Source: a virus
Strand: one strand, 5' to 3'
DNA: 60,376 bases
Virus record (IMG/VR): IMGVR_UViG_3300047470_000174
Location: 1-60,376 of that record
Under the pieces are notes generated by a model. That model was not told the origin of the DNA and made no database searches. It saw only the letters and a program-made list of their open reading frames with translations. Of this stretch, positions 1 through 60,376 are shown piece after piece. A program made the position numbers and the translations under genes. Positions within the stretch are counted from its first letter, which is position 1. Every line of letters begins with the position of its first letter.

Positions 1-157
1 CACCAAAAATAGCCCCGGCGGGACTTTTGGGCAAAAGTTTTTGGTCCCAGGGGTTGCTCTGGGGTCTTCTCGCACCATTCTGGGGCTATTCGGCAATCCC
101 GCCGTAGCGAGAAGACCCCTGAAGAACCCCTGGTAACACATCCCCTGGAGGCCCCCC
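1..157. other. Left-end non-coding region with two hairpins
   Basis: No gene is visible here. Bases 23-38 form a short hairpin (ACTTTTG at 23-29, CAAAAGT at 32-38). A larger perfect 13-bp inverted repeat pairs GGGGTCTTCTCGC (61-73) with GCGAGAAGACCCC (107-119) around a 33-base loop. The next feature downstream is the ribosome site GGAGG at 147-151 of the tail-spike gene. The hairpins could be a terminator, part of a packaging site near the genome end, or a leader structure; the sequence does not decide. Confidence 0.5.
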
Positions 158-1855
158 ATGCCACTGGTAAAGACCTACGACGAAGTACCTCAGGGCCCGT
201 TCAAGGACCCAGTCGAAGACCAGGACCTCGCCACCAAGAAGTACGTCGACGACGAAGTCGCGACAGGTGCATCCTCCACGCCCTCCGGTGTTGTCATGTC
301 GAACCTCGTCGGTGACGGAATCACCCTCGTAGGCGCGAGCTGCGACTCTGGCACCAGTACCGTAACGGTCTCGGGTTGGACCGGTTTCGTATCGGGTGAC
401 GTAGGCAAGAAGGTCCTGCTGTACGATGCGGCCTCGTCTGGTGTCTGCACGTTCGTGGGTCACATCGTAACGGTGAACGCCGAGGACAGTGTCGACCTCG
501 ACCGTAACGTCACCACAACGGTGTCGGACGTCATGATGTGTTACGGCACAGACGAGACGGCTGTATTCCAGGACGACATCGATCGTGCAGAGGCATACGC
601 GCTTCTTCACGGGGGCAAGGTTCTGCTGCAAATCCCTTCGGCGGCAAAGGACCACTTTGTCATAGCCGGTGCTCTGAGGAACGAAGCACAAGGCAACAGC
701 CAGATCATGATCCCGGTGTGGCCCACGACTGGCCCCAAGTTCGATCTTGACATCGTGGGCTCTTCCGACGGTTCTCCGACCCAGCACTGGGAGACGGAGC
801 TTCCCAACGTGGGTGGCTCTACGTTCGTGTCGTACTACGCCTACGCTTCTGCGTCGGCTCAGACTTCGGACATCAACTCCTACGGTCACAGCAGCATGAT
901 CGGCGGACCGACCGAGCCGTTCGGTTACACCCAGGCTGCCCTCTTCAACAACGTACAGGTCACTCTGAGGAACCTCCAGATCCGTACCACCCACACAAGG
1001 GAGGGCATCGGGATCGGCGCGGCCTATCTTGCGTCATGCGCATCGGGCGGTGTAGATCGGTTCGGATGGGGGTCGATGTCGACCGTCTACCAGGGCATCG
1101 GGTCGGTCAGTGTTTACGGCACTGGCATGGTTATCGGTCTGTATCTGCCGACAGCCGGAAACAACGATCTCTCCTTCATGACGAACTCCACTTGTCATGG
1201 TGGATACACGTACGATGTGTGGGTGTCGGAGCACACGGACATGTTCTCCGTCCGGCTGCTGTACGGGTGGGCGGGTCTCTGCATCGTCGGCAACTACTGG
1301 TCTTCTGTCGGAACAACTCACGGTGTAAACGGTTTCGTTTCCATCGAAGCGTGCTCGTACTTCGTCTACTTCATCGGTGCAGGTTCGGGGGGCAATGGTC
1401 CTTATCTGCATCTGATACTTGATACCGAAGGCACGCTCAAGATCGGTGACAACAGCGGCGGTGTTGCGTCGTTGTCTGTGACTGGTCAGATGTACCTCAT
1501 GGGGGACATCAACCAAGACACGTTCACCACAGACCACCCGGTCGGCTTCAACATCACCCTCCTGACCAAGTGGTACCCGAACAAGGGGATCTCCGCTGAC
1601 TGGACCGTCGACACCTTCACCACACTGGTTGTGGTCGACGCAACCGCAGCGAACATCACGCTGAATCTCCCCCCTGCAGACGGTCGGTCCAAGCCGATCA
1701 CGGTCGTACTCGGAGCAACTGCTTCAGGAAACACCTGTACCGTGAATCCTGACGGGTCAGAGACCATCAACGGAGACGCGACCAAGGTTCTCAGCACTGT
1801 CTGGGACAGGGCCACGTACGCCCCGTACAACCACAACTGGGTACAAACCGCGTAG
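158..1855 (+). CDS. Tail spike / minor tail protein, likely beta-helix
   Basis: A 565-residue virion protein. The N-terminus carries the ATKKYVDDEV stretch often found at the head-binding end of phage tail fibres and spikes. The middle is rich in Gly, Ser, Thr and Val with the irregular repeats of a pectate-lyase-like beta helix. The last ~90 residues (about 475-565) form a compact domain like the C-terminal tip of other phage spikes. The start is ATG with GGAGG 7 bases upstream. It probably binds or degrades host surface polymer. It lies apart from the main tail operon, ahead of the packaging genes. No catalytic residues could be assigned. Confidence 0.7.
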   Translation: MPLVKTYDEVPQGPFKDPVEDQDLATKKYVDDEVATGASSTPSGVVMSNLVGDGITLVGASCDSGTSTVTVSGWTGFVSGDVGKKVLLYDAASSGVCTFVGHIVTVNAEDSVDLDRNVTTTVSDVMMCYGTDETAVFQDDIDRAEAYALLHGGKVLLQIPSAAKDHFVIAGALRNEAQGNSQIMIPVWPTTGPKFDLDIVGSSDGSPTQHWETELPNVGGSTFVSYYAYASASAQTSDINSYGHSSMIGGPTEPFGYTQAALFNNVQVTLRNLQIRTTHTREGIGIGAAYLASCASGGVDRFGWGSMSTVYQGIGSVSVYGTGMVIGLYLPTAGNNDLSFMTNSTCHGGYTYDVWVSEHTDMFSVRLLYGWAGLCIVGNYWSSVGTTHGVNGFVSIEACSYFVYFIGAGSGGNGPYLHLILDTEGTLKIGDNSGGVASLSVTGQMYLMGDINQDTFTTDHPVGFNITLLTKWYPNKGISADWTVDTFTTLVVVDATAANITLNLPPADGRSKPITVVLGATASGNTCTVNPDGSETINGDATKVLSTVWDRATYAPYNHNWVQTA

Positions 1856-1904
1856 GAAGTCTCACCGTTCTTGACCTGAACAAGTCTGAAAGGAGTTGAA
1901 AACT

Positions 1905-2267
1905 GTGACTGTTCGCCGGCAAAACGTATCTCCATCCAACCCCAATCGTAACCGACGAAATCCGGCTACAACTCCCGAAGCTCGGGAAAGTCAACTCGTC
2001 GCCAAGGCTGAAAGACTCGCCGAACGTCAATTGGATGACGGCACGGCTTCCGCTCAGGTGATTACGCATTACCTGAAGCTTGGTTCTACCAGAGAACAGC
2101 TAGAGCAAAGGCGTTTGGCTGGAGAAGTCGAACTCCAGAAAGCCAAGATCGAAGCTATGGCTTCTACTCAGCGACTGGAAGCCATGTACGCCAAGGCGAT
2201 GGACGCCTTCCGCGGGTATCAAGGAGTACCCAGCGAGGACGTTGACGACGGATACGGGGATGGTTAG
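1905..2267 (+). CDS. Putative small terminase subunit
   Basis: A 120-residue, helix-rich, charged protein with a basic N-terminus, followed by long amphipathic helices (AERLAERQLDDG, HYLKLGSTREQLEQ). GTG at 1905 is preferred over the in-frame TTG at 1896 because AAAGGAG (1889-1895) is correctly spaced from it. Proteins of this size and pattern sit next to an HNH gene and upstream of the large terminase in many phages and are taken as DNA-recognition subunits or scaffold-like proteins. The assignment rests on position and general pattern, not on a recognised helix-turn-helix. Confidence 0.4.
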   Translation: MTVRRQNVSPSNPNRNRRNPATTPEARESQLVAKAERLAERQLDDGTASAQVITHYLKLGSTREQLEQRRLAGEVELQKAKIEAMASTQRLEAMYAKAMDAFRGYQGVPSEDVDDGYGDG

Positions 2268-2667
2268 ATCATACTCCGAACTTAACCGACTTGAAACGTT
2301 CCTGGAGCGATACCGTTATCTCGCACTTCGCGGAACAGTCGGCGAGTCGACTTTCGGATTTGATCGGTGGGCCAATCAAGCTTTCTACACATCCAGAGAA
2401 TGGCGTAATACCCGTCATGGGATTATTGTCAGAGACAATGGATGTGACATGGGCATAGACGGGTACGAGATCCACAAGGGTCTCTATATCCACCATCTAA
2501 ACCCGATCACCATGCGCCAGATTGAGTCAGGGGATCCATGCATCCTTGACCCTGAAAACCTGATCACCGTATCCCACAACACGCATAACGCCATCCACTA
2601 CGGCGATGAAAGAATGCTTCCTCGCCCTCTAGTAGAACGCAGGCCGGGCGACACGAAACTCTGGTGA
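2260..2667 (+). CDS. HNH endonuclease of the packaging module
   Basis: A 135-residue protein with an HNH fold pattern. YTSREWRNTRHGIIVRDNG is the conserved lead-in, IHHLNPIT supplies the His pair, and DPENLITVSHNTHNAIHYG is the Asn/His helix. HNH proteins next to terminase genes assist the large terminase in cutting DNA in HK97-like cos phages, and the order here (small terminase candidate, HNH, then large terminase) fits that role. ATG at 2260 overlaps the end of the previous gene; a TTG at 2242 is an alternative start. Confidence 0.75.
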   Translation: MVRSYSELNRLETFLERYRYLALRGTVGESTFGFDRWANQAFYTSREWRNTRHGIIVRDNGCDMGIDGYEIHKGLYIHHLNPITMRQIESGDPCILDPENLITVSHNTHNAIHYGDERMLPRPLVERRPGDTKLW

Positions 2668-2735
2668 TAATCGTGGGTGTCTATGGCATCGACATACTTC
2701 ACTATCTCGAACGCTCAAACTACGAAGGAGTACCT

Positions 2736-2957
2736 ATGGCTGACGTCCAGCCGAATTACGACGACACGGATGTGGAGTTGGCGCTCACCAACACCGACGC
2801 CGGTGACGGACCCGAAGACGAACTCCCCGGCAGCGACTTCGAGGGCTTCCCCGAGGATGACGTCGAGAACGACCACGACGGCGACAACGAGCCTGCCGTA
2901 GAGGAGAACGACCCCGACGGCGACAACGTCGGTTCCGAAGAGGAGGACAGTCAGTGA
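2736..2957 (+). CDS. Very acidic small protein
   Basis: A 73-residue protein composed mostly of Asp, Glu, Asn, Gly and Pro, with almost no Lys or Arg. AAGGAG at 2725-2730 fixes ATG 2736 as the start. The end overlaps the endolysin start by 4 bases, so the two are likely translationally coupled. The composition resembles DNA-mimic or chaperone-like acidic phage proteins, or a disordered spacer. The function is unknown. Confidence 0.6.
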   Translation: MADVQPNYDDTDVELALTNTDAGDGPEDELPGSDFEGFPEDDVENDHDGDNEPAVEENDPDGDNVGSEEEDSQ

Positions 2958-3829
2958 CTGCCACCATCGCCTACGACAAGTCCGTCAAGAACCTCATCGA
3001 CAAGCTGAGCGCTACGGGCCACGTCACTCACACGGCGTACAAGAAGAAGTCCGTCACCCTCCACCACAACGGCGGGCGTCTCTCTCACGAGGGTGTCCTC
3101 AAGGTCTGGCAGACGCGGCCGGCTTCAGCTCACTTCGACGTCGACTCGGCCGGCGCTGTCGCCCAGTACGTCAAGGTGAACGAGTACGCATGGGCCGTCG
3201 GCAACGCCAAGGGCAACCAGGAGACCATCTCCATCGAGATGGCGGATGCCACGCTCGCACCGGGCTGGACTGTCGCTGACGTCACCTGGAAGAGCGCCGC
3301 TCGCCTCGCGGGATGGCTCTTCGCCAAGGTGGTCGACGGTACTCCTCGTCCCACCAAGGACAACTTCTTCTACCACCACCACTGGTCGTCTACGGCCTGT
3401 GCCGGCCCGTACATGGACAAGATCTACGCCAAGGTCCTCAAGGCCGCCCAGGAGGCCTACGACAGCTTCAAGGCGAAGAAGTCCACCCCCTCCTCCTCGG
3501 GCTCCTCTACCCCCGCCAAGAAGACGATCACCGACATCGCCAAGGAGGTCCTCGCCGGCAAGTACGGCAACGGCCCCGAGCGGAAGCGGAAGCTGATCGC
3601 CAAGGGCTACAACTACAAGAAGGTCCAGGCCGAGGTCACCCGTCTGCTCAGCACCAACCACGCTGCCACGGGGCCCAAGGGACCCAAGACGTACAAGCAG
3701 CTCGCCGACGAGGTCTACCGAGGCCTTTGGGGCGACGACCCCGAGCGGTCCAAGAAGCTGAAGGCCGCAGGCTACGACCCGGCGCATGTCCAGCGGGAAG
3801 TCAACCACCTGGTGATCGCCAGGGGCTAA
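2954..3829 (+). CDS. Endolysin: amidase with two CW_7 repeats
   Basis: A 291-residue cell-wall hydrolase that releases progeny. The N-terminal domain (about 30-165) reads as an Amidase_2/PGRP-type N-acetylmuramoyl-L-alanine amidase, with zinc-ligand candidates in LHHNGG (His37/38) and in the HHHWSSTAC stretch near 139-147. A Ser/Pro/Lys linker follows. The C-terminus has two CW_7 (Cpl-7-type) wall-binding repeats at about 190-236 and 245-290; compare GNGPERKRKLIAKGYN with GDDPERSKKLKAAGYD. There is no signal peptide, so it needs the holin at 25.3 kb. Starts at GTG. Its place upstream of the large terminase, far from the holin, is unusual. Confidence 0.9.
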   Translation: MTATIAYDKSVKNLIDKLSATGHVTHTAYKKKSVTLHHNGGRLSHEGVLKVWQTRPASAHFDVDSAGAVAQYVKVNEYAWAVGNAKGNQETISIEMADATLAPGWTVADVTWKSAARLAGWLFAKVVDGTPRPTKDNFFYHHHWSSTACAGPYMDKIYAKVLKAAQEAYDSFKAKKSTPSSSGSSTPAKKTITDIAKEVLAGKYGNGPERKRKLIAKGYNYKKVQAEVTRLLSTNHAATGPKGPKTYKQLADEVYRGLWGDDPERSKKLKAAGYDPAHVQREVNHLVIARG

Positions 3830-3858
3830 ATCCGTCAAAATGAGAGGAGGTGTCCCAC

Positions 3859-4215
3859 GTGGCACAGAGCATACTCACCAGTGTCAAGAAGATTCTCGGC
3901 ATAGCTGAGAGTGACACGTCGTTTGACGTGGATGTCATACTCCACACCAACTCCGTATTCTCGATTCTCACTCAGGTCGGAATCGGTCCTGACGACGGCT
4001 TCATGATCGAGGATGCCACTCCCACGTGGGACGCCTTCGTCACGGACAACAAACTGAATTCGGTGAAGACCTACGTCTATCTCCGGGTTCGTCTCCTGTT
4101 CGATCCACCGAACACGTCTTTCGTGATCGAGTCGATGGAGAAGCAGATCGAAGAACTCGAGTGGCGGCTCAATGTAGTCAGGGAGGCCGTCTCATGGACG
4201 GATCCCAACTTGTAA
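3859..4215 (+). CDS. Head-tail connector-like protein
   Basis: A 118-residue protein. The pattern of a helical N-terminus (ILTSVKKILGIAESDTSFDVDVILHTNSV), a middle segment ending in VKTYVYLRVRLLFDPP, and a C-terminal helix resembles gp6/gp15-type head-tail connectors of siphoviruses. GTG 3859 is chosen because AGGAGG (3845-3850) would overlap the earlier GTG at 3850. The gene overlaps the next one by 22 bases. The place before the large terminase, not after the capsid gene, is unusual, so the assignment is moderate. Confidence 0.55.
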   Translation: MAQSILTSVKKILGIAESDTSFDVDVILHTNSVFSILTQVGIGPDDGFMIEDATPTWDAFVTDNKLNSVKTYVYLRVRLLFDPPNTSFVIESMEKQIEELEWRLNVVREAVSWTDPNL

Positions 4216-5219
4216 TAGTTGCCCTCCCCTCTGCAGATGACTACGTACGACAAGTTTCGAGCGAAAAAGAACCGCACTTGACACTTCTATACCTGGGTGC
4301 CAACAAGTTCAGTCCTTCAGAACTCGAACATGTCACCGAGTACGTAGGGCATGCAGCCTCCATGCTCCCTCGGTTCTCTCTCAGTGTTGACAGCCGGGGC
4401 GAACTAGGTGACAAAAGCGCTGACGTTCTTTTCTTCAGTAAGCAGTGGTCGAAGAGTATCGAAACGTTCCGTTCTCACCTACTTCAAGATCCTCTCATCT
4501 CGGCAGCGTACTACTCGACCGATCAGTTCCCCGAGTGGAATCCACATCTGACTTTGGGTTTTCCTGGAACTCCGGCGAAGAAGCAACCTCAAGGTCAGTC
4601 GACGGTCTACTCTGTCGATTTCGACCGGATTGCTTTGTGGACGGGTGACTACACAGGTCCCACATTCCCGCTCAAATCCTATAACTATGGCATGGAGGTT
4701 GCAATGTCTCAGATCGAACTAGGCCGCTCTGCAGTGAGCAACGTCCTCGCTCACCATGGTGTGAAGGGTATGAAGTGGGGTGTCCACAAGTCCGAATCAA
4801 GCGGCGGTTCATCGGGCTCCACACCTAAGGCTTCTGCCGACGCCAAGTCTGCCGATTCAGCCCAGTCCAAGATCAACTCCGGTGGTACAAGAGCTCTCAG
4901 CAATCAGGAACTTCAGGGTCTCATCACCCGGATGAACCTGGAGCGTCAGTACCACACCATGACGACATCCAGTCAGAGTGATATCGACCGAGGTCTTCAA
5001 AACGCCCAGAAGATCCTCAAGGTTGGGGCAACCATCGAGAACGCTCGTAGGTTCGCAGCAACCCCCACCGGACAGGCCATCGTGAAGGGCCTCAAGGGCG
5101 CCTTCATCGCGGCCAAGGTAGGTGCTGCCGCCTATACGGGTGGCGGTTCTTCTGCGGCTGCTACGGGCACGGCTATCGCCGTCAAGTACGCGAAGAATCA
5201 CTACACCAACGGCAGGTAG
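4194..5219 (+). CDS. 2H phosphoesterase fused to a GMKWG-motif tail domain
   Basis: A 341-residue two-part protein. Residues 1-165 have the two HxT motifs of 2H phosphoesterases (LigT / 2'-5' RNA ligase / Acb1 superfamily): His28-Leu-Thr30 in HLTLLYLG and His118-Leu-Thr120 in HLTLGF. After residue ~170 comes a separate region beginning with HHGVKGMKWGV (187-197), a Ser/Gly/Ala-rich linker, and an Ala/Gly-rich C-terminus. The HHGVKGMKWG motif recurs in three genes just downstream. GGAGG at 4182-4186 sets ATG 4194. 2H enzymes cleave 2',5' or cyclic nucleotide bonds; the substrate here is unknown. An internal in-frame start (4704) could yield the C-terminal part alone. Confidence 0.75.
   Translation: MDGSQLVIVALPSADDYVRQVSSEKEPHLTLLYLGANKFSPSELEHVTEYVGHAASMLPRFSLSVDSRGELGDKSADVLFFSKQWSKSIETFRSHLLQDPLISAAYYSTDQFPEWNPHLTLGFPGTPAKKQPQGQSTVYSVDFDRIALWTGDYTGPTFPLKSYNYGMEVAMSQIELGRSAVSNVLAHHGVKGMKWGVHKSESSGGSSGSTPKASADAKSADSAQSKINSGGTRALSNQELQGLITRMNLERQYHTMTTSSQSDIDRGLQNAQKILKVGATIENARRFAATPTGQAIVKGLKGAFIAAKVGAAAYTGGGSSAAATGTAIAVKYAKNHYTNGR
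4694..4706 (+). promoter_or_regulatory. Internal ribosome site and ATG inside the 2H gene
   Basis: GGAGGTT at 4694-4700 is followed by an in-frame ATG at 4704. It lies exactly between the phosphoesterase part and the GMKWG part. Translation from here would give a ~171-residue protein (4704-5219) starting MSQIELGRSAVSNVLAHHG, similar in layout to the three separate GMKWG proteins downstream. Confidence 0.45.
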
Positions 5220-5234
5220 AAGGGAGGGTTAACG

Positions 5235-6980
5235 ATGGCTCTGTCGAACACGGCAACCCCCTACTACTACGGGAGGTTTCGTGACGCAGTGATGCGCGGT
5301 GATATCCCCGTCAATCGGGAGATCTCCCTGGAGATGAACCGCATCGACGCACTCATCAACAACCCGAACATCTACTACGATCCGGCGCCTGTTGAAGGGT
5401 TCGTTCTCTACTGCGAAGGCGAGCTTACGCTCACCGATGGTAGCGATCTGTATTTGCTCGATTCGTTCAAGCTGTGGGCAGAACAGATATTCTGCTGGTA
5501 CTACTTCGTCAACCGAAGTGTCTACGAACCGTCACCAGACAAACTTGGTGGTCGGTACGTTGACAAGGTGATCAAGAAGCGCCTGACAACCAAGCAGTAT
5601 CTGATCGTGGCTCGAGGTGCGGCCAAGTCTCTCTACGAGTCTTGTCTGCAGAGTTATTTCCTCAACATCGATGCGGCTACAACCCATCAGATCACCACAG
5701 CTCCGACGATGAAGCAAGCGGATGAAGTCATGTCTCCCGTACGGACTTCAATCATCCGAAGCCGTGGCCCCCTCTTCTCATTTCTTACTGAGGGTTCGCT
5801 TCAGAACACGACTGGTTCTAGGGCCAACCGAGTGAAGTTGGCGGCCACCAAGAAGGGCGTCGAGAACTTCCTCACTGGTTCGATGCTCGAAGTTCGCCCC
5901 ATGACCATCAACAAACTCCAGGGTCTCAGAACGAAGGTTGCCACTGTAGATGAGTGGCTTTCCGGAGATCTTCGAGAAGACGTCATTGGCGCGATCGAGC
6001 AGGGTGCTTCGAAGCTTGACGACTACCTAATCGTGGCTGTCAGTTCCGAGGGAACCGTTCGTAACGGCAGCGGTGACACAATCAAGCTGGAACTTCAAGA
6101 CATTCTAAAGGGCGAGTACAACGCCCCCCATGTCTCGATTTTTCACTACAAGCTTGACGAGCTGGAAGAGGTAGCCGACCCATCAATGTGGGTCAAGGCA
6201 AATCCCAACCTCGGAAAGACGGTGACGTATGACGTCTACCAACTCGATGTTGAACGAGCCGAGAAAGCCCCGGCTGCCAGGAATGACATCTTGGCTAAGC
6301 GCTTCGGGATCCCGATGGAGGGTTATACCTACTTCTTCACCTACGAAGAAACGCTACCTCATCCATATCGGGAATTCTGGGAGATGCCTTGTGCTCTGGG
6401 TGCAGACCTCTCCCAAGGTGACGACTTCTGTGCGTTCACTTTCCTCTTCCCTCTCCGTGACGGAAAGTTCGGAGTGAAGACCCGGAGCTACATCACTGAG
6501 TTGACTTTGATGAAGCTCCCGGGGGCTATGCGTCAGAAGTACGAAGAGTTCATTGGAGAAGAAAGTCTCCATGTCATGCCGGGGACAATCCTCGACATGA
6601 TAGAAGTCTTTGATGATCTGGATGCATTCATCCAGGAATCTGCCTATGATGTGCGCGCATTTGGCTTTGACCCGTACAACGCTAAGGAGTTCGTAGCCCG
6701 CTGGGAAGCGGAAAACGGTCCGCATGCCATCGAGAAAGTGATTCAGGGGGCGAGGACTGAGTCTGTCCCGCTTGGGGAACTCAAGGCTCTTAGTGGTCAA
6801 CGGCTTCTCATTTTTGATCAAGCACTCATGACATTTGCCATGGGCAACGCGATCACCATGGAAGACACCAACGGCAACCGGAAGCTTCTTAAGAAGCGGC
6901 AAGAAGCGAAGATCGACAACGTCGCCGCCCTGATGGACGCTTTCATAGCGTACAAGCTCCACAAGGAAGAGTTCGAATGA
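5235..6980 (+). CDS. terL: Terminase large subunit
   Basis: A 581-residue packaging motor. The ATPase half shows a Walker A-type RGAAKS (about 126-131), Walker B with catalytic acid in VATVDEW (about 235-241) and a coupling motif SSEG. The nuclease half shows acidic residues in GADLSQGDD (about 388), FGFDPYN (about 476) and the C-terminal MDAFIAYK. It cuts concatemeric DNA and pumps it through the portal encoded at 8.35 kb. The ribosome site AGGGAGGG precedes ATG 5235, and the stop overlaps the next start (ATGA). Confidence 0.92.
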   Translation: MALSNTATPYYYGRFRDAVMRGDIPVNREISLEMNRIDALINNPNIYYDPAPVEGFVLYCEGELTLTDGSDLYLLDSFKLWAEQIFCWYYFVNRSVYEPSPDKLGGRYVDKVIKKRLTTKQYLIVARGAAKSLYESCLQSYFLNIDAATTHQITTAPTMKQADEVMSPVRTSIIRSRGPLFSFLTEGSLQNTTGSRANRVKLAATKKGVENFLTGSMLEVRPMTINKLQGLRTKVATVDEWLSGDLREDVIGAIEQGASKLDDYLIVAVSSEGTVRNGSGDTIKLELQDILKGEYNAPHVSIFHYKLDELEEVADPSMWVKANPNLGKTVTYDVYQLDVERAEKAPAARNDILAKRFGIPMEGYTYFFTYEETLPHPYREFWEMPCALGADLSQGDDFCAFTFLFPLRDGKFGVKTRSYITELTLMKLPGAMRQKYEEFIGEESLHVMPGTILDMIEVFDDLDAFIQESAYDVRAFGFDPYNAKEFVARWEAENGPHAIEKVIQGARTESVPLGELKALSGQRLLIFDQALMTFAMGNAITMEDTNGNRKLLKKRQEAKIDNVAALMDAFIAYKLHKEEFE

Positions 6981-7342
6981 CACAGCAGACAACTCCGCCG
7001 GGTGAGCTTGTTCACTACGGCGTGAAGGGTATGAAGTGGGGTGTCCGGAAGGCTCGAACCGGAGACCTCAACACGCGGGCATCGCGTCTTGAGCGAGTTG
7101 CCAGCGGCAAGGGTTCACTCGCCGACAAGGTCGTTTCCCTCGGCGGGTCGAGTCTTCACAATCTGGCAGTGCAGAGAGGCTTGAAGAACGAGGCTGCTCG
7201 TCGAGCTGCCAACTACCGAGGCCAGATCGAACGCCTCTCAACGGGCAAGGCCAAGGTCAGCGACATTCTCAAGGCCTATGGGACCGTGAGCCTCGCAAGT
7301 CTGGCCGCCGCTGCCAACAAGAAGACCGACTATGTCCCCTAA
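6977..7342 (+). CDS. GMKWG-motif protein 2
   Basis: A 121-residue basic protein. It starts MTQQTTPPGELVHYGVKGMKWG, here written in two pieces: a 10-residue leader, then LVHYGVKGMKWGVRK (about 11-25). The rest is Lys/Arg/Ala-rich helix, followed by a small-residue C-terminus. The start overlaps the large-terminase stop by 4 bases. No enzyme domain is visible. Its position between terminase and portal, with two related proteins, suggests an internal head protein. The function is inferred only. Confidence 0.7.
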   Translation: MTQQTTPPGELVHYGVKGMKWGVRKARTGDLNTRASRLERVASGKGSLADKVVSLGGSSLHNLAVQRGLKNEAARRAANYRGQIERLSTGKAKVSDILKAYGTVSLASLAAAANKKTDYVP

Positions 7343-7751
7343 CCTCGTCCACTACGGTGTGAAGGGGATGCACTGGGGTGTCCGAAAGAACACTCCGACC
7401 CATTCCAGTTACACCAGCGGTCAGCAGGCCACTGACCGGCAGAAGCACGGACAGGCTGGAGTCAAGCGGATCAATCGCCGCTTGAACAAGGGCATGACTC
7501 TGGAGAAGGCTCGCAAGAGGGAGCGGTCGTACAAGACCAAGATCCGACTCGCTCTCATCGGTGCAGGTGTGGCTCACGACATGGCGAAGGTCTACGGCCC
7601 GGTTCTCGTCCAGACCATCGCTGTTCGAGCCGAAACCAACCGAGGTCGTGCTTCAGCGGCCGAAACTCTGGGACTTCCTCGAACGGGAACTTCAGGACCC
7701 ACTTACTCCAAGGCAAACCGTAAGGGCGCCTTCAAGATCACCAACCTTTAA
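7332..7751 (+). CDS. GMKWG-motif protein 3
   Basis: A 139-residue very basic protein beginning MSPNLVHYGVKGMHWGVRK; Lys in the motif is replaced by His. An Arg/Lys-rich helical region (about 45-75) is followed by a hydrophobic stretch (LALIGAGVAHDMAKVYGPVLVQTIAV) and a basic tail. It overlaps the previous gene by 11 bases. The high charge fits contact with packaged DNA. No enzymatic motif was found. Confidence 0.7.
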   Translation: MSPNLVHYGVKGMHWGVRKNTPTHSSYTSGQQATDRQKHGQAGVKRINRRLNKGMTLEKARKRERSYKTKIRLALIGAGVAHDMAKVYGPVLVQTIAVRAETNRGRASAAETLGLPRTGTSGPTYSKANRKGAFKITNL

Positions 7752-7765
7752 GGGAGGTCTCTTTC

Positions 7766-8317
7766 ATGTCAAAATGGGAGCAAACCTCCCCTGGTGAACT
7801 CATGCACTTCGGTGTGAAGGGCATGAAGTGGGGCGTCCGGCATGACGGTCCGACTGGTGTTTCTCGTAGCACCAACAACACCGCCAAGAAGGACGCGAAG
7901 GAGTTCGCCCGAGCCAAACAGTTCTTTGGTCAAGGTGCTGGCACTCGGCGCAAGCTGATCAAGGCCACTGTTGAGGGGCGAAGCAAGAAGGACCCCGCCT
8001 ACAAGAAGGCGTTCGATCATCATCTTGGCCAGCAGGACATGTCAGTCCACGCGGCTAAGGCTCGAAGCGAGCGCAAGCGCAAAGACGTCAAGAACAGCGC
8101 CGGTAGAGGCATCCGGGGAACTCGCCACATCCTCAACGGAAACTCACAGTACGCATCAGCGGCCACCGCAATCGTAGTTGGTGGTGCTCTGTATGCGCAC
8201 AAGACCGGCATCGACAAGACGATCTTCAACGCAGGGAAGAAGGCCTACTCTAAGGCCACCGACCCGAACGGCCATCAAGCTGCCAAGAAGTTTCTCCGAG
8301 ACATGGGGATCGGCTAG
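7766..8317 (+). CDS. GMKWG-motif protein 4
   Basis: A 183-residue basic protein with LMHFGVKGMKWGVRH at about 11-25, a long Lys/Arg-rich region, and a hydrophobic segment near 130-150 (SAATAIVVGGALYAHKTG) that could cross or contact a membrane. The start is ATG 7766 after AGGGAGG. The first codons contain a repeated 13-mer, GTCAAAATGGGAG (7768-7780). The basic character and location suggest an internal virion protein, possibly one that acts at the host membrane on entry. Confidence 0.7.
   Translation: MSKWEQTSPGELMHFGVKGMKWGVRHDGPTGVSRSTNNTAKKDAKEFARAKQFFGQGAGTRRKLIKATVEGRSKKDPAYKKAFDHHLGQQDMSVHAAKARSERKRKDVKNSAGRGIRGTRHILNGNSQYASAATAIVVGGALYAHKTGIDKTIFNAGKKAYSKATDPNGHQAAKKFLRDMGIG
7768..7780 (+). 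repeat. Repeated 13-mer GTCAAAATGGGAG, copy 1
   Basis: It covers codons 1-5 of the GMKWG protein 4 gene (reads M-S-K-W-E). Exact copies also at 9647, 13329 and 15801. Confidence 0.7.
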
Positions 8318-8350
8318 CTCCGAGCCATATTTCCAGAAAGGAGGTGACTA

Positions 8351-9634
8351 ATGGCAAACTTGTTTTCTCGTGTGTCTAAAAGTTTGAAGCACAGCTGGAA
8401 CGTCTTCACCGATCCGAACTACTTCGACAGTCTGCATAAGACCGGCGGCAGCAGTCTCGGATATTACAGTCCTCCTTCCCGAGGTAGGTCTTCGTATTCC
8501 AGTGAACGTTCTATCATCTCGTCGATCTACGTTCGGCTCGGCATAGATGTTTCTGGAGTTGACATTCGGCATGTCCGAACAGACGACGACGGTCGGTATC
8601 TCAACGATATCACAAGCGGACTTCAGGACTGTTTGACTGTAGACCCGAACCTCGACCAAGGCCCTCGACAGTTCCGTCAGGACATGGCGATGACGCTGTT
8701 CGAGAAAGGTCTAGCCGCTGTTGTTCCGGTTGAAACAGATCTCGACCCTAACGACACTGCTGGTTTCTCGATCCAGCAACTTCGCGTCGGCGAGATTGTG
8801 GGATGGCAGCCTCAGCATGTTCGCGTCAGCCTGTATGATCAGCGTAACGGTGAACGCAAGATAGTAACCGTTCCTAAGAGTCTGACGGCTATCATTGAGA
8901 ATCCTCTTTACTCAGTGATGAACGAACCGAGCTCCACACTTCAGCGTCTTATGCGGAAGCTCAACATGCTGGACGCAGTAGACGAGGCGTCCAGTTCGGG
9001 CAAGCTGAACATGATCATTCAGCTTCCTTATGTGGTCAAGAGTGATCTTCGACGTCAGCAGGCAGAACAGCGCCGCAAGGACATCGAGTTCCAGCTTACT
9101 GGCAGTAAGTATGGTATCGCCTACACAGACGGTACCGAGAAGATCACTCAGCTGAATCGTCCGGTCGACAACAACCTTCTTGAACAGATCAAGTACTTGA
9201 CCGACAAGCTCTACACAGAACTTGGTCTGACTCCGGAGGTTATGAACGGCACGGCCGACGAGAAGGTCATGCTGAACTACTTCGTCCGGACTATCGAGCC
9301 GGTGATCCAGGCGATCGCAGAGTCCATGAAGCGCACCTTCCTGACCAAGACGGCTCGGACTCAGAACCAGTCGATCATGTACTTCCGTGACCCGTTCAAG
9401 CTCGTCCCGATGGAAGTCATCGCTGAGATCGCGGACAAGTTCACACGGAACGAGATCTTGTCGGCGAACGAGATCCGTCAGGGGATCGGCTTCAAGCCTT
9501 CCAAGGACCCGAAGGCTGACCAACTGGTCAACAGCAACATGCCGCAGCCAGGAACCAACATGGGTCTTGGGGCAGCACCACCAACCACGCCGGAAACGGT
9601 TTCCGTCGGAGCTCAGAGCAAAACACTGAAGTAG
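8351..9634 (+). CDS. Portal protein
   Basis: A 427-residue portal of the HK97/SPP1-like kind. Supporting signs are the N-terminal IISSIYVRLGIDV helix, conserved FEKGLAAVVPVETD, a helical region with LTPEVMNGTADEKVMLNYFVRTIEPV (interface to the clip/stem), and a C-terminal Pro/Gly-rich tail. It forms the ring at the head vertex through which the terminase moves DNA. AAAGGAGG sits before ATG 8351. It is followed at once by the protease-capsid gene, the normal portal-protease-capsid order. Confidence 0.85.
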   Translation: MANLFSRVSKSLKHSWNVFTDPNYFDSLHKTGGSSLGYYSPPSRGRSSYSSERSIISSIYVRLGIDVSGVDIRHVRTDDDGRYLNDITSGLQDCLTVDPNLDQGPRQFRQDMAMTLFEKGLAAVVPVETDLDPNDTAGFSIQQLRVGEIVGWQPQHVRVSLYDQRNGERKIVTVPKSLTAIIENPLYSVMNEPSSTLQRLMRKLNMLDAVDEASSSGKLNMIIQLPYVVKSDLRRQQAEQRRKDIEFQLTGSKYGIAYTDGTEKITQLNRPVDNNLLEQIKYLTDKLYTELGLTPEVMNGTADEKVMLNYFVRTIEPVIQAIAESMKRTFLTKTARTQNQSIMYFRDPFKLVPMEVIAEIADKFTRNEILSANEIRQGIGFKPSKDPKADQLVNSNMPQPGTNMGLGAAPPTTPETVSVGAQSKTLK

Positions 9635-9646
9635 GGAAAGGAGACA

Positions 9647-9659
9647 GTCAAAATGGGAG
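9647..9659 (+). repeat. Repeated 13-mer, copy 2
   Basis: It spans the start codon of the protease-capsid gene (ATG at 9653). Confidence 0.7.
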
Positions 9660-11662
9660 TAATCGAAGCTGACTTCGGCGGCTGGGCCACAAAGGCTGGC
9701 CTCAAGTGCACCGACGGCCGAACCATCATGCCCGGCGCCTTCAAGCACATGCACCAGCAGCAGGTCCCGCTGGTGTTCCAGCACAGCCACAACGCGATCG
9801 AGAACGTTCTCGGTCACGCGATCCTCGAGCACCGTGAAGAGGGCATCTACGCCTACGCGTTCTTCAACGACACGCCCAAGGGTCAGCTCGCCAAGACCCA
9901 GGTCAAGCACCGCGACCTCAAGCACCTGTCGATCTACGCCAACAACCTGGTGGAGACGGCCAAGAAGGTGACCCACGGAAACATCCGTGAGGTGAGTCTG
10001 GTTCTCGCCGGCGCCAATCCGGGTGCGGTCATCGACTTCGTCAACCTCAAGCACGGCGACGGCTCGATCACCGAACTGGACGACGAGGCGATCCTCTACA
10101 CCGAGGAAGAGCTCGAGCACGCCCTCGACGAGATCGAAGAGGACGACACCGACGAGGATGACGATCTCGCCCACGCCTCCGCGGACATGACGGTCCAGGA
10201 CATCTACGACGGAATGTCCGAGGAAGAGCAGAACGTCGTGCACTACCTGATCGGTGCCGCTCTGGACTCGGTCACCTCCGCCGCGGCTCCTGCCGCCAAG
10301 CACTCCGACGACAACACCGCCGAGGGCGTCCTCGCCCACAAGGAAGGAGCCGACAACATGTCGCGCAACGTGTTCGACCAGAACGACGCCAACGAAGGCG
10401 AGCAGAAGAACGTGCTCAGCCACTCTGACGTCAAGGGCATCTTCGCCGACGCCGTCAAGTGCGGCTCCCTGAGGGAGGCGGCCCGTAACTACATCAACTC
10501 CCTCGAGCACGGCATCGAGAGCATCGACGTCCTGTTCCCGGACGCCAAGATGGCCACGGGCACCATCGACCTCGACAAGCGCCGGACCGAGTGGGTCACG
10601 ACCGTCCTCAACGGCACCCGTCACACCCCGTTCTCCCGCATCAAGACCTTCACGGCCGACCTGACCCAGGACGAGGCCCGTGCCAAGGGCTACATCAAGG
10701 GGAACTACAAGCTGGAAGAGTGGTTCGGCGTCAGCAAGCGGACCACCAGCCCCACCACGATCTACAAGAAGCAGAAGCTCGACCGTGACGACATGCTCGA
10801 CATCACGGACTTCGACATCGTCGCCTTCCTCAAGGCCGAGATGCGGCTCATGACCGAGGAGGAGATCGCCCGTGCGATCCTCATCGGCGACGGCCGTGCG
10901 GCGGACGACATCGACAAGGTCAAGGACCCGCTGGGTACCTCCGACGGCATCGGCATCCGCTCGATCGTGAACGACCACGAGCTCTTCGTCACCACTCTGC
11001 TGGTGAACGTCGACGACGCCAACTCGAGCTACGAGGAGGTCGTGGACGCCGTCATGGACGGCATGGAGTTCTACAAGGGCACCGGCACCCCGGTCTTCTA
11101 CACCACTATCCCGCAGCTCAACAAGTTCCTGAAGGCCAAGGACGAGATGGGCCGGCGTTACTACGCCAACAAGAGCGAGGTCGCTCAGGTCCTCGGCGTC
11201 AGCAACATCATCACCGTCGAGCCGATGAAGGAGATAGCCGACCTGATCGGCATCGTCGTCAACCTGGACGACTACAACATCGGCACCGACAATGGTGGCG
11301 AGCTGACGATGTTCGACGACTTCGACATCGACTACAACCAGCAGAAGTACCTGCTGGAAACCCGCATGTCGGGCGCTCTCGTCAAGCCGAAGTCCGCTCT
11401 GGTCATCAAGAAGACCGCTTCCGCCAACGTCCTGGTGACCCCGACCAAGCCGGCCTTCGTCGCGAGCACGGGTGTCGTCACGATCCCGACCGTCACCGGC
11501 GTGGTCTACAAGGGCAACGACGGCACCACCACCCTCACCGCGGGTGCTCAGACCGCTCTCGCGGCCGGCGCATCCACGACCGTCTACGCGGTCCCGGCGT
11601 CCGGGTACTACTTCGCCAACAACCAGGAAGACTCCTGGATGTTCAAGCGCAACGCCGCCTGA
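9653..11662 (+). CDS. Prohead protease-major capsid fusion, Ig-like C-terminus
   Basis: A 669-residue fusion. Residues ~1-150 are an HK97-type S78 prohead protease: His in VPLVFQHSHNAIENVLGHA and catalytic-Ser candidate in REVSLVLAGANPGA. An acidic, helical delta/scaffold-like part follows (about 150-260), then an HK97-fold capsid protein (about 260-580). The last ~70 residues form an Ig-like surface domain ([10 protein letters not shown]) also present in the tail-tube protein at 12.3 kb. Codon bias is stronger than in neighbouring genes, as expected for an abundant protein. An internal start at 10358 could make capsid without protease. Confidence 0.88.
   Translation: MGVIEADFGGWATKAGLKCTDGRTIMPGAFKHMHQQQVPLVFQHSHNAIENVLGHAILEHREEGIYAYAFFNDTPKGQLAKTQVKHRDLKHLSIYANNLVETAKKVTHGNIREVSLVLAGANPGAVIDFVNLKHGDGSITELDDEAILYTEEELEHALDEIEEDDTDEDDDLAHASADMTVQDIYDGMSEEEQNVVHYLIGAALDSVTSAAAPAAKHSDDNTAEGVLAHKEGADNMSRNVFDQNDANEGEQKNVLSHSDVKGIFADAVKCGSLREAARNYINSLEHGIESIDVLFPDAKMATGTIDLDKRRTEWVTTVLNGTRHTPFSRIKTFTADLTQDEARAKGYIKGNYKLEEWFGVSKRTTSPTTIYKKQKLDRDDMLDITDFDIVAFLKAEMRLMTEEEIARAILIGDGRAADDIDKVKDPLGTSDGIGIRSIVNDHELFVTTLLVNVDDANSSYEEVVDAVMDGMEFYKGTGTPVFYTTIPQLNKFLKAKDEMGRRYYANKSEVAQVLGVSNIITVEPMKEIADLIGIVVNLDDYNIGTDNGGELTMFDDFDIDYNQQKYLLETRMSGALVKPKSALVIKKTASANVLVTPTKPAFVASTGVVTIPTVTGVVYKGNDGTTTLTAGAQTALAAGASTTVYAVPASGYYFANNQEDSWMFKRNAA
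10344..10360 (+). promoter_or_regulatory. Internal ribosome site and ATG for free capsid protein
   Basis: AAGGAG at 10344-10349 is spaced 8 bases from an in-frame ATG at 10358, at the junction of the acidic protease tail and the capsid/delta region (MSRNVFDQNDANEGEQ). Translation from here gives a 434-residue capsid precursor, allowing more capsid than protease from one message. Confidence 0.5.
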
Positions 11663-11679
11663 TCTAGGCAACCTCAGAC

Positions 11680-12003
11680 ATGACTCGATTTTCAGGAAAG
11701 GTGGGATACGGCGCAACTGTAGAAACCGCCCCTGGCGTGCACGAGGACGTCATCACGGAACTCCCATATTTTGGGGATGTGGTGAGGAACTCGCTGAAGT
11801 TCAGGGAAGGTGAGAGCGTCAACAATGACCTCTCGGTGAGTAATTCAATCAGTATCGTTGCGGATGAGTACGCCAACGGTCATTTCTTCAACATTCGCTA
11901 TGTCATTTGGGCGGGGGCTTACTGGGTTGTCTCGAACGTTGAGCCCCGGTACCCCCGCCTGATATTGGAGCTAGGGGGTGTCTATAATGGCCCCAAGGCT
12001 TGA
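11680..12003 (+). CDS. Head-tail connector / neck protein
   Basis: A 107-residue beta-rich protein in the slot just after the capsid gene. The pattern (VGYGATVETAPGVHEDVITELPYFGDVVRN, then an ISIVADEYA strand and a final YWVVSNVEPRYPRLILELGGVYNG) matches the head-tail joining/stopper type of siphoviruses. It overlaps the next gene by 17 bases. Confidence 0.7.
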   Translation: MTRFSGKVGYGATVETAPGVHEDVITELPYFGDVVRNSLKFREGESVNNDLSVSNSISIVADEYANGHFFNIRYVIWAGAYWVVSNVEPRYPRLILELGGVYNGPKA

Positions 12004-12292
12004 ACTTCAGACACTCCTTGAGGGGGTGCTGGGAAGCGAGAATGTGTATTTCCAGCCCCCCGCCAATGTGGCGATGGTGTACCCCTGCATTGTCTATTCG
12101 CTAGACAACGCGAAGACTGAGTTCGCTGACAACCACCCCTACAGTCGCTTCAAGCGATATCAGTTGACGGTGATCGACCGAAATCCGGATACGCTGATTC
12201 CCGACGATGTCGCTCAGCTGCCGTTGTCCGTCCTGAACCGGGTATTCACGGCGGATAATCTCCACCACTACGTCTTCAATCTGTACTTCTGA
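11987..12292 (+). CDS. Tail terminator protein
   Basis: A 101-residue protein with the layout of tail terminator/minor capsid proteins that cap the tail tube: an N-terminal helix (LETLLEGVLG-like), YPCIVYSLDNAKTEFAD, a strand YQLTVIDRNPD, and a C-terminal aromatic tail. ATG 11987 with AGGGGGTG upstream is preferred over GTG 11978. It sits directly before the tail-tube gene, as in many siphoviruses. Confidence 0.7.
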   Translation: MAPRLELQTLLEGVLGSENVYFQPPANVAMVYPCIVYSLDNAKTEFADNHPYSRFKRYQLTVIDRNPDTLIPDDVAQLPLSVLNRVFTADNLHHYVFNLYF

Positions 12293-12305
12293 AAGGAAGT
12301 CAATC

Positions 12306-13190
12306 ATGGCCAAGCTTGCTTGGGACCAGACGGGCGCTCGGCTCTATGAGACCGGTGTCGACCGAGGCGTCCTGTACATACCGAACACGTCCGGCGTCTA
12401 CGACAGCGGGTTCGCCTGGAACGGTCTGACGACTCTCACCGAGTCGCCTTCCGGCGCCGAGTCCAACCCGCAGTACGCGGACAACATCAAGTACCTCAAC
12501 CTCCTGTCGATCGAGCAGTTCGGCGGCACCATCGAGGCCTACACCTACCCGGACGAGTTCGCCCAGTGCGATGGCACGGCAACTCTCCAGGCCGGCGTCA
12601 CCATGGGCCAGCAGTCGCGCAAGACCTTCGGCCTGTCCTACCGGTCCAAGCTGGGCAACGACACCGAGCTCAACGACTTCGGCTACAAGATCCACCTCGT
12701 CTACAACGCTCTCGCGGCTCCGTCCGAGAAGGCCTTCGCGACGGTCAACGACTCCCCCGAGGCGATCGGCTTCAGCTGGGAGTTCAGCACCACCCCGATC
12801 GACGTCGGAACGATCGGCGGCACGGCCTACAAGCCGACGGCCACCATGATCATCGACTCCACCAAGGTGGACGCCGGTGCTCTGGCTGACCTCGAGGACG
12901 CGCTCTACGGGACCACGGGCACGGACCCCCGTCTGCCCACCCCGGCAGAGGTCTACGCCTTCTTCTCCGGCACCGTCACCGTCGCCACCCCGACCGCTCC
13001 GTCCTACAACGCGTCGACCGACATCATCACGATCCCGACCGTCACCGGCGTCGTCTACTACATCGACGGCGAGGTCGTCACCGGCACCTTCGGACCGATC
13101 ACCGCGAACAAGCTCGTCACCGCTCTGCCGGCCGCGGGCTACAAGTTCCCGACGCCCACCCAGGACGAGTGGCTCATCACCTTCGCGTAG
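12306..13190 (+). CDS. Major tail tube protein with Ig-like C-terminus
   Basis: A 294-residue structural protein. Residues 1-220 are a tail-tube domain ([40 protein letters not shown]). Residues ~225-294 are an Ig-like decoration domain ([16 protein letters not shown]) matching the end of the capsid protein. The strong codon bias fits a highly made protein. AAAGGAAG precedes the ATG. A paralogue lies at 13.78 kb. Confidence 0.85.
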
Positions 13191-13221
13191 CCAACCCTCG
13201 CGACAGAAGGGAGGCCAGAGA

Positions 13222-13764
13222 GTGCTCACAATCACAGTCCCGATGACTGAAGCATACAACGAGGAGACTCGAGAGTTCGTAATTGCTGATGGTTTTAAAC
13301 TTGAATTGGAGCACTCTCTGGTCTCCCTGTCAAAATGGGAGTCAAAGTTCGAGAAGCCCTTCCTGAGTACAGAGAACAAAACTCCGGAAGAGATCCTCTG
13401 GTACATGAAGGAGATGACTCTCACCCAAGATGTTCCCGAAGAAGTTTTCCAGAGACTTTCCGAGGACAACATCAAAGAGATCGATGCTTACACCACCGCA
13501 AAGATGACCGCTACCTGGTTCAGGGAAGATGCGAACCAGAGGCGAAGTCGGGAAATCATCACCGCGGAGCTCGTCTACTACTGGTTGTTCTCTTACGGGA
13601 TACCGAAGGAATGTGAAGACTGGCATTTGAACCGCCTATTCACACTCATCAAGGTATTCAGTGAGAAGAACAAGCCTCCTAAGAAGATGAGTAGGGCTGA
13701 GGCTGCCCAGCAAAATCGATCGCTGAATGCACAACGACGAGCCCAAATGGGTACTTCCGGATGA
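13222..13764 (+). CDS. Tail assembly chaperone
   Basis: A 180-residue acidic-to-basic helical protein between the two tube genes. The N-terminal [20 protein letters not shown] and later [17 protein letters not shown], then [13 protein letters not shown] match siphovirus tail chaperones, which hold the tape measure before assembly. The start is GTG with AGGGAGG upstream. I looked for a frameshifted second part: the -1 frame stays open only ~12 codons past a CCCAAA stretch at the end, so no classic G-GT fusion is evident. Confidence 0.7.
13329..13341 (+). repeat. Repeated 13-mer, copy 3
   Basis: Inside the tail chaperone gene, coding S-K-W-E. Confidence 0.7.
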
Positions 13765-13780
13765 GAGGGGGTAATTCGGC

Positions 13781-14569
13781 ATGACAAGACTCGACTGGAA
13801 TACTGTCGGCTCGCGCTTCTATGAAGCAGGCGTTGACCGAGGTGTTCTGTACGTCGACGGTTACCCCGGTGTCCCATGGAACGGTTTGACATCCATCGAA
13901 GAAAGCCCTTCCGGCGGAGACCCGAAGTCGTTCTATATCGATGGGATCAAGTACCTGGCGGTCCCCTCAGCTGAGGAGTACGAAGGCACCATAACCGCGT
14001 TCACTTACCCGGACGAGTTCGTCCAGTGTGACGGAGGTGTGGAACCTCGGTCTGGGTTGTTCCTGACCCATCAGAGACGGAAGTCGTTCGGTCTTTCCTA
14101 CCGCACCATGGTAGGTAATGACAACACGGAAGCCTTCGGGTACAAGCTTCACATCATCTACAATGCGCTGACTTCGCCTTCGGACAGATCTAACGGAACC
14201 CTGAAGGATTCGACAGATCCTACCGATTTCAGCTGGAAGATCACGTGCAAGCCCCCCGCCATGTCAGGCTACCGACCCACTTCTCATATCGTGATGGATT
14301 CCAGAACCACCGATCCATCTGTTCTCTCTGTTGTCGAGGATATTCTCTACGGCACCGACGACGACCAGTCAAGAATCCCGACACTCGAAGAACTGATCGC
14401 CGCCTACGACGCCATATCCACGCTCACTGTGATTGACAATGGAGATGGAACGTGGACCGCGACTGCTCCGTTTGACGTTATCCGAATGCTGGATGACGAC
14501 ACGTTCTCGATCACCGCTTCCACCGCGGTATTCATCGATGACAGCACCTACACCCTGAGCTCAGAGTAG
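13781..14569 (+). CDS. Second tail tube protein paralogue
   Basis: A 262-residue paralogue of the major tail protein: [50 protein letters not shown] all match. The Ig-like domain differs: the end reads LTVIDNGDGTWTATAP, a different small domain. Codon use is less biased than in the first copy, suggesting lower expression. It may form a special ring at the tail end or decorate the tube. Confidence 0.8.
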   Translation: MTRLDWNTVGSRFYEAGVDRGVLYVDGYPGVPWNGLTSIEESPSGGDPKSFYIDGIKYLAVPSAEEYEGTITAFTYPDEFVQCDGGVEPRSGLFLTHQRRKSFGLSYRTMVGNDNTEAFGYKLHIIYNALTSPSDRSNGTLKDSTDPTDFSWKITCKPPAMSGYRPTSHIVMDSRTTDPSVLSVVEDILYGTDDDQSRIPTLEELIAAYDAISTLTVIDNGDGTWTATAPFDVIRMLDDDTFSITASTAVFIDDSTYTLSSE

Positions 14570-14581
14570 AAAGGTGGTCGT

Positions 14582-15796
14582 ATGGCTACCATCACGGGCA
14601 TGACCGCCGCTGCCATGGAGGCTATCCGGGCTGGAGCGATCACCGAAGCCACGTTCGACACAGCGGGTCATCTCATCCTCATCAAGTACGACGAAACGCA
14701 GATCGACGCGGGCGTCGTACCTTCGGCGACAACCGTTCTTTCGGGAGCCGTAGAACTCGCAACTGCAGCGGAAACAGCTACCGGAACCGATGCAGTTCGA
14801 GCAGTAACGCCGGCAGGACTTTCGTCTGTTCGTGTCCTCACCTCCAACAGCCTTGCGGAAACAGCTCTGCCGAGTACTTACCCGACTGGTACCTCGGTGA
14901 TGGTCCTCACCACTGGATCCGCCTGGACACCAAATTCCGGTCTCGGCACTGTGGTTTCTCACATCACGTCAGACCGAAGCGAGCAAACGTTCTATTCCAG
15001 TGCCGGTGGGACGCAGTTCGCCCGATACTGGACGAGGACCTACCACGTCAGTAATGGCGGCGGAGGCTGGACTGCTTGGGTAGAGGCCATGCTCCTGGTC
15101 AACTTGACCGCGGCCAGCTTCACCCAGACCACGACGATAGCCAACTATCCGTCAGGCCTGTCGAGAATCTACTACAACAACACCAATGGCACGGGCTGGG
15201 ACTTCTCCGGAACATGGGGCGAAGTACGGACGTACAAGGGTTCTGACGACTTCACCCGGCAGACGTTCACCGAGCACATCGGCGGAAGTGCCAACAAGAC
15301 CCGGGAATGGATTCGCACCTGCACGACTTCTGGTAGCTGGTCGGCGTGGCAGTCTGTCGTTCTGGCAGACAACAACACGGAAGCCTGGACGACCTACGTT
15401 CCCGTATGGACAACTACCGGAACTGCGCCATCTCTAGGGACCGGAGGGACGCTCACAGGTCGGTACAAGAAGAACGGCCGTACCATCACTGGAGTCGTCA
15501 ACTTGATCGCGGGGACAGGTACGACGTTTGGTACCGGAACTCCGTCGTTCACGTTGCCTCCTTACGCAGTGGCGGCCAGTAGCATCGCGCACGTTGGCCA
15601 TGCTCATCTTCTGGACACTTCTAGGTGGGGCGGCCAGGTCATCATGTCCTCAGGGGCAACCACCATGACCCCGTTCTTCGTCACCAGTTCTACCAACAAC
15701 GCCATGCAGGCAATGGACACGTCTGTATCTCGCCCGCAGGCGCTGACCACTGCGCTTCAACTGCGCATGTCGTTCACGTACGAATCGGCCAGCTAA
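14582..15796 (+). CDS. Tail fibre / receptor-binding-like minor tail protein
   Basis: A 404-residue Thr/Ser/Gly/Ala-rich protein. The N-terminal part has the TTVLSGAVELATAAETATGTDAVRA-type stretch of fibre proteins (tail-fibre repeat, about 45-75). The middle repeats an aromatic motif, TFYSSAGGTQFARYWTRTYH and TFTEHIGGSANKTREWIRTC, each followed by a W..W pair, as in pyocin/knob-like domains. The C-terminus is beta-rich. Its place before the tape measure gene is unusual for a fibre. Confidence 0.65.
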   Translation: MATITGMTAAAMEAIRAGAITEATFDTAGHLILIKYDETQIDAGVVPSATTVLSGAVELATAAETATGTDAVRAVTPAGLSSVRVLTSNSLAETALPSTYPTGTSVMVLTTGSAWTPNSGLGTVVSHITSDRSEQTFYSSAGGTQFARYWTRTYHVSNGGGGWTAWVEAMLLVNLTAASFTQTTTIANYPSGLSRIYYNNTNGTGWDFSGTWGEVRTYKGSDDFTRQTFTEHIGGSANKTREWIRTCTTSGSWSAWQSVVLADNNTEAWTTYVPVWTTTGTAPSLGTGGTLTGRYKKNGRTITGVVNLIAGTGTTFGTGTPSFTLPPYAVAASSIAHVGHAHLLDTSRWGGQVIMSSGATTMTPFFVTSSTNNAMQAMDTSVSRPQALTTALQLRMSFTYESAS

Positions 15797-15800
15797 CTCA

Positions 15801-15813
15801 GTCAAAATGGGAG
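15801..15813 (+). repeat. Repeated 13-mer, copy 4
   Basis: Non-coding, 4 bases before the gp10-like gene start. Near copies at 3834-3846 and 23666-23678, also at gene starts. Confidence 0.7.
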
Positions 15814-15817
15814 CCGA

Positions 15818-16195
15818 ATGATCTACTTCACAGTCACCGGCTCCACCAAGCACGCCGAAGCATTCCTCCGGAAGATGAAGCAGGGCACTATCTACAACAC
15901 CCTGGACTCATCTGCCAGGCAAGGAGTGGTCGCTCTGATTGCGGGAACACCGGTCGATTCTGGATTGGCTGCTGATTCCTGGGACTACGAAATCGAACAG
16001 TCCGGAAAATCAGTGACTATCAAGTGGACGAACAAAGACGTAGAGAACGGATTCCCCGTAGCCATCATGCTGCAGTACGGCTATGGAACAGGGACCGGTG
16101 GGTACGTCCAAGGCCAGGACTACATCAACCCAGCCATGAAACCGGTTTTTGACCACATCGCAGATCAGGTATGGAAGGCGGTGACCTCCGCGTGA
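15818..16195 (+). CDS. HK97 gp10-like tail completion protein
   Basis: A 125-residue protein resembling HK97 gp10-type head-tail/tail completion proteins: N-terminal helix, TPVDSGLAADSWDYEI (typical P-DTG-L motif), then VAIMLQYGYGTGTGGYVQGQDYINPAM. A repeated 13-mer (15801-15813) lies just upstream of the start. It overlaps the tape measure start by 4 bases. In most genomes this gene sits next to the connector genes, not here. Confidence 0.7.
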   Translation: MIYFTVTGSTKHAEAFLRKMKQGTIYNTLDSSARQGVVALIAGTPVDSGLAADSWDYEIEQSGKSVTIKWTNKDVENGFPVAIMLQYGYGTGTGGYVQGQDYINPAMKPVFDHIADQVWKAVTSA

Positions 16196-19100
16196 GCTCT
16201 ATCGACGAGCGTGTCGTTCAAATGAAGTTCGAGAATGCTGCGTTCGAACGTGGTGTTCAGCAGACTCTAAACACCCTGGCACGGCTCAACAAGGGCCTTC
16301 AGCTCCAGGGTGCCACGAAGGGTCTCGCGGGGGTTTCTGCCGTCGCCGAACAGTTCGATCAGCACATGGTGCGAAGCCGGGATTCTCTCGGACGGTTCAC
16401 ATCCAGTGTTTCGCAGTCCTCCACTGTAGCTACGGCCTTCGGCCAGAAGATCGAAGCTTCTCAGGGTGTTCTCGGCCGGTTCACCAGTGGATTTTCGACG
16501 CTGGTTTCGCACGTTACGACTTTCGGCCAGAAAATCGATTCGGGTCGTAATTCTCTTGGCCAGTTCACCAGCGGTCTGAGTGAGACCATCGGAACCTCGG
16601 ACAAGACGACATCTTCTCTTCAGAGGATCGAAAATGGCGTCTCGGCCATATCCGGAAAGTTCTCCGCACTCGGCACCGTAGCCACTGGTGCCCTACTGAG
16701 CATCGGGGCGAGGGCTGCTCAGGCTGGTACCCAGCTCATCAAGTCGTTCTCGTTCGCGCCTATCATGGATGGGTTCCACGAATATGAGACGAACCTGAAT
16801 GCGATCCAGACCATTCTGGCTAACACTCAGGCCGCGGGCACAAACCTCAAGGATGTAAATGGGGCTCTGAACGAGCTCAACCACTACGCCGATCAGACCA
16901 TTTACAACTTCTCCGAGATGGCGAAGAATATCGGCACCTTCACGGCTGCCGGTGTCGGTCTCAAGGAGTCTACGGCGTCAATCAAGGGTATCGCAAACCT
17001 GGCGGCCTTGTCTGGCTCCAACTCTGAGCAGGCTTCTGGTGCCATGTACCAGCTCTCCCAGGCTATATCCGCTGGACGGGTATCCCTGGAGGACTGGAAC
17101 TCAGTAGTCAACGCCGGTATGGGTGGTACCGTATTCCAACGTGCTCTGGCTCAGACTGCCGAGAAGATGGGGACTCTGAGCGATGGAGCTGTAAAGCTCA
17201 AGGGCAAGATGAAGAACGTCACGATCGAAGGGAAGTCGTTCCGTGAGTCCATCACGGCGAAGCCCGGACAAGATTCGTGGCTGACATCGAAGGTCCTCAC
17301 AAACACGTTGGCACAATTCACCGGAGACCTGTCCAACGCACAGCTCAAGGCCGAGGGGTTCAACAAGGCTCAGATCGCGGCCATCCAAAAGCAGGCCAAG
17401 ATGGCCAAGGAAGCCGCAACCCAGGTAAAGACTTTCACCCAACTTCTTGACACCACCAAAGAAGCTGTGGGATCTGGATGGACGTCAACCTGGCAGATCA
17501 TCTTCGGCGACTTCACCGAAGCCAAGGGTCTGTTCACCGGAATCAGCAATTCTCTGAATGGGTTTGTTAGTGCTTCGGCCAATGCTCGGAACAAGGTTCT
17601 CGGCGACTGGAAGAAGCTAGGCGGAAGAACTGCCCTGATCAGCGGGATAGGGAATGTCTTCAAGGGACTTATCTCCGTCCTCAAGCCGATCAAGGATGCC
17701 TTCCGGGAGATATTTCCGGCAACCACCGGCAAGCAACTTGCCGACATGACGAAGTCGTTCAGAGACTTCACAGCCAAGCTCAAGATTGGGAGCGACACGG
17801 CTGACAAACTGAAGAGGACCTTTGCGGGGGTCTTCGCGGTGTTTGGAATCGCGGTCGACATTATAAAGGCCGTGGCTCGCACTATATTTGACTTGGTCGG
17901 AGTAGCCACTAAGGGCTCCGGCGGTTTCCTCGACTTCACCGCCAAGGTCGGTGATTTCCTAGTCGCTGTCCGGAACGGAGCTCGTGCGGGCGAAGGGATC
18001 ACGAACTTCTTCAAGGGTCTTGGCGCGGTTCTAACCATTCCCATCAAGCTCATCCAGAAGTTTGCTGGTTTCCTTGGATCGCTGTTCAAGAACACTGATT
18101 CCAAGGGTGTCGAGCAGAGTGTCGAACGCATATCCTCCAAGCTCGAACCTCTTGGCCACTTGGGCGAAGTAGTATCTAAGGCCTGGCAGACGACACTCAC
18201 GGTCATGCAGAACGTTGGCGATTTCTTCTCGAAGCTCGGCGACAAGATATCCAGCGTTCTCCAGGGTGTTGGTATCAACGTCTCAACGATGTTCGAGGGG
18301 TTCGACTTCAAGACTCTCTTCGCAGGCCTCAACACCGGTTTGCTTGGCGGTCTGTTCCTCATCGTCAGGAAGTTCCTCAACACCTTCGGCGGAGGCGCCG
18401 GCGGGGTTTTCGATGCCATTTCCGAGGGCCTCGAGCGCATGACTGGAGTATTCTCCACCATGCAGACCACCCTGAAGGCAGCAACGCTTCTTCAGATCGC
18501 TCTCGCCATCGGCGTTCTGGCAGTCTCTCTGAGCATCCTGGCCAAGATCAATCCCGACGATCTCGCCAAGGCCGGCGCTGCAATCACCGTTCTGTTCGGT
18601 CAGCTTCTGGGATCTCTTGCTGTATTCCAGAAGTTCATCGGTTCCGCAGGATTCGCCAAGCTTCCGTTCGTGATGGGATCACTGATCCTTCTAGCGGGTG
18701 CTGTTCTTATTCTTGTCCAGGCAGTCAAGCAGTTGTCCGGCCTGGATTGGAATGGGCTGTCGAAGGGTCTCACAGGCCTGGCTGTCACCATGGGTCTGGT
18801 TGTGGGCGCGCTCAAGCTCATGCCCAACCCCGGTGGGATGATTTCTACCGGCCTGGGTCTGATTGCTCTTGCCGCGGCCATAAAGATTTTGGTCAGTGCG
18901 GTAACGGATCTGTCTGGTCTCAACTGGGCTGACCTGGCTAAGGGCCTTGTAGGCGTCGGGGCGCTTCTTGGGGCGCTCGTTCTCTTCACCATGTTCGCAA
19001 AGGCGGACGCGGGCGGTATCTCCCAGGGTGTAGGGATCATCTTGCTGGCGGCAGGGATCAAGATTCTCGCCAGTGCGGTCAAGGACCTGTCTAAGATGTC

Positions 19101-21666
19101 CTGGGGAGAAATAGCCAAGGGTCTAGTGACTCTGGCCGGTGCTCTTACGATCATCACGGCAGCGCTGATGTTCATACCGCCAACTGCACCACTGCAAGCA
19201 GCCGGGGTTCTTATCATCGCCACTTCTCTGGGGATGGTAGCGGACGCACTTGCCAAAATGGCAAAACTTTCTTGGAGCGCGATCAGCAAGAGTCTCACCG
19301 TAATGCTCGGGGCACTCACGATCATCACGGCAGCGTTGTATGTGATTCCTCCTACGGCTCCACTTGCCGCGGCTGGAATTCTCATCACAGCCCTGGCTCT
19401 CCAGCAGATCGCGAAGGTACTCTCCAAGTTCGCCCAGTATTCTTGGGAGGACATCGGAAAGTCGATGACTCTGTTGGCCGGTACGTTGGGGATCATCGCC
19501 GGAGCTCTGTTCCTCATGTCAGGAGCTATTCCCGGTGCAGCTGCGGTGATCATTGTCGCTGGTGCTCTGGCAATTCTGGCGCCGGTTCTCCAGCAGTTCT
19601 CCCAGATGTCTTGGACGGAGATCGGCAAGAGTCTTCTCATGCTGGCTGGCGTATTCGTGGTATTCGGTGCGGCAGCTTTGCTGCTTACTCCGGTTATCCC
19701 GGTAATGGTCGCTCTGGGATTTGCAGTGACTCTTCTGGGCGCCGGTATGCTGTTGGCCGGAGCGGGCATATTCTTGTTCGCTAGCGGGCTCACAGCTTTG
19801 GCTGTGGCTGGAGCGGCGGGTTCAGCGGCAGTTATCGGTATCGTCAGTGCTTTGATCGGTCTTATTCCGAAGGTCATGGAAGAGATCGGTCTGGGTATTA
19901 TCGCTTTCGCCAAGGTTATTTCTACAGGCGGTCCAGCGATTACTCAGGCCATCACGGTAGTGCTTCTGTCGTTGATCACAGCGATCGGTGTTCTCACTCC
20001 AAAGATCGTCCAGACGCTGTATAAGCTGCTGGTGATGCTGGTTCAGACGATGGCTAAGTACATACCCAAGTTGGTCGATGCTGGTCTTCATCTTCTGACG
20101 GGTATTCTCCAGGGAATCGCCAACAACCTCGGCAGGGTCATCACCGCGGCCACTAACGTCATCGTGGCCTTCATGAATGGCATCAGCAAGAATCTTCCCC
20201 GCATCATCGATGCCGGTGTGAAGATGATCTTGAGCTTCATCAACGGGATATCCCAGGCTATCGACAAGCACTCGTCGGAGCTTGGTGCTGCTGGTGGGCG
20301 TCTGGCTGGAGCCATTATCAAGGGTATGGTCAAGGGTCTTGCCGCTGGCGTTGGGCAGATCATATCCGCGGCAAAGGATGTGGCGTCGTCTGCGATCAAC
20401 GCAGCGAAGCACGTTCTCGACTCGCACTCGCCATCCAAGGTGTTCATCAAGATCGGCCAAGATGTCAACAAGGGCTTCTATATTGGTCTGATGAGCGGGG
20501 ACAAGAGCAAGATCGACTCCGCGTTCAACGACATGAAGAAGAAGCTCCTCGACCTGTCTAAGAACACTAAGGCGTCTGCTGCGGAGCGAAAGAAGGCTGC
20601 TTCTGCCTACACCGAACTGACCAAGGGTCTTAGCGACGAGCACAAGAAGCTTGATGCTCTATCGGTAAAGTACGACCAGTACACCGAGAAGATCAAGAAC
20701 GCCAAGCAAGCGCTCGCCGATATCAAGAAGACCCGCGACGACTTCAAGAAGTCTGTAACGGATCAGTACTCGGTTCTTCCAGATATTTCAGCGGACACGT
20801 CGGTAGCCACCTACGAAGCCGACCTGAAGACGCAGATCGAGAAGACCAAGCAGTTCTCGAATACTCTCCAGAGGCTTCGTGATCTTGGCCTGAACGATGC
20901 AGCGTACAAGCAGCTTCTGAACCAGGGTATCGAAGCCCTGCCGTTCGCGCAGAACCTGCTTTCCGGCGGCAAGGACGCGGTCAAGGAAGTCAACAGCCTC
21001 GACGGTCAGCTGGCAACCGCCGCCAAGGCTCTCGGTAAGTCGGCATCCAGCGAGCTGTACGACGCTGCGGTGCAGTCTGCTGCTGGACTCGTAAAGGGTC
21101 TTGAGAACCAGCAGAAGGCCATCGAGAAGCAGATGGACAAGATCGCCGGCTGGATGGTCAAGGCGATCAAGAAGGCTCTCGGGATCAAGTCCCCCTCGAG
21201 AGAATTCGTAACGGTGGCCGAATATTCCGCGCAGGGTCTGATCAAGGGATTGGGCGATATGTCCGGTTCTGTCCAGAAGGCTGCTGCAGGCACCGGACAG
21301 ACGGCTGTCGATTCTCTTCGGAAGTCGCTTAACGGATTCTCGGATCTGATGACTGCTCCCGTCAATCTGCAGCCGACCATCACTCCGGTTCTGGACTTGT
21401 CCAGTGTCAAGAAGGACGCCAGTCAAATTGGCAGCCTTATCCCGACTCAATCTGTCTCGGTAGACGCGGCATATCTCAAGGCAACGTCTATAGCCACCGA
21501 CAGGATGAGTACTTCGGATGCTGTCGCTTCGACGTCTTCCACCGTGTCGAAGGCAGTCACCTACAACCAGTACAACACCTCGCCTAAGGCTCTGCCCGCG
21601 GCGGAGATTTACCGTCAGACAAACAACCAAATATCCAAGCTGAAGGGAGCTCTGGAGGATAAGTGA
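16192..21666 (+). CDS. Tape measure protein
   Basis: A 1824-residue tape measure that fixes tail length and travels into the host during DNA entry. GTG 16192 overlaps the previous stop (GTGA). Near the N-terminus there are short repeats of FGQKI-spacer-LGxFTSG (about 60-130). The middle (about 840-1270) is a long series of hydrophobic segments with recurring LSWxxIxKGL units. The end has helical coiled-coil parts and two SPS-type motifs (SHSPSKVFIKIG, IKSPSREFV) typical of tape measures. Tail length scales with protein length, so a long flexible tail is expected. Confidence 0.92.
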   Translation: MSSIDERVVQMKFENAAFERGVQQTLNTLARLNKGLQLQGATKGLAGVSAVAEQFDQHMVRSRDSLGRFTSSVSQSSTVATAFGQKIEASQGVLGRFTSGFSTLVSHVTTFGQKIDSGRNSLGQFTSGLSETIGTSDKTTSSLQRIENGVSAISGKFSALGTVATGALLSIGARAAQAGTQLIKSFSFAPIMDGFHEYETNLNAIQTILANTQAAGTNLKDVNGALNELNHYADQTIYNFSEMAKNIGTFTAAGVGLKESTASIKGIANLAALSGSNSEQASGAMYQLSQAISAGRVSLEDWNSVVNAGMGGTVFQRALAQTAEKMGTLSDGAVKLKGKMKNVTIEGKSFRESITAKPGQDSWLTSKVLTNTLAQFTGDLSNAQLKAEGFNKAQIAAIQKQAKMAKEAATQVKTFTQLLDTTKEAVGSGWTSTWQIIFGDFTEAKGLFTGISNSLNGFVSASANARNKVLGDWKKLGGRTALISGIGNVFKGLISVLKPIKDAFREIFPATTGKQLADMTKSFRDFTAKLKIGSDTADKLKRTFAGVFAVFGIAVDIIKAVARTIFDLVGVATKGSGGFLDFTAKVGDFLVAVRNGARAGEGITNFFKGLGAVLTIPIKLIQKFAGFLGSLFKNTDSKGVEQSVERISSKLEPLGHLGEVVSKAWQTTLTVMQNVGDFFSKLGDKISSVLQGVGINVSTMFEGFDFKTLFAGLNTGLLGGLFLIVRKFLNTFGGGAGGVFDAISEGLERMTGVFSTMQTTLKAATLLQIALAIGVLAVSLSILAKINPDDLAKAGAAITVLFGQLLGSLAVFQKFIGSAGFAKLPFVMGSLILLAGAVLILVQAVKQLSGLDWNGLSKGLTGLAVTMGLVVGALKLMPNPGGMISTGLGLIALAAAIKILVSAVTDLSGLNWADLAKGLVGVGALLGALVLFTMFAKADAGGISQGVGIILLAAGIKILASAVKDLSKMSWGEIAKGLVTLAGALTIITAALMFIPPTAPLQAAGVLIIATSLGMVADALAKMAKLSWSAISKSLTVMLGALTIITAALYVIPPTAPLAAAGILITALALQQIAKVLSKFAQYSWEDIGKSMTLLAGTLGIIAGALFLMSGAIPGAAAVIIVAGALAILAPVLQQFSQMSWTEIGKSLLMLAGVFVVFGAAALLLTPVIPVMVALGFAVTLLGAGMLLAGAGIFLFASGLTALAVAGAAGSAAVIGIVSALIGLIPKVMEEIGLGIIAFAKVISTGGPAITQAITVVLLSLITAIGVLTPKIVQTLYKLLVMLVQTMAKYIPKLVDAGLHLLTGILQGIANNLGRVITAATNVIVAFMNGISKNLPRIIDAGVKMILSFINGISQAIDKHSSELGAAGGRLAGAIIKGMVKGLAAGVGQIISAAKDVASSAINAAKHVLDSHSPSKVFIKIGQDVNKGFYIGLMSGDKSKIDSAFNDMKKKLLDLSKNTKASAAERKKAASAYTELTKGLSDEHKKLDALSVKYDQYTEKIKNAKQALADIKKTRDDFKKSVTDQYSVLPDISADTSVATYEADLKTQIEKTKQFSNTLQRLRDLGLNDAAYKQLLNQGIEALPFAQNLLSGGKDAVKEVNSLDGQLATAAKALGKSASSELYDAAVQSAAGLVKGLENQQKAIEKQMDKIAGWMVKAIKKALGIKSPSREFVTVAEYSAQGLIKGLGDMSGSVQKAAAGTGQTAVDSLRKSLNGFSDLMTAPVNLQPTITPVLDLSSVKKDASQIGSLIPTQSVSVDAAYLKATSIATDRMSTSDAVASTSSTVSKAVTYNQYNTSPKALPAAEIYRQTNNQISKLKGALEDK

Positions 21667-22484
21667 TCACTCTGATCGAAGCTCGAACCCTCCAGGGCAC
21701 TCTTCTGAGTCTGCCGCTGGATGACATATCTGGTGGCTACAGCGTTCAGGACGTAGATGGGCTGGATCCTGTGAAGGCGACGATCGTGTCGTCTCCCTTC
21801 GCGAACGCTGATGGCGAACAGTACCAAGCCTCTCGCCGTGAAAAGCGGAATATCGTGATTACGTTGGGGCTCGAAACCGACTACATCACGAACAGCGTTC
21901 GTACTCTCAGGAGGAACCTGTACGAGTTCTTCCAGCCCAAGCGATACGTGAGCCTTCGGCTTTACGATGATGACGGTCTCACCGTGAATATCGAGGGGAG
22001 GGTTGAGTCATTCGAATCGGCCCTCTTCTCGCAGGAGCCGACGGTCAGCATTTCGATCCTCTGCTTCGACCCGGATTTCGTCAACGTGAATTCTGCGACG
22101 ATTTCCGGGTCCACGGTGGCCAGCACAACGAACACCGTGATCCAGTACGATGGCGATATCGAGACAGGTCTTGCACTCACTCTGAGTGTGAACAGGACCT
22201 TGACCGAATTCACCATCTACAACACCGGTGAAGACTCTATCGTCAGAAGTCTGGATATCGCCGCATCGCTTGTCTCCGGGGATGTTGTTGTTATCAGCAC
22301 CATCTCCGGGGCCAAGTCGGTAAAGCTGACCAGATCTGGCGTTACGTCGTCCCTGCTGTACGGGATGTCCACTCAGTCTGACTGGGTGGAGTTTACCCCG
22401 GGGGAAAATCACTTCAGGGTTTACGCAACTGGAGCGGCTATCCCATATTCCGTCACATACACTGAGCGTTACGGGGGTCTGTGA
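21663..22484 (+). CDS. Distal tail protein (Dit)
   Basis: A 273-residue baseplate hub protein. The N-terminus reads LIEARTLQGTLLSLPLDD, GYSVQDVDGLDPVKATIV; the REKRNIVITLGL and tail-tip strands fit the Dit/gp27-like N-terminal ring domain; the second half is a galectin-like beta domain (ISGSTVASTTNTVIQYDGDIETGLALTL). GTG 21663 overlaps the tape measure stop. It links tube end to the receptor-binding apparatus. Confidence 0.8.
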   Translation: MITLIEARTLQGTLLSLPLDDISGGYSVQDVDGLDPVKATIVSSPFANADGEQYQASRREKRNIVITLGLETDYITNSVRTLRRNLYEFFQPKRYVSLRLYDDDGLTVNIEGRVESFESALFSQEPTVSISILCFDPDFVNVNSATISGSTVASTTNTVIQYDGDIETGLALTLSVNRTLTEFTIYNTGEDSIVRSLDIAASLVSGDVVVISTISGAKSVKLTRSGVTSSLLYGMSTQSDWVEFTPGENHFRVYATGAAIPYSVTYTERYGGL

Positions 22485-23662
22485 TGAGTATGGAGGTGTA
22501 TATCCTCGACAGTCTCTACCGTCGGACCGAAGTAGTCGACCGTTACGAATCGCTTATCTGGACAGAGCGATTCTCAGCAGTAGGCGACTTCGAACTGAAG
22601 CTTCACTCGACTCTGGAGAACCGTACCCGGTTCGTAGAAGGAGTCAAGCTGGCTATCATTCCGTCATATCGGGTCATGATAGTAGAGACTGTCGAGGATG
22701 GCATCGACGACGAGGGCCAGGAGATCCTCACTGTCAAGGGCCCTTCTCTCGAAGCCGTTCTCGATCAGCGTATGGCTCGAAGTGCCATGGATGACACCAC
22801 CACGAATCCATCGTGGACGTTGACGGGAACCCCCAAAGTCATAGCGACGCAGATGTTCCACGATATTTGCGTTACGGGTGTTCTCGATTCCGGGGATGTG
22901 ATTCCGCTCATCAACGAGGGGAACATTTTCTCCACGGACACAACCCCGGCTCCTACGGACACCATCTCATATGTCGTCAGCCCGGATACTCTGTACAATG
23001 CAGAGAAAACGCTGTGCGATCAGTACCTGATGGGCTTTCGACTCGTGAGGAATGGCGACACAGCACAACTGTGGTTTGACATCTACATGGGGAGTGACAG
23101 AACCTCCCATCAGACGTCGCTTCCCGCTGTCATATTCAGCTCGGGTCTGGGGAACCTGCACAACACATCTGAGCTGAGATCCACTGCGTTGTACAAGAAC
23201 GCGGCGTACGTCATAACTCCGGTGGGTACTCGAATCGTATATCCGGATGACGTCGACACGACGATCTCCGGTTTCGACCGGCGTGTTCTGATAGTCAATG
23301 CTGATGACATCACAGATACCGACTCTGTAGTAGCCCAGGCTCTCATGCTCCAAAGGGGTATTGACGAGCTCGCCAAGAACCGTAAGGTCCAAGCATTCGA
23401 CGGCGAGGTAAGCCAGACCAGCCAGTACGTATACGGCACTGACTACAACCTGGGCGATCTGGTAGAGACCCGGAATGTCGATGGCGTCTCGAACAGTATG
23501 CAGGTCACGGAGCACATATTCGTGGCCGACAGTGAGGGTGTCCGATCGTACCCGACGTTGGCGGTCACTCAGTTCGTCACCGCTGGATCTTGGATAGGTC
23601 TTCCGGCCGGTAAGATCTGGTCTGACTACACCACAGAAGAGTGGGCGGATCTGCCCGGTTAG
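22484..23662 (+). CDS. ReqiPepy6 gp37-like tail protein
   Basis: A 392-residue tail-tip protein of the family typified by phage ReqiPepy6 gp37. The signature start is MEVYILDSLYRRTEVVDRYE followed by SLIWTERFSAVGDFEL and later VKGPSLEAVLDQR. The C-terminal half resembles tail-associated hub domains (TDYNLGDLVE). ATG 22484 shares a base with the Dit stop; GTG 22481 is possible. It probably forms the tail-tip hub. Confidence 0.8.
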   Translation: MSMEVYILDSLYRRTEVVDRYESLIWTERFSAVGDFELKLHSTLENRTRFVEGVKLAIIPSYRVMIVETVEDGIDDEGQEILTVKGPSLEAVLDQRMARSAMDDTTTNPSWTLTGTPKVIATQMFHDICVTGVLDSGDVIPLINEGNIFSTDTTPAPTDTISYVVSPDTLYNAEKTLCDQYLMGFRLVRNGDTAQLWFDIYMGSDRTSHQTSLPAVIFSSGLGNLHNTSELRSTALYKNAAYVITPVGTRIVYPDDVDTTISGFDRRVLIVNADDITDTDSVVAQALMLQRGIDELAKNRKVQAFDGEVSQTSQYVYGTDYNLGDLVETRNVDGVSNSMQVTEHIFVADSEGVRSYPTLAVTQFVTAGSWIGLPAGKIWSDYTTEEWADLPG

Positions 23663-23671
23663 GAGGTCAAA

Positions 23672-23902
23672 ATGGCAGTAGGAGACGAAGCCCAAGCTGC
23701 GGGATATTCGATAGTCCCGGACACCGACCTCGTCAAAGACGGTGCCGAAGAAATCAACCGTAGCCGAGACTATATCGCACAGGTTAAGGTATCGGTGCCT
23801 ACCGGCAAGGCTGCTTACCGAACTGCGGCCGGTATAACCTCTGGTACGGCTGCTCCATCCGGTGGTAACGATGGGGACATCTACTTCCAGATCATCAGTT
23901 AG
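23672..23902 (+). CDS. Small tail-tip protein
   Basis: A 76-residue protein ending SGTAAPSGGNDGDIYFQ, the turn often found in tail fibre tips. AGGAGG precedes the start, and a near copy of the repeated 13-mer (23666-23678) covers the start codon. The gene lies in the tail operon; the role is unknown. Confidence 0.6.
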   Translation: MAVGDEAQAAGYSIVPDTDLVKDGAEEINRSRDYIAQVKVSVPTGKAAYRTAAGITSGTAAPSGGNDGDIYFQIIS

Positions 23903-23910
23903 GCGGGGCC

Positions 23911-24897
23911 GTGACCGACTGGACTAAAACCACCGGCTCAACCGGAACTATGATGATCCGGGACACTGGGTCGTCGGTTGAGTTCTGGTTCAAGGCCGGA
24001 TATTCCAGCGACTGGTATAACGATCTTCACTTCAGTTACACAGTCGATGGCGATACCACCAGCAAGACGATCGACTACCCGACGGGCGCGGATTGGAAGA
24101 AGGTCGGTTCCGACACCGCGACCTACAGCCAGACCGTAACGTTCAAGCTCCTCACCGCCACTGGTATTTCCGGTATGGGTGGGCCAACGACGTTCACTCA
24201 TTCCGTCAGTCGGGATACAGTACCTGGCGCCCCTAGCGTTCCGGCTATATCCGGCATAACAGCTACTTCGGTGGTTGCGAAGTTCAGCGACGGATCCAAT
24301 GGCGGGGACGCGATCGACGCCCGTCAGATCAGGTACGACAACAATTCTGACGCTTCATCGAGCACGACAGTCAGTTCGGATGGCTCGACCACCATTTCGG
24401 GTCTGACGACCAACACGACTTACTACTTCTGGGCCAGGACTCATAACTCAGTCGGCTGGGGTCCATGGTCCGGAAGATCAAGCGCCAAAACAATTTCAGT
24501 CCCGACTGCTCCGAGTGCTCCACTTCTTTCCAGCATCACAGCAACAACTGTTGACGTCTCCTGGACAGACAACAGCAATGGCGGAGCCTCGATCACTGCT
24601 CACCAGATCGGCCGCGGTACTAGCGCACTGGGCCCGAGCGTAACTGTTTCGGCAAGTTCGCCTCAGGTACTCACAGGTCTGGCTCCAGGTAACACGTACT
24701 ACATATTCGTCAGGGCTCAGAACTCTGTCGGGTGGAGTGCGTGGTCAAAACCCACAAGCATGAGAACGGTCGCTGGTGCCTATATTCTTGTTGGCACCAC
24801 ATGGAAGCTTGCAGTCCCGTACGTGAGAGTAGGCGGGGTATGGAAGCTCGCTGAAGCATGGGGTCGTGTCTCAGGAGTCTGGAAGAAAACAACGTAA
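23911..24897 (+). CDS. Fibronectin type III minor tail protein
   Basis: A 328-residue protein with two tandem fibronectin type III domains (about 103-197 and 197-290), each marked by P-x-AP-S-x-P, a conserved Trp/Tyr core (TTYYFWARTHNSVGWGPW, NTYYIFVRAQNSVGWSAW) and spaced TxxxV strands. The end carries two short repeats, GTTWKLAVPYVRV and GGVWKLAEAWGRV. Such proteins sit on the tail surface and bind carbohydrate. The start is GTG. Confidence 0.85.
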   Translation: MTDWTKTTGSTGTMMIRDTGSSVEFWFKAGYSSDWYNDLHFSYTVDGDTTSKTIDYPTGADWKKVGSDTATYSQTVTFKLLTATGISGMGGPTTFTHSVSRDTVPGAPSVPAISGITATSVVAKFSDGSNGGDAIDARQIRYDNNSDASSSTTVSSDGSTTISGLTTNTTYYFWARTHNSVGWGPWSGRSSAKTISVPTAPSAPLLSSITATTVDVSWTDNSNGGASITAHQIGRGTSALGPSVTVSASSPQVLTGLAPGNTYYIFVRAQNSVGWSAWSKPTSMRTVAGAYILVGTTWKLAVPYVRVGGVWKLAEAWGRVSGVWKKTT

Positions 24898-24932
24898 AAA
24901 TTTTCGCAACGGGGGATTGGGGAGGTTAATTC

Positions 24933-25328
24933 GTGGGCGCTGGATTTCAGTTGGCCCTTACGTCGATTGCTTCGGTAATCGCGTCATCAGGTTTCTGGGC
25001 CTATATTCTGCGCAAGGACGACCGGAGGAACGCGACCACGCGACTTCTCATGGGGTTGGCCTACGATCAGTTGACGACTCGAGGTGTCGGCTATATCGAG
25101 CAGGGGTGGGTCACCAGAGAAGAATACGGCGACTTCAAGAAGTACTACTACGATCCGTACAAGGCTCTTGGTGGGAACGGGGTCGCGGATCGGATCATGG
25201 AAGAAGTATCCGGTCTTCCACTCATGTCACACAGCAGGTATGCCGAGATATTCCGGAACCGAGAAGAAGGTTGGGTAAACAATGTCCGAGTCATCAGCCG
25301 TGACAGCCAAGAAGCCCCTACTGAGTGA
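24933..25328 (+). CDS. Small membrane protein upstream of holin
   Basis: A 131-residue protein with one N-terminal membrane helix (FQLALTSIASVIASSGFWAYIL) and a cytoplasmic part containing EEYGDFKKYYYDPYKALGGNG, a pattern common next to holins in phages. GTG 24933 has GGGGAGG upstream. It overlaps the holin gene by 47 bases. It may be a second holin, an antiholin or a holin partner. Confidence 0.65.
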   Translation: MGAGFQLALTSIASVIASSGFWAYILRKDDRRNATTRLLMGLAYDQLTTRGVGYIEQGWVTREEYGDFKKYYYDPYKALGGNGVADRIMEEVSGLPLMSHSRYAEIFRNREEGWVNNVRVISRDSQEAPTE

Positions 25329-25647
25329 CGGGGCGTACAACAAGCTGAAGCACACGGCCGCGATCGCTCTTCCGGCTGCCGCCGCGTTCTACATCGCGCT
25401 GGCTCAGATCTGGCATCTCCCGAAGGTCGAAGAGGTCGCCGGCTCCATCGCATCGGTGAACACGTTCCTCGGCGTGGTCCTGGGTCTGTCGACGAGGACG
25501 TACAACAACAGCGACAACAAGTACATCGGCGCCATTCACGTTTCGGACGATGGCGAGAAGAAGGTGTACTCGTTGATCGTGAACGGGGATCCGGAAGCGC
25601 TTGACACGATGAAGGACGCCACCTTCAAGGTCAACACCAGCAAATAG
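25282..25647 (+). CDS. Holin
   Basis: A 121-residue protein with two predicted membrane helices (AAIALPAAAAFYIALAQIW and the segment around VNTFLGVVLGLS) and a charged C-terminus. Size, layout and position after the tail genes match phage holins, which time release of the endolysin. It starts inside the preceding gene. Confidence 0.75.
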   Translation: MSESSAVTAKKPLLSDGAYNKLKHTAAIALPAAAAFYIALAQIWHLPKVEEVAGSIASVNTFLGVVLGLSTRTYNNSDNKYIGAIHVSDDGEKKVYSLIVNGDPEALDTMKDATFKVNTSK

Positions 25648-25656
25648 GGGAGAAGC

Positions 25657-25896
25657 ATGATCGGCAACGAAGAGATCGAGAAGCGGTTCGGTTTCCACAA
25701 GGCGACCATCGAGGGCCCGGAAGCAACCAGCGAAACGCATGCAGATCTCCGGGCCGCGTTCAAGGCCTTCGCCAAGATCCTCGACGAAGCTCTCCCGGAC
25801 GGCAGATACAAGTACCTGTCTTTCACCGACCTTGAGATGTCCTCGATGCTGGCCCACAAGGCCATAGCCGAGAAGGCTCCTCTGGTCAGCGAGTAG
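25657..25896 (+). CDS. Acb2-like cyclic-nucleotide sponge (anti-CBASS)
   Basis: A 79-residue protein with the layout of the Acb2/Tad1-hairpin family: an N-terminal IEKRFGFH segment, a helix with LRAAFKAFAKILDE, the turn LPDGR, and a last helix with LE-x3-M-x-A-x-KAIAE. Acb2 proteins form hexamers that bind cyclic oligonucleotide signals and so block CBASS, and some also block Thoeris or type III CRISPR signalling. The gene follows the holin with a GGGGAGAAG ribosome site. The call rests on motif pattern, not on a search. It would act in the cytoplasm early or throughout infection. Confidence 0.7.
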   Translation: MIGNEEIEKRFGFHKATIEGPEATSETHADLRAAFKAFAKILDEALPDGRYKYLSFTDLEMSSMLAHKAIAEKAPLVSE

Positions 25897-25910
25897 TACC
25901 TTCCACAACG

Positions 25911-25953
25911 GTCGCATATTTTACAGGGGGTATAATGAGACCCCTACGAAAGG
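25911..25953 (+). promoter_or_regulatory. Repeated promoter P1
   Basis: First copy of the repeated element: TCGCA followed 19 bases later by TATAAT (25931-25936) in TATAATGAGACCCCTAC, then GAAAGG as ribosome site. No -35 hexamer at normal spacing. Confidence 0.75.
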
Positions 25954-25960
25954 CACTGCT

Positions 25961-26257
25961 TTGTTGAAGAAGCCGACGTTCAAGAAGGGCGAGCCGAGTG
26001 ACCTCGAGAAAGAGATCGCGCGCCTGCTCGAAGTAATGGAGGGCCTGGAGCCCACCGAAGAGAACTACGCCACGGTGGCGGACCAGCTCGTCAAGCTCTA
26101 CAAGCTCAAGGAAGTCGATTCCAAGAAGCGTGTGAGTCCTGACGCCTGGGCTGCCGCCGCGACCAACCTCGCCGGTATCCTCCTGATCCTCAACTTCGAA
26201 CACGCGCACGTGATGACCTCGAAGGCCGTTTCGTTCGTCATGAAGTCCGTCAAGTGA
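25961..26257 (+). CDS. Small protein with one membrane helix
   Basis: A 98-residue protein. The basic N-terminus (LKKPTFKKGEPSD) precedes an acidic helix region (EKEIARLLEVMEGLEP), and then a membrane-like helix (AWAAAATNLAGILLILNF). The likely start is TTG 25961 (or 25964), because the ribosome site of promoter P1 (GAAAGG) lies 7 bases upstream and no ATG fits. Proteins of this type are frequent near phage accessory loci; the function is unknown. Confidence 0.65.
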   Translation: MLKKPTFKKGEPSDLEKEIARLLEVMEGLEPTEENYATVADQLVKLYKLKEVDSKKRVSPDAWAAAATNLAGILLILNFEHAHVMTSKAVSFVMKSVK

Positions 26258-26291
26258 CAACAAGCTGACCGAAGAAGGAAGACAAACAGAC

Positions 26292-26333
26292 GGCGTGTAG
26301 ACCCTAACAAGGTTTACACGCCCTTTGTTTTTT
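26292..26333 (+). terminator. Strong intrinsic terminator
   Basis: GGCGTGTAGACC (26292-26303) pairs with GGTTTACACGCC (26311-26322), followed by a T-rich tract (26324-26333). It ends transcription from the holin/Acb2 region. Confidence 0.85.
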
Positions 26334-26334
26334 G

Positions 26335-26388
26335 CCTTTCGGGTCTCGCAAGAATTACACGGCCTATATTGAGACCCCCTACGAAAGG
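26335..26388 (+). promoter_or_regulatory. Repeated promoter P2 with flanking inverted repeat
   Basis: A variant -10, TATATT (26365-26370), with CCTTTCGGGTCTC upstream and GAGACC..CGAAAGG downstream able to pair. Pairing would cover the ribosome site in read-through RNA. Confidence 0.7.
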
Positions 26389-26394
26389 TAAAAC

Positions 26395-26664
26395 GTGAAC
26401 GTCAAGGAAAAGCTGACCAAGTTCAAGGACCAAGTCAAGGAGAACGCTCCTCAGATCGTCTGTGTAGCAATCACGATCACTTCGGCCGCATACGCCGTTA
26501 TCCTCAAGCAGCAGCTCGCTGAAGAAAAGCGACGCTTTCCCGAGGGTAGCGCAACCCGGCTCGGAGTGAATGATTGCTGCTTCGAAGAGCTGAAGAGCGG
26601 CGAAGCCGTGATCTGGAATGTGAACGGTCACTCGATCGATATCGCGTACGACCCCACCTGCTGA
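26395..26664 (+). CDS. Small membrane protein of the cassette array
   Basis: An 89-residue protein: basic N-terminus (NVKEKLTKFKDQVKEN), one membrane helix (IVCVAITITSAAYAVILK), then a folded 45-residue tail with a Cys pair (NDCCFEE). GTG start, 7 bases after GAAAGG. It has its own promoter (P2) and terminator. The tail resembles that of the next gene (GNVDIRYNIDG against GEAVIWNVNGHS), suggesting duplication. Confidence 0.65.
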   Translation: MNVKEKLTKFKDQVKENAPQIVCVAITITSAAYAVILKQQLAEEKRRFPEGSATRLGVNDCCFEELKSGEAVIWNVNGHSIDIAYDPTC

Positions 26665-26670
26665 TCTCAA

Positions 26671-26705
26671 AAAGCCTCTGGGCCCCTACAAGGGGCTTAA
26701 GCTTT
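26671..26705 (+). terminator. Cassette terminator (AAAGC...GCTTT type)
   Basis: AAAGCC, then GCCCC-TACAA-GGGGC, then GCTTT: a hairpin repeated after most small genes in this array. Confidence 0.75.
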
Positions 26706-26706
26706 G

Positions 26707-26759
26707 CCTTTCGTAGGTCGCATATTTTACAAGGCTTATTATGAGACCCCTACGAAAGG
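26707..26759 (+). promoter_or_regulatory. Repeated promoter P3 with perfect flanking inverted repeat
   Basis: CCTTTCGTAGG (26707-26717) is the exact complement of CCTACGAAAGG (26749-26759); -10 variant TATTAT at 26737-26742. The right arm contains the ribosome site. Confidence 0.75.
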
Positions 26760-26766
26760 AAACCAA

Positions 26767-27036
26767 ATGAACAAGGAAAAGATCGAAACCGTCAAAAGCC
26801 GGATCAAGAAGTACCTCCCCGTTGCAACCACTTCCGTCGGCCTCGTCGCGATTTCATACGCGTTGTATGTCGTCCGCCAAGCCAACGAAAATTCTCGTGT
26901 GCTCGCGCAGGATCACTTCATCCCGCTGACTCCCGACGACCGCGAAGCCCTGCAAACTGGGAATGTCGACATCCGATACAACATCGACGGCCAGGCCTAT
27001 TCCCTGCGTCATATCGGTAATACCCCCAAGCAGTAA
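26767..27036 (+). CDS. Small membrane protein of the cassette array
   Basis: An 89-residue protein with a basic N-terminal helix (NKEKIETVKSRIKKYLP), one membrane helix (VATTSVGLVAISYALYVV) and a 50-residue tail ending DIRYNIDGQAYSLRHIG. Related in layout and tail sequence to the previous gene. Single-gene cassette with promoter P3 and its own terminator. Function unknown. Confidence 0.65.
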   Translation: MNKEKIETVKSRIKKYLPVATTSVGLVAISYALYVVRQANENSRVLAQDHFIPLTPDDREALQTGNVDIRYNIDGQAYSLRHIGNTPKQ

Positions 27037-27041
27037 TCTCG

Positions 27042-27075
27042 AAGCCTCTGGGCCCCTACAAGGGGCTTAAGCTTT
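27042..27075 (+). terminator. Cassette terminator
   Basis: Same hairpin as at 26671-26705, with CCCC-TACAA-GGGG core and closing GCTTT. Confidence 0.75.
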
Positions 27076-27076
27076 G

Positions 27077-27129
27077 CCTTTCGGGTCTCGCATATTTTAC
27101 AAGGCTTATTATGAGACCCCTACGAAAGG
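27077..27129 (+). promoter_or_regulatory. Repeated promoter P4 with flanking inverted repeat
   Basis: CCTTTCG-GGTCTC (27077-27089) can pair with GAGACC..CGAAAGG (27113-27129) with a 4-base bulge; -10 TATTAT at 27107-27112. Confidence 0.72.
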
Positions 27130-27136
27130 CATCCCA

Positions 27137-27412
27137 ATGAACCGCAAATTCTACCTCGGATTGTTCTTGGTTGTTGCTGGAACGGCTGGCGCCTCCGTCA
27201 CTGTCACCCTCCTCCTGAGGGACCTACTCGCAAAGAAGAAGCCCGAAACTCCTACCGTCACCTTGACAGGTAAGGAAGTATTCGCCCATCTTTACGCGAT
27301 AAAGTCCGTCATCGAGAAGGCTGATGAGGGCGGATACGACAACGTCCAGGATCACCAAGCAGCAATGGAAAGTGACTTCGCGTTCTTCAAGATCGAATTC
27401 ATGGAGAGTTGA
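27137..27412 (+). CDS. Small membrane protein of the cassette array
   Basis: A 91-residue protein whose membrane helix is at the very N-terminus (FYLGLFLVVAGTAGASVTVTLLL), followed by a basic patch (RDLLAKKKPE) and an acidic helical domain. A signal-anchor topology with the tail inside is likely from the positive charges after the helix. Own promoter and terminator. Function unknown. Confidence 0.65.
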   Translation: MNRKFYLGLFLVVAGTAGASVTVTLLLRDLLAKKKPETPTVTLTGKEVFAHLYAIKSVIEKADEGGYDNVQDHQAAMESDFAFFKIEFMES

Positions 27413-27413
27413 C

Positions 27414-27448
27414 AAAAGCCCTCTACCCCTACATGGGGTATGGCTTTT
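27414..27448 (+). terminator. Cassette terminator (variant)
   Basis: AAAAGCC (27414-27420) pairs with GGCTTTT (27442-27448) around a CCCC-TACAT-GGGG inner stem. Confidence 0.75.
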
Positions 27449-27450
27449 CC

Positions 27451-27494
27451 TCTCGCAAGTTTTACACGGGGTATAATGAGACCCCTACGAAAGG
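27451..27494 (+). promoter_or_regulatory. Repeated promoter P5
   Basis: TCGCA at 27453, TATAAT at 27472-27477, TATAATGAGACCCCTAC block and GAAAGG ribosome site. Confidence 0.78.
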
Positions 27495-27501
27495 ATCAAC
27501 C

Positions 27502-27777
27502 ATGAACAAGGAAAAGCGCGTCCAGATCAAGAACAAGATCAAGGCCTACGCTCCCGCAGTTATCGGCTTCACCGCCGCCGCAGGCTCCGTTGCACTCATC
27601 GCCACCACCCTCATCAAGACCGCCAACAAGGCTCTTCTTGAGGAGACGGCGTTCGAGCCGCTTCCGGTAGTCACCGGCGAGGAGAGGACGAAGCTGCTGG
27701 AGCGCGAGGACACGATCCTGCAGAAGGTCGAGGACGACGTCTGGTTCCTCTCCGTGGTACCGACCCCCGAAGTCTGA
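27502..27777 (+). CDS. Small membrane protein of the cassette array
   Basis: A 91-residue protein: basic N-terminus (NKEKRVQIKNKIKAYAP), one membrane helix (AVIGFTAAAGSVALIATTLI), acidic tail ending in VWFLSVVPTPEV. The N-terminus is like that of the gene at 26767, so several array members share one template. Function unknown. Confidence 0.65.
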   Translation: MNKEKRVQIKNKIKAYAPAVIGFTAAAGSVALIATTLIKTANKALLEETAFEPLPVVTGEERTKLLEREDTILQKVEDDVWFLSVVPTPEV

Positions 27778-27782
27778 TATCG

Positions 27783-27816
27783 AAGCCTCTGGGCCCCTAC
27801 AAGGGGCTTATGCTTT
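27783..27816 (+). terminator. Cassette terminator
   Basis: AAGCC...GCCCC-TACAA-GGGGC...GCTTT hairpin, as elsewhere in the array. Confidence 0.75.
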
Positions 27817-27819
27817 GCC

Positions 27820-27862
27820 TCGCAAGGTTTACAAGGGGTATAATGAGACCCCTACCGAAAGG
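27820..27862 (+). promoter_or_regulatory. Repeated promoter P6
   Basis: TCGCA at 27820, TATAAT at 27839-27844; one extra C in CCTACCGAAAGG compared with the consensus. Confidence 0.78.
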
Positions 27863-27871
27863 ACCATCAAA

Positions 27872-28084
27872 ATGATGAACATCATCCCTGTCATCGACGC
27901 CACGCTCGACATCATCGAGAAGCTGAACGACGGAGTTCGTCCGATCGTCGAAGTACCCGAAACCTATTTCGTGTACCGCGGCGAGAACGACCACTCCGAG
28001 ATCATCTCCTCTGCTGAGTTCGAGACGAAGCCCGAGTACCAGGTGCACATGGCCGTCATCAAGATCTGCTACATCGGAGACTGA
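27872..28084 (+). CDS. Small soluble protein of the cassette array
   Basis: A 70-residue protein without a membrane helix, unlike its neighbours. Mixed alpha/beta pattern (IIPVIDATLDIIEKLNDG, then ETYFVYRGENDHSE). ATG 27872 (a second ATG follows). Own promoter and terminator. Function unknown. Confidence 0.6.
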   Translation: MMNIIPVIDATLDIIEKLNDGVRPIVEVPETYFVYRGENDHSEIISSAEFETKPEYQVHMAVIKICYIGD

Positions 28085-28091
28085 TCTCAAG

Positions 28092-28125
28092 AAGCCTCTG
28101 GGCCCCTACATGGGGCTTATGCTTT
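28092..28125 (+). terminator. Cassette terminator
   Basis: Same hairpin family, with a TACAT loop. Confidence 0.75.
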
Positions 28126-28169
28126 CGCATATTCTACAGGTCCTATAATGAGACCCCTACTCTGATTGG
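28125..28169 (+). promoter_or_regulatory. Repeated promoter P7
   Basis: TCGCA at 28125 directly abuts the terminator above; TATAAT at 28144-28149. The 3' part differs (CTCTGATTGGA in place of CGAAAGG), so the ribosome site is TTGGA. Confidence 0.72.
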
Positions 28170-28176
28170 ACCCGCC

Positions 28177-28422
28177 GTGTTTCGAAGGAACAAGCTGGCT
28201 GCCCAGGTAACGCTCGTCAAGACCCCCAAGGCCAAAGACTCCACCCCTGGAGAGGACAAGATCCTTCACCCCGAAACTGCCAAGCTCATCACCGAGCGAA
28301 GCAAAGAGGTTGTGAAGTATGTCGCCCTCACCGTGGTTGGCGTCTATATCGCCATCAAGGCTGCCGACACCCTGAGCCAGATTGCCGTCAAGAAGACCAA
28401 AAGCGCAGACAACGATAAGTAA
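28177..28422 (+). CDS. Small membrane protein of the cassette array
   Basis: An 81-residue protein, GTG start. The basic N-terminal half (FRRNKLAAQVTLVKTPKAKD) is followed by one membrane helix (YVALTVVGVYIAIKAADTL) and a Lys-rich end (VKKTKSADNDK). Tail-anchored topology is possible. Function unknown. Confidence 0.62.
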   Translation: MFRRNKLAAQVTLVKTPKAKDSTPGEDKILHPETAKLITERSKEVVKYVALTVVGVYIAIKAADTLSQIAVKKTKSADNDK

Positions 28423-28425
28423 CCT

Positions 28426-28456
28426 CAAGCCCACCCCGCAAGGGGTTTGGGTTTTT
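28426..28456 (+). terminator. Cassette terminator (variant)
   Basis: CCCACCCC-GCAA-GGGGTTTGGG followed by TTTTT. Confidence 0.75.
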
Positions 28457-28481
28457 CCCCGGTGGGGATTTTCGTCAGAAC

Positions 28482-28527
28482 TCGCAAGTTTTACACGGGG
28501 TATAATGAGACCCCTACTACGATTGGA
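28482..28527 (+). promoter_or_regulatory. Repeated promoter P8
   Basis: TCGCA at 28482, TATAAT at 28501-28506, then CCCCTAC and a TTGGAA ribosome site. Confidence 0.75.
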
Positions 28528-28532
28528 AACCC

Positions 28533-28754
28533 ATGTCCAAGATCTCCTCCCTCACCGAGAAGCTGAACAACGCCAAGCCCAGCAACATGGATGACGAGAA
28601 GAAGGCGGCCGTACTGCAGAAGATCAAGCTCACCGCTTCCTTCGCTGCCGGCGTCCTCCTCACCGTCACCGCTGTTGCCACGGCCAGCTACTACAACAGC
28701 TTCCCGAAGACCGACGAGAACGAGAACATCGAAGAGACCACCGACGAGAACTGA
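28533..28754 (+). CDS. Small membrane protein of the cassette array
   Basis: A 73-residue protein: a soluble 30-residue N-terminus, one membrane helix (ASFAAGVLLTVTAVATASYY) and a very acidic end (DENENIEETTDEN). Own promoter and terminator. Function unknown. Confidence 0.62.
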   Translation: MSKISSLTEKLNNAKPSNMDDEKKAAVLQKIKLTASFAAGVLLTVTAVATASYYNSFPKTDENENIEETTDEN

Positions 28755-28758
28755 TCTC

Positions 28759-28793
28759 AAAGCCTCTGAACCCCTACAAGGGGTTTATGCTTT
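28759..28793 (+). terminator. Cassette terminator
   Basis: AAAGC...CCCC-TACAA-GGGG...GCTTT. Confidence 0.75.
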
Positions 28794-28794
28794 C

Positions 28795-28844
28795 TGTAGG
28801 GTCGCATATTTTACAAGCCTTATAATGAGACCCCTACGTTTGGA
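28795..28844 (+). promoter_or_regulatory. Repeated promoter P9
   Basis: TGTAGGGTCGC upstream can pair partly with GACCCCTAC; TATAAT at 28821-28826; ribosome site TTTGGAG. Confidence 0.75.
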
Positions 28845-28849
28845 GCATC

Positions 28850-29044
28850 ATGTCTGATAAAGAAGGCTCGAACCCGGAACCGCAAGAGTCCTATGACCCC
28901 GTTCTTGAGAACTGGCAACCCATCGATACCGCAATCGCTGTGGTTACTGCCGGTGTCATCACGATCGGAGCTGTCGCGGGCGCTATTGCGATTCTCGAGT
29001 TCGTCTACCGGAAGATCGACAAGAAGTTCAATCCCGAAGACTGA
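28850..29044 (+). CDS. Small membrane protein of the cassette array
   Basis: A 64-residue protein with an acidic N-terminus, one membrane helix (AIAVVTAGVITIGAVAGAIAIL) and a charged end (YRKIDKKFNPED). The end -xPED recurs in the gene at 31606. Function unknown. Confidence 0.62.
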   Translation: MSDKEGSNPEPQESYDPVLENWQPIDTAIAVVTAGVITIGAVAGAIAILEFVYRKIDKKFNPED

Positions 29045-29048
29045 TCTC

Positions 29049-29083
29049 AAAGCCTCTGAACCCCTACAAGGGGTTTATGCTTT
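29049..29083 (+). terminator. Cassette terminator
   Basis: Identical in layout to the one at 28759-28793. Confidence 0.75.
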
Positions 29084-29096
29084 AACTGGGGGAGAC

Positions 29097-29270
29097 ATGC
29101 TGTATGTAGTGGTGAACTCGTATTGGGACCGGTCGGGCATCATCCAGATCGCGGGGCCGTTCTCAGAAGTCGAAGCTGAGAGAGTTCGTTCAGAAATGAC
29201 AGCCGACCCCGATCTCGAGGGTTTCGCGGAGATCATGCCTTTGGGGGCGACATGGAAAATCCCGAGCTAG
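29097..29270 (+). CDS. Small soluble protein
   Basis: A 57-residue protein (MLYVVVNSYWDRSG...) with a beta-strand start and GPFSEVEAERVRSEM helix, a pattern seen in small phage proteins. The ribosome site GGGGGAG precedes ATG 29097. It has no copy of the repeated promoter, so the genes from here to 30229 may be read through from upstream or from a different promoter. Overlaps the next gene by 19 bases. Confidence 0.55.
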   Translation: MLYVVVNSYWDRSGIIQIAGPFSEVEAERVRSEMTADPDLEGFAEIMPLGATWKIPS

Positions 29271-29470
29271 TAACCCTTATCCCCGAGGAAGAACCCGAAC
29301 AACCGCCTCCACCTGCTGAGGATCTCGGAAGAAAACTCGTCATCCAGATAGTGGCTCTCGTCTGCCTCAAGGTAGCGACTGGGATAGTCATCAGAAGCCT
29401 GTCGAGAACTATCCGAGACTTCGACGTGCTATACCCCGAGCACCTCAACCGTATTCGATGGAGGGACTGA
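29252..29470 (+). CDS. Small membrane protein
   Basis: A 72-residue protein with an acidic Pro-rich N-terminus (PEEEPEQPPPPAED), one membrane helix (LVIQIVALVCLKVATGIVI) and a basic end (NRIRWRD). Part of an overlapping gene string 29097-30229. Function unknown. Confidence 0.58.
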   Translation: MENPELVTLIPEEEPEQPPPPAEDLGRKLVIQIVALVCLKVATGIVIRSLSRTIRDFDVLYPEHLNRIRWRD

Positions 29471-29472
29471 CC

Positions 29473-29742
29473 GTGAGTGGTATGGACGATATCCGGAAAG
29501 CCTGGAACGAGGGGTTCATCGATCTGGATATTCCCGTGTCGACACCGGGTCATCCTACCATCAAGCCCCTGTCCTACGACGAAACCGTCCGCGCTTTCAA
29601 AGAAGAGCACCGTAAGAACAACCGTAAGAACAACCGTAAGTTCGCAATCAAGATGGCCATTATTGTAGCTGTCAACATCGCGATCCATATCGGAATTGGT
29701 GTTCTGTACAAGAAGAACGTCATCGGGAGGAACTCGTCATGA
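29473..29742 (+). CDS. Small membrane protein with RKNN repeat
   Basis: An 89-residue protein. GTG 29473 follows GGAGGG with correct spacing. The soluble part has KPLSYDETVRAFKEEH, then a tandem (RKNN)2 repeat, then a C-terminal membrane helix (AIIVAVNIAIHIGIGVLY). Overlaps the next start by 4 bases. Function unknown. Confidence 0.58.
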   Translation: MSGMDDIRKAWNEGFIDLDIPVSTPGHPTIKPLSYDETVRAFKEEHRKNNRKNNRKFAIKMAIIVAVNIAIHIGIGVLYKKNVIGRNSS

Positions 29743-30050
29743 GTGGTGGGTCGTACAACTATCTCTGTTACAGAGAAGATCTCGAGGATCTGATCGGTCA
29801 CAAGTACGACATCGAATCCATGCGTGTAGCTCTCAGCGATCTCGGGTACGCCGATGAAGCCGCCAAAGAAACACAAGAGCTTCTCGATCTGATGTCTCAG
29901 TGGGACGCCAAGGCTCAAGAGATCGCCGCAAGTCTGAAGGAAGTATGGAAAGCTATCGAATGGTGGCATTCCTGCGACTACAGCGAAGAAGAAGTCAAGA
30001 AAGCCGTCGCGAAATATCGGGCTTCCAGGAAAGAAAAGGACCCATCATGA
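29739..30050 (+). CDS. Small conserved-type soluble protein
   Basis: A 103-residue protein beginning MSGGSYNYLCYREDLEDL. The SGGSYNYLC start, helical body and final IEWWHSCDYSEEEVKKA are typical of a small protein seen in many phages and some bacteria. I recognise the pattern but not a function. ATGA overlaps link it to both neighbours. Confidence 0.65.
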   Translation: MSGGSYNYLCYREDLEDLIGHKYDIESMRVALSDLGYADEAAKETQELLDLMSQWDAKAQEIAASLKEVWKAIEWWHSCDYSEEEVKKAVAKYRASRKEKDPS

Positions 30051-30229
30051 CCTACGCACCTCGCAAGCCGAAGGCCCTGGACAAGATCAAGGAGGCCTGG
30101 GACGAGAACCCGCTCGGCGTCGCCATCGTGGCTGCCGGACTCCTCACCGCGGCGGGGAAGCTCATCGACTCGATCAGCGGCATCCAGAGTCGGCGTGCTT
30201 ATGCGCGTCAGGGTCGGCGTAAGAAGTAG
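30047..30229 (+). CDS. Small basic membrane protein
   Basis: A 60-residue protein with basic ends (APRKPKALDKIKEAW and SRRAYARQGRRKK) around one hydrophobic helix (LGVAIVAAGLLTAAGKLI). Function unknown. Confidence 0.58.
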   Translation: MTYAPRKPKALDKIKEAWDENPLGVAIVAAGLLTAAGKLIDSISGIQSRRAYARQGRRKK

Positions 30230-30288
30230 GATCTTCGATCCGTTCCTAAGACTAAACCACAAACAACAACCAGAAAAGGAATACAGAA

Positions 30289-30942
30289 ATGACGATGACC
30301 ATAAGCTTCCGCAAGGGTGTCGACTCTCCGCTCGACGGCGTGACCAAGCTGGTGTTCGGCGCCGCCTGGGACCGCAAGACCGCCAAGCAGGCCGGCTGGG
30401 CCCGTAAGCTCGCCGTTAAGACGGGTGGCAAGGTCAACCTGGGTGGCGGTCTGAAGGAGATCGACCTCGACCTGGCTCTGATCCTGTACCGCGACGGCGA
30501 GCCCAAGCGCATCGTGATCGGCCACAACATGGACCCGGTGAACGGCGCGGCGGTCCACTCCGGAGACAACCAGACCGGTGAAGGCGACGGCGACGACGAG
30601 ACGATCACGGTGGACCTGACGCGGCTCCCCGCATGGGTGACCGAGTGGGCGGTGGCGGTGTTCGCCTACAAGCTGAGTACCAACTTCGACCAGGCTCAGA
30701 ACGTCTCTCTCAACATCTACGACGCCAGCACCGGAGCGCCCAAGCTGCTCGATGAGCTGATGCCGACCCTCGGTGCCGGTACAACGGCCTGTGTCGTCGC
30801 CAGCGGCAAGATCAACCGCAACGCGGAGGGTAACCCCACCGAGGGTTGGACTATCACACAGGTCGACAAGGCCGGTCGCCTCAGCACTCAGGGCAACGAC
30901 GATGCCGTGTTGTCTTTCGCCAAGAAGAACGCGGGCATCTAA
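30289..30942 (+). CDS. TerD-family protein
   Basis: A 217-residue TerD/TerZ-type protein. The calcium-site region is clear: VHSGDNQTGEGDGDDETITVDL (split here as VHSGDNQTGEGDGDDE and TITVDL, about 85-110), with the conserved LDLALILYRDGEPKR strand before and VFAYKLS after. In bacteria, TerD proteins belong to stress and phage-resistance clusters and bind calcium; phage copies are known but their role is unclear. The gene is GC-rich with strong codon bias, unlike the small neighbours, which suggests high expression. A start at ATG 30295 is also possible. Confidence 0.88.
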   Translation: MTMTISFRKGVDSPLDGVTKLVFGAAWDRKTAKQAGWARKLAVKTGGKVNLGGGLKEIDLDLALILYRDGEPKRIVIGHNMDPVNGAAVHSGDNQTGEGDGDDETITVDLTRLPAWVTEWAVAVFAYKLSTNFDQAQNVSLNIYDASTGAPKLLDELMPTLGAGTTACVVASGKINRNAEGNPTEGWTITQVDKAGRLSTQGNDDAVLSFAKKNAGI

Positions 30943-30960
30943 CGATATCCCGAGGCGGAG

Positions 30961-31004
30961 CTCGCAAGTTTTACAAGGGGTATAATGAGACCCCTACGTT
31001 TGGA
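30961..31004 (+). promoter_or_regulatory. Repeated promoter P10
   Basis: TCGCA at 30962, TATAAT at 30981-30986, ribosome site TTTGGAG. Confidence 0.78.
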
Positions 31005-31010
31005 GCCGAA

Positions 31011-31199
31011 ATGCCCAAGAACAAGCTCTCCTCCGCGAAGAAGAAGATCGCACAGCACAAGACGAAGATTCTCGTCGGCGCGCTGACCGTTACCACGGTC
31101 TACGCAGCCGCCCTGAACCGGAACAAGAAGCTGTTCGACAACTTCCTCAAGGAGAAGGACCTGTACGAAGAGTACTACACCCCCGAAGACGACATCTGA
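31011..31199 (+). CDS. Small membrane protein of the cassette array
   Basis: A 62-residue protein: basic N-terminus (PKNKLSSAKKKIAQHKTK), short membrane helix (ILVGALTVTTVYAAAL), acidic end (YYTPEDDI). Promoter P10 and its own terminator. Function unknown. Confidence 0.62.
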   Translation: MPKNKLSSAKKKIAQHKTKILVGALTVTTVYAAALNRNKKLFDNFLKEKDLYEEYYTPEDDI

Positions 31200-31203
31200 T
31201 CTC

Positions 31204-31239
31204 AAAGCCTCTAAAGCCCCTACAAGGGCTTTATGCTTT
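31204..31239 (+). terminator. Cassette terminator
   Basis: AAAGCC...AAAGCCCC-TACAA-GGGCTTT...GCTTT. Confidence 0.75.
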
Positions 31240-31264
31240 CGCTTCATATTCCAGGGAGAACGAC

Positions 31265-31540
31265 GTGTCCGACGAAACGATCCAGATCAAGAACGAGGAA
31301 GTCGACGTCCTTCCCGATGAGAGTGACGCGGAGACCGAGGACGTTTCCGACACCGATCCGGAGACATCCGAAGAGACAGCCCACCCTTACATCAAGTACA
31401 CGGGCGGACCTCGTCGTACCGGGTCCATCTGGAACAGTCCTCTGGGGCTCGTGGCGATCGTGTATATCGCCTCCAAGGTGATCGATCTCACGTACCGCGT
31501 CGTCATCGAGAACCAGAAGGCGAAGCGGGCTGAGGACTGA
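31265..31540 (+). CDS. Small acidic membrane protein
   Basis: A 91-residue protein with a very acidic 45-residue N-terminus, then a membrane helix (LGLVAIVYIASKVIDLTYRVVI) and a basic end. GTG start after CAGGGAG. It has no copy of the repeated promoter. Function unknown. Confidence 0.6.
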   Translation: MSDETIQIKNEEVDVLPDESDAETEDVSDTDPETSEETAHPYIKYTGGPRRTGSIWNSPLGLVAIVYIASKVIDLTYRVVIENQKAKRAED

Positions 31541-31544
31541 CATA

Positions 31545-31598
31545 TTCGTAGGGGTCTCGCAAGTTTTACAAGCCTTATAATGAGACCCCTACGAAAGG
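31545..31598 (+). promoter_or_regulatory. Repeated promoter P11, 14-bp inverted repeat
   Basis: TTCGTAGGGGTCTC (31545-31558) pairs perfectly with GAGACCCCTACGAA (31582-31595); TATAAT at 31576-31581 lies in the loop side. The clearest example of the promoter-in-a-hairpin design. Confidence 0.8.
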
Positions 31599-31605
31599 CA
31601 CTGTC

Positions 31606-31830
31606 ATGAACAAGTCCTTCCTCACCACTGTCATGGAAAATGCCCGCGCCAAGAAGGACGCTGACAAGACCGTCGATGAGCTCACCAACCACTACAACGA
31701 AGCCGCTGGAAAGCGACTCGTCAAGCAGGTTGCGTTGGCCACCGTCGGAACTGTCGCCGCCCTCACCGCGTTGAGCATCTACCTGAGCAAGGTCGAGAAG
31801 AACCTGCCCGAGACCGACCCCGAAGACTGA
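31606..31830 (+). CDS. Small membrane protein of the cassette array
   Basis: A 74-residue protein: a soluble charged N-terminus (about 1-40), one membrane helix (QVALATVGTVAALTALSIYL) and an acidic end (NLPETDPED). Promoter P11 and its own terminator. Function unknown. Confidence 0.62.
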   Translation: MNKSFLTTVMENARAKKDADKTVDELTNHYNEAAGKRLVKQVALATVGTVAALTALSIYLSKVEKNLPETDPED

Positions 31831-31836
31831 CCTCAC

Positions 31837-31869
31837 GGCCTCTAAACCCCTACATGGGGTTTATGCTTT
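31837..31869 (+). terminator. Cassette terminator
   Basis: AAACCCC-TACAT-GGGGTTT hairpin closing with GCTTT. Confidence 0.72.
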
Positions 31870-31901
31870 CGCCCAAACAAAACACAAACAAGGAGAACAT
31901 C

Positions 31902-32393
31902 ATGCGCGTCGTCCGCAACATCGCCATAGCCATCCTGGTCTCGTTACTGCTGGGCGCGATCGTGTTCGTTCTGGCCGGAGGTCTGAACAACAACCAGCAG
32001 GCAGCCGCGGCCACCTCGGTCACGATGGTGACGCCGTCTCCGACCAAGACCCCCTCACCGGCTCCGAAGAACCTCCTCGGCACCTGGCACCAGACCAACA
32101 GCGGGATCCCCGGCATCACGATGACCGCCGTGATCACCGACGGCAGCATCAAGATCTACGAGGTCATCGACGGCGGCCAGGAGGGCGACTCCGACGTGAA
32201 CGGCCTGTATTGGTCGGGTACGTTCGACGCGTACAACTCCACCGTCATCACGTCCAAGGCGTACAAGGGCGACCTGGAGCTCAGCTACCTCGGCTCGCTG
32301 GACGACAAGAAGAAGTTCACCTACGAGAACGGCGAGCTCAGCTTCCAGTTCTCGATCATGAAGATGACGACCATCGTCCAACTCTCCAAATAG
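31902..32393 (+). CDS. Membrane-anchored extracytoplasmic protein
   Basis: A 163-residue protein with a short basic N-terminus (MRVVR) and one strong hydrophobic helix (NIAIAILVSLLLGAIVFVLAG), then a Thr/Pro/Ser linker (TPSPTKTPSPAP) and a ~110-residue beta-rich domain (LLGTWHQTNSG, YWSGTFDAYNS, FTYENGELSFQF) with a lipocalin-like look. There is no lipobox Cys, so it is a signal-anchored and not a lipoprotein. It likely sits outside the membrane, where it could alter reinfection or host surface. AAGGAG precedes ATG 31902. Confidence 0.65.
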   Translation: MRVVRNIAIAILVSLLLGAIVFVLAGGLNNNQQAAAATSVTMVTPSPTKTPSPAPKNLLGTWHQTNSGIPGITMTAVITDGSIKIYEVIDGGQEGDSDVNGLYWSGTFDAYNSTVITSKAYKGDLELSYLGSLDDKKKFTYENGELSFQFSIMKMTTIVQLSK

Positions 32394-32404
32394 GAGTTAT
32401 ATCC

Positions 32405-32659
32405 GTGGCGAAGGACCGTAAGACCCGCCGTTTCCCGCTCGTTCTCTCGATGCTCACAACTGTCGCGGCCACCGCTGCAGCTGCGTACTACCGGAGCCAA
32501 CTCATCGAGCGCCCCGGTATTCTCGACAACACCGAGAACATGCTGGAAGTTCCCCCGGAGCTCCTGTACGAGGTACGCGAGGGAACAGCGAGGCTCGCCG
32601 TGAGTTTCGAAAACGGCAGGTACGTCTACGAGCTGGTCCGAAACGTTCCCGTCAAGTAG
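32405..32659 (+). CDS. Small membrane protein
   Basis: An 84-residue protein: basic N-terminus (AKDRKTRRFP), membrane helix (LVLSMLTTVAATAAAAYY), then a 45-residue tail (VPPELLYEVREGTARLAVSFENGRYVYELV) resembling the tails at 32674 and 26395. GTG start. Function unknown. Confidence 0.6.
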   Translation: MAKDRKTRRFPLVLSMLTTVAATAAAAYYRSQLIERPGILDNTENMLEVPPELLYEVREGTARLAVSFENGRYVYELVRNVPVK

Positions 32660-32673
32660 CCGAAGGGCTGAGT

Positions 32674-33021
32674 ATGAACGAGAAGTTGAAGGCGAAGCTC
32701 TCCAAGGCCAAGATATTCGCCAAGAAGCACGGGCCGGCTGTCCTGGGCGGGATCGGAACGATGGTGGCGACGGCGGTCGCTGTGCACTACCGGAACAGGG
32801 TCATCAGGTACGAGACCGTCGACCCAGATGCCTGGCCCACGTTCGAGGTACATCCTGACGTCTATACGGACGTCGTTGAACATGGAGCAACGATGAAGCT
32901 TCGAATGTTCACCAATGGGGACCGCGAGTACGTCCAGCACACCACTCTCGACGAATTTCCGGCAGAAGCAGAAGAGCTGAAAGCCGATTTCCTGGGCGAG
33001 AAGCTCGAGTTCAAGAAGTAA
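32674..33021 (+). CDS. Small membrane protein, paralogue of the preceding gene
   Basis: A 115-residue protein: basic N-terminus (NEKLKAKLSKAKIFAKKHGP), membrane helix (AVLGGIGTMVATAVAVHY), and a longer tail with VHPDVYTDVVEHGATMKLRMFTNGDREYV that matches the preceding protein in layout. A member of the same template family as the cassette proteins. Function unknown. Confidence 0.6.
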   Translation: MNEKLKAKLSKAKIFAKKHGPAVLGGIGTMVATAVAVHYRNRVIRYETVDPDAWPTFEVHPDVYTDVVEHGATMKLRMFTNGDREYVQHTTLDEFPAEAEELKADFLGEKLEFKK

Positions 33022-33067
33022 CACCCCGCTTAAGAATCGCCGGCTGGCGACAAGACAGGAGTTTGTC

Positions 33068-33913
33068 ATGGATTTCGGCATACTGTTCAAGAATGTCGGA
33101 AAGGTCGCCGCAGAGAACTCGCCGGCGCTTCTTACGGCATTGGGTGTCTCTGGCGCCCTGACAACCGCATATCTCGCCGCGAAGGCAGGGTTCAAGTCGG
33201 TAGACATCCTTCGCGAGGCCGAAGAGGCCAAGAAGGAAGAGTTCCTCGGGGAAGCTCTCAAGACCGTGGAAGAGGGACCTGATCCGGAGGGCATCGAAAC
33301 GATCTCGCCGGAGCCTCTCACCACCCAGGAGAAGGTCGAAGCGGTCTGGCACCTCTACGCACCTGCGGCGGCAAGTGCGGCTCTGACGGTAGCTGCGATC
33401 ATCCTCGCGGCCCGTGTCGCTGACCGGCGTAACGCAGCTCTGGCAGCGGCCTACACCACTGTCGAGAAGAGCTACACGGAGTACCGGGCGAAGAACGTCG
33501 AGAAGATCGGCGTGAAGAAGGAGAAGGATCTCCGCGACGAGATCGCTCTGGACCAGGTCAAGAAGCGCCCATTCCGGGACACAACGCTCATCGTCACCGG
33601 CAAGGGCAACACGCGTTGCTTCGACGCATATTCCGGGCGCTACTTCAGCGGTGACGCGGAGATGATCCGGAAGACCGTCAACGACATCAACGCCCTGATC
33701 ATCAACGACGGATACGCATCTCTGAGCGATTTCTGGGAGGAGCTCGGTATCCCGAGTACCACCGCCTCGGACGAGATGGGTTGGAACACCGACAAGCTCA
33801 TCTCCATCACTACCCCGTTCCCGGCGATGGTTTCTCCTGAGGACGGGGAGCCGTGCCTGGTCCTCGTGTTCGACGTCCTCCCGCGACCGAGGCACTACCG
33901 CTCTTCATATTGA
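33068..33913 (+). CDS. DUF6353-like membrane protein, copy 1
   Basis: A 281-residue protein with two hydrophobic segments (about 18-42, SPALLTALGVSGALTTAYLAA, split by charge; and LYAPAAASAALTVAAIILAA, about 97-117) followed by the conserved DRRNAALAAAYTTVEKSYTEYR and a C-terminal soluble domain (YASLSDFWEELGIPSTTASDEMGW). A paralogue lies at 37400. I recognise this as the DUF6353-type phage family; the function is unknown. A short CTCTTC/GAAGAG hairpin overlaps the stop. Confidence 0.7.
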   Translation: MDFGILFKNVGKVAAENSPALLTALGVSGALTTAYLAAKAGFKSVDILREAEEAKKEEFLGEALKTVEEGPDPEGIETISPEPLTTQEKVEAVWHLYAPAAASAALTVAAIILAARVADRRNAALAAAYTTVEKSYTEYRAKNVEKIGVKKEKDLRDEIALDQVKKRPFRDTTLIVTGKGNTRCFDAYSGRYFSGDAEMIRKTVNDINALIINDGYASLSDFWEELGIPSTTASDEMGWNTDKLISITTPFPAMVSPEDGEPCLVLVFDVLPRPRHYRSSY

Positions 33914-34034
33914 AGAGAACGGTTCGCAGAAGCACAATGGGCGTACGGAAGATTCGGATATCTACGTACTCCTCTCTTTTCATCTCATCCAAACCTGATC
34001 AACTACGGATCATAAACCGAAAGGTACCACCAGC

Positions 34035-34403
34035 ATGAGCGCCGACAAGAAGACCGTCACCCCCAAGGACGTCGCCGAGATGGCCGCGGAGGAGAAGCTC
34101 GTCACCACCGTCCCGGCGCAGGCCGAGGGCGAGAAGTCCAAGGTCAGCGAGCCCCAGGACAGCGGCAGCGGCGAGAAGAACGCCAAGAAGTCCCTCCAGG
34201 ACCGGCTCACCGTCGTGACCGAGAAGCTCAAGGCGAACAAGAAGGTCGTCATCGCCGTGGGTGCCGCGGTCGGCGTCGCCACCATCGCGTTCGTCAAGTA
34301 CGCCAAGAAGCAGGCCGAGGCGGCCATCGACGAGACCCTCACCGAGGAGCAGAAGTCCGTCCTCGACGAGATGGACGCTCTCGACGCCGAGCTCAGCGGC
34401 TGA
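34035..34403 (+). CDS. Acidic/basic helical membrane protein
   Basis: A 122-residue Lys/Glu-rich protein with strong GC codon bias. The disordered N-terminal half is followed by a helix VVIAVGAAVGVATIAFVKYA, then an acidic helical end (LTEEQKSVLDEMDALDAEL). The bias suggests high expression. Function unknown. Confidence 0.62.
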   Translation: MSADKKTVTPKDVAEMAAEEKLVTTVPAQAEGEKSKVSEPQDSGSGEKNAKKSLQDRLTVVTEKLKANKKVVIAVGAAVGVATIAFVKYAKKQAEAAIDETLTEEQKSVLDEMDALDAELSG

Positions 34404-34450
34404 TCAAAACCCCCACAAGAAACACGTAAGAGAGCAAGAGGGATATCCCC

Positions 34451-34981
34451 ATGGCAGTAAAGCGAACCATACGGTTCCACGACCTCGACGGCAACCCCGT
34501 GGAGCAGGACTGGTACTTCGTCCTCGGCAAGACCGATGTTCTCGAGATGAACGTCGTACACGACTACGAGGACGTGCCGGCCTACCTCGCCTCGATCCTG
34601 AAGGACGCGAAGAACCACAGCCGGGAGATCCTCGACCTGTGGAAGGAGATGCTCTTCAACGCCGTCGGCCAGCGGGAGGACAACCTGCTCGTCAAGGACG
34701 ACGCCATCCTCCGGAAGTTCCGGTACAGCGGGGCCTACGAGCAGTTCCTGTCCGAGCTCATGGATGAGGACGACGCCGGCGCCTCCTTCTTCATGTCGAT
34801 CATGCCTGCGGACGTCCAGGCGAAGATCGAGGAGGAGCAGAACAAGACGTACTCGAAGGAGGACCTTCTGGGTATGTCGGATGAGGAGTTCGAAAAGAAC
34901 TTCGGCAAGGACGAGACCTCGTACTCGCCCGAGATCCTCCTCGTCGCCTTCCAGCGGAGGACGCACAAGAAGGCAGCGTAA
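34451..34981 (+). CDS. Tail-assembly-chaperone-like protein in the accessory region
   Basis: A 176-residue protein whose opening (MAVKRTIRFHDLDGNPVEQDWYF, about 1-23) and middle (KFRYSGAYEQFLSELMDEDDAGASFFMSIMP) follow the pattern of a tail assembly chaperone family common in phages of Gram-positive hosts. It lies 20 kb from the tail genes, between small membrane proteins and a secreted hydrolase. GC codon bias is strong. It could be a relocated chaperone or a chaperone-like protein with another client. Confidence 0.55.
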   Translation: MAVKRTIRFHDLDGNPVEQDWYFVLGKTDVLEMNVVHDYEDVPAYLASILKDAKNHSREILDLWKEMLFNAVGQREDNLLVKDDAILRKFRYSGAYEQFLSELMDEDDAGASFFMSIMPADVQAKIEEEQNKTYSKEDLLGMSDEEFEKNFGKDETSYSPEILLVAFQRRTHKKAA

Positions 34982-34988
34982 CACCAGC

Positions 34989-35131
34989 GTGATGACCGGG
35001 GGAACAGGCAAGTGGCCGCGTAGGGGTCTCACCCGAGGCCATATTCCGGATGCCTGCTCACGAAACGACAGCCGACAGTGCCTGTCCGTCCTTCCCAGGG
35101 CAGGTATTCAGACATGTGCCCCGGTCATCAC
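34989..35131 (+). promoter_or_regulatory. Structured leader before the NlpC/P60 gene
   Basis: GTGATGACCGGGG (34989-35001) is the exact complement of CCCCGGTCATCAC (35119-35131), enclosing ~117 bases with further pairing (ACAGGCA 35004-35010 with TGCCTGT 35079-35085). The region is non-coding and ends ~30 bases before the start of the hydrolase gene. It looks like a folded RNA leader or an operator region. I could not match it to the conserved core of the ydaO c-di-AMP riboswitch, which controls similar genes in actinomycetes. Confidence 0.55.
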
Positions 35132-35163
35132 ACCATCTTTCCTTCGAAGGATTGGATCGCACC

Positions 35164-35640
35164 ATGAACCGCATCACCAAGCTCGCCGTCATACTCGCTC
35201 TGGCAATCGGATCGTTACTTCTGTCCGCTCCAGATGCAGATGCTGCAACGCTCAGGTCCGCAGCCATGGCCAGCGCCAACACCCAGAAGGGTGCGAAGTA
35301 CGTGTACGGCGCCGAGGGTGGATACAGCAAGGGCTACGACTGCTCTGGACTGATCTACTGGGCGTACAAAAGACACGGTAAGACGCTCGCGAGAACCGCG
35401 CAGAGCCAGTACAACCACTCGCACCACATCAGCGCCAAGGACCGTAGACCCGGCGACCTGATATTCATACGTGACGCTCGGGGTCACGTATACCATGTTG
35501 GGATATTCACCGGGGTGCGGAACGGCAAGGGCTACATGCTCAACGCGAACAGCGGGCGGACCACAGCGCACAAAGTGGCGGAATTCCCCGTATCGAACTA
35601 CACCGCCGGATCGCCGACTGCTGTTTACGGCCGATACTGA
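35164..35640 (+). CDS. Secreted NlpC/P60 cell-wall hydrolase
   Basis: A 158-residue peptidoglycan endopeptidase. Residues 1-28 are a signal peptide (NRITKLAVILALAIGSLLL...ADA-A). The catalytic Cys is in YDCSGLIYW (about Cys60) and the catalytic His in HVYHVGIF (about 109-112), with PGDLIFI between as in NlpC/P60 enzymes. It is exported by the host Sec system and therefore independent of the holin, unlike the amidase at 3 kb. It may weaken the thick mycelial wall, help lysis, or act on wall turnover during infection. Confidence 0.88.
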   Translation: MNRITKLAVILALAIGSLLLSAPDADAATLRSAAMASANTQKGAKYVYGAEGGYSKGYDCSGLIYWAYKRHGKTLARTAQSQYNHSHHISAKDRRPGDLIFIRDARGHVYHVGIFTGVRNGKGYMLNANSGRTTAHKVAEFPVSNYTAGSPTAVYGRY

Positions 35641-35643
35641 CAG

Positions 35644-35687
35644 TCGCAATAATTACAGGGGCTATAATGAGACCCCTACGTTTGGAG
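35644..35687 (+). promoter_or_regulatory. Repeated promoter P12
   Basis: TCGCA at 35644, TATAAT at 35663-35668, ribosome site TTTGGAG. It is the last copy and lies right after the hydrolase gene. Confidence 0.77.
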
Positions 35688-35694
35688 ATTCCCC

Positions 35695-35856
35695 GTGAAC
35701 CCCAAGACCGCTAAGTTCCTCGCCAAGAATGGCATCGGACTTCTCTTCACCATCGCGCTCGGCTTCACCTACAAGCTGAACAAGAAGGTCGACGAGAAGA
35801 TCGATGACTACTTCTCCGTGGACGAACCCGCGACTGAGACCGACCAGAACGACTGA
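35695..35856 (+). CDS. Small membrane protein of the cassette array
   Basis: A 53-residue protein with GTG start: NPKTAKFLAKNGIGLLFTIALGF, then a Lys/Asp-rich helix and an acidic end. One membrane helix with basic N-terminus. Promoter P12 and a terminator flank it, exactly like the other array members. Function unknown. Confidence 0.65.
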   Translation: MNPKTAKFLAKNGIGLLFTIALGFTYKLNKKVDEKIDDYFSVDEPATETDQND

Positions 35857-35873
35857 CCGTACAAACTCTCGCG

Positions 35874-35904
35874 CCCTAAACCCCCTACAAGGGGTTTGGG
35901 TTTT
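35874..35904 (+). terminator. Cassette terminator (variant)
   Basis: CCTAAACCCCC-TACAA-GGGGTTTGGG followed by TTTT. Confidence 0.78.
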
Positions 35905-35919
35905 CGGATAGAGGAAACC

Positions 35920-36597
35920 ATGGATGAATTCCCCGGTAACGCCCATGCACAGCAACGGATAACAGAGAACAAGGCCCCGGAGCCGGCGAAGTCCGAGGAA
36001 GCCTCTGAACCGAAGAAGGTGATCAACGGCAAGGTCACCACGCGCAACAAGCCTTTGGGCACCCGGCTCAAGAACATGTTCCTCAACGAGGGCGCCGGCT
36101 TCGGCGAACATCTCGTAGAGAACGTCGTCGTTCCGATGATCAAGGACATGGCGCTCAGCATCGTCACCCAGATAGGAGACGGTCTCCGTCAGGGTGTCGA
36201 GGGGGCGCTCTTCGGTGCAGACCGGGTCAGACCTCGTCCTCGTTCGACGGGTTACGGTCCCACACGCGTCAACTACAACAACATCAGCAGGTCGTCAGCT
36301 CGTCGCCCCGAGGATCGTCCGCCATATCGCAGGGAAGCTGTGCGGCGTTCGAACCGGGTCGAAGACGTCATCGTGGAGAGCCGCGAAGCCGGCGACATGG
36401 TCATCGAAGAGCTCAACGCCAAGATCGATGACTTCGGGCACTGCACGGTTGCCGACTTCTACAGCTGCGTGAACATCGTCCCGCAGTCCACTGACAACGA
36501 CTGGGGCTGGTCCGATATTCGTGAGGCACGGGTGCACAGGCTCTCCCCTGACGAGTTCGTGATCACGATGCCCCGCCCTCGTTTCCTCGAGAGATGA
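35920..36597 (+). CDS. Unknown protein, possibly DNA- or membrane-associated
   Basis: A 225-residue protein. N-terminal half: charged/disordered, then an amphipathic helix region (VVVPMIKDMALSIVTQIGDGLRQGV, over 20 in total; core MIKDMALSIVTQIG) that precedes an Arg/Pro/Ser-rich stretch (about 105-145). C-terminal half: a folded domain with DFGHCTVADFYSCV and LSPDEFVITMPRP. I recognise the general type from other phages but no function. GAGGAAA precedes ATG 35920. Confidence 0.6.
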   Translation: MDEFPGNAHAQQRITENKAPEPAKSEEASEPKKVINGKVTTRNKPLGTRLKNMFLNEGAGFGEHLVENVVVPMIKDMALSIVTQIGDGLRQGVEGALFGADRVRPRPRSTGYGPTRVNYNNISRSSARRPEDRPPYRREAVRRSNRVEDVIVESREAGDMVIEELNAKIDDFGHCTVADFYSCVNIVPQSTDNDWGWSDIREARVHRLSPDEFVITMPRPRFLER

Positions 36598-36613
36598 CGG
36601 GCTCCCCACTGCC

Positions 36614-36787
36614 ATGTCTGGCATATCCAAGAGGGAGCTGATCAAGCAGGCCTACCCGAGGTCAAAGACCTGGCTTATGAAGGTAGACAGAATGCCTGAA
36701 AGCCAGGTCACCGCCATATTCTTCAGACTGAAGCGAGAGGGTAAGATCTTATGCGTTTCCTCCTCGGAGTGGTCGTCGGTGTCGTGA
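36614..36787 (+). CDS. Small basic protein, possible nucleic-acid binder
   Basis: A 57-residue protein: SGISKRELIKQAYPRSKTW, MPESQVTAIFFRLKREGKI. The KRELIKQAYP and QVTAIFFRLKREGKI halves recur in small phage proteins and look like two helices of a compact domain. It overlaps the next gene by 37 bases in another frame, a large overlap for this genome. Function unknown. Confidence 0.5.
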   Translation: MSGISKRELIKQAYPRSKTWLMKVDRMPESQVTAIFFRLKREGKILCVSSSEWSSVS

Positions 36788-36918
36788 TCGGCCGGCCCGT
36801 TCTGAACGTCGTGAACGAACATCTGACTCCGCCGGTTCGTCGAAAGATCATCCAGGGCATCACGAGTCTCTCGGACCGCCTCAACAGCTATATCGAGAAT
36901 CAGGAGGTCAGCCAGTGA
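36751..36918 (+). CDS. Small membrane protein
   Basis: A 55-residue protein with an N-terminal membrane helix (RFLLGVVVGVVIGRPVL) and an amphipathic helical end. GAGAGGGTAAG precedes the ATG. Overlaps both neighbours. Function unknown. Confidence 0.55.
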   Translation: MRFLLGVVVGVVIGRPVLNVVNEHLTPPVRRKIIQGITSLSDRLNSYIENQEVSQ

Positions 36919-37403
36919 TCAGGAACGGAGCGCCAAAGGCCTACCGCGAGCTGACATCTGCCTTGCTCTCGGTAGAGGAGCGTCAGACGTTCGAGTGGGC
37001 GATCGGGGCTGTACTCTCCGGCGCCAATCCGGAAGTAGTGACAATCCTCGGGTACACGGGCTCCGGGAAGTCGACCCTAGTCAAGATCGTCAAGAAGATC
37101 CTCGGCTTCGCGTTCGTTCAGGGGATCGTGGGGGTTACGCCCAACGTCGACTTCCTCGACTGGGACAGTATGATCCCTCACGTCGGCGAGAACGCGTTCG
37201 TGTTTGTGGAGGCCAATTCCACAGACGCAATCGACCCGAATTCGATCGTCATCCAGACCACCGGGGACCGTATCCCGGCGAACAAGTACTACGTGCTCAT
37301 GACCCAGATCGATACCGAGCTTCCAGAAATCGCCGAGGCCTGTATCGAACGATACCGTTCAATGGGCGACGGGTACTACAACACTCAGGAGAACCACAAG
37401 TGA
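36915..37403 (+). CDS. Stand-alone P-loop ATPase, truncated SF3-helicase-like
   Basis: A 162-residue ATPase. Walker A is GYTGSGKST (46-54), and VFVEAN is the likely Walker B strand. The lead-in FEWAIGAVLSG and the helix after the P-loop (VKIVKKILG) match the helicase part of the replication protein at 39833 (FEWMTGAVICG, NIISKLLG), so this looks like a shortened paralogue. It lacks the primase and polymerase. It might be a helicase loader, regulator or remnant. GTG start overlapping the previous stop. Confidence 0.65.
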   Translation: MIRNGAPKAYRELTSALLSVEERQTFEWAIGAVLSGANPEVVTILGYTGSGKSTLVKIVKKILGFAFVQGIVGVTPNVDFLDWDSMIPHVGENAFVFVEANSTDAIDPNSIVIQTTGDRIPANKYYVLMTQIDTELPEIAEACIERYRSMGDGYYNTQENHK

Positions 37404-38401
37404 GTCTCAAGACTCTGGCCAACAAGGCCACCAGCAAGGTCGGCAAGCAGGTGCTGATCGCTCAGAAGCATTCCCCCACCTTCCTGATCGCCATCGGAAT
37501 CGCCGGCGTCACCACTGCCACGTTTCTCGCCTGCAAGGCCACGCTCAAGCTGAGCGATGTGGTCACCGAGGCGGAGGGCAAGATCGCGGAGGCTCACGCC
37601 CACATGGACAAGTCCTTCGAAGTCTCCCATGACGGGACGGATAAGGACAAGGAGCGTTTCGCCAAGGCCAAGAACCGGGCGGCCATCAGCCTCAAGACGC
37701 AGACAGCCATCAAGATCGTCAAGTTGTACGCACCCTCGTCCATCCTTCTCGCCGTATCCGTCGGCGCTCTCACCGGTTCGCACCTCATCCTGCAGAAGCG
37801 CAACGCCGGCCTCGCTGCGGCCTACACGATCGTCCAGAAGGGCTTCAACGACTACCGAGGCCGTGTCATCGCGGACCAGGGAGCCGAGAAGGACCTGGAG
37901 TACCGCTTCGGTACCAACGGGCGGGAGGTCGTCGAGGATGGCCCGAACGGCCCCGAGGTCAAGTGGATCGAGGGCCCCGACCAGAAAGCTCTCCAGGCCG
38001 CGGAGGAAGAGACGTACGCCCGCGTCTTCGCCCCGAGGCACGCGGACGGCAAGATCAACGACAACTGGTCCGAGATTCCGATGCAGAACCAGTACTTCAT
38101 CACGATGGTTCTGGGTCACGCCAGGGATGCTCTTGAGACCAAGGGCTACATCTTCCTGAACGACGTCTACGACATGCTCGGCTTCGAGCGGACGATCGCA
38201 GGCTCCGAGGTCGGCTGGATCAAGGGGTCCAAGATCAACCCGGTGACCGGTGAGCAGGAGACCGACGGGTACATCGACTTCGGCCTGTGGAACGAAGGCA
38301 TCTACAAGGGGAAGTCGTGGGTCAACGGCAACCCGGAGGCCTTCCTCCTCGACTTCAACGTCGACGGCCCCATCCGCAGCCAAGTTCTCGCGAGGATGTG
38401 A
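37400..38401 (+). CDS. DUF6353-like membrane protein, copy 2
   Basis: A 333-residue paralogue of the protein at 33068: two hydrophobic segments (FLIAIGIAGVTTATFLACKA, about 27-46; LYAPSSILLAVSVGALTG, about 110-128), the shared KRNAGLAAAYTIVQKGFNDYR after the second, and the same soluble C-terminal region (GYIFLNDVYDMLGFERTIAG, SEVGW). Start GTG overlaps the P-loop gene stop. Function unknown; it probably forms a membrane scaffold or pore-like oligomer. Confidence 0.7.
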   Translation: MSLKTLANKATSKVGKQVLIAQKHSPTFLIAIGIAGVTTATFLACKATLKLSDVVTEAEGKIAEAHAHMDKSFEVSHDGTDKDKERFAKAKNRAAISLKTQTAIKIVKLYAPSSILLAVSVGALTGSHLILQKRNAGLAAAYTIVQKGFNDYRGRVIADQGAEKDLEYRFGTNGREVVEDGPNGPEVKWIEGPDQKALQAAEEETYARVFAPRHADGKINDNWSEIPMQNQYFITMVLGHARDALETKGYIFLNDVYDMLGFERTIAGSEVGWIKGSKINPVTGEQETDGYIDFGLWNEGIYKGKSWVNGNPEAFLLDFNVDGPIRSQVLARM

Positions 38402-38406
38402 CCCGC

Positions 38407-39267
38407 ATGATCAAGTACGTATTGTGCGTGGCCGGTGGTGTGGCTCTCGGATATTTCATCGCCCAGGACAAGTGGGAGCGGAAGTACTTCGAGCGCCTCG
38501 GTGAGGCAGAGGCAGAGGCCCGCGACTTCTACCGGCAGAAGTACAAGGAGAAGGCCGCGGAGGAGGGCGAGTACGAAGGCGTCACGGAAGCCGCGGTAAG
38601 CGCCGCTGAGGCCTTTCGGGAATACTCCGGAATCACGGTCGGCCCGGCCATCCTCACTCAGGAGATGGAGGCGACCGTAGCGAGGGCTATGGAGCGGGGT
38701 GAGCTGGACGGAGACCCCGATGACGATGGGGTTGTTCGCGAGAACGTCATCTCCGATGCTGACGCCTTCGATGCCGAGATCCGCCTCAAGGTAGCCAAGA
38801 GGAAGCGCGAAGACGCGAAGAAGGCGGCCCAGGAGTCCAACCGCCAGACGGACGACATGGTCAAGGGCAGCCCGCTGATCAAGAAGGCTTCGGAGCCCAA
38901 GGTCCAGTACCACAAGATCTCGAAGCCGGCGAAGACCGAAGAGCCCAAGGTGGAAGAGGTTCCTGAGGCGACCGAACCCGATGACAATCTGGACATCATC
39001 GAGAAGGCCGCTTTCATCGAGGACCAGTTCGGGTACAAGCAGTTCTCGCTCACGTACTTCGCCGGGGATGACGTCCTCGCGAACGAGTCGGACGATGCCG
39101 TTGAGCCCGACGCTCGGAAGGATGTCATGAACGACGATATCCTCACCCGGCTCAATTCGGGCGAGAAGGCCGTCTACGTGCGGAACAACGAGCGGGGTCT
39201 GGAAGTGGAGATCACCCTGAGCACCGGCGCGCACTCCCACGAAGTCAACGCCGATAACACGGGGTGA
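38407..39267 (+). CDS. Membrane-anchored conserved phage protein
   Basis: A 286-residue protein: N-terminal membrane helix (IKYVLCVAGGVALGYFIA), a long charged coiled region, then a C-terminal domain with FIEDQFGYKQFSLTYFAGDD, DDVLANESDDAV and AVYVRNNERGLEVEIT. The C-terminal pattern (a Tyr-rich strand followed by an acidic loop and VYVRN) recurs in many phages next to replication genes. It may tie replication or another complex to the membrane. Function unknown. Confidence 0.65.
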   Translation: MIKYVLCVAGGVALGYFIAQDKWERKYFERLGEAEAEARDFYRQKYKEKAAEEGEYEGVTEAAVSAAEAFREYSGITVGPAILTQEMEATVARAMERGELDGDPDDDGVVRENVISDADAFDAEIRLKVAKRKREDAKKAAQESNRQTDDMVKGSPLIKKASEPKVQYHKISKPAKTEEPKVEEVPEATEPDDNLDIIEKAAFIEDQFGYKQFSLTYFAGDDVLANESDDAVEPDARKDVMNDDILTRLNSGEKAVYVRNNERGLEVEITLSTGAHSHEVNADNTG

Positions 39268-39273
39268 TAAGAG

Positions 39274-39822
39274 ATGGATGACCCGCTCGACAAGCTTTAT
39301 TTCGACTGGCTGTACGAGCAGGTCGCTGTCCGTGAGTACGATGACCGGGATCTGACTTACTGGAAAGTAATGAGGATCCTGTTCACGAAGGAGTTCGTCT
39401 GGTTCGTCGCAAACGACGTGAACCGGGGTGACGACGGGATTGCCTTGAGGACTAGATTTCTCGAGTCGCAAGGCATCTCGGACGTTGATCCGCACTGGAT
39501 GGACGAAGGTTGCTCCATGCTGGAACTGATGGTGGGTCTTGCCCGTAGGCTTGAGTTCGATGCCAACAGGGGTAAGGCCCACTATTGGTTCTGGGTGCTC
39601 ATGGACAACATCGGGCTCATCGGGTACAGCGACGAAAGGCGTTTTACGAGACGTCAGGTCGACAGGATCGAAGATATCCTGAACGACATTATCCACCGCA
39701 ACTACGAACCAAACGGCCTCGGCGGGTTCTTCCCGTTGGAGGATATGCACTTTGACCAGCGCAAACGAGAGCTCTTGTACCAGATGAGTGACTATCTTCT
39801 GGAACGAGGGCTGGCTGGGTGA
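39274..39822 (+). CDS. Conserved phage protein before the replication gene
   Basis: A 182-residue protein rich in Trp, Tyr and charged residues (YFDWLYEQVAV, FVWFVANDVNRGDDG, HYWFWVLMDNIGL, GGFFPL). A protein of this pattern is common in phages upstream of polymerase or helicase genes. No catalytic motif recognised. The gene ends 7 bases before the ribosome site of the replication gene. Confidence 0.6.
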   Translation: MDDPLDKLYFDWLYEQVAVREYDDRDLTYWKVMRILFTKEFVWFVANDVNRGDDGIALRTRFLESQGISDVDPHWMDEGCSMLELMVGLARRLEFDANRGKAHYWFWVLMDNIGLIGYSDERRFTRRQVDRIEDILNDIIHRNYEPNGLGGFFPLEDMHFDQRKRELLYQMSDYLLERGLAG

Positions 39823-39832
39823 AAGGAGGATG

Positions 39833-42800
39833 ATGGATTTCTTTCGGGTCCTCACCAGAGAAAGCCGCAAGAAGGGTGGGCCCACAGAGGTCTACGCCGA
39901 TTACACCGTCGGACGCTCCAGAGATCTTATGGTCCAGGGCGGGGCATTCTACGCGGTATGGGACGAGGAAAAAGGTCTCTGGTCCCGGGACGAGTACGAC
40001 GTGGCGATTCTCGTGGACAAGAAGATCCGCGAGGAAGCTGACAGGCTGGAAGCCACCGGTGTCGAGTGTGACCCGAAGTATCTCACTTCCTTCGACAATG
40101 GCCGCTGGGAGAAGTTCAAGAAGTTCATACGGAGCGTAAGCGATAACTCACACCCTCTCGACACTAGGGTGACGTTCGCCGATACGGTTATCAAGAAGAC
40201 GGATTATGCCAGCCGTCGACTTACGTATTCCATGTCGGCGGGCGATATCAGTGCGTACGACGAGCTGGTGAGTCTTCTCTACTCTCCGTATGAGCGGATG
40301 AAATTCGAGTGGATGACCGGCGCCGTTATCTGCGGTGATGCCAAGAAGATCGAAAAGTTCTTGGTGTTCTTCGGAGCTGGTGGTACCGGTAAGTCCACGG
40401 TCATGAACATCATCTCAAAGCTCCTCGGTGGGAAGATCAAGGATGGCGGCTATGTCGCATATTTTGATGCGCAGGCCCTCACCGGGAACAGTAACGCATT
40501 CGCCACCGCGGCGTTCAAGGACAATCCTCTCGTGGCGCTTCAGCACGATGGTGATCTGTCCAAGATCGAGACGAATGCTCGTCTGAATTCGATCGTTTCT
40601 CATGAAGAGATGACGATCAACGAGAAGTTCAAGGCTCAGTACGACAACCGCATCAACGCCGTGCTCATCATGGGTACCAACAAGACGGTTCAGATCAGTG
40701 ACGCCAAGTCGGGCATGATCCGCCGACTCATTGATGTGAACCCTACGGGCCAGACGTTCAAGCCCGAAAGGTACCGGGACCTTATCTCCAAGGTCGATTT
40801 TGAACTGGGAGCGATCGCTCACCACTGTCTCCAGGTTTACCGGAGAGAGGGTAAGAACAGGTTCAGCGATTATATCCCAGAGAGCATGATCCTCAACACG
40901 GACATGTTCGCAAACTTCATCGACGAGCATTACGACATTTTCAAGGCCCAGGACGGCACAACTCTCAAGCAGGCTTGGGAGCTTTACAAGATTTACTGTG
41001 AAGATTCCAAGCTTCAGTACTCGAAGACCCGGATCAAAGTCGGCGACGAACTCAAGAACTACTTCGACGAGTTCATAGACCGAGGCGTATTCGACGGAGC
41101 CCCTGCGAGGAAAATCTACAAGGGTTTCAAAAGCAAGCAATTCAAGACGCCGATTTCTGATCCTGAGTCGGAGAATAAGGTCTTCTCGCTGGTTATGGAG
41201 GAAACCGAATCTCTCTTCGATGAGATGTACTCGGGTGTTCCGGCTCAGTACGCAAACGAAGAAGGCAATCCTCGCCTGTACTGGGATGATTCGGACCGCT
41301 TGATCAACGGCGCTATGAAGAAGCCCAAGAAGAGTCAGATCTCCACGACAGTTCTCGGTGATTTGACTACTACTGAACTTCATTTCGTCAAGATCCCCCA
41401 GCATCATATTGTCGTCGATTTCGATCTGACTGACGATGACGGAAACAAGTCGCTGGAGCGGAACCTAGAAGCAGCTGCAGATGGCTGGCCGAATACCTAT
41501 GCCGAGATCAGCAAGAGCGGTAAAGCCGTTCACCTGCACTATATCTATGACGGAGACACCGACGAGCTCGCGAACGAGTATTCGCCCGGTATCGAAATCA
41601 AGGTGTTTCGTGGGAACGGATCGCTTCGCCGGAAGCTGACCAAGTGCAACAACATCGCGGTGGCCACCATCAGCAGTGGACTGCCTTTCAGGGAGAAGAA
41701 GATGCTCCAGAGCAACACTCTCAGGACCGAACAGGGTCTTCGACGAGCGATCATCAAGAACCTCAAGAAGGAGGTACACCCCGGTACCAAGCCCTCGATC
41801 GACTTCATCGAGCACATCCTCTCCGAGGCCCGTAGGTCCGGCATGGTCTACGATGTGACCGACATGCGTCAGGAGATCATGGCGTTCGGCGCCAATAGCA
41901 CCAACCAGGCTGCGGCTTGCCTGAAGGCTGTCACCCGGATGGACTTCAAGTCCGAGATTTCCGCCGACGAGGTCGACCAGAGGTTCGATGAGATCGCCGC
42001 CAACGAGGGGCGTATCGTCTTCTTCGACTGCGAGGTCTACCCGAACCTCTTCGTGATCTGCTGGAAGTACCAGGGGTCGGACACCGTCGTCCGGATGATC
42101 AACCCCTCGCCGGCCGAGGTCGAGAATCTCCTCCGGAACTTCAAGCTGGTCGGATTCAACAACCGCGGATACGACAACCACATCATGTGGGCTCGCATGC
42201 TCGGTGAGTCGATCGAACAGCTCTACCAGCGTTCTCACCGGATGATCGTCCTGAAGGATGACGCTGCCAAGTTCGGTGGTGCCTGGTCTGCCTCGTACGC
42301 CGACGTGTACGACTTCAGCTCGAACAAGATGACGCTGAAGAAGTGGGAGATCAAGCTCGGGATCCCGCACATCGAGATGGATATCCCCTGGGACAAGCCG
42401 GTCCAGGAGAAGGACATCATGCGCGTCGTGGACTACTGCTGCAACGACGTCAAGGCCCTGGAGGCCGTGTTCGAGGCCTGCGAGCAAGACTTCGTCGCCC
42501 GTCAGGTGATCGCTGACATGAGCGGCATGACGGTCAACAACTCCACCCGACAGCACGTCATGCGGATTCTGTTCGGGGATGAGCGAGCGCCTCAGAAGAA
42601 GTTCGTCTACACGGACCTCTCCGAGATGTTCCCGGGCTACAAGTTCGACAAGTACGCCAAGGTCGACAAGAGCACGTACAAGGGCAAGGTCGTCGGCGAG
42701 GGCGGTTACGTCTACGCTGAGCCCGGCATGTACGAGAACGTCGCGGTTCTGGACATCGCGTCGATGCACCCGACATCGATCAAGATGCTGAACCTCTTCG

Positions 42801-43819
42801 GACCATACACGGAGATGTTCGTCAAGTTGATGAACGCTCGTCTGGCTCTCAAGAACGAGAAGTACGACGAGTTCGCGAGGCTTCTTCCGGGTGTTGCCAT
42901 CCCGACCACTCCGGAGGAGGCTGAGGCGCTCTCGAACGCCCTGAAGCTGATCCTGAACTCGACGTATGGATACACGTGCGCCAAGTTCGACAACCCGGCT
43001 CGGGACCCGCGCAACATCGACAACATCGTCGCCAAGCGTGGGGCGCTGTTCATGGTCGATCTCGTGGAGGCTGTTCAGGCTCAGGGATTCACGGTCGCTC
43101 ACGTCAAGACCGACTCCATCAAGATCCCGAACGCAACCCCGAAGATCATCCAGTTCGTGAAGAACTTCGGACTCGAGTTCGGCTACACGTTCGAGCACGA
43201 AGCCACGTACAAGAAGATGTGCCTCGTCAACGACGCGGTTCTGATCGCGTATGTCGGCTGGAACGCCAAGGAAAAGCCGGAGCACTGGAAGGCCGTCGGT
43301 GCTGAGTTCCAGCACCCGTACGTCTTCAAGACTCTCTTCACCGATGAGCCGATCTGGTTCAACGACCTGTGCGAAACCAAGCAGGTCAAGGAGGGAGCCA
43401 TGTATCTCCGGTTCCCCAACGGTGCCGCCAAGGAGATCGACGGCGGTAAGGAGTCTCTCGAGAACGAGCTCGCCGAGGCAGATCCGGGTTACGGCGACAC
43501 GCATATCGGACGTTCCGGACTCTTCGTCGCGATCAACCCCGATCAGGACATCTTCCAGGGCGGTCAGCTCCTCCGGATCAAGGACGACAAGGAGTACGCC
43601 GTCACCGGCACCAAGGGATATCTCTGGGCCGAGGCGGAGATGGTCCTGGCGCTTCAGGAACGTGCGATCTCGAGGCTGGTGTTCGAGCGGCTCGAGGACG
43701 GCGTAGAGGGCACTGGCGGCCTTGCTGATGTCGTCGACATGACGTACTACAACCAGCTCGCCGAGGACGCGGCACAGTCCATCGCGGAGTTCGGCGACTT
43801 CGAGGGGTTTGTGTCGTGA
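39833..43819 (+). CDS. SF3 helicase - AEP primase - family B DNA polymerase fusion
   Basis: A ~1328-residue replication protein with three functional parts. (1) SF3 helicase: Walker A FFGAGGTGKST (about 180-190) and a conserved FEW lead-in. (2) AEP-type primase: DFDLTDDDG metal motif (about 526-534), SKSGKAVHLHYIY (about 560-572) and IEIKVF (about 588-593). (3) Family B polymerase: DEDD exonuclease motifs FFDCE (about 730), NNRGYDNH (about 775), YCCND (about 868); palm motif A DIASMHPTSI (about 973), motif B KLILNSTYG (about 1040), motif C VKTDSI (about 1091). It could unwind, prime and copy DNA in one chain. Start is ATG 39833 (or 39830) after AAAGGAGG. Helicase and polymerase are clear; the primase is less certain. 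Confidence 0.85.
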   Translation: MDFFRVLTRESRKKGGPTEVYADYTVGRSRDLMVQGGAFYAVWDEEKGLWSRDEYDVAILVDKKIREEADRLEATGVECDPKYLTSFDNGRWEKFKKFIRSVSDNSHPLDTRVTFADTVIKKTDYASRRLTYSMSAGDISAYDELVSLLYSPYERMKFEWMTGAVICGDAKKIEKFLVFFGAGGTGKSTVMNIISKLLGGKIKDGGYVAYFDAQALTGNSNAFATAAFKDNPLVALQHDGDLSKIETNARLNSIVSHEEMTINEKFKAQYDNRINAVLIMGTNKTVQISDAKSGMIRRLIDVNPTGQTFKPERYRDLISKVDFELGAIAHHCLQVYRREGKNRFSDYIPESMILNTDMFANFIDEHYDIFKAQDGTTLKQAWELYKIYCEDSKLQYSKTRIKVGDELKNYFDEFIDRGVFDGAPARKIYKGFKSKQFKTPISDPESENKVFSLVMEETESLFDEMYSGVPAQYANEEGNPRLYWDDSDRLINGAMKKPKKSQISTTVLGDLTTTELHFVKIPQHHIVVDFDLTDDDGNKSLERNLEAAADGWPNTYAEISKSGKAVHLHYIYDGDTDELANEYSPGIEIKVFRGNGSLRRKLTKCNNIAVATISSGLPFREKKMLQSNTLRTEQGLRRAIIKNLKKEVHPGTKPSIDFIEHILSEARRSGMVYDVTDMRQEIMAFGANSTNQAAACLKAVTRMDFKSEISADEVDQRFDEIAANEGRIVFFDCEVYPNLFVICWKYQGSDTVVRMINPSPAEVENLLRNFKLVGFNNRGYDNHIMWARMLGESIEQLYQRSHRMIVLKDDAAKFGGAWSASYADVYDFSSNKMTLKKWEIKLGIPHIEMDIPWDKPVQEKDIMRVVDYCCNDVKALEAVFEACEQDFVARQVIADMSGMTVNNSTRQHVMRILFGDERAPQKKFVYTDLSEMFPGYKFDKYAKVDKSTYKGKVVGEGGYVYAEPGMYENVAVLDIASMHPTSIKMLNLFGPYTEMFVKLMNARLALKNEKYDEFARLLPGVAIPTTPEEAEALSNALKLILNSTYGYTCAKFDNPARDPRNIDNIVAKRGALFMVDLVEAVQAQGFTVAHVKTDSIKIPNATPKIIQFVKNFGLEFGYTFEHEATYKKMCLVNDAVLIAYVGWNAKEKPEHWKAVGAEFQHPYVFKTLFTDEPIWFNDLCETKQVKEGAMYLRFPNGAAKEIDGGKESLENELAEADPGYGDTHIGRSGLFVAINPDQDIFQGGQLLRIKDDKEYAVTGTKGYLWAEAEMVLALQERAISRLVFERLEDGVEGTGGLADVVDMTYYNQLAEDAAQSIAEFGDFEGFVS

Positions 43820-44025
43820 GTGAACAACCTAGGGTTAACGCTCTACTGAAAGTAGACGACTACGTTATCGGGGAGATCACAATAAACCCCGATGGTTCCT
43901 TCAAAGGGACGATCGAAGACGGAGCTATCCATGCAACCATGGTGGTTCTTCTGCGAGATGGTCTTGCCGACGGCGTAGTGATCAAGCCTAACGTTGTTCC
44001 GGCCGTTAGGGGGTTCGTGTCGTGA
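43816..44025 (+). CDS. Small beta-rich protein
   Basis: A 69-residue protein (VDDYVIGEITINPDGSFKGTIEDG...) with a repeating strand-turn pattern. GTG overlaps the polymerase stop and the gene ends in FVS with a GTGA overlap to the next one. Function unknown; no relation to a known family was recognised. Confidence 0.6.
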   Translation: MSEQPRVNALLKVDDYVIGEITINPDGSFKGTIEDGAIHATMVVLLRDGLADGVVIKPNVVPAVRGFVS

Positions 44026-44198
44026 GGGTCGCCAAGATACGAGGGAGATTCTACACAGTAGAAGTAACTCTCGATGCTGAGCGAAGGTGGTACCAGCCAA
44101 GGTATTGGGGGAAACCCCTCATCCAAAAGATCACGTGCGCGTGCTGCCCGGAGCAAACCAGAATCGGGCCGTTCCTATTCGGCTGGGAGGATTCATGA
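44022..44198 (+). CDS. Small protein with CxC motif
   Basis: A 58-residue basic/aromatic protein (RVAKIRGRFYTVEVTL, RRWYQPRYWGKPLIQKI) with CACCPE near 40 and an end resembling that of the gene at 44377 (RIGPFLFGWE against SIGPILFWDG). The two are probably paralogues. Coupled by GTGA and ATGA overlaps. Function unknown. Confidence 0.58.
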   Translation: MRVAKIRGRFYTVEVTLDAERRWYQPRYWGKPLIQKITCACCPEQTRIGPFLFGWEDS

Positions 44199-44380
44199 CC
44201 GACAACGTATGCCGGTGGATGGAGACACGGCTCTGCCCTCCTTCCGGTCCCTGCGTAGAAGTCTGCGCCAGGTTCGAGTCGGACGATCCAACGCCGTGGA
44301 TAGAGCCCAAGACTGAGCCTCTTCCGGAAGGCCTGGCGAAGATCCAGCTGGAGTACTACAGGAAGGCGATGGGGTCGTGA
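44195..44380 (+). CDS. Small Cys-containing protein
   Basis: A 61-residue protein with four Cys (VCRWMETRLCPPSGPCVEVC), which could bind zinc, then LEYYRKAMGS. It lies between two related proteins (44022, 44377). Function unknown. Confidence 0.58.
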   Translation: MTDNVCRWMETRLCPPSGPCVEVCARFESDDPTPWIEPKTEPLPEGLAKIQLEYYRKAMGS

Positions 44381-44535
44381 GGATCCGAAAGGTCGCAGTC
44401 TACTGCGGAGCTCGGTGGTACAGGCTCAGTGACTGGAAGCTCTACCTTGGGGAATTCGGATTCGTCCGAGTACTCAAGGATAAGGGGTTCAAGGGATTCA
44501 GCATCGGGCCCATCCTGTTCTGGGACGGAAAGTAG
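44377..44535 (+). CDS. Small basic protein, paralogue of 44022
   Basis: A 52-residue protein (RIRKVAVYCGARWYRLSDW, GFKGFSIGPILFWDG). The layout of RxRK/RGRFY start, RWY and IGPxLF end matches the gene at 44022. GTG start overlapping the previous stop. Function unknown. Confidence 0.55.
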   Translation: MRIRKVAVYCGARWYRLSDWKLYLGEFGFVRVLKDKGFKGFSIGPILFWDGK

Positions 44536-44543
44536 GAGAAAGC

Positions 44544-44834
44544 ATGGCCAGAAACGTATTCGAGAACAACGAGCAGCCTGAACTCACTCCGGACGAGATG
44601 GAGGAGATGGAGGGAGAGGTCTTCTCGGTCCTACCGCAGCTGGCCGATGGGTACAACTACGAGATCTCCAAGCTCGCCAGTGGGAAGACCTTGGTGCGCG
44701 TCCAGGGTCCCAAGGACCCCAGGGCCACCCAGCACTGGGCGAGTGGCACACCCTGGGTGGATGACAAGCCCTGCAGGCTCACGTATTCCCACACTCGGCA
44801 GGTGTGCGGACACCGAGACTGCCGGGAAAGCTAG
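44544..44834 (+). CDS. Small unknown protein
   Basis: A 96-residue protein: acidic N-terminus (PELTPDEMEEMEGEVFS), then LPQLADGYNYEISKLASGKTLVRVQGPK, similar to the pattern at 45917 (LPDPPDGHHYEITRDYGQEVKVVLQ), so the two are probably related. Ends with Cys/His (VCGHRDCRES). Function unknown. Confidence 0.58.
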   Translation: MARNVFENNEQPELTPDEMEEMEGEVFSVLPQLADGYNYEISKLASGKTLVRVQGPKDPRATQHWASGTPWVDDKPCRLTYSHTRQVCGHRDCRES

Positions 44835-44929
44835 TAGTGCCGGTTCACAACCACGGGTCAGAGGAAGGCGCGGGCTTGGCTTGTAATGAGTCCCGCCTTC
44901 CTGATGGCTCCCTTCGAGGAGCATGTCTT

Positions 44930-45118
44930 ATGCCATATCTCAGGGGTACGAAGTTCTGCGCCCATTCGGGGTGTGGCGGTAAGTACCATCCCCACGAGTG
45001 GGGCACCAAAGAAGCCCTGCGCAAAGGCTGGTTTCTTCAGAGAAATGGCATTGCTTGGTGCCCCGATCACAATCCGGAATGGGTCGCTGCGTGGCGGGCG
45101 AAGAAGGGTAAGAAGTAA
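44930..45118 (+). CDS. Small zinc-ribbon-like protein
   Basis: A 62-residue protein with Cys/His spacing of a zinc ribbon (FCAHSGCGGKYHPH, WCPDHNPEW) and a basic end. ATG 44930 has GAGGAGC upstream; the frame is open back to GTG 44837, which would add 31 residues, so the start is uncertain. The 95 bases before it may thus be coding. Function unknown. Confidence 0.5.
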   Translation: MPYLRGTKFCAHSGCGGKYHPHEWGTKEALRKGWFLQRNGIAWCPDHNPEWVAAWRAKKGKK

Positions 45119-45417
45119 TGGCTCAGAAAGAACGTTTCGTTCCGTGGGACCAGCTGCAAAACCGTCACCCCCCTCAGTGGACCTGCAAGTTGTGGGCGGA
45201 ACTGTTCGAACTCAAAGGGGTTATGGAGTGTGTCAACCACGACAGACCTCTCGACATCGTCGCCCTTGACGGTGTGTCACGGCTCTGTTCTGTAGGAGCG
45301 CAGAGAGATTCCTACGAGTTCATCGCTCTTCTGCGCAGGGACCTGGAAAGCCGTGGCGTAAAGGTCGCTCCTCTGGTGTTCTGCGAGCTGTACGAAGACG
45401 ACGAGCAAGAGAAGTAG
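45118..45417 (+). CDS. Small unknown protein
   Basis: A 99-residue protein (FVPWDQLQNRHPPQWTCKLWAELF) with an alternating helix/strand pattern and an acidic end (YEDDEQEK). ATG overlaps the preceding TAA. Function unknown. Confidence 0.55.
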   Translation: MAQKERFVPWDQLQNRHPPQWTCKLWAELFELKGVMECVNHDRPLDIVALDGVSRLCSVGAQRDSYEFIALLRRDLESRGVKVAPLVFCELYEDDEQEK

Positions 45418-45420
45418 CCA

Positions 45421-45621
45421 GTGGCGCACAAACACGACACCTGTAAAACGCCAAAACCGTCTTTCGGTACTTGCGATGCTGGGATATTGACGGACCGCTG
45501 TGACTCGAACGAGTGCTCCAACGAATATTGCACGGATCTTGGTCACTGTGGTTGTCTGTGCCATTCGGGTAAGACATGTCCTTGCGGTTACTCCTGGCCT
45601 AAGATGCCGGAGAGTTTGTGA
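45421..45621 (+). CDS. Small Cys-rich zinc-binding-like protein
   Basis: A 66-residue protein with 11 Cys in pairs and clusters (DTCK, FGTCD, RCDSNECSNEYC, HCGCLCHSGKTCPCGY) able to bind two or more zinc ions. GTG start. Overlaps the HTH gene by 4 bases. Function unknown; DNA or RNA binding is possible. Confidence 0.6.
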   Translation: MAHKHDTCKTPKPSFGTCDAGILTDRCDSNECSNEYCTDLGHCGCLCHSGKTCPCGYSWPKMPESL

Positions 45622-45914
45622 GGCACCGCGTAAACTTCTCGGATGCCGATAAGCGTGCCATACAGCATCTTCGCTCTCAGGGCATGTCGTATCCTGCTCT
45701 GGCGGAAAGATACAACGTCTGCAAAGACACGATACGCGGCGTCATAGCCGGGACCTGGAAGCCAAAGCCGTCGAAGCTACCAGCTGAAGACTCGCAGCTG
45801 TATCTCGAGTATCTCATGCTCGGAACATACACCGCTGTGGCTCGACAGTATGACGTAACCGAGGCGTCAGTCAGAAAACGGATCAGGGCTTTAGTGATTA
45901 GGGAAGGGGTCTAG
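45618..45914 (+). CDS. Helix-turn-helix DNA-binding protein
   Basis: A 98-residue protein with two homeodomain-like helix-turn-helix units: SYPALAERYNVCKDTIRGVI (about 24-43) and YTAVARQYDVTEASVRKRIR (about 71-90). This looks like a small site-specific regulator, and is the best candidate in this window for a phage transcription regulator. GTG start overlapping the Cys-rich gene. Confidence 0.7.
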   Translation: MRHRVNFSDADKRAIQHLRSQGMSYPALAERYNVCKDTIRGVIAGTWKPKPSKLPAEDSQLYLEYLMLGTYTAVARQYDVTEASVRKRIRALVIREGV

Positions 45915-45916
45915 CT

Positions 45917-46108
45917 ATGCCGAACGAGAACGAATCCAACCAGAAGATCGCTATGGCGATGCTCAAGTTGACCAACAAGGTGTTCGAGAAGCTGCCTGAT
46001 CCTCCGGATGGCCACCACTACGAGATCACTCGGGATTACGGCCAGGAAGTAAAGGTCGTGCTCCAGAGTGACACCAACGAAGACCACATCATCAGAAGCG
46101 AGAACTGA
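45917..46108 (+). CDS. Small unknown protein
   Basis: A 63-residue protein (NQKIAMAMLKLTNKVFEKLPD, GHHYEITRDYG) related in its second half to 44544. No membrane helix. Function unknown. Confidence 0.55.
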   Translation: MPNENESNQKIAMAMLKLTNKVFEKLPDPPDGHHYEITRDYGQEVKVVLQSDTNEDHIIRSEN

Positions 46109-46110
46109 AC

Positions 46111-46326
46111 ATGGCAACCAAGAAGCAGAAGCGCGCGGCCGGCATCGCCAAGCGGGAGCAGTTCGAGGCGGAGACCAAGGCATCTGGTCTGGAGGCTCTG
46201 CGGCTCGATCGTGAGCGTACGGCGAAGCGGAAAGAAGCCCTCATGGCCATGGGCAAGGAGATCAACGACAAGATGCTCGCCACCCTCGCCAAGGCCCAGA
46301 TCACTCCGGTCGAGGAGGAGTCGTGA
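46111..46326 (+). CDS. Small Lys/Glu-rich helical protein
   Basis: A 71-residue protein, almost entirely charged helix (KKQKRAAGIAKREQFEAETKA). A coiled coil or nucleic-acid-coating role is possible. It overlaps the next gene by 4 bases. Function unknown. Confidence 0.58.
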   Translation: MATKKQKRAAGIAKREQFEAETKASGLEALRLDRERTAKRKEALMAMGKEINDKMLATLAKAQITPVEEES

Positions 46327-46730
46327 CGTACACCAAGCACGGCCACCACATCCCCGGAACCACTCTGGATGGAGAGCGGCCCATGGCGGTCAAGCGCTGC
46401 GGAGGTATGAGGCTCTGCCCGGAGTGCAAGATGGACGCCGAGATACACGCAGAGCGTACGTTCGGCGAACCGGTTGACCTCATCGCCAAGGCCAAGATAA
46501 TTGTCCTCAAGTACGTAGACGACCGTCTCGACAAGACGCGTGGAGACGACACGATGCCTCCGTACGAGATCTTCGTCGTCTGGTTCGCCAAGACCCTCGG
46601 GAACTGGAAGGCGCTTCTGGGCACCACCCTTCCAGACAACATGTACTACGAACTCACCTACAACGGCGAGAAGCGTGAAACGTACATCGACGCCTACAGT
46701 CGTCTCGAGAACGTCGTCATTCCGGACTAG
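46323..46730 (+). CDS. Fusion: Cys/His N-terminus plus DUF6275-like domain
   Basis: A 135-residue protein with two parts usually seen separately in phages. The N-terminal ~42 residues (KHGHHIPGTTLDGE, KRCGGMRLCPECK) have the HGHHIPGT opening and zinc-ligand Cys/His. The rest (VLKYVDDRLDKT, YEIFVVWFAKTLGNWKALL, NMYYELTYNGEKRETYIDAY) matches DUF6275. Roles of both are unknown. GTG start. Confidence 0.65.
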   Translation: MTYTKHGHHIPGTTLDGERPMAVKRCGGMRLCPECKMDAEIHAERTFGEPVDLIAKAKIIVLKYVDDRLDKTRGDDTMPPYEIFVVWFAKTLGNWKALLGTTLPDNMYYELTYNGEKRETYIDAYSRLENVVIPD

Positions 46731-46739
46731 GAGCAATCC

Positions 46740-47027
46740 ATGACCAGTTCAGACAAGAGGGCCCAGTTCTTCGCCGGTATTTCTCTGCCGGATGAAGTCG
46801 CTGATGCAAACCTCGCCTTCGAGGACGAAGTCCCGTTCGTCAACCGCCTAGACGGTCATCCGGATGAGGGCAAGGTCATCGGGACGGCCAAGATCGAACA
46901 ACTTCCTGGCGGCCGGCTCGTAGCTCACATCGACGCGAGCGGAATGTCCGTGGAGAGTTTCCACCGGGGGTTTTCGTTCCGGGACGTCGATCACCTCTCG
47001 ATCGCTCCGGTTGATGAGGGGTCGTGA
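46740..47027 (+). CDS. Small unknown protein
   Basis: A 95-residue protein (FFAGISLPDEVADANLAFEDE, IGTAKIEQLPGGRLVAHIDASG) with a beta-rich end (FHRGFSFRDVDHLSI), the look of a short structural or sheet-forming protein. Overlaps the next gene. Function unknown. Confidence 0.55.
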   Translation: MTSSDKRAQFFAGISLPDEVADANLAFEDEVPFVNRLDGHPDEGKVIGTAKIEQLPGGRLVAHIDASGMSVESFHRGFSFRDVDHLSIAPVDEGS

Positions 47028-47239
47028 ACCGGAACAAGACTGTCCCTCTGATGAAACGTATCCAAGGGGCGATGACCGAAATCGGCCGGCTCGATTTCGA
47101 TACGGTGATCATGGCTTTGGCAAGTCTTGATTTGGAAGAGGTTAAAAGGTCCGGGATGAACCTGGAGCTTTATTCCTACTCCATCATCATGGAAGAGCCC
47201 GGGAAAATCGTGATCGTCCAGGAATCAGCCACATCCTGA
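47024..47239 (+). CDS. Small helical protein
   Basis: A 71-residue protein (MKRIQGAMTEIGRLDFDTVIMALASLDLEE). GTG start overlapping the previous stop. No family recognised. Confidence 0.5.
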   Translation: MNRNKTVPLMKRIQGAMTEIGRLDFDTVIMALASLDLEEVKRSGMNLELYSYSIIMEEPGKIVIVQESATS

Positions 47240-47263
47240 CTTAGAACAAAGAACGGAACCAAC

Positions 47264-47923
47264 ATGGCAAATAAGCGCACAGAGGTAAAGCACGAGATCA
47301 CGCTCGAGGGCGTCAAGATGATCTGGAAGAACTTCGCCGGCGAGAAGAAGCTCTTCAACGAGTCCGGCAAGCGGAACTTCGCGATCCCGCTGGATGAGGA
47401 TCTGGCCCTGGAGCTCCGGCAGGTCGGCTGGAACGTCAAGGACAACCAGAAGAAGGTCGACAGGGGCGAGGCTGACGAACTCCTCTACCACCTGCCGGTC
47501 ACCGTCAAGATGGACGGCAAGCGACCTCCGCGGATCTTCATGATCGCGAAGAAGTGGTCGGCGGCGGAGAAGAGGGAGATAGTCACCAGGACCCAGCTGG
47601 ACGACGTCACCGTCATGCTTCTCGACTACGCAGAGCTCGACAATGTCGACGTCACCATCCGCCCCTTCAACTACGACGTCAACGGCAGCCAGGGCGTCGC
47701 GGCCTACCTGAAGCTCCTGTTCGCCGAGCTCCACCAGGACGACCTCGAGAAGAAGTACGCCCACATCCCGATCGAGGACGAGACCCAGCTGGCGATCGAG
47801 GCCGGCGACGGAATCCTGGACGTCGAGGGTGAGTGGGAAGAGGACGAGGAGCTGACCGAGCTCGACATCCAAGACCGCAACATGCTGGGCCGTCGTCTGG
47901 CTCTTGGTCGGGGGAACTCCTGA
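47264..47923 (+). CDS. SSB-like single-strand DNA-binding protein
   Basis: A 219-residue protein of a widespread phage family annotated as SSB. Signs: KMIWKNFAGEKKLFNESGKRNF opening (here split: MIWKNFAGEKKLFN, ESGKRNF), PPRIFMIA strand, DVTVMLLDYAELDNVDV and VTIRPFNYDVNGSQGVAAYLK, then a long acidic tail. The acidic tail is where SSBs recruit partners. It lies between the polymerase and later replication genes. Strong GC codon bias suggests abundance. Confidence 0.65.
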   Translation: MANKRTEVKHEITLEGVKMIWKNFAGEKKLFNESGKRNFAIPLDEDLALELRQVGWNVKDNQKKVDRGEADELLYHLPVTVKMDGKRPPRIFMIAKKWSAAEKREIVTRTQLDDVTVMLLDYAELDNVDVTIRPFNYDVNGSQGVAAYLKLLFAELHQDDLEKKYAHIPIEDETQLAIEAGDGILDVEGEWEEDEELTELDIQDRNMLGRRLALGRGNS

Positions 47924-48087
47924 TGTTGTGGGGATTCGTCGCTGGAGCTGTGGTCATGCTCACTGGGGTCATATTCGGTGCGCTCGTTACCGACGCCAAG
48001 AGCGGTTCGAAGCACGGCTGCTATGACTGCGGGGTCAAGTACACTCCGCTCGCGTCGCTGATGCAGCCCGAGAAGCTCGTCGAGTAG
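47923..48087 (+). CDS. Small membrane protein with CxxC
   Basis: A 54-residue protein: N-terminal membrane helix (LWGFVAGAVVMLTGVIFGALV) and a GCYDCGVKY motif that could bind metal. ATG overlaps the SSB-like stop. Function unknown. Confidence 0.6.
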   Translation: MLWGFVAGAVVMLTGVIFGALVTDAKSGSKHGCYDCGVKYTPLASLMQPEKLVE

Positions 48088-48089
48088 TG

Positions 48090-48212
48090 ATGGACTTCTT
48101 CTGGTCCATGGTCAAGGACGCTGGTATCCCGTTCTCCGGCGTCCTTCTTGTTGGGCTCATAATCGCAATCGTCATCTCGGTCAGAAATCCGGGAAACAAG
48201 GAGGAAGACTAA
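48090..48212 (+). CDS. Very small membrane protein
   Basis: A 40-residue protein (DFFWSMVKDAGIPFSGVLLV...SVRNPGNKEED) with one membrane helix and charged end, between two other one-helix proteins with TAATG-type junctions. The size and coupling support it as real. Confidence 0.5.
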   Translation: MDFFWSMVKDAGIPFSGVLLVGLIIAIVISVRNPGNKEED

Positions 48213-48415
48213 TGCTTATCGTGTGGATCATTCTGATGACGCTTGCGGTCATCGCCTGCGCGGTCTCCATCGATGTTCTCGGTGACGTCCTTGCTGAGAA
48301 GAGAGCCGTGCAGGCAGCCAAGCTGGCCATGGCCCCGAAGTGGTCCTCGTCCGTGATCATCATCTCGCAGGTGATCGTGAGGCCCGTTCGCCCGTCACAC
48401 CGGCGGGTCTTGTAG
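48212..48415 (+). CDS. Small membrane protein
   Basis: A 67-residue protein with an N-terminal membrane helix (LIVWIILMTLAVIACAVSI) and a basic end (VRPVRPSHRRVL). Coupled to the previous gene by TAATG. Function unknown. Confidence 0.55.
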   Translation: MLIVWIILMTLAVIACAVSIDVLGDVLAEKRAVQAAKLAMAPKWSSSVIIISQVIVRPVRPSHRRVL

Positions 48416-48424
48416 GGAGACGCC

Positions 48425-48724
48425 ATGAGACACGACGGTATCTACGAGGATGATGCGGGGCTCGTCTTCACCGGTACACCGAAGGAGGTTGTGGAGTGGC
48501 TGGACTCCCACCCTTCGGCGAACATGCGGAAAATCTACGTCGGGGAGACGTACCGGGTCTTGACCGTTCCTGACTACCTCGCGGAGAAGCGGTACGAGGA
48601 CGTTCTCGAACTGGTGAAGGTTGCCATGGAGAAGCAGAAGGACGCCACGTTTCTCCGTGGCCGTATCTTCATCGACGACCAGATCGCAATGGACATCGCT
48701 CGCAAGATCACCGAGATCTTCTGA
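48425..48724 (+). CDS. Repeat-block family X, copy 1
   Basis: A 99-residue protein: LVFTGTPKEVVEWLDSHPS, then VGETYRVLTVPDYL, then a helix. It is related to the genes at 50145 (VFSGEPHDVLRRLK, IGDTGTVVTIPEYL) and 51659 (LFNGTTEETVAWLEANPS), and in part to the start of 49031. These alternate with families W, Y and Z in one duplicated block. Function unknown. Confidence 0.6.
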   Translation: MRHDGIYEDDAGLVFTGTPKEVVEWLDSHPSANMRKIYVGETYRVLTVPDYLAEKRYEDVLELVKVAMEKQKDATFLRGRIFIDDQIAMDIARKITEIF

Positions 48725-48737
48725 GGAAAGAGGACTA

Positions 48738-48950
48738 ATGGGCGAGGTCGTAACCATATCCCTAAAGGATTTGGCGATTCTTCCGAGCGACAGCTTCGAA
48801 GAGGCGGTCAGAAGATCTGGACTCCTTATGGATCTTTACCAGTTCTTCGACAGCTCGGAGAGGCCCATCACCCCCTCGGAGTTCACGAGGTTTTGGATCT
48901 CCCTGTCAAGAGAAGAGAAGTTCGACTACCTGACCCTCCCGCTGCACTGA
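48738..48950 (+). CDS. Repeat-block family Y, copy 1
   Basis: A 70-residue protein with SSERPITPSEFTRFW and REEKFDYL. The gene at 51835 (WSERPKIFTPAEFNKLW, RKIEYV) is the matching copy, in the same position relative to family X and Z genes. Function unknown. Confidence 0.58.
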   Translation: MGEVVTISLKDLAILPSDSFEEAVRRSGLLMDLYQFFDSSERPITPSEFTRFWISLSREEKFDYLTLPLH

Positions 48951-49030
48951 GAGCAAAGTCCTGTGGGCGTAAGACACAAAAAGACGCCCATACCCACCCA
49001 CACACCCACACACCCACGTAGGAGAACACC
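48951..49030 (+). repeat. CCCACAC-rich low-complexity stretch
   Basis: A run of CCCACAC units (about 48985-49018) just before the ribosome site of the next gene (AGGAG). It is non-coding, purine-poor and unlike the surroundings; it could be a polymerase slippage product or a weakly structured leader. Confidence 0.5.
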
Positions 49031-49702
49031 ATGATCGACAACTTCACCGTAGTCCTGAAGTCCGACCGGAGCATCGCCGCGGTATTCGAGGGGACCCGGG
49101 ACGAGATGACCAGTTGGCTGAAGACGCAGGACGACGTCAGCGCGTACGAGATCTACTCGCCCGTGACGCAGTCGTACTACAGCGTGGCCGAGGCTGTGAA
49201 GAAGCCTGAGCCCCTCATCCCGGACTACTTCCGGTACTTCATCCCCAAGTTCTACACCATGGACCCCAAGAACGAGGATCTGCTTTTTAGCGGTAGGGCC
49301 CTCGCAAACGGGATGGTCGTTCTGGTCGCAGATTCCGATTCCCGGCAGAACCTGAAGAGGCTTGACGCTGACTGGGAGCTTGACCGGGCCTTCGAGAACA
49401 ACCGATGGGCCAAGGTCACCAATCTTCAGATCATCGGAAACAACCTCAGTTTCGTCGCCGTCTACGAGGACGGATCCAAGCGGGTCCGGACCTGCTCGGC
49501 GAACTACGCCTGGTTCGTCAAGCTCGACAGCGTCCCCGACGTCGTGCTGGCGGAGGAGAAGGAAGCTCAGAAGTACAACTCCGTGCTCGAGCTGGTGGAA
49601 GCCGCCATGCAGAGGCAGGCCGACGCCACACACAACAAGGAGATGGACAGTACGAAGCCCTTCGCCGAGAAGACCGCTCGCCACATCGTGGGGCTGATCT
49701 GA
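49031..49702 (+). CDS. Repeat-block family Z, copy 1
   Basis: A 223-residue protein. The middle (NGMVVLVADSDSRQNL, RWAKVTNLQIIGNN, FVAVYEDGSKRVRTC) is matched by the gene at 52122 (NGMLVVLSDPEDRFDP, RWCKVTELQFYGGS, FTGVYEDGQRIS). Its N-terminal ~55 residues look like family X. The function is unknown; the paired copies show that this part of the genome was built by block duplication. Stop overlaps the next ATG. Confidence 0.6.
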   Translation: MIDNFTVVLKSDRSIAAVFEGTRDEMTSWLKTQDDVSAYEIYSPVTQSYYSVAEAVKKPEPLIPDYFRYFIPKFYTMDPKNEDLLFSGRALANGMVVLVADSDSRQNLKRLDADWELDRAFENNRWAKVTNLQIIGNNLSFVAVYEDGSKRVRTCSANYAWFVKLDSVPDVVLAEEKEAQKYNSVLELVEAAMQRQADATHNKEMDSTKPFAEKTARHIVGLI

Positions 49703-50148
49703 TGAGCATCTCCACTGAGAGATTCACTCGCAAGACGTTCACCGTGGAAGCCGTCCGGGTCACCTCGGAGAACATCCACGAGCTGGCAGCACAGGTCAAG
49801 GGCGAAGTCAGGGACGCCGGCACTCTGGCTTGGGACGGACCGAACAAGAAGCTGTACATCGATCTCGTCGTGTGGCGCCACGGGCGAGACCAGAGGGCTA
49901 TGGCCTTTCTAGGGGACTGGGTCACCATCTCTCCGAGCAATAACCTCGAGGTCTACGCGCACAAGCGATTCAAGTCGACGTTCGCGCTGGAGTACGCGTC
50001 AAAGCAGGCGGCGAAGCGAGCAGCTCTTCTCGAGATTCTGACCGAGTACGGTTCTTTCTCGGTGAGTTCTTCGTTGGGATTCGAGGACGGGCCCATCGAA
50101 TTGGCTCGTAACGAGGCCGCAGCCAAGATCGAGAATCTGTTCCGATGA
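49702..50148 (+). CDS. Repeat-block family W, copy 1
   Basis: A 148-residue protein with the pattern R-K-x-F-x-V-E-A-V-x-V-T-x-E-N (RKTFTVEAVRVTSENI), then AMAFLGDWVTI and a YAHKRFKSTF end. Copies at 50461 and 51134 share it. Small proteins of this type occur in many actinophages; function unknown. Its end overlaps the next gene by 4 bases. Confidence 0.62.
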   Translation: MSISTERFTRKTFTVEAVRVTSENIHELAAQVKGEVRDAGTLAWDGPNKKLYIDLVVWRHGRDQRAMAFLGDWVTISPSNNLEVYAHKRFKSTFALEYASKQAAKRAALLEILTEYGSFSVSSSLGFEDGPIELARNEAAAKIENLFR

Positions 50149-50459
50149 CCGCCGCAGATACGATCTTCAACCGTGACATGCGAGTCGTCTTCTCCGGGGA
50201 GCCTCACGATGTCCTGCGCCGGCTGAAGTACCCTCATCCGGAGGCCTGGGCGAAGGTCTGTATCGGCGATACAGGCACTGTCGTGACGATCCCTGAGTAT
50301 TTGTACAGGGACACCTACAAGGAGGTCCAGGGGATGCTCAGGGGCCTTGTAGAGCAGAGCAAGAGGCCCTTGTACAAGAGGGACCCGGACCGGATGGACA
50401 TACACGTTCAACAGCTCGCCAGGAAGCTCATCGAGCTCGTGCAGAAAGATCTGACGTAA
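50145..50459 (+). CDS. Repeat-block family X, copy 2
   Basis: A 104-residue paralogue of 48425 (VFSGEPHDVLRRLKYPHPE, VVTIPEYLYRDTY). The basic end (RPLYKRDPDRMDI) differs. Function unknown. Confidence 0.58.
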   Translation: MTAADTIFNRDMRVVFSGEPHDVLRRLKYPHPEAWAKVCIGDTGTVVTIPEYLYRDTYKEVQGMLRGLVEQSKRPLYKRDPDRMDIHVQQLARKLIELVQKDLT

Positions 50460-50460
50460 C

Positions 50461-50862
50461 ATGGAATTCGAGGAATACGTCCGGCGGTCCTTCCCGATCA
50501 GAGCAATTCAGATCACGGAAGAGAACATCGGTGACGTCGCCGTTTACGCCGGCACCGTGGTCAGGATCGACTCGAAGCGGTGGAACGGCGAGCCGCACAT
50601 ACTGATCCTCACCGAGCACTCCAACCGCCAGCCTCAGATGCACCCGTTGTTCATCGGCGACTGGGTGACCGAGACTGACGCGGGGCTGCAGCGGTACAAG
50701 GACAATCGGTTCCGGACGACGTTCGAGCCGAAGCCAACCGACTACGAAAAGCGCCACAGAGTGACAGTTCTGGTGGAGATGGCTCTTATGAGCCAGCCTT
50801 CTTTCGAGGCCAGAAACCAGTTCGTCAGCGAAATCATGCAGATCTTCCAGGAGGGGTCATGA
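50461..50862 (+). CDS. Repeat-block family W, copy 2
   Basis: A 133-residue paralogue of 49702 (FPIRAIQITEENIGDVAVYAG, LFIGDWVTETDAGLQRYKDN). ATG follows the preceding TAA directly. Function unknown. Confidence 0.6.
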   Translation: MEFEEYVRRSFPIRAIQITEENIGDVAVYAGTVVRIDSKRWNGEPHILILTEHSNRQPQMHPLFIGDWVTETDAGLQRYKDNRFRTTFEPKPTDYEKRHRVTVLVEMALMSQPSFEARNQFVSEIMQIFQEGS

Positions 50863-51134
50863 TGGAAATCCACGGCGAAGAGATCATAAGACGGATCGTC
50901 CGGGAGGAGATGAGAGCTCTCCTGGAGTCCATGGCGGAGACAGCTGATGGACTCGCAAACGGGCTGTCGTCCTACGACGTAGGCGATCTGGAGAAGGCTG
51001 GACACAGGGCCATCAAGACGGTGATGGAGCTGGAGGAATCCATGCTGCCGCACGCCTGGAACTGTATCAGTCGTGACCCCAGAGCCTTCGAGGGCGAGAA
51101 CGAGTGCACCTGTGGCGTCAAGGAGGGGTCTTGA
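50859..51134 (+). CDS. Small helical protein
   Basis: A 91-residue protein, mostly helix (EEIIRRIVREEMRALLESMAE), ending in a Cys pair (NECTCGVKEGS). ATGATG at the start gives two close start choices. It sits inside the repeat block but resembles none of its families. Confidence 0.55.
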   Translation: MMEIHGEEIIRRIVREEMRALLESMAETADGLANGLSSYDVGDLEKAGHRAIKTVMELEESMLPHAWNCISRDPRAFEGENECTCGVKEGS

Positions 51135-51568
51135 TGGAGCCGTCTGCGTACCAGAGAAAGCCCTTCCGCGTCCAGGCCATACAGGTCACGGACGACAACC
51201 TGACGGAGCTGGCCGAGTGGTGTGGCGGTGAGGTTCGACTCGAAGAGGACGGGTTTGACGCCTTCAAGTCCTACGTCGATGTCCCCATCGCCAAGCCGGC
51301 GGGTCGATACAGGCTGCAGAGGGTTCGCGCCTACGTGGGCGACTGGCTCGTGCGCCTGACCGAGGACAACGTCTTCAAGATCTACAAGACCAGGTCGTTC
51401 CTGGAGATCTTCGAAGAGGTTCTGACCGATGTGGATGAGTACAAGGCTGTGCTCGAGATGCTGCAGGAAGCCTTCTCGATCGACACCGAACAGTCCAACG
51501 AGAGTCCTGACGATCTCGCCGACGAGTACACCCAGAAGATCATCAACCTGATCCGGGAGGGGAAGTAG
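51134..51568 (+). CDS. Repeat-block family W, copy 3
   Basis: A 144-residue paralogue of 49702 with the cleanest motif (RKPFRVQAIQVTDDNLTELA, VRAYVGDWLVRLTEDNVFKIY) and an extra C-terminal helix. Function unknown. Confidence 0.62.
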   Translation: MEPSAYQRKPFRVQAIQVTDDNLTELAEWCGGEVRLEEDGFDAFKSYVDVPIAKPAGRYRLQRVRAYVGDWLVRLTEDNVFKIYKTRSFLEIFEEVLTDVDEYKAVLEMLQEAFSIDTEQSNESPDDLADEYTQKIINLIREGK

Positions 51569-51569
51569 G

Positions 51570-51659
51570 ATGGTCTGGGTCGAGGATATCATCGTCATAG
51601 CGGTCATCCTTCTGGTCCTTTGGTGGATCGGAACCGTCATGAACTGGTGGGGAGAGTAA
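51570..51659 (+). CDS. Very small Trp-rich membrane protein
   Basis: A 29-residue protein (VWVEDIIVIAVILLVLWW, then IGTVMNWWGE). It is one membrane helix with Trp at both ends; the ribosome site is GGGAGGGG and the stop overlaps the next start (TAATG). Its size makes it easy to miss, but the coupling is typical of this operon. Confidence 0.5.
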   Translation: MVWVEDIIVIAVILLVLWWIGTVMNWWGE

Positions 51660-51838
51660 TGGCCGGCATCTATCTCGACGCGGTAGTGGACATCAACACC
51701 CAGCCGCTCTTCAACGGGACGACAGAAGAGACCGTGGCATGGCTCGAGGCAAATCCCTCGACGGAGCCGCGGTGGGTCTGTCTCGGCGTCAACATGCAGT
51801 TCCTCACCGAGTCGGAGTATCTGGACCTGGCGACGTGA
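51659..51838 (+). CDS. Repeat-block family X, copy 3 (short)
   Basis: A 59-residue shortened paralogue of 48425 (LFNGTTEETVAWLEANPSTE, FLTESEYLDL), lacking the C-terminal helix. GTGA overlap to the next gene. Confidence 0.58.
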   Translation: MAGIYLDAVVDINTQPLFNGTTEETVAWLEANPSTEPRWVCLGVNMQFLTESEYLDLAT

Positions 51839-52113
51839 CAGGCGAAACGTTCGACGATCCGAATTTCCAGAACCTCCTGGAATTCTACCAACGCGAGTTG
51901 GCCGCGGCTTACGCGAGAGCAACGATCTTCGAGTCGGAATGGACGGGCTTCACCGGGATTCTGGGTATAGCCGACGAATGGAAAGGCCAACCAGTGTCTG
52001 TCTGGCATTGGTCGGAGCGTCCGAAGATCTTCACGCCGGCGGAGTTCAACAAGCTGTGGGATTCGTTCCCGGAGCTTCGCAAGATCGAGTACGTCCTGTC
52101 CCTGATCACCTGA
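51835..52113 (+). CDS. Repeat-block family Y, copy 2
   Basis: A 92-residue paralogue of 48738 (SERPKIFTPAEFNKLWDSFPE). It carries an N-terminal helix extension. Function unknown. Confidence 0.58.
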   Translation: MTGETFDDPNFQNLLEFYQRELAAAYARATIFESEWTGFTGILGIADEWKGQPVSVWHWSERPKIFTPAEFNKLWDSFPELRKIEYVLSLIT

Positions 52114-52121
52114 GGAAAAGC

Positions 52122-52760
52122 ATGACGATCCATTCGCTTTTCCGGCACGTAGGTATAGACGTTCCGGAAACCATCTACGTCGGCGGACGGCCGATACGGG
52201 AGAACAACATGGATGAGTCATTCCCCCACTTGGGGATTTTCTCCAAAGAGGTCACGCAGAACGCCCTGGTCGAGTACTACGAGCCCGACGGCTCAAAGCT
52301 CGAAAACGGCATGCTCGTGGTCTTGAGCGATCCGGAAGATCGCTTCGATCCGATCAACCCCATGGCCCAGGTCACCAACCGCTGGTGCAAGGTGACGGAA
52401 CTCCAGTTCTACGGGGGTAGCGGGAAAGACTGGCTGGAGTTCACCGGGGTCTACGAGGACGGACAGAGGATCTCCAGGCGGTACAAGACCTCTGTTCGCT
52501 GGATGGTCAATCGGGCAAGTGCCCGTAAGCCCTCAGAGAAGTCAACCGTCGCAAACCTGTCCGAGGACGACGTCCGGCGGATCTTCCGTGAGGAGCTGTC
52601 CAACTTCATGGACGCCGCGCGGAAGAAGGCCAACGTTCCGGAGTACCTGTACGACGATCTGGAAACAAGAGAAACCGCCTTGGTGACCATCATCAGGACT
52701 CTGGCTGAGCACGAGGCGAAGGAAGCCGTCAACACGTACGAGGACTCGTTGAAGGACTGA
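52122..52760 (+). CDS. Repeat-block family Z, copy 2
   Basis: A 212-residue paralogue of 49031 in its middle part, with a different N-terminus and a helical C-terminus (EDDVRRIFREELSNFMDAA, LVTIIRTLAEHEAKEAV). It ends the repeat block. Function unknown. Confidence 0.6.
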   Translation: MTIHSLFRHVGIDVPETIYVGGRPIRENNMDESFPHLGIFSKEVTQNALVEYYEPDGSKLENGMLVVLSDPEDRFDPINPMAQVTNRWCKVTELQFYGGSGKDWLEFTGVYEDGQRISRRYKTSVRWMVNRASARKPSEKSTVANLSEDDVRRIFREELSNFMDAARKKANVPEYLYDDLETRETALVTIIRTLAEHEAKEAVNTYEDSLKD

Positions 52761-52825
52761 TCCTTCCGGGTCGGGGATAGGAGTGTGAGGCAGGGGCAGG
52801 GGTCTTCGGATCCTTGCTCTTGCCT

Positions 52826-52831
52826 TATACT
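52826..52831 (+). promoter_or_regulatory. Possible promoter -10 (TATACT)
   Basis: TATACT stands out in a 118-base gap before the next gene, with an AT-rich tract after it. No convincing -35 is visible. It could restart transcription for the SF2 helicase module. Confidence 0.35.
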
Positions 52832-52878
52832 AGTTAGTCCGTTTTTCGCACCACACGCAACGTAAAGGAACATGCACC

Positions 52879-53973
52879 ATGAGCGACAACAGAATAACCT
52901 ACAGCAACACCCCGATATTCGACGGTCTGGCCGCAACATATGGCTACGAGCGACTCGTCGCCAAGAAGCCGGTGAGCACTGGTTCGCTGTTCGACCGCCA
53001 GCGTCTGAACTACTTCATGGGGTCCAGAGGTGACGCTCTGCAGGTCGCCGACAAGGGCCCTGAGAGGCTGTCTACGGGAACCACAGAAGAGATACGGAGG
53101 GACGCAGGGTTCGTGTCTAAGGACTTCATAGACAGCCTTGTACGGGCTTCTGAGCCCGACGAGCAGGGCACCAGCGAGCACTTCGACTGGGCACGTAGGG
53201 GGAAGTTCGTGGAGCTGTCTCTCAAGCCCTCAGAGGAGCCCAAGGCCACGTACACGACTGTCCCTCCGGGAGAGTTCATGAAGGGTCTCGTGGCAGCTGG
53301 CAAGATCCGTCGCATCGTGGAGAACATCCACCCGATGGACCTCGTGTCTAAGGGCTCGGGAGTGCATGAGTTCGTGCATGGCCTCATCAAGAAGTTCAAG
53401 GGACTGTACCCGGACGTCGAGAGCCTCGAAGTAGTGAACAAGGACGAGTTGGACGGCACCGTGACTTTCATGGTGCGAGAAGTCGTCGAGCCGGAGAAGG
53501 TCGAACTCCGAGTGACCGTCAACCCCGAAGAGGTCGAGGAGCTGTACGGCAGCTTCCAGGGGTTTGTGAAGAACCAGGTCAAGGAGTTCTCTGTTCTGTA
53601 CCCGAACGCGAACACCACGGTGCGCGTGTCTACCGAGACCCTGTTCGACGGGACGGTCACTGTCGTCGTGTCTGGTGTCCTCAAGGAGGCCGGCGACTTC
53701 GACATCGACCAGTCGACGATCGATACGACTCCCAAGGAGTCTCCGATACAGACCTACAGCGAGTTCATAGCGGAGATGATAAACCTTCCGCTAGTAGCAC
53801 GCAGGGTCGACGACCAGACCATCTCGGTGAAGAGAAACCGAGCCATATGGCCTGTCGAGCCCGTCTATTCGGAGCAGACTGACGAGTCCGTGAACGCTGC
53901 CCCAAACACCAGCACAACGATCGTCAACCCCCAGTGGATCCTTGCCGATGAGGAGCCCTCCGATGAGGAGTAA
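52879..53973 (+). CDS. Unknown protein before the SF2 helicase
   Basis: A 364-residue protein. N-terminus: ITYSNTPIFDGLAATYGYERL. The body has a tandem pair of beta-alpha units, each with FxKxxxxxLYPxxxxxxV and DGTVT (KFKGLYPDVESLEV..LDGTVTFMV and KEFSVLYPNANTTVRV..FDGTVTVVV), so an internal duplication of ~70 residues is likely (about 170-280). The acidic end is typical of phage regulators. It is coupled to the helicase gene and could be its partner. Function unknown. Confidence 0.55.
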   Translation: MSDNRITYSNTPIFDGLAATYGYERLVAKKPVSTGSLFDRQRLNYFMGSRGDALQVADKGPERLSTGTTEEIRRDAGFVSKDFIDSLVRASEPDEQGTSEHFDWARRGKFVELSLKPSEEPKATYTTVPPGEFMKGLVAAGKIRRIVENIHPMDLVSKGSGVHEFVHGLIKKFKGLYPDVESLEVVNKDELDGTVTFMVREVVEPEKVELRVTVNPEEVEELYGSFQGFVKNQVKEFSVLYPNANTTVRVSTETLFDGTVTVVVSGVLKEAGDFDIDQSTIDTTPKESPIQTYSEFIAEMINLPLVARRVDDQTISVKRNRAIWPVEPVYSEQTDESVNAAPNTSTTIVNPQWILADEEPSDEE

Positions 53974-53979
53974 GAAGTC

Positions 53980-55179
53980 ATGGCCGTTACCCTATACCCG
54001 CACCAAGAGGACGCCGTTAAGGAGCTCGCAAGCGGCAAGATCCTCTGGGGCGGAGTAGGGACTGGTAAGTCGCTCACCGCGGCGGCTTACTACATGCGGA
54101 AGGAAGCGCCGTTGGGCAAAGACGTCTACGTCATCACCACGGCGAAGAAGCGGGATTCTCTTGACTGGGAGAGCGAGTTCATCAAGTTCGGCGTTGGTAA
54201 AGAGCGAGGTCCTATCAATGGGAAGCTCACCGTCGACTCGTGGAACAACATCGCCAAGTACAAGAACGTCCGCGGCGCTTTCTTCATCTTCGATGAGCAA
54301 CGGCTCGTTGGAAGCGGAGCATGGACAAAGTCTTTCGAGTTCATCGCGAAGGATCAGAACAAGAACACGTGGATATTGCTGAGTGCCACGCCAGGAGACA
54401 ACTGGCTGGACTACATGTCCGTGTTCATCGCTAACGGGTTCTACAAGAACAGAACTGACTTCAAGGATCAGCACGTAGAGTACGACGGCTACAGCAAGTT
54501 CCCGAAAGTCAAGAAGTACCACAACGTCAACAAGCTCGCGAAGCTCAGAAATCAGCTTCTCGTGCACATGCCTTACGAACGTCATACCACACGTATCACA
54601 CAGAGTGTTGCAGTGGTGCACAACCCCGAACTCCTCAGCAGTATCTCGCGGGAACGATGGAACCCCTACGCTGAAAGACCGATTCGGAGTCTTGCAGAGT
54701 TCTTCTACCTCCGGCGTAAGGTCGTGTATTCGGACCCGTCTCGCCTGCACGCGGTACGGCACAGGATGAAGGAACACCCTCGCTTGATCGTCTTCTACAA
54801 CTTCGACTATGAGTTGATGGAACTTCGGCAGCTGGCCGAAGAAGTCACCGTAGCGGAGTGGAACGGGCACAAGCACGAGGAGGTCCCGGATACGGATCGG
54901 TGGGTGTATCTCGTCCAGTACACCGCCGGCGCTGAGGGGTGGAACTGTACGACGACTGACGCGATGTTGTTCTACTCGCTGACGTATTCGTACAAGCAAT
55001 GGCACCAAGCACACGGCAGAATCGACCGTCTTAACACCCCGTTTTCGGTGCTGTATTATTACATACTGCTCGCGGATTCGGATGTGGACGTGGCTGTGAT
55101 GGAGTCATTGAAGGCCAAGAAAAGCTTCAACGAAGTCCGTTATGCGAAGAAAGTCGGGCTGTTTTCGAGGGCAGCGTGA
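53980..55179 (+). CDS. SF2 DNA helicase (SNF2/DEAD-like)
   Basis: A 399-residue helicase/ATPase. Motif I GGVGTGKS (24-31), motif II FIFDEQ (about 105; the usual H is Q), motif III SATPGD (about 135), motif [11 protein letters not shown] and motif [11 protein letters not shown] (about 340-349) are in order. The Q-motif-like LYPHQ is at 5-9. Helicases of this type work in phage replication or recombination. The gene ends at the candidate origin. Confidence 0.85.
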
Positions 55180-55190
55180 GGGTGTTTGAT

Positions 55191-55248
55191 CTGTCAGTTT
55201 GAAATCGAAACTGACAACAAACTGACAGATGGCTGGCAGAACTGACAG
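55191..55248. repeat. Iteron cluster A (CTGTCAGTTT / AAACTGACAG)
   Basis: Four copies in 58 bases: 55191-55200 forward, 55208-55216, 55219-55228 and 55239-55248 reverse. The first pair forms a hairpin just after the helicase stop. Confidence 0.75.
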
Positions 55249-55385
55249 ATCTGTGGTGACTAAAATACCACTAACCTGGGTGATGTGGGCATTTACGGAT
55301 GTCATGGGGCACTATGGAACCAACCCGGACTAAGTAGACATTTACGGATGTTCTGGTGTGCTTTGCGACAACCAGGTCAAAAGGT

Positions 55386-55440
55386 CTGTCAGTTTCGAGG
55401 CCATCTGTCAGTTTACTGTCAGTTTCAAAACGAAACTGAC
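55386..55440. repeat. Iteron cluster B
   Basis: Forward copies at 55386-55395, 55405-55414 and 55416-55425, and a reverse partial copy at 55433-55440. Spacing is close to helical turns (19 and 11 bases). Confidence 0.72.
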
Positions 55441-55512
55441 GCCCAACTTTGTACCGATATGCGGCTTTACGATTTTTTAAAGCTGCAGGTCAGAGCGTTG
55501 TGGGTTTTCAAT

Positions 55513-55617
55513 CTGTCAGTTTGCCAGTTTTTTTTATCAACTTCTCTATAAAAATAATACAGATACCAAGTAGTAATTATATAGAGAAGTTGCTCGAAAA
55601 AACTGGCAAACTGACAG
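55513..55617. repeat. Long inverted repeat with AT-rich centre
   Basis: Arms 55513-55550 and 55580-55617: outer 21 bases match, then 4 mismatches, then 13 matches (CAACTTCTCTATA). The centre (55551-55579) is nearly all A and T, a likely strand-opening site. Confidence 0.75.
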
Positions 55618-55766
55618 ACGCGCCCGACTTCTTGCAAAACGCCTGCAAATGTCCGTTTCAAGAGAGAAGCGTGTCGTCAAAGGCGGCAAAAACAACGTCT
55701 AACCCGTGATCCTGGAAGTCTGAGCACCAAAGAACAGCACAACCAAGAAAGTGTAAGGTGGGTATC

Positions 55767-56261
55767 ATGCAAGAAGAATGGCGAGAGATACTCGAGTTCC
55801 CGAGTTATTCGGTGAGCAACACAGGATTCGTTCGAAACGAAGACTTCGGCTGGATGATGACTCGTCACGTGAATCAGCGTGGCATCGTCAACGTCAGCTT
55901 CAACCGAAACGGAACTCAGTACAAGCGGTCGGTGACTGTGTTGGTCGCCACAGCCTTCGTCACGTCAGCACGCTCGCTGGCGTTCGATACCCCCATAAAC
56001 CTCGATGGAGATCGGATCAACAACCGTGCTGACAACCTTATGTGGCGCCCTCGCTGGTATGCACTCAGGTACTTCCAGCAGTTCAAGTCAGACCCGCAAG
56101 GCATCGACCGTCCAATCCAGGAGTTCAAAACAGGTGAGGTCTTCAAGACCTCCTGGGACGCCGCGATCAAGTTCGGTCTACTCGACACCGAGATAGTCAA
56201 GTCTGTCGCAAGCAGGACCTACGCGTGGCCGACCTATCAAAGGTTCCGGATCCACTTCTGA
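55767..56261 (+). CDS. NUMOD4/HNH-like endonuclease, degenerate
   Basis: A 164-residue protein with an N-terminal NUMOD4-type unit (EEWREILEFPSYSVSNTGFVRN, about 3-24) and an HNH-like core: VLVATAFV, then INLDGDRINNRADNLMW. The residue expected to be the catalytic His (NHxDG) is Leu, so this is likely an inactive or DNA-binding derivative of a homing-type nuclease. AAGGTGG precedes ATG 55767. It lies beside the candidate origin. Confidence 0.7.
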   Translation: MQEEWREILEFPSYSVSNTGFVRNEDFGWMMTRHVNQRGIVNVSFNRNGTQYKRSVTVLVATAFVTSARSLAFDTPINLDGDRINNRADNLMWRPRWYALRYFQQFKSDPQGIDRPIQEFKTGEVFKTSWDAAIKFGLLDTEIVKSVASRTYAWPTYQRFRIHF

Positions 56262-56349
56262 CCGACAGATACCAACCCGTAAGAAATACATGCACTATGA
56301 TAGAAGGGGTAGATCAAGCCTCATGTTTTTGTCGTGAACGGAGTGACGC

Positions 56350-56643
56350 ATGACGGAATCCAGGTACCAGTCGGAGCTGATAAAAAAGCTTCGGCTTCTG
56401 TTTCCAGACTGCGTCATTCTCAAGAACGACCCAGGCTACTTGCAAGGCATACCGGACCTCGTGATCTTCTACGAAGACCGGTATGCTTTTCTCGAAGTTA
56501 AGGCCAGCGAACGCGCCCCGTCTCAGCCGAACCAGGACTACTATGTCCGGAAGCTGGACGGGATGTCGTTTGCGGCCTTCGTCTATCCCTCGAACGAAGA
56601 GGAAGTCCTTCGTGCTCTACAATGCGCGCTTCTCGGGGTTTAA
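56350..56643 (+). CDS. VRR-NUC-type nuclease
   Basis: A 97-residue VRR-NUC / Holliday-junction-resolvase-like nuclease. E9 (RYQSELIKKL), then GIPDLVIF with Asp36, then FLEVKAS with Glu49 and Lys51 form the PD-(D/E)XK metal site, followed by a Q-x-Y-helix. It cuts branched DNA or processes ends in replication/recombination. A possible TATGAT -10 lies near 56295. Confidence 0.85.
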   Translation: MTESRYQSELIKKLRLLFPDCVILKNDPGYLQGIPDLVIFYEDRYAFLEVKASERAPSQPNQDYYVRKLDGMSFAAFVYPSNEEEVLRALQCALLGV

Positions 56644-57205
56644 CACCCATGCGAAGCTCGAAGGCTCACACGCCTTTCTAAGCCCCTCAAATCCTGCCTG
56701 GCTACGGTGGACTAAAGAGAGGCTAGAAGACCGTCTGACGACCGCTCAGGCGGCTGCACTGGGTACTGAGCTCCACGAGACCGCCGCCAGAAACATCAGA
56801 CGGCGCATCAAGCTCATGCCGGATGACGAATATCCGGTACTAGCGGCTTACGTGAACGACGCGATCGATCTACGGATGACGCCGGAACAGATGCTGTTCT
56901 ACTCGTTCAACTGTTACGGAACAGCTGACGCCATCTCGTTCGACGAAGTCAACATGTTCCTTCGGGTCCACGATCTTAAGACGGGCACCTCCAAAGCGTC
57001 CATGGATCAGCTGTATGTCTACGCCGCGATCTTCTGTCTGGAGTATGACTTCCGACCATTCGAGATCGAGGGTGAGCTTCGCATCTACCAAGGCGAAGTC
57101 ATCTACTGCGACATCGATCTCGAATACCTCGCGCACACCGTAGACATGATCTACACATCGGACAAGCGAATCGAAGAAAAGCGCCGAATGGGGGGTCTGT
57201 TTTGA
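56612..57205 (+). CDS. PD-(D/E)XK exonuclease (RecB/Cas4-like)
   Basis: A 197-residue nuclease. GTG 56612 is preferred because GAGGAAG lies 8 bases upstream; it overlaps the VRR-NUC gene by 32 bases. Motifs: GTADAI with metal Asp (about 105), HDLKTG with Asp-x-Lys (about 121-123), and a downstream QLYVYAA (Q-x3-Y) motif typical of RecB-family exonucleases. The SHAFLSPSNPAWL start is typical of the actinophage exonucleases. It probably trims DNA ends for recombination. Confidence 0.8.
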   Translation: MLYNARFSGFNTHAKLEGSHAFLSPSNPAWLRWTKERLEDRLTTAQAAALGTELHETAARNIRRRIKLMPDDEYPVLAAYVNDAIDLRMTPEQMLFYSFNCYGTADAISFDEVNMFLRVHDLKTGTSKASMDQLYVYAAIFCLEYDFRPFEIEGELRIYQGEVIYCDIDLEYLAHTVDMIYTSDKRIEEKRRMGGLF

Positions 57206-59946
57206 TCATCGATGAGGACGAGTACAACGCGCTTACTGGTGCGGTCGTCAAGGCAGACGATGATGTCGAGCACTACGGCATCAAGCGGAAGTCTGGACGT
57301 TACCCTTGGGGTTCGGGTGAAACACCCCACGAGCGTGCAGCTACCTTCCAGAGCAGTGTGAAGGACCTCCGAGCCCAAGGTGTGAAAGACACCGAGATCG
57401 CCAAGGGTTTCGGTCTGACAGTTTCACAGTTTCGCACCACCGTCGCAATGGCGAAGGAAGAGCGAAATCAGGCTCTGATCATCCAAGCTCAGCGTCTCCG
57501 AGACAAGGGTCTTTCCAACGTCGCTATCGGGCAGAAGATGGGAATCCCCGACACTACAGTCGGAAATCTCCTCAAGCCGGGTCGTAAGGACAAGGAAAAC
57601 GTTCTTGCTGCCACTTCCGAGATGCTCCGTGCTCAGGTCGACGCAAAGAAGTATGTCGATGTTGGTAAGGGCGTCGAGCTTCACTTGGGGATCAGTGCTG
57701 AGAAGCTCAGGGACGCCAGACGTCTTCTCGAAGACGAAGGCTATGTTCTTCACCGGCTCACCGTCGAACAGCTTGGAACCGGTAAAAACACCTCCCTGAA
57801 GGTTCTTACGGCTCCTGGTACGACCTTCCAAGAGGTCTTGAAGAACCGGGAACTGATCCAGCCGGCCATGCTCAAGTCGACTGACGGAGGTCGTAGCTAC
57901 GACCGCATCGAGCCCCCCATCTCGATCAGCTCCAAGCGAGTTAAGATTCGCTACGCTGAAGAAGGTGGTACCGATGCTGACGGTGTGATCTACGTTCGTC
58001 CTGGCGTGAACGACGTAGCGCTCGGCAAGGGACGTTATGCTCAGGTGCGTGTTGCTGTAGATGGCACACATTACCTCAAGGGCATGGCGATGTATGGCGA
58101 TCCGAAGGACTTCCCTCCTGGTGTTGATCTCGTTTTCAACACGAACAAGAAGAACACCGGGAACAAGCTCGATGCGATGAAACCGATGCAGAAGGACAAT
58201 CTGACGGGAGAGATCTCGAAGGACGATCCTTTCGGTTCCAACATTCGCGATCAGGTCTACAAGAAGCATCCTGACGGAACAGACGTCAGAGACGAACACG
58301 GGAACCGCGTTGTCGAGTCGACGATGAATATCGTCAACGAAGAAGGTAAATGGGACCAGTGGTCCCGAAACCTTTCGTCTCAGATGTTGTCGAAACAAAA
58401 GCCTGCCCTGGCGAAGAACCAACTCGACATGGCCTACGAAAGCAAACTTCGTGAGCTTGACGAGATCAGAGCGACTACCAACGACACTGTCAAGAAACAT
58501 CTTCTAGAGAAGTTTGCCGATTCGGCAGATTCTTCGGCGGTCCATCTCAAGGCCGCACAGATGCCCCGACAGGCGACAAAAGTCATACTACCCATCAACT
58601 CGATGAAGGAAAACGAGGTCTACGCACCTACCTTCAACGACGGTGAGCAAGTAGTCCTGGTTCGCTTTCCTCATGGTGGGAAGTTCGAGATCCCCCAACT
58701 CAGGGTAAACAACCGTCACCCTGAGGCGAAGAAACTTCTGGGCAATGCTCCTGACGCGATCGGCATCCACAGCAAGGTAGCCGAACGACTGTCTGGTGCG
58801 GACTTCGATGGCGACACTGTACTGGTCATCCCTAACAATCATGGGAAGATCCAGACATCGCCGGCTCTCGAAGGTCTGAAGGGTTTCGACCCACAGAAGT
58901 ACAAGATTCCTGCCGATAGTCCGATCCCTCGGATGAACGCCAAAACCAAAGCCATGCAAATGGGCCTCGTGTCAAACCTCATCACCGACATGACCATCAA
59001 GGGCGCGCCCGATGATGAGCTTGCTCGGGCTGTCCGCCATTCAATGGTGGTCATCGATGCTGAGAAGCACGGTCTCAACTGGAAACAGTCGGCCCAGGAC
59101 AATACCATCTCGCAGCTCATGAAGAAGTACCAGAGAGGCCCGCAAGGTGGCGCTTCGACTCTCATCTCTCTGGCTAGTTCTGAAAAGACAGTTCCAGACC
59201 GGAAGCCTCGCCCTGCTGATGAAGGCGGTCCTATCGATCGTCTTACGGGTAAGCGCGTCTATGTAGAGACGGGCAAAGAGTACTACAACGGCAAGCAGAA
59301 AACCGTTAAGATTGAGAAGCTCGCTCTCACCGACGACGCGCACTCTCTCTCTTCAGGCAGGCCGATCGAACACGTCTACGCTGAGTACTCAAACAAGCTC
59401 AAGGCCTTGGCCAACATGTCTCGTAAAGAGATGCTTGAGACCAAGGACATTGAGTACTCTCCGCGCGCTAACAAAGCGTATGCGGAGGAAGTGAAGATGC
59501 TTCAGGCTAACCTGAACAATGCTCTTCGTAACGCCCCCCTCGAACGACAGGCCCAGGTGATTGCAAATGCCCGGTTCCGTCTCAAGAAGGAGGCGAATCC
59601 TGAGATGGATAAAGCTGAGATCAAGAAGCTGAAATCCAAAGAACTTGAGGATGCCCGTAGAAGAGTAGGTGCAGGCAAGGATCTGGTCACGATTGAACCC
59701 AAGGAATGGGAAGCCATCCAAGCGGGCGCGATCACCAAGACCATGCTCAACAAGATCCTTGACAACGCTGACGTGGAGAAGATCAAGAAGCTGGCCACAC
59801 CGAGAGAGAAGCCAGCTATGAACGAAGCTGATCTTAGTCGTGCCAGACTCATGCTCATCGGAGACAAGCACACCTTGGCTGAGGTAGCTAATCAGCTTGG
59901 TGTCTCTGTTGACACGCTCAAGTCTGCCATTGCAGGTGATTCGTGA
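57202..59946 (+). CDS. Putative virion RNA polymerase (DFDGD double-psi barrel)
   Basis: A 914-residue protein. Residues 534-538 are DFDGD in RLSGADFDGDTVLVIPN, the catalytic loop of multi-subunit and YonO-like RNA polymerases (beta' NADFDGD). The preceding strand VLVRFPHGGKFEI matches beta' R-P-x-x-L-H surroundings. The N-terminus has HYGIKRKSGRYPWGSGE (24-40), related to the GMKWG motif, then two helix-turn-helix units (about 50-75, 92-118). A WDQWSRNLSSQML block lies near 370-385. The start is TTG 57202, overlapping the nuclease stop. It may be packaged and injected. The polymerase call is inferred from the motif. Confidence 0.65.
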   Translation: MIIDEDEYNALTGAVVKADDDVEHYGIKRKSGRYPWGSGETPHERAATFQSSVKDLRAQGVKDTEIAKGFGLTVSQFRTTVAMAKEERNQALIIQAQRLRDKGLSNVAIGQKMGIPDTTVGNLLKPGRKDKENVLAATSEMLRAQVDAKKYVDVGKGVELHLGISAEKLRDARRLLEDEGYVLHRLTVEQLGTGKNTSLKVLTAPGTTFQEVLKNRELIQPAMLKSTDGGRSYDRIEPPISISSKRVKIRYAEEGGTDADGVIYVRPGVNDVALGKGRYAQVRVAVDGTHYLKGMAMYGDPKDFPPGVDLVFNTNKKNTGNKLDAMKPMQKDNLTGEISKDDPFGSNIRDQVYKKHPDGTDVRDEHGNRVVESTMNIVNEEGKWDQWSRNLSSQMLSKQKPALAKNQLDMAYESKLRELDEIRATTNDTVKKHLLEKFADSADSSAVHLKAAQMPRQATKVILPINSMKENEVYAPTFNDGEQVVLVRFPHGGKFEIPQLRVNNRHPEAKKLLGNAPDAIGIHSKVAERLSGADFDGDTVLVIPNNHGKIQTSPALEGLKGFDPQKYKIPADSPIPRMNAKTKAMQMGLVSNLITDMTIKGAPDDELARAVRHSMVVIDAEKHGLNWKQSAQDNTISQLMKKYQRGPQGGASTLISLASSEKTVPDRKPRPADEGGPIDRLTGKRVYVETGKEYYNGKQKTVKIEKLALTDDAHSLSSGRPIEHVYAEYSNKLKALANMSRKEMLETKDIEYSPRANKAYAEEVKMLQANLNNALRNAPLERQAQVIANARFRLKKEANPEMDKAEIKKLKSKELEDARRRVGAGKDLVTIEPKEWEAIQAGAITKTMLNKILDNADVEKIKKLATPREKPAMNEADLSRARLMLIGDKHTLAEVANQLGVSVDTLKSAIAGDS

Positions 59947-60194
59947 TGTCTACGGAACACATGCTCAGTACCAAGGACAACCCGTACAACCCTTGGTCTG
60001 AATGGGACCAGTGGTACGAATGGGATGCGCAAGAGGGCTACCACTCTCTATCCCTCCTTGCCCGTGTAGTACGAACATCTGATGAACTCAGCGACCAACT
60101 GCAGAGTCAAGCCATTGAGGACGCGATCGAAGAGATCGTTACCGAGAATGTGTCAGGTGTTCACATCAAGGTAGCTGATCCATCAAACGGTTAG
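59946..60194 (+). CDS. Conserved small phage protein next to the RNA polymerase
   Basis: An 82-residue protein with NPYNPWSEWDQWYEWDAQEGYH (here split: NPYNPWSEWDQWYEWD, AQEGYH) and LLARVVRTSDELSD. The NPYN-P-x-x-x-WDxWY opening is found in small proteins that follow the same polymerase-like gene and precede large terminase in other phages; that is from memory, not a search. ATG 59946 overlaps the polymerase stop. Confidence 0.65.
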   Translation: MSTEHMLSTKDNPYNPWSEWDQWYEWDAQEGYHSLSLLARVVRTSDELSDQLQSQAIEDAIEEIVTENVSGVHIKVADPSNG

Positions 60195-60210
60195 CTCGCC
60201 TTCCATGACA

Positions 60211-60284
60211 GGTCCGAGGTTAGTCAAGGTTCCTTTCGGTTTCCCCCAAACCGCGAACCTTCCCCCACAGACTAACCTCGGACC
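60211..60284. repeat. Nested inverted repeat near the right end
   Basis: GGTCCGAGGTTAGT (60211-60224) is the exact complement of ACTAACCTCGGACC (60271-60284). Inside, AAGGTTC (60226-60232) pairs with GAACCTT (60255-60261) and CGGTTT (60237-60242) pairs with AAACCG (60248-60253). No T-tract follows. It could be a packaging or end-resolution structure, or a non-coding RNA. Confidence 0.7.
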
Positions 60285-60376
60285 GCAACATGAACTGAGC
60301 TACAAGTTCTCTCCCTTTTTGCCTATCTGATCAAGGTAGGGGGGAGGGGTCTCAAAAAATGCACCCCCCTTTGCAT
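60285..60376. other. Right-end non-coding tail
   Basis: No gene is visible. It is rich in G runs followed by C runs (GGGGGGAGGGG near 60346, CCCCCC near 60366). This is likely the physical end of the genome or a permuted end. Confidence 0.45.

Follow-up and report, generated by a model that had tools for sequence, protein, structure and literature searches.

The tag and its carriers in the window

The window analysed here is the whole stretch of a virus record, 60,376 nt in length, and its kin are the Streptomyces phages Rima, Bing and Scarif. It encodes four head-module proteins that share a short motif, which we call the tag, and an RNA polymerase (RNAP) that carries a related leader. These features, together with the neighbouring head genes, are as follows.

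4194..5219, plus strand: 2H (LigT-like) phosphoesterase domain (residues 1-164) followed by the tag (residues 187-197) and a helical C-terminal tail; a cargo candidate
4752..4784, plus strand: tag HHGVKGMKWGV, internal, residues 187-197 of the 341-residue 2H protein
5235..6980, plus strand: terminase large subunit, a context marker (Pfam TerL_nuclease, E 1.6e-33)
6977..7342, plus strand: basic tagged protein of 121 residues (DUF7211 E 1.8e-12; phrog_17496; +0.107 charge per residue)
7013..7045, plus strand: tag HYGVKGMKWGV, N-terminal, in the 6977..7342 protein
7332..7751, plus strand: basic tagged protein of 139 residues (DUF7211 E 1e-10; phrog_34327; +0.151 charge per residue)
7350..7382, plus strand: tag HYGVKGMHWGV, N-terminal, in the 7332..7751 protein
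7766..8317, plus strand: basic tagged protein of 183 residues (DUF7211 E 4.4e-11; phrog_6291; +0.126 charge per residue)
7805..7837, plus strand: tag HFGVKGMKWGV, N-terminal, in the 7766..8317 protein
8351..9634, plus strand: portal protein, a context marker (Pfam Phage_portal, E 4.7e-17)
9653..11662, plus strand: prohead protease fused to the major capsid protein (Pfam Peptidase_S78 and Phage_capsid; phrog_3270)
57202..59946, plus strand: RNAP, a cargo candidate (phrog_4291, E 0; AF2; Foldseek)
57271..57318, plus strand: polymerase-type leader HYGIKRKSGRYPWGSG (leader-blind relatives; predicted disorder)

A six-frame scan of the window recovered all five sites exactly where the initial annotation had placed them, and found no copies beyond the four motif sites and the RNAP leader. 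With a relaxed form of the motif about 5e-5 copies are expected by chance, compared with the four that are present. The motif is that of Pfam PF23847 (DUF7211), a 25-residue family whose function is unassigned in Pfam. The four head-module proteins match this family with 41-47 bits (E 1e-10 to 2e-12), the gathering cut-off being 27 bits. A literature search for GMKWG or DUF7211 found no relevant paper, and PADLOC returned no match. The capsid protein of the window contains the string LSHSDVKGIF, a weak likeness to the motif that we dismissed; it is absent from the homologue in L181. The carriers had also been described as mostly basic. This is strongly so for the three small proteins, with +0.11 to +0.15 charge per residue, but the 2H protein and the RNAP reach only about +0.02.

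The 2H protein matches both Pfam 2_5_RNA_ligase2 (E 1.3e-7) and DUF7211 (E 9.9e-12), and its model matches a LigT-like phosphoesterase (Foldseek E 7.5e-8). The traits of the 2H superfamily are present, i.e. H28-x-T30 and H118-x-T120, which are invariant, and a predicted LigT fold. In the AF2 model, which rests on a shallow alignment, the 2H domain is confident, and residues 165-212, with the tag inside them, have a pLDDT below 50. Among the many 2H enzymes matched by the model is the anti-CBASS nuclease Acb1, to which the fold similarity is weak, and a PDB sequence search with the 2H protein gave nothing useful. A helix of the form LSNxELQxLxxRLxLExQY follows the tag in, e.g. the 2H protein itself (window 4194-5219), L102, L117 and L121.

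Modular carriers and exchangeable leaders

In order to find further carriers, IMG/VR was scanned by degenerate codons for GVKGMKWG and GRYPWGSG, and the matches listed include 287 environmental carriers. By the similarity of their bodies, these 287 carriers among the matches listed fall into 111 clusters, 91 of them single. This is the trait that characterizes capsid targeting of the T4 type, one short signal on otherwise diverse proteins, here in 111 body clusters among the matches listed. The Pfam bodies of the cargo include GNAT, papain-fold Gln deamidase, ADP-ribosyltransferase, AAA, DUF6883 and 2H domains. Bodies without apparent relation may nonetheless be homologues that have diverged rapidly. 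The motif lies within 60 residues of the start in 224 of the 253 complete GMKWG-type ORFs among the matches listed; in many of those where it lies beyond residue 60, it stands directly behind a 2H domain. Carrier bodies among the matches listed are net positive in 98% of cases (median +0.09 per residue), compared with 33% of the genes of phage 1706. Two further carriers, in L099 and L102, have two tags, and together with the protein at L094:1854-3455 (2H phosphoesterase, tag, GNAT, tag and a conserved tail) they are natural fusions of tagged cargo. A role as transmembrane or pilot proteins was considered as well. Hydrophobic segments outnumber those of shuffled sequences but are no more frequent than in the control ORFs, some of which are spurious, and this role was rejected.

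The leader of the RNAP can be found on proteins that are not polymerases. A 361-residue protein encoded between terminase and portal in L181 carries the polymerase-type leader ELAHFGIAKRSGRYPWGSG, and non-RNAP proteins with an RNAP-type leader lie within the head modules of both L148 and L181. Small proteins with leaders resembling HYGVGHxxGGHSGRYPWGSG occur in L148, L264, L268, L272, L276, L283, L296, L302 and L303, and some small proteins of the RYPWGSG type have GNAT or deamidase bodies. A good example of exchange is a pair of near-identical bodies with different leaders, L148:717-1175, which starts MNDLYIMHYNKNHDPSTGRFTWGS, and L272:4980-5459, which starts MNNLYIMHSGVAHDENPPGRGSGRYAWGS. 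Furthermore, in L269 an RYPWGSG leader is joined to YxNKDGSL, an element normally found behind GMKWGVRR. Judged by these sequences, the GMKWG-type motif and the RNAP leader are exchangeable modules, and the RNAP leader is the same kind of element as the GMKWG-type tag and is not specific to polymerases. A third leader-like form, HYNxNHDPxTGRF, is seen on small proteins of L307-L310 and L148; in L148 its bearer lies beside RYPWGSG-type carriers, and the protein of L310 has a weak GNAT match.

The position of the carriers was determined by mapping the terminase, portal and capsid genes on the loci. Among the 287 carriers in the matches listed, 135 are found upstream of TerL at a distance of up to about 3 kb, 105 are encoded between TerL and portal, and 3 between portal and capsid; none lies downstream of the capsid gene, which is present in 64 loci, and 17 are on a locus without any head marker. 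Rhodococcus phage ReqiPepy6 illustrates the slot well, as gp13 and each of gp15-gp21 are tagged, gp14 being TerL and gp22 the portal protein. Such strict placement around terminase and portal would be expected if the motif served assembly, with the carriers as helpers in head assembly, or as scaffold-like proteins, that bind to the portal, terminase or capsid through it and whose ejection would not be required. Some carriers also share more than the tag: the helix behind it recurs in 38 of the 287 carriers among the matches listed and in 0 of 2170 control ORFs. That said, the leader is also borne by the RNAP and by effector-like enzymes with no evident assembly role, and the number and kind of carriers vary freely, from 1 to 8 tagged proteins per phage. 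We regard a pure assembly motif as unlikely.

The initial annotation had offered, as an alternative to sorting, that the prohead protease processes the motif, i.e. that cleavage by the capsid-fused protease takes place there. The fusion is always present in this lineage, internal copies lie at domain boundaries (as in the 2H-tag-GNAT-tag protein of L094), and protease processing of the T4 tag is named in the title of a cited reference. However, the protease-capsid fusion of the window, the expected main substrate, has no motif, and the motif can be internal or in tandem. The long conserved core of aromatic residues and glycines is unlike a simple cleavage site, and two leader forms with different cores occupy the same slot. 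We regard a processing site as very unlikely.

The RNA polymerase and its linkage to the tag

The protein encoded at 57202 is a single-chain RNAP, with a DFDGD motif that is invariant in 31 relatives. Its AF2 model (mean pLDDT 80.8) matches QDE-1 with a Foldseek E-value of 9e-10 at a low global TM-score (~0.3), and RNAPs of the phage P23-45 type with an E-value of 2e-7. The DxDGD catalytic motif and the modelled two-barrel fold are the traits of two-barrel single-chain RNAPs (QDE-1/YonO-like). Helix-turn-helix-like segments lie near both ends of the protein (57202-59946), at about residues 94-129 and 870-907, and might serve in promoter recognition; in actinophages the RNAP is usually annotated as a ‘helix-turn-helix DNA-binding protein’ only. 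A small ORF (59943-60194) is found directly 3′ of the RNAP gene, the position that is held by orf76 in phage 1706 and gp107 in ReqiPepy6. Several matches among the RNAP records, including G010, G022 and G026, are flagged for one stop codon within the matched stretch.

Residues 24-40 of the 57202 protein read HYGIKRKSGRYPWGSGE. This leader had been called a diverged motif, and it is indeed a related form, but a distinct one and not simply a decayed copy. The window RNAP has no DUF7211 match in Pfam, and on the DUF7211 profile the N-terminal half of some other RNAP leaders scores weakly, with no more than 15-19 bits at about profile positions 2-13. The invariance of GRYPWGSG in our alignment A2 is partly circular, since the loci were selected by it, and we therefore used a set of 40 RNAPs chosen without regard to the leader. 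All 40 have it, 37 in canonical form and 3 as recognisable variants. In the AF2 model of the window RNAP the sole long stretch of low confidence is residues 12-35, spanning most of the leader. A leader that is conserved and predicted to be disordered, on a polymerase predicted to be folded elsewhere, would fit a docking or binding motif.

How closely are tag and polymerase linked? The host distributions of the RNAP, the tag and the protease-capsid fusion are nearly identical across 50,697 phage records. A search for co-occurrence of carriers with fused protease-capsid genes had been proposed; the lineage always has the fusion. Carriers, RNAP and fusion mark one phage lineage, so the co-occurrence of tag and RNAP is confounded by descent. 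We rejected co-occurrence in the phage collection as the decisive link, as it mostly reflects lineage, and used the exchange of leaders and a less biased sample instead, 341 bacterial genomes from the class of G134. In this sample DUF7211 above the cut-off and a true RNAP are found in the same 3 of 341 genomes, one of which is the seed; with the seed excluded, they are found in the same 2 of 340 genomes (p 1.7e-5). In 3/3 genomes that hold both, the RNAP is found on the same strand as the carriers, at 2-4 kb upstream of them. The window has its RNAP at the right end and its carriers at the left end, and joining the two ends would give the order of RNAP then carriers that is seen in the three bacterial genomes.

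Other comparisons are in line with this linkage. Of the 28 carrier records with a length of 40 kb or more, 25 have an RNAP match (the match in G014 is weak), and a full RNAP is present in 22 of 31 bacterial genomes with a genuine tag, against 0 of 5 with chance matches to the pattern. In a few phage records of 44-57 kb with an RNAP, recognisable carriers were not found. Tight co-occurrence of this kind could also arise if the motif served, after entry, to attach proteins to the phage RNAP, to DNA or to a host factor. We consider this highly improbable, because the RNAP carries the motif itself and the location of the carriers in the head module would go unexplained.

Phage 1706 of Lactococcus, a distant member with an RNAP 41% identical to that of the window, may provide a link to the virion. 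It has only two tagged genes (EU081845): orf7, with two GMKWG-type tags, adjoins the terminase, and the RNAP gene, orf75, lies at the far end. Both are labelled ‘structural protein’ in the original GenBank entry, in which the depositors used this label for 11 of the 76 genes; the chance of both tagged genes bearing it is about 0.02. In the RefSeq version orf75 has been renamed ‘RNA-dependent RNA polymerase’. The depositors of ReqiPepy6 repeat the structural note for gp19 and gp106, homologues of 1706 proteins. The label is probably based on proteomics, as the structural cluster does not include orf62, orf71 and orf75; Garneau et al. (2008) reportedly carried out mass spectrometry on phage 1706. 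These third-party labels would place one GMKWG-type protein and the RNAP in the virion of 1706.

A proposed docking signal for head cargo and its known analogues

The modularity of the tag, its slot, the interchange of leaders and the linkage to the RNAP are established at the level of sequence. In our judgement the motif probably serves as a docking signal by which cargo is loaded into the prohead and later delivered together with the DNA. The sorting tag suggested in the initial annotation, as distinct from the protease site, is favoured by the modularity, the synteny, the RNAP linkage, the leader exchange and the 1706 labels. We infer a packaging signal, and delivery into the cell, as follows. 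Several interchangeable forms (LxH[HYF]G[VI]KGMKWG[VIK]R and LxHYG(x)nSGRYPWGSG) would mark proteins made late, which would dock on a component of the prohead and be trapped inside ahead of DNA filling. Since the RNAP gene stands in front of the head genes in prophages, the RNAP would be made with the head proteins. The cargo would comprise small basic proteins, effector-like enzymes (the 2H phosphoesterase, GNAT acetyltransferases, a deamidase and others) and a virion RNAP. On infection, the cargo would enter the cell alongside the DNA; the injected RNAP would start the transcription of phage genes and the enzymes would disarm or reprogram the host.

It is also conceivable that the tagged proteins are merely paralogues whose bodies diverged or were replaced, and whose N-terminus was retained without a sorting role. 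All tagged genes belong to one phage lineage, and neighbouring paralogues are common. On the other hand, no part of the small carriers is as well conserved as the leader, which is also kept on the polymerase, on enzymes of known unrelated folds, internally and in tandem. Such conservation across unrelated folds and positions implies a function, and we give common ancestry by itself very little credence.

On what might a docking signal dock? The linker of the protease-capsid fusion, residues 130-230 (window 10040-10342), is acidic, with a net charge of -27 and a helix TVQDIYDGMSEEEQNVVHYLIGAAL; among the matches listed, an acidic linker with this helix is found only in the capsid fusions of this lineage. 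As a guess, this linker is a hypothetical receptor for the tag. More broadly, and with less assurance than for the docking signal itself, we lean towards a general cargo-sorting code in a large phage lineage of Actinobacteria and Firmicutes, in which leaders load the RNAP and swappable host-directed enzymes. If interchangeable leaders load cargo in this way, any gene that acquires a leader would become injected cargo.

If the docking signal is real, it would provide a function for Pfam DUF7211 and account for the entry of a phage-encoded polymerase into the cell in a lineage that is widespread. The motif could then be used to find injected phage effectors, from 2H phosphoesterases, acetyltransferases and deamidases to a large number of unknown proteins. 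With a short capsid-loading tag that is portable, the sorting of head cargo would become directly testable in phages of Streptomyces, Arthrobacter, Gordonia and Lactococcus. If confirmed, the tag would be a capsid-loading signal with a virion polymerase among its cargo. DUF7211 itself describes the same motif in its GMKWG form; the RYPWGSG leader scores far below the cut-off, and the family proposes no function.

By analogy, the closest counterparts of the tag would be the capsid-targeting sequence of T4 and the signal of P1 DarB. The T4 sequence is found on the internal proteins IPI-III and is enough to load foreign proteins into the prohead core (PMC3012670, PMC9024508). Like the tag, it is short and common to otherwise diverse proteins, which are host-directed and internal to the head in T4 and would be so here. 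The tag differs in that it is also internal or in tandem, has interchangeable forms and is also on the RNAP; the phages that bear it have a protease-capsid fusion, and no sequence relation to T4 is claimed. In P1, a 30-residue N-terminal signal directs the large antirestriction protein DarB to the capsid (PMC9024508). A capsid-directing N-terminus would be alike, whereas the P1 signal serves a single protein and phage and sequence are unrelated.

Polymerases in virions and injected effectors have their own precedents. Phage P23-45 and the crAss-like phage phi14:2 carry a single-chain two-barrel RNAP in the virion (PMC10770324). The window RNAP matches this fold superfamily, its virion presence in the present lineage being indicated by the depositors' 1706 label only. 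In P23-45 the RNAP is fused to the tape measure protein, whereas the RNAP described here is a protein of its own that bears a short tag. MuF-type or polyvalent head proteins are predicted to bring effector domains such as 2H phosphoesterases into the host (PMC5512222, PMC3482391), and 2H domains fused to MuF or portal domains are predicted to be injected (PMC5512222). Those systems deliver by fusion to a MuF or portal domain, whereas the carriers described here would be delivered by a motif of ~11-20 residues.
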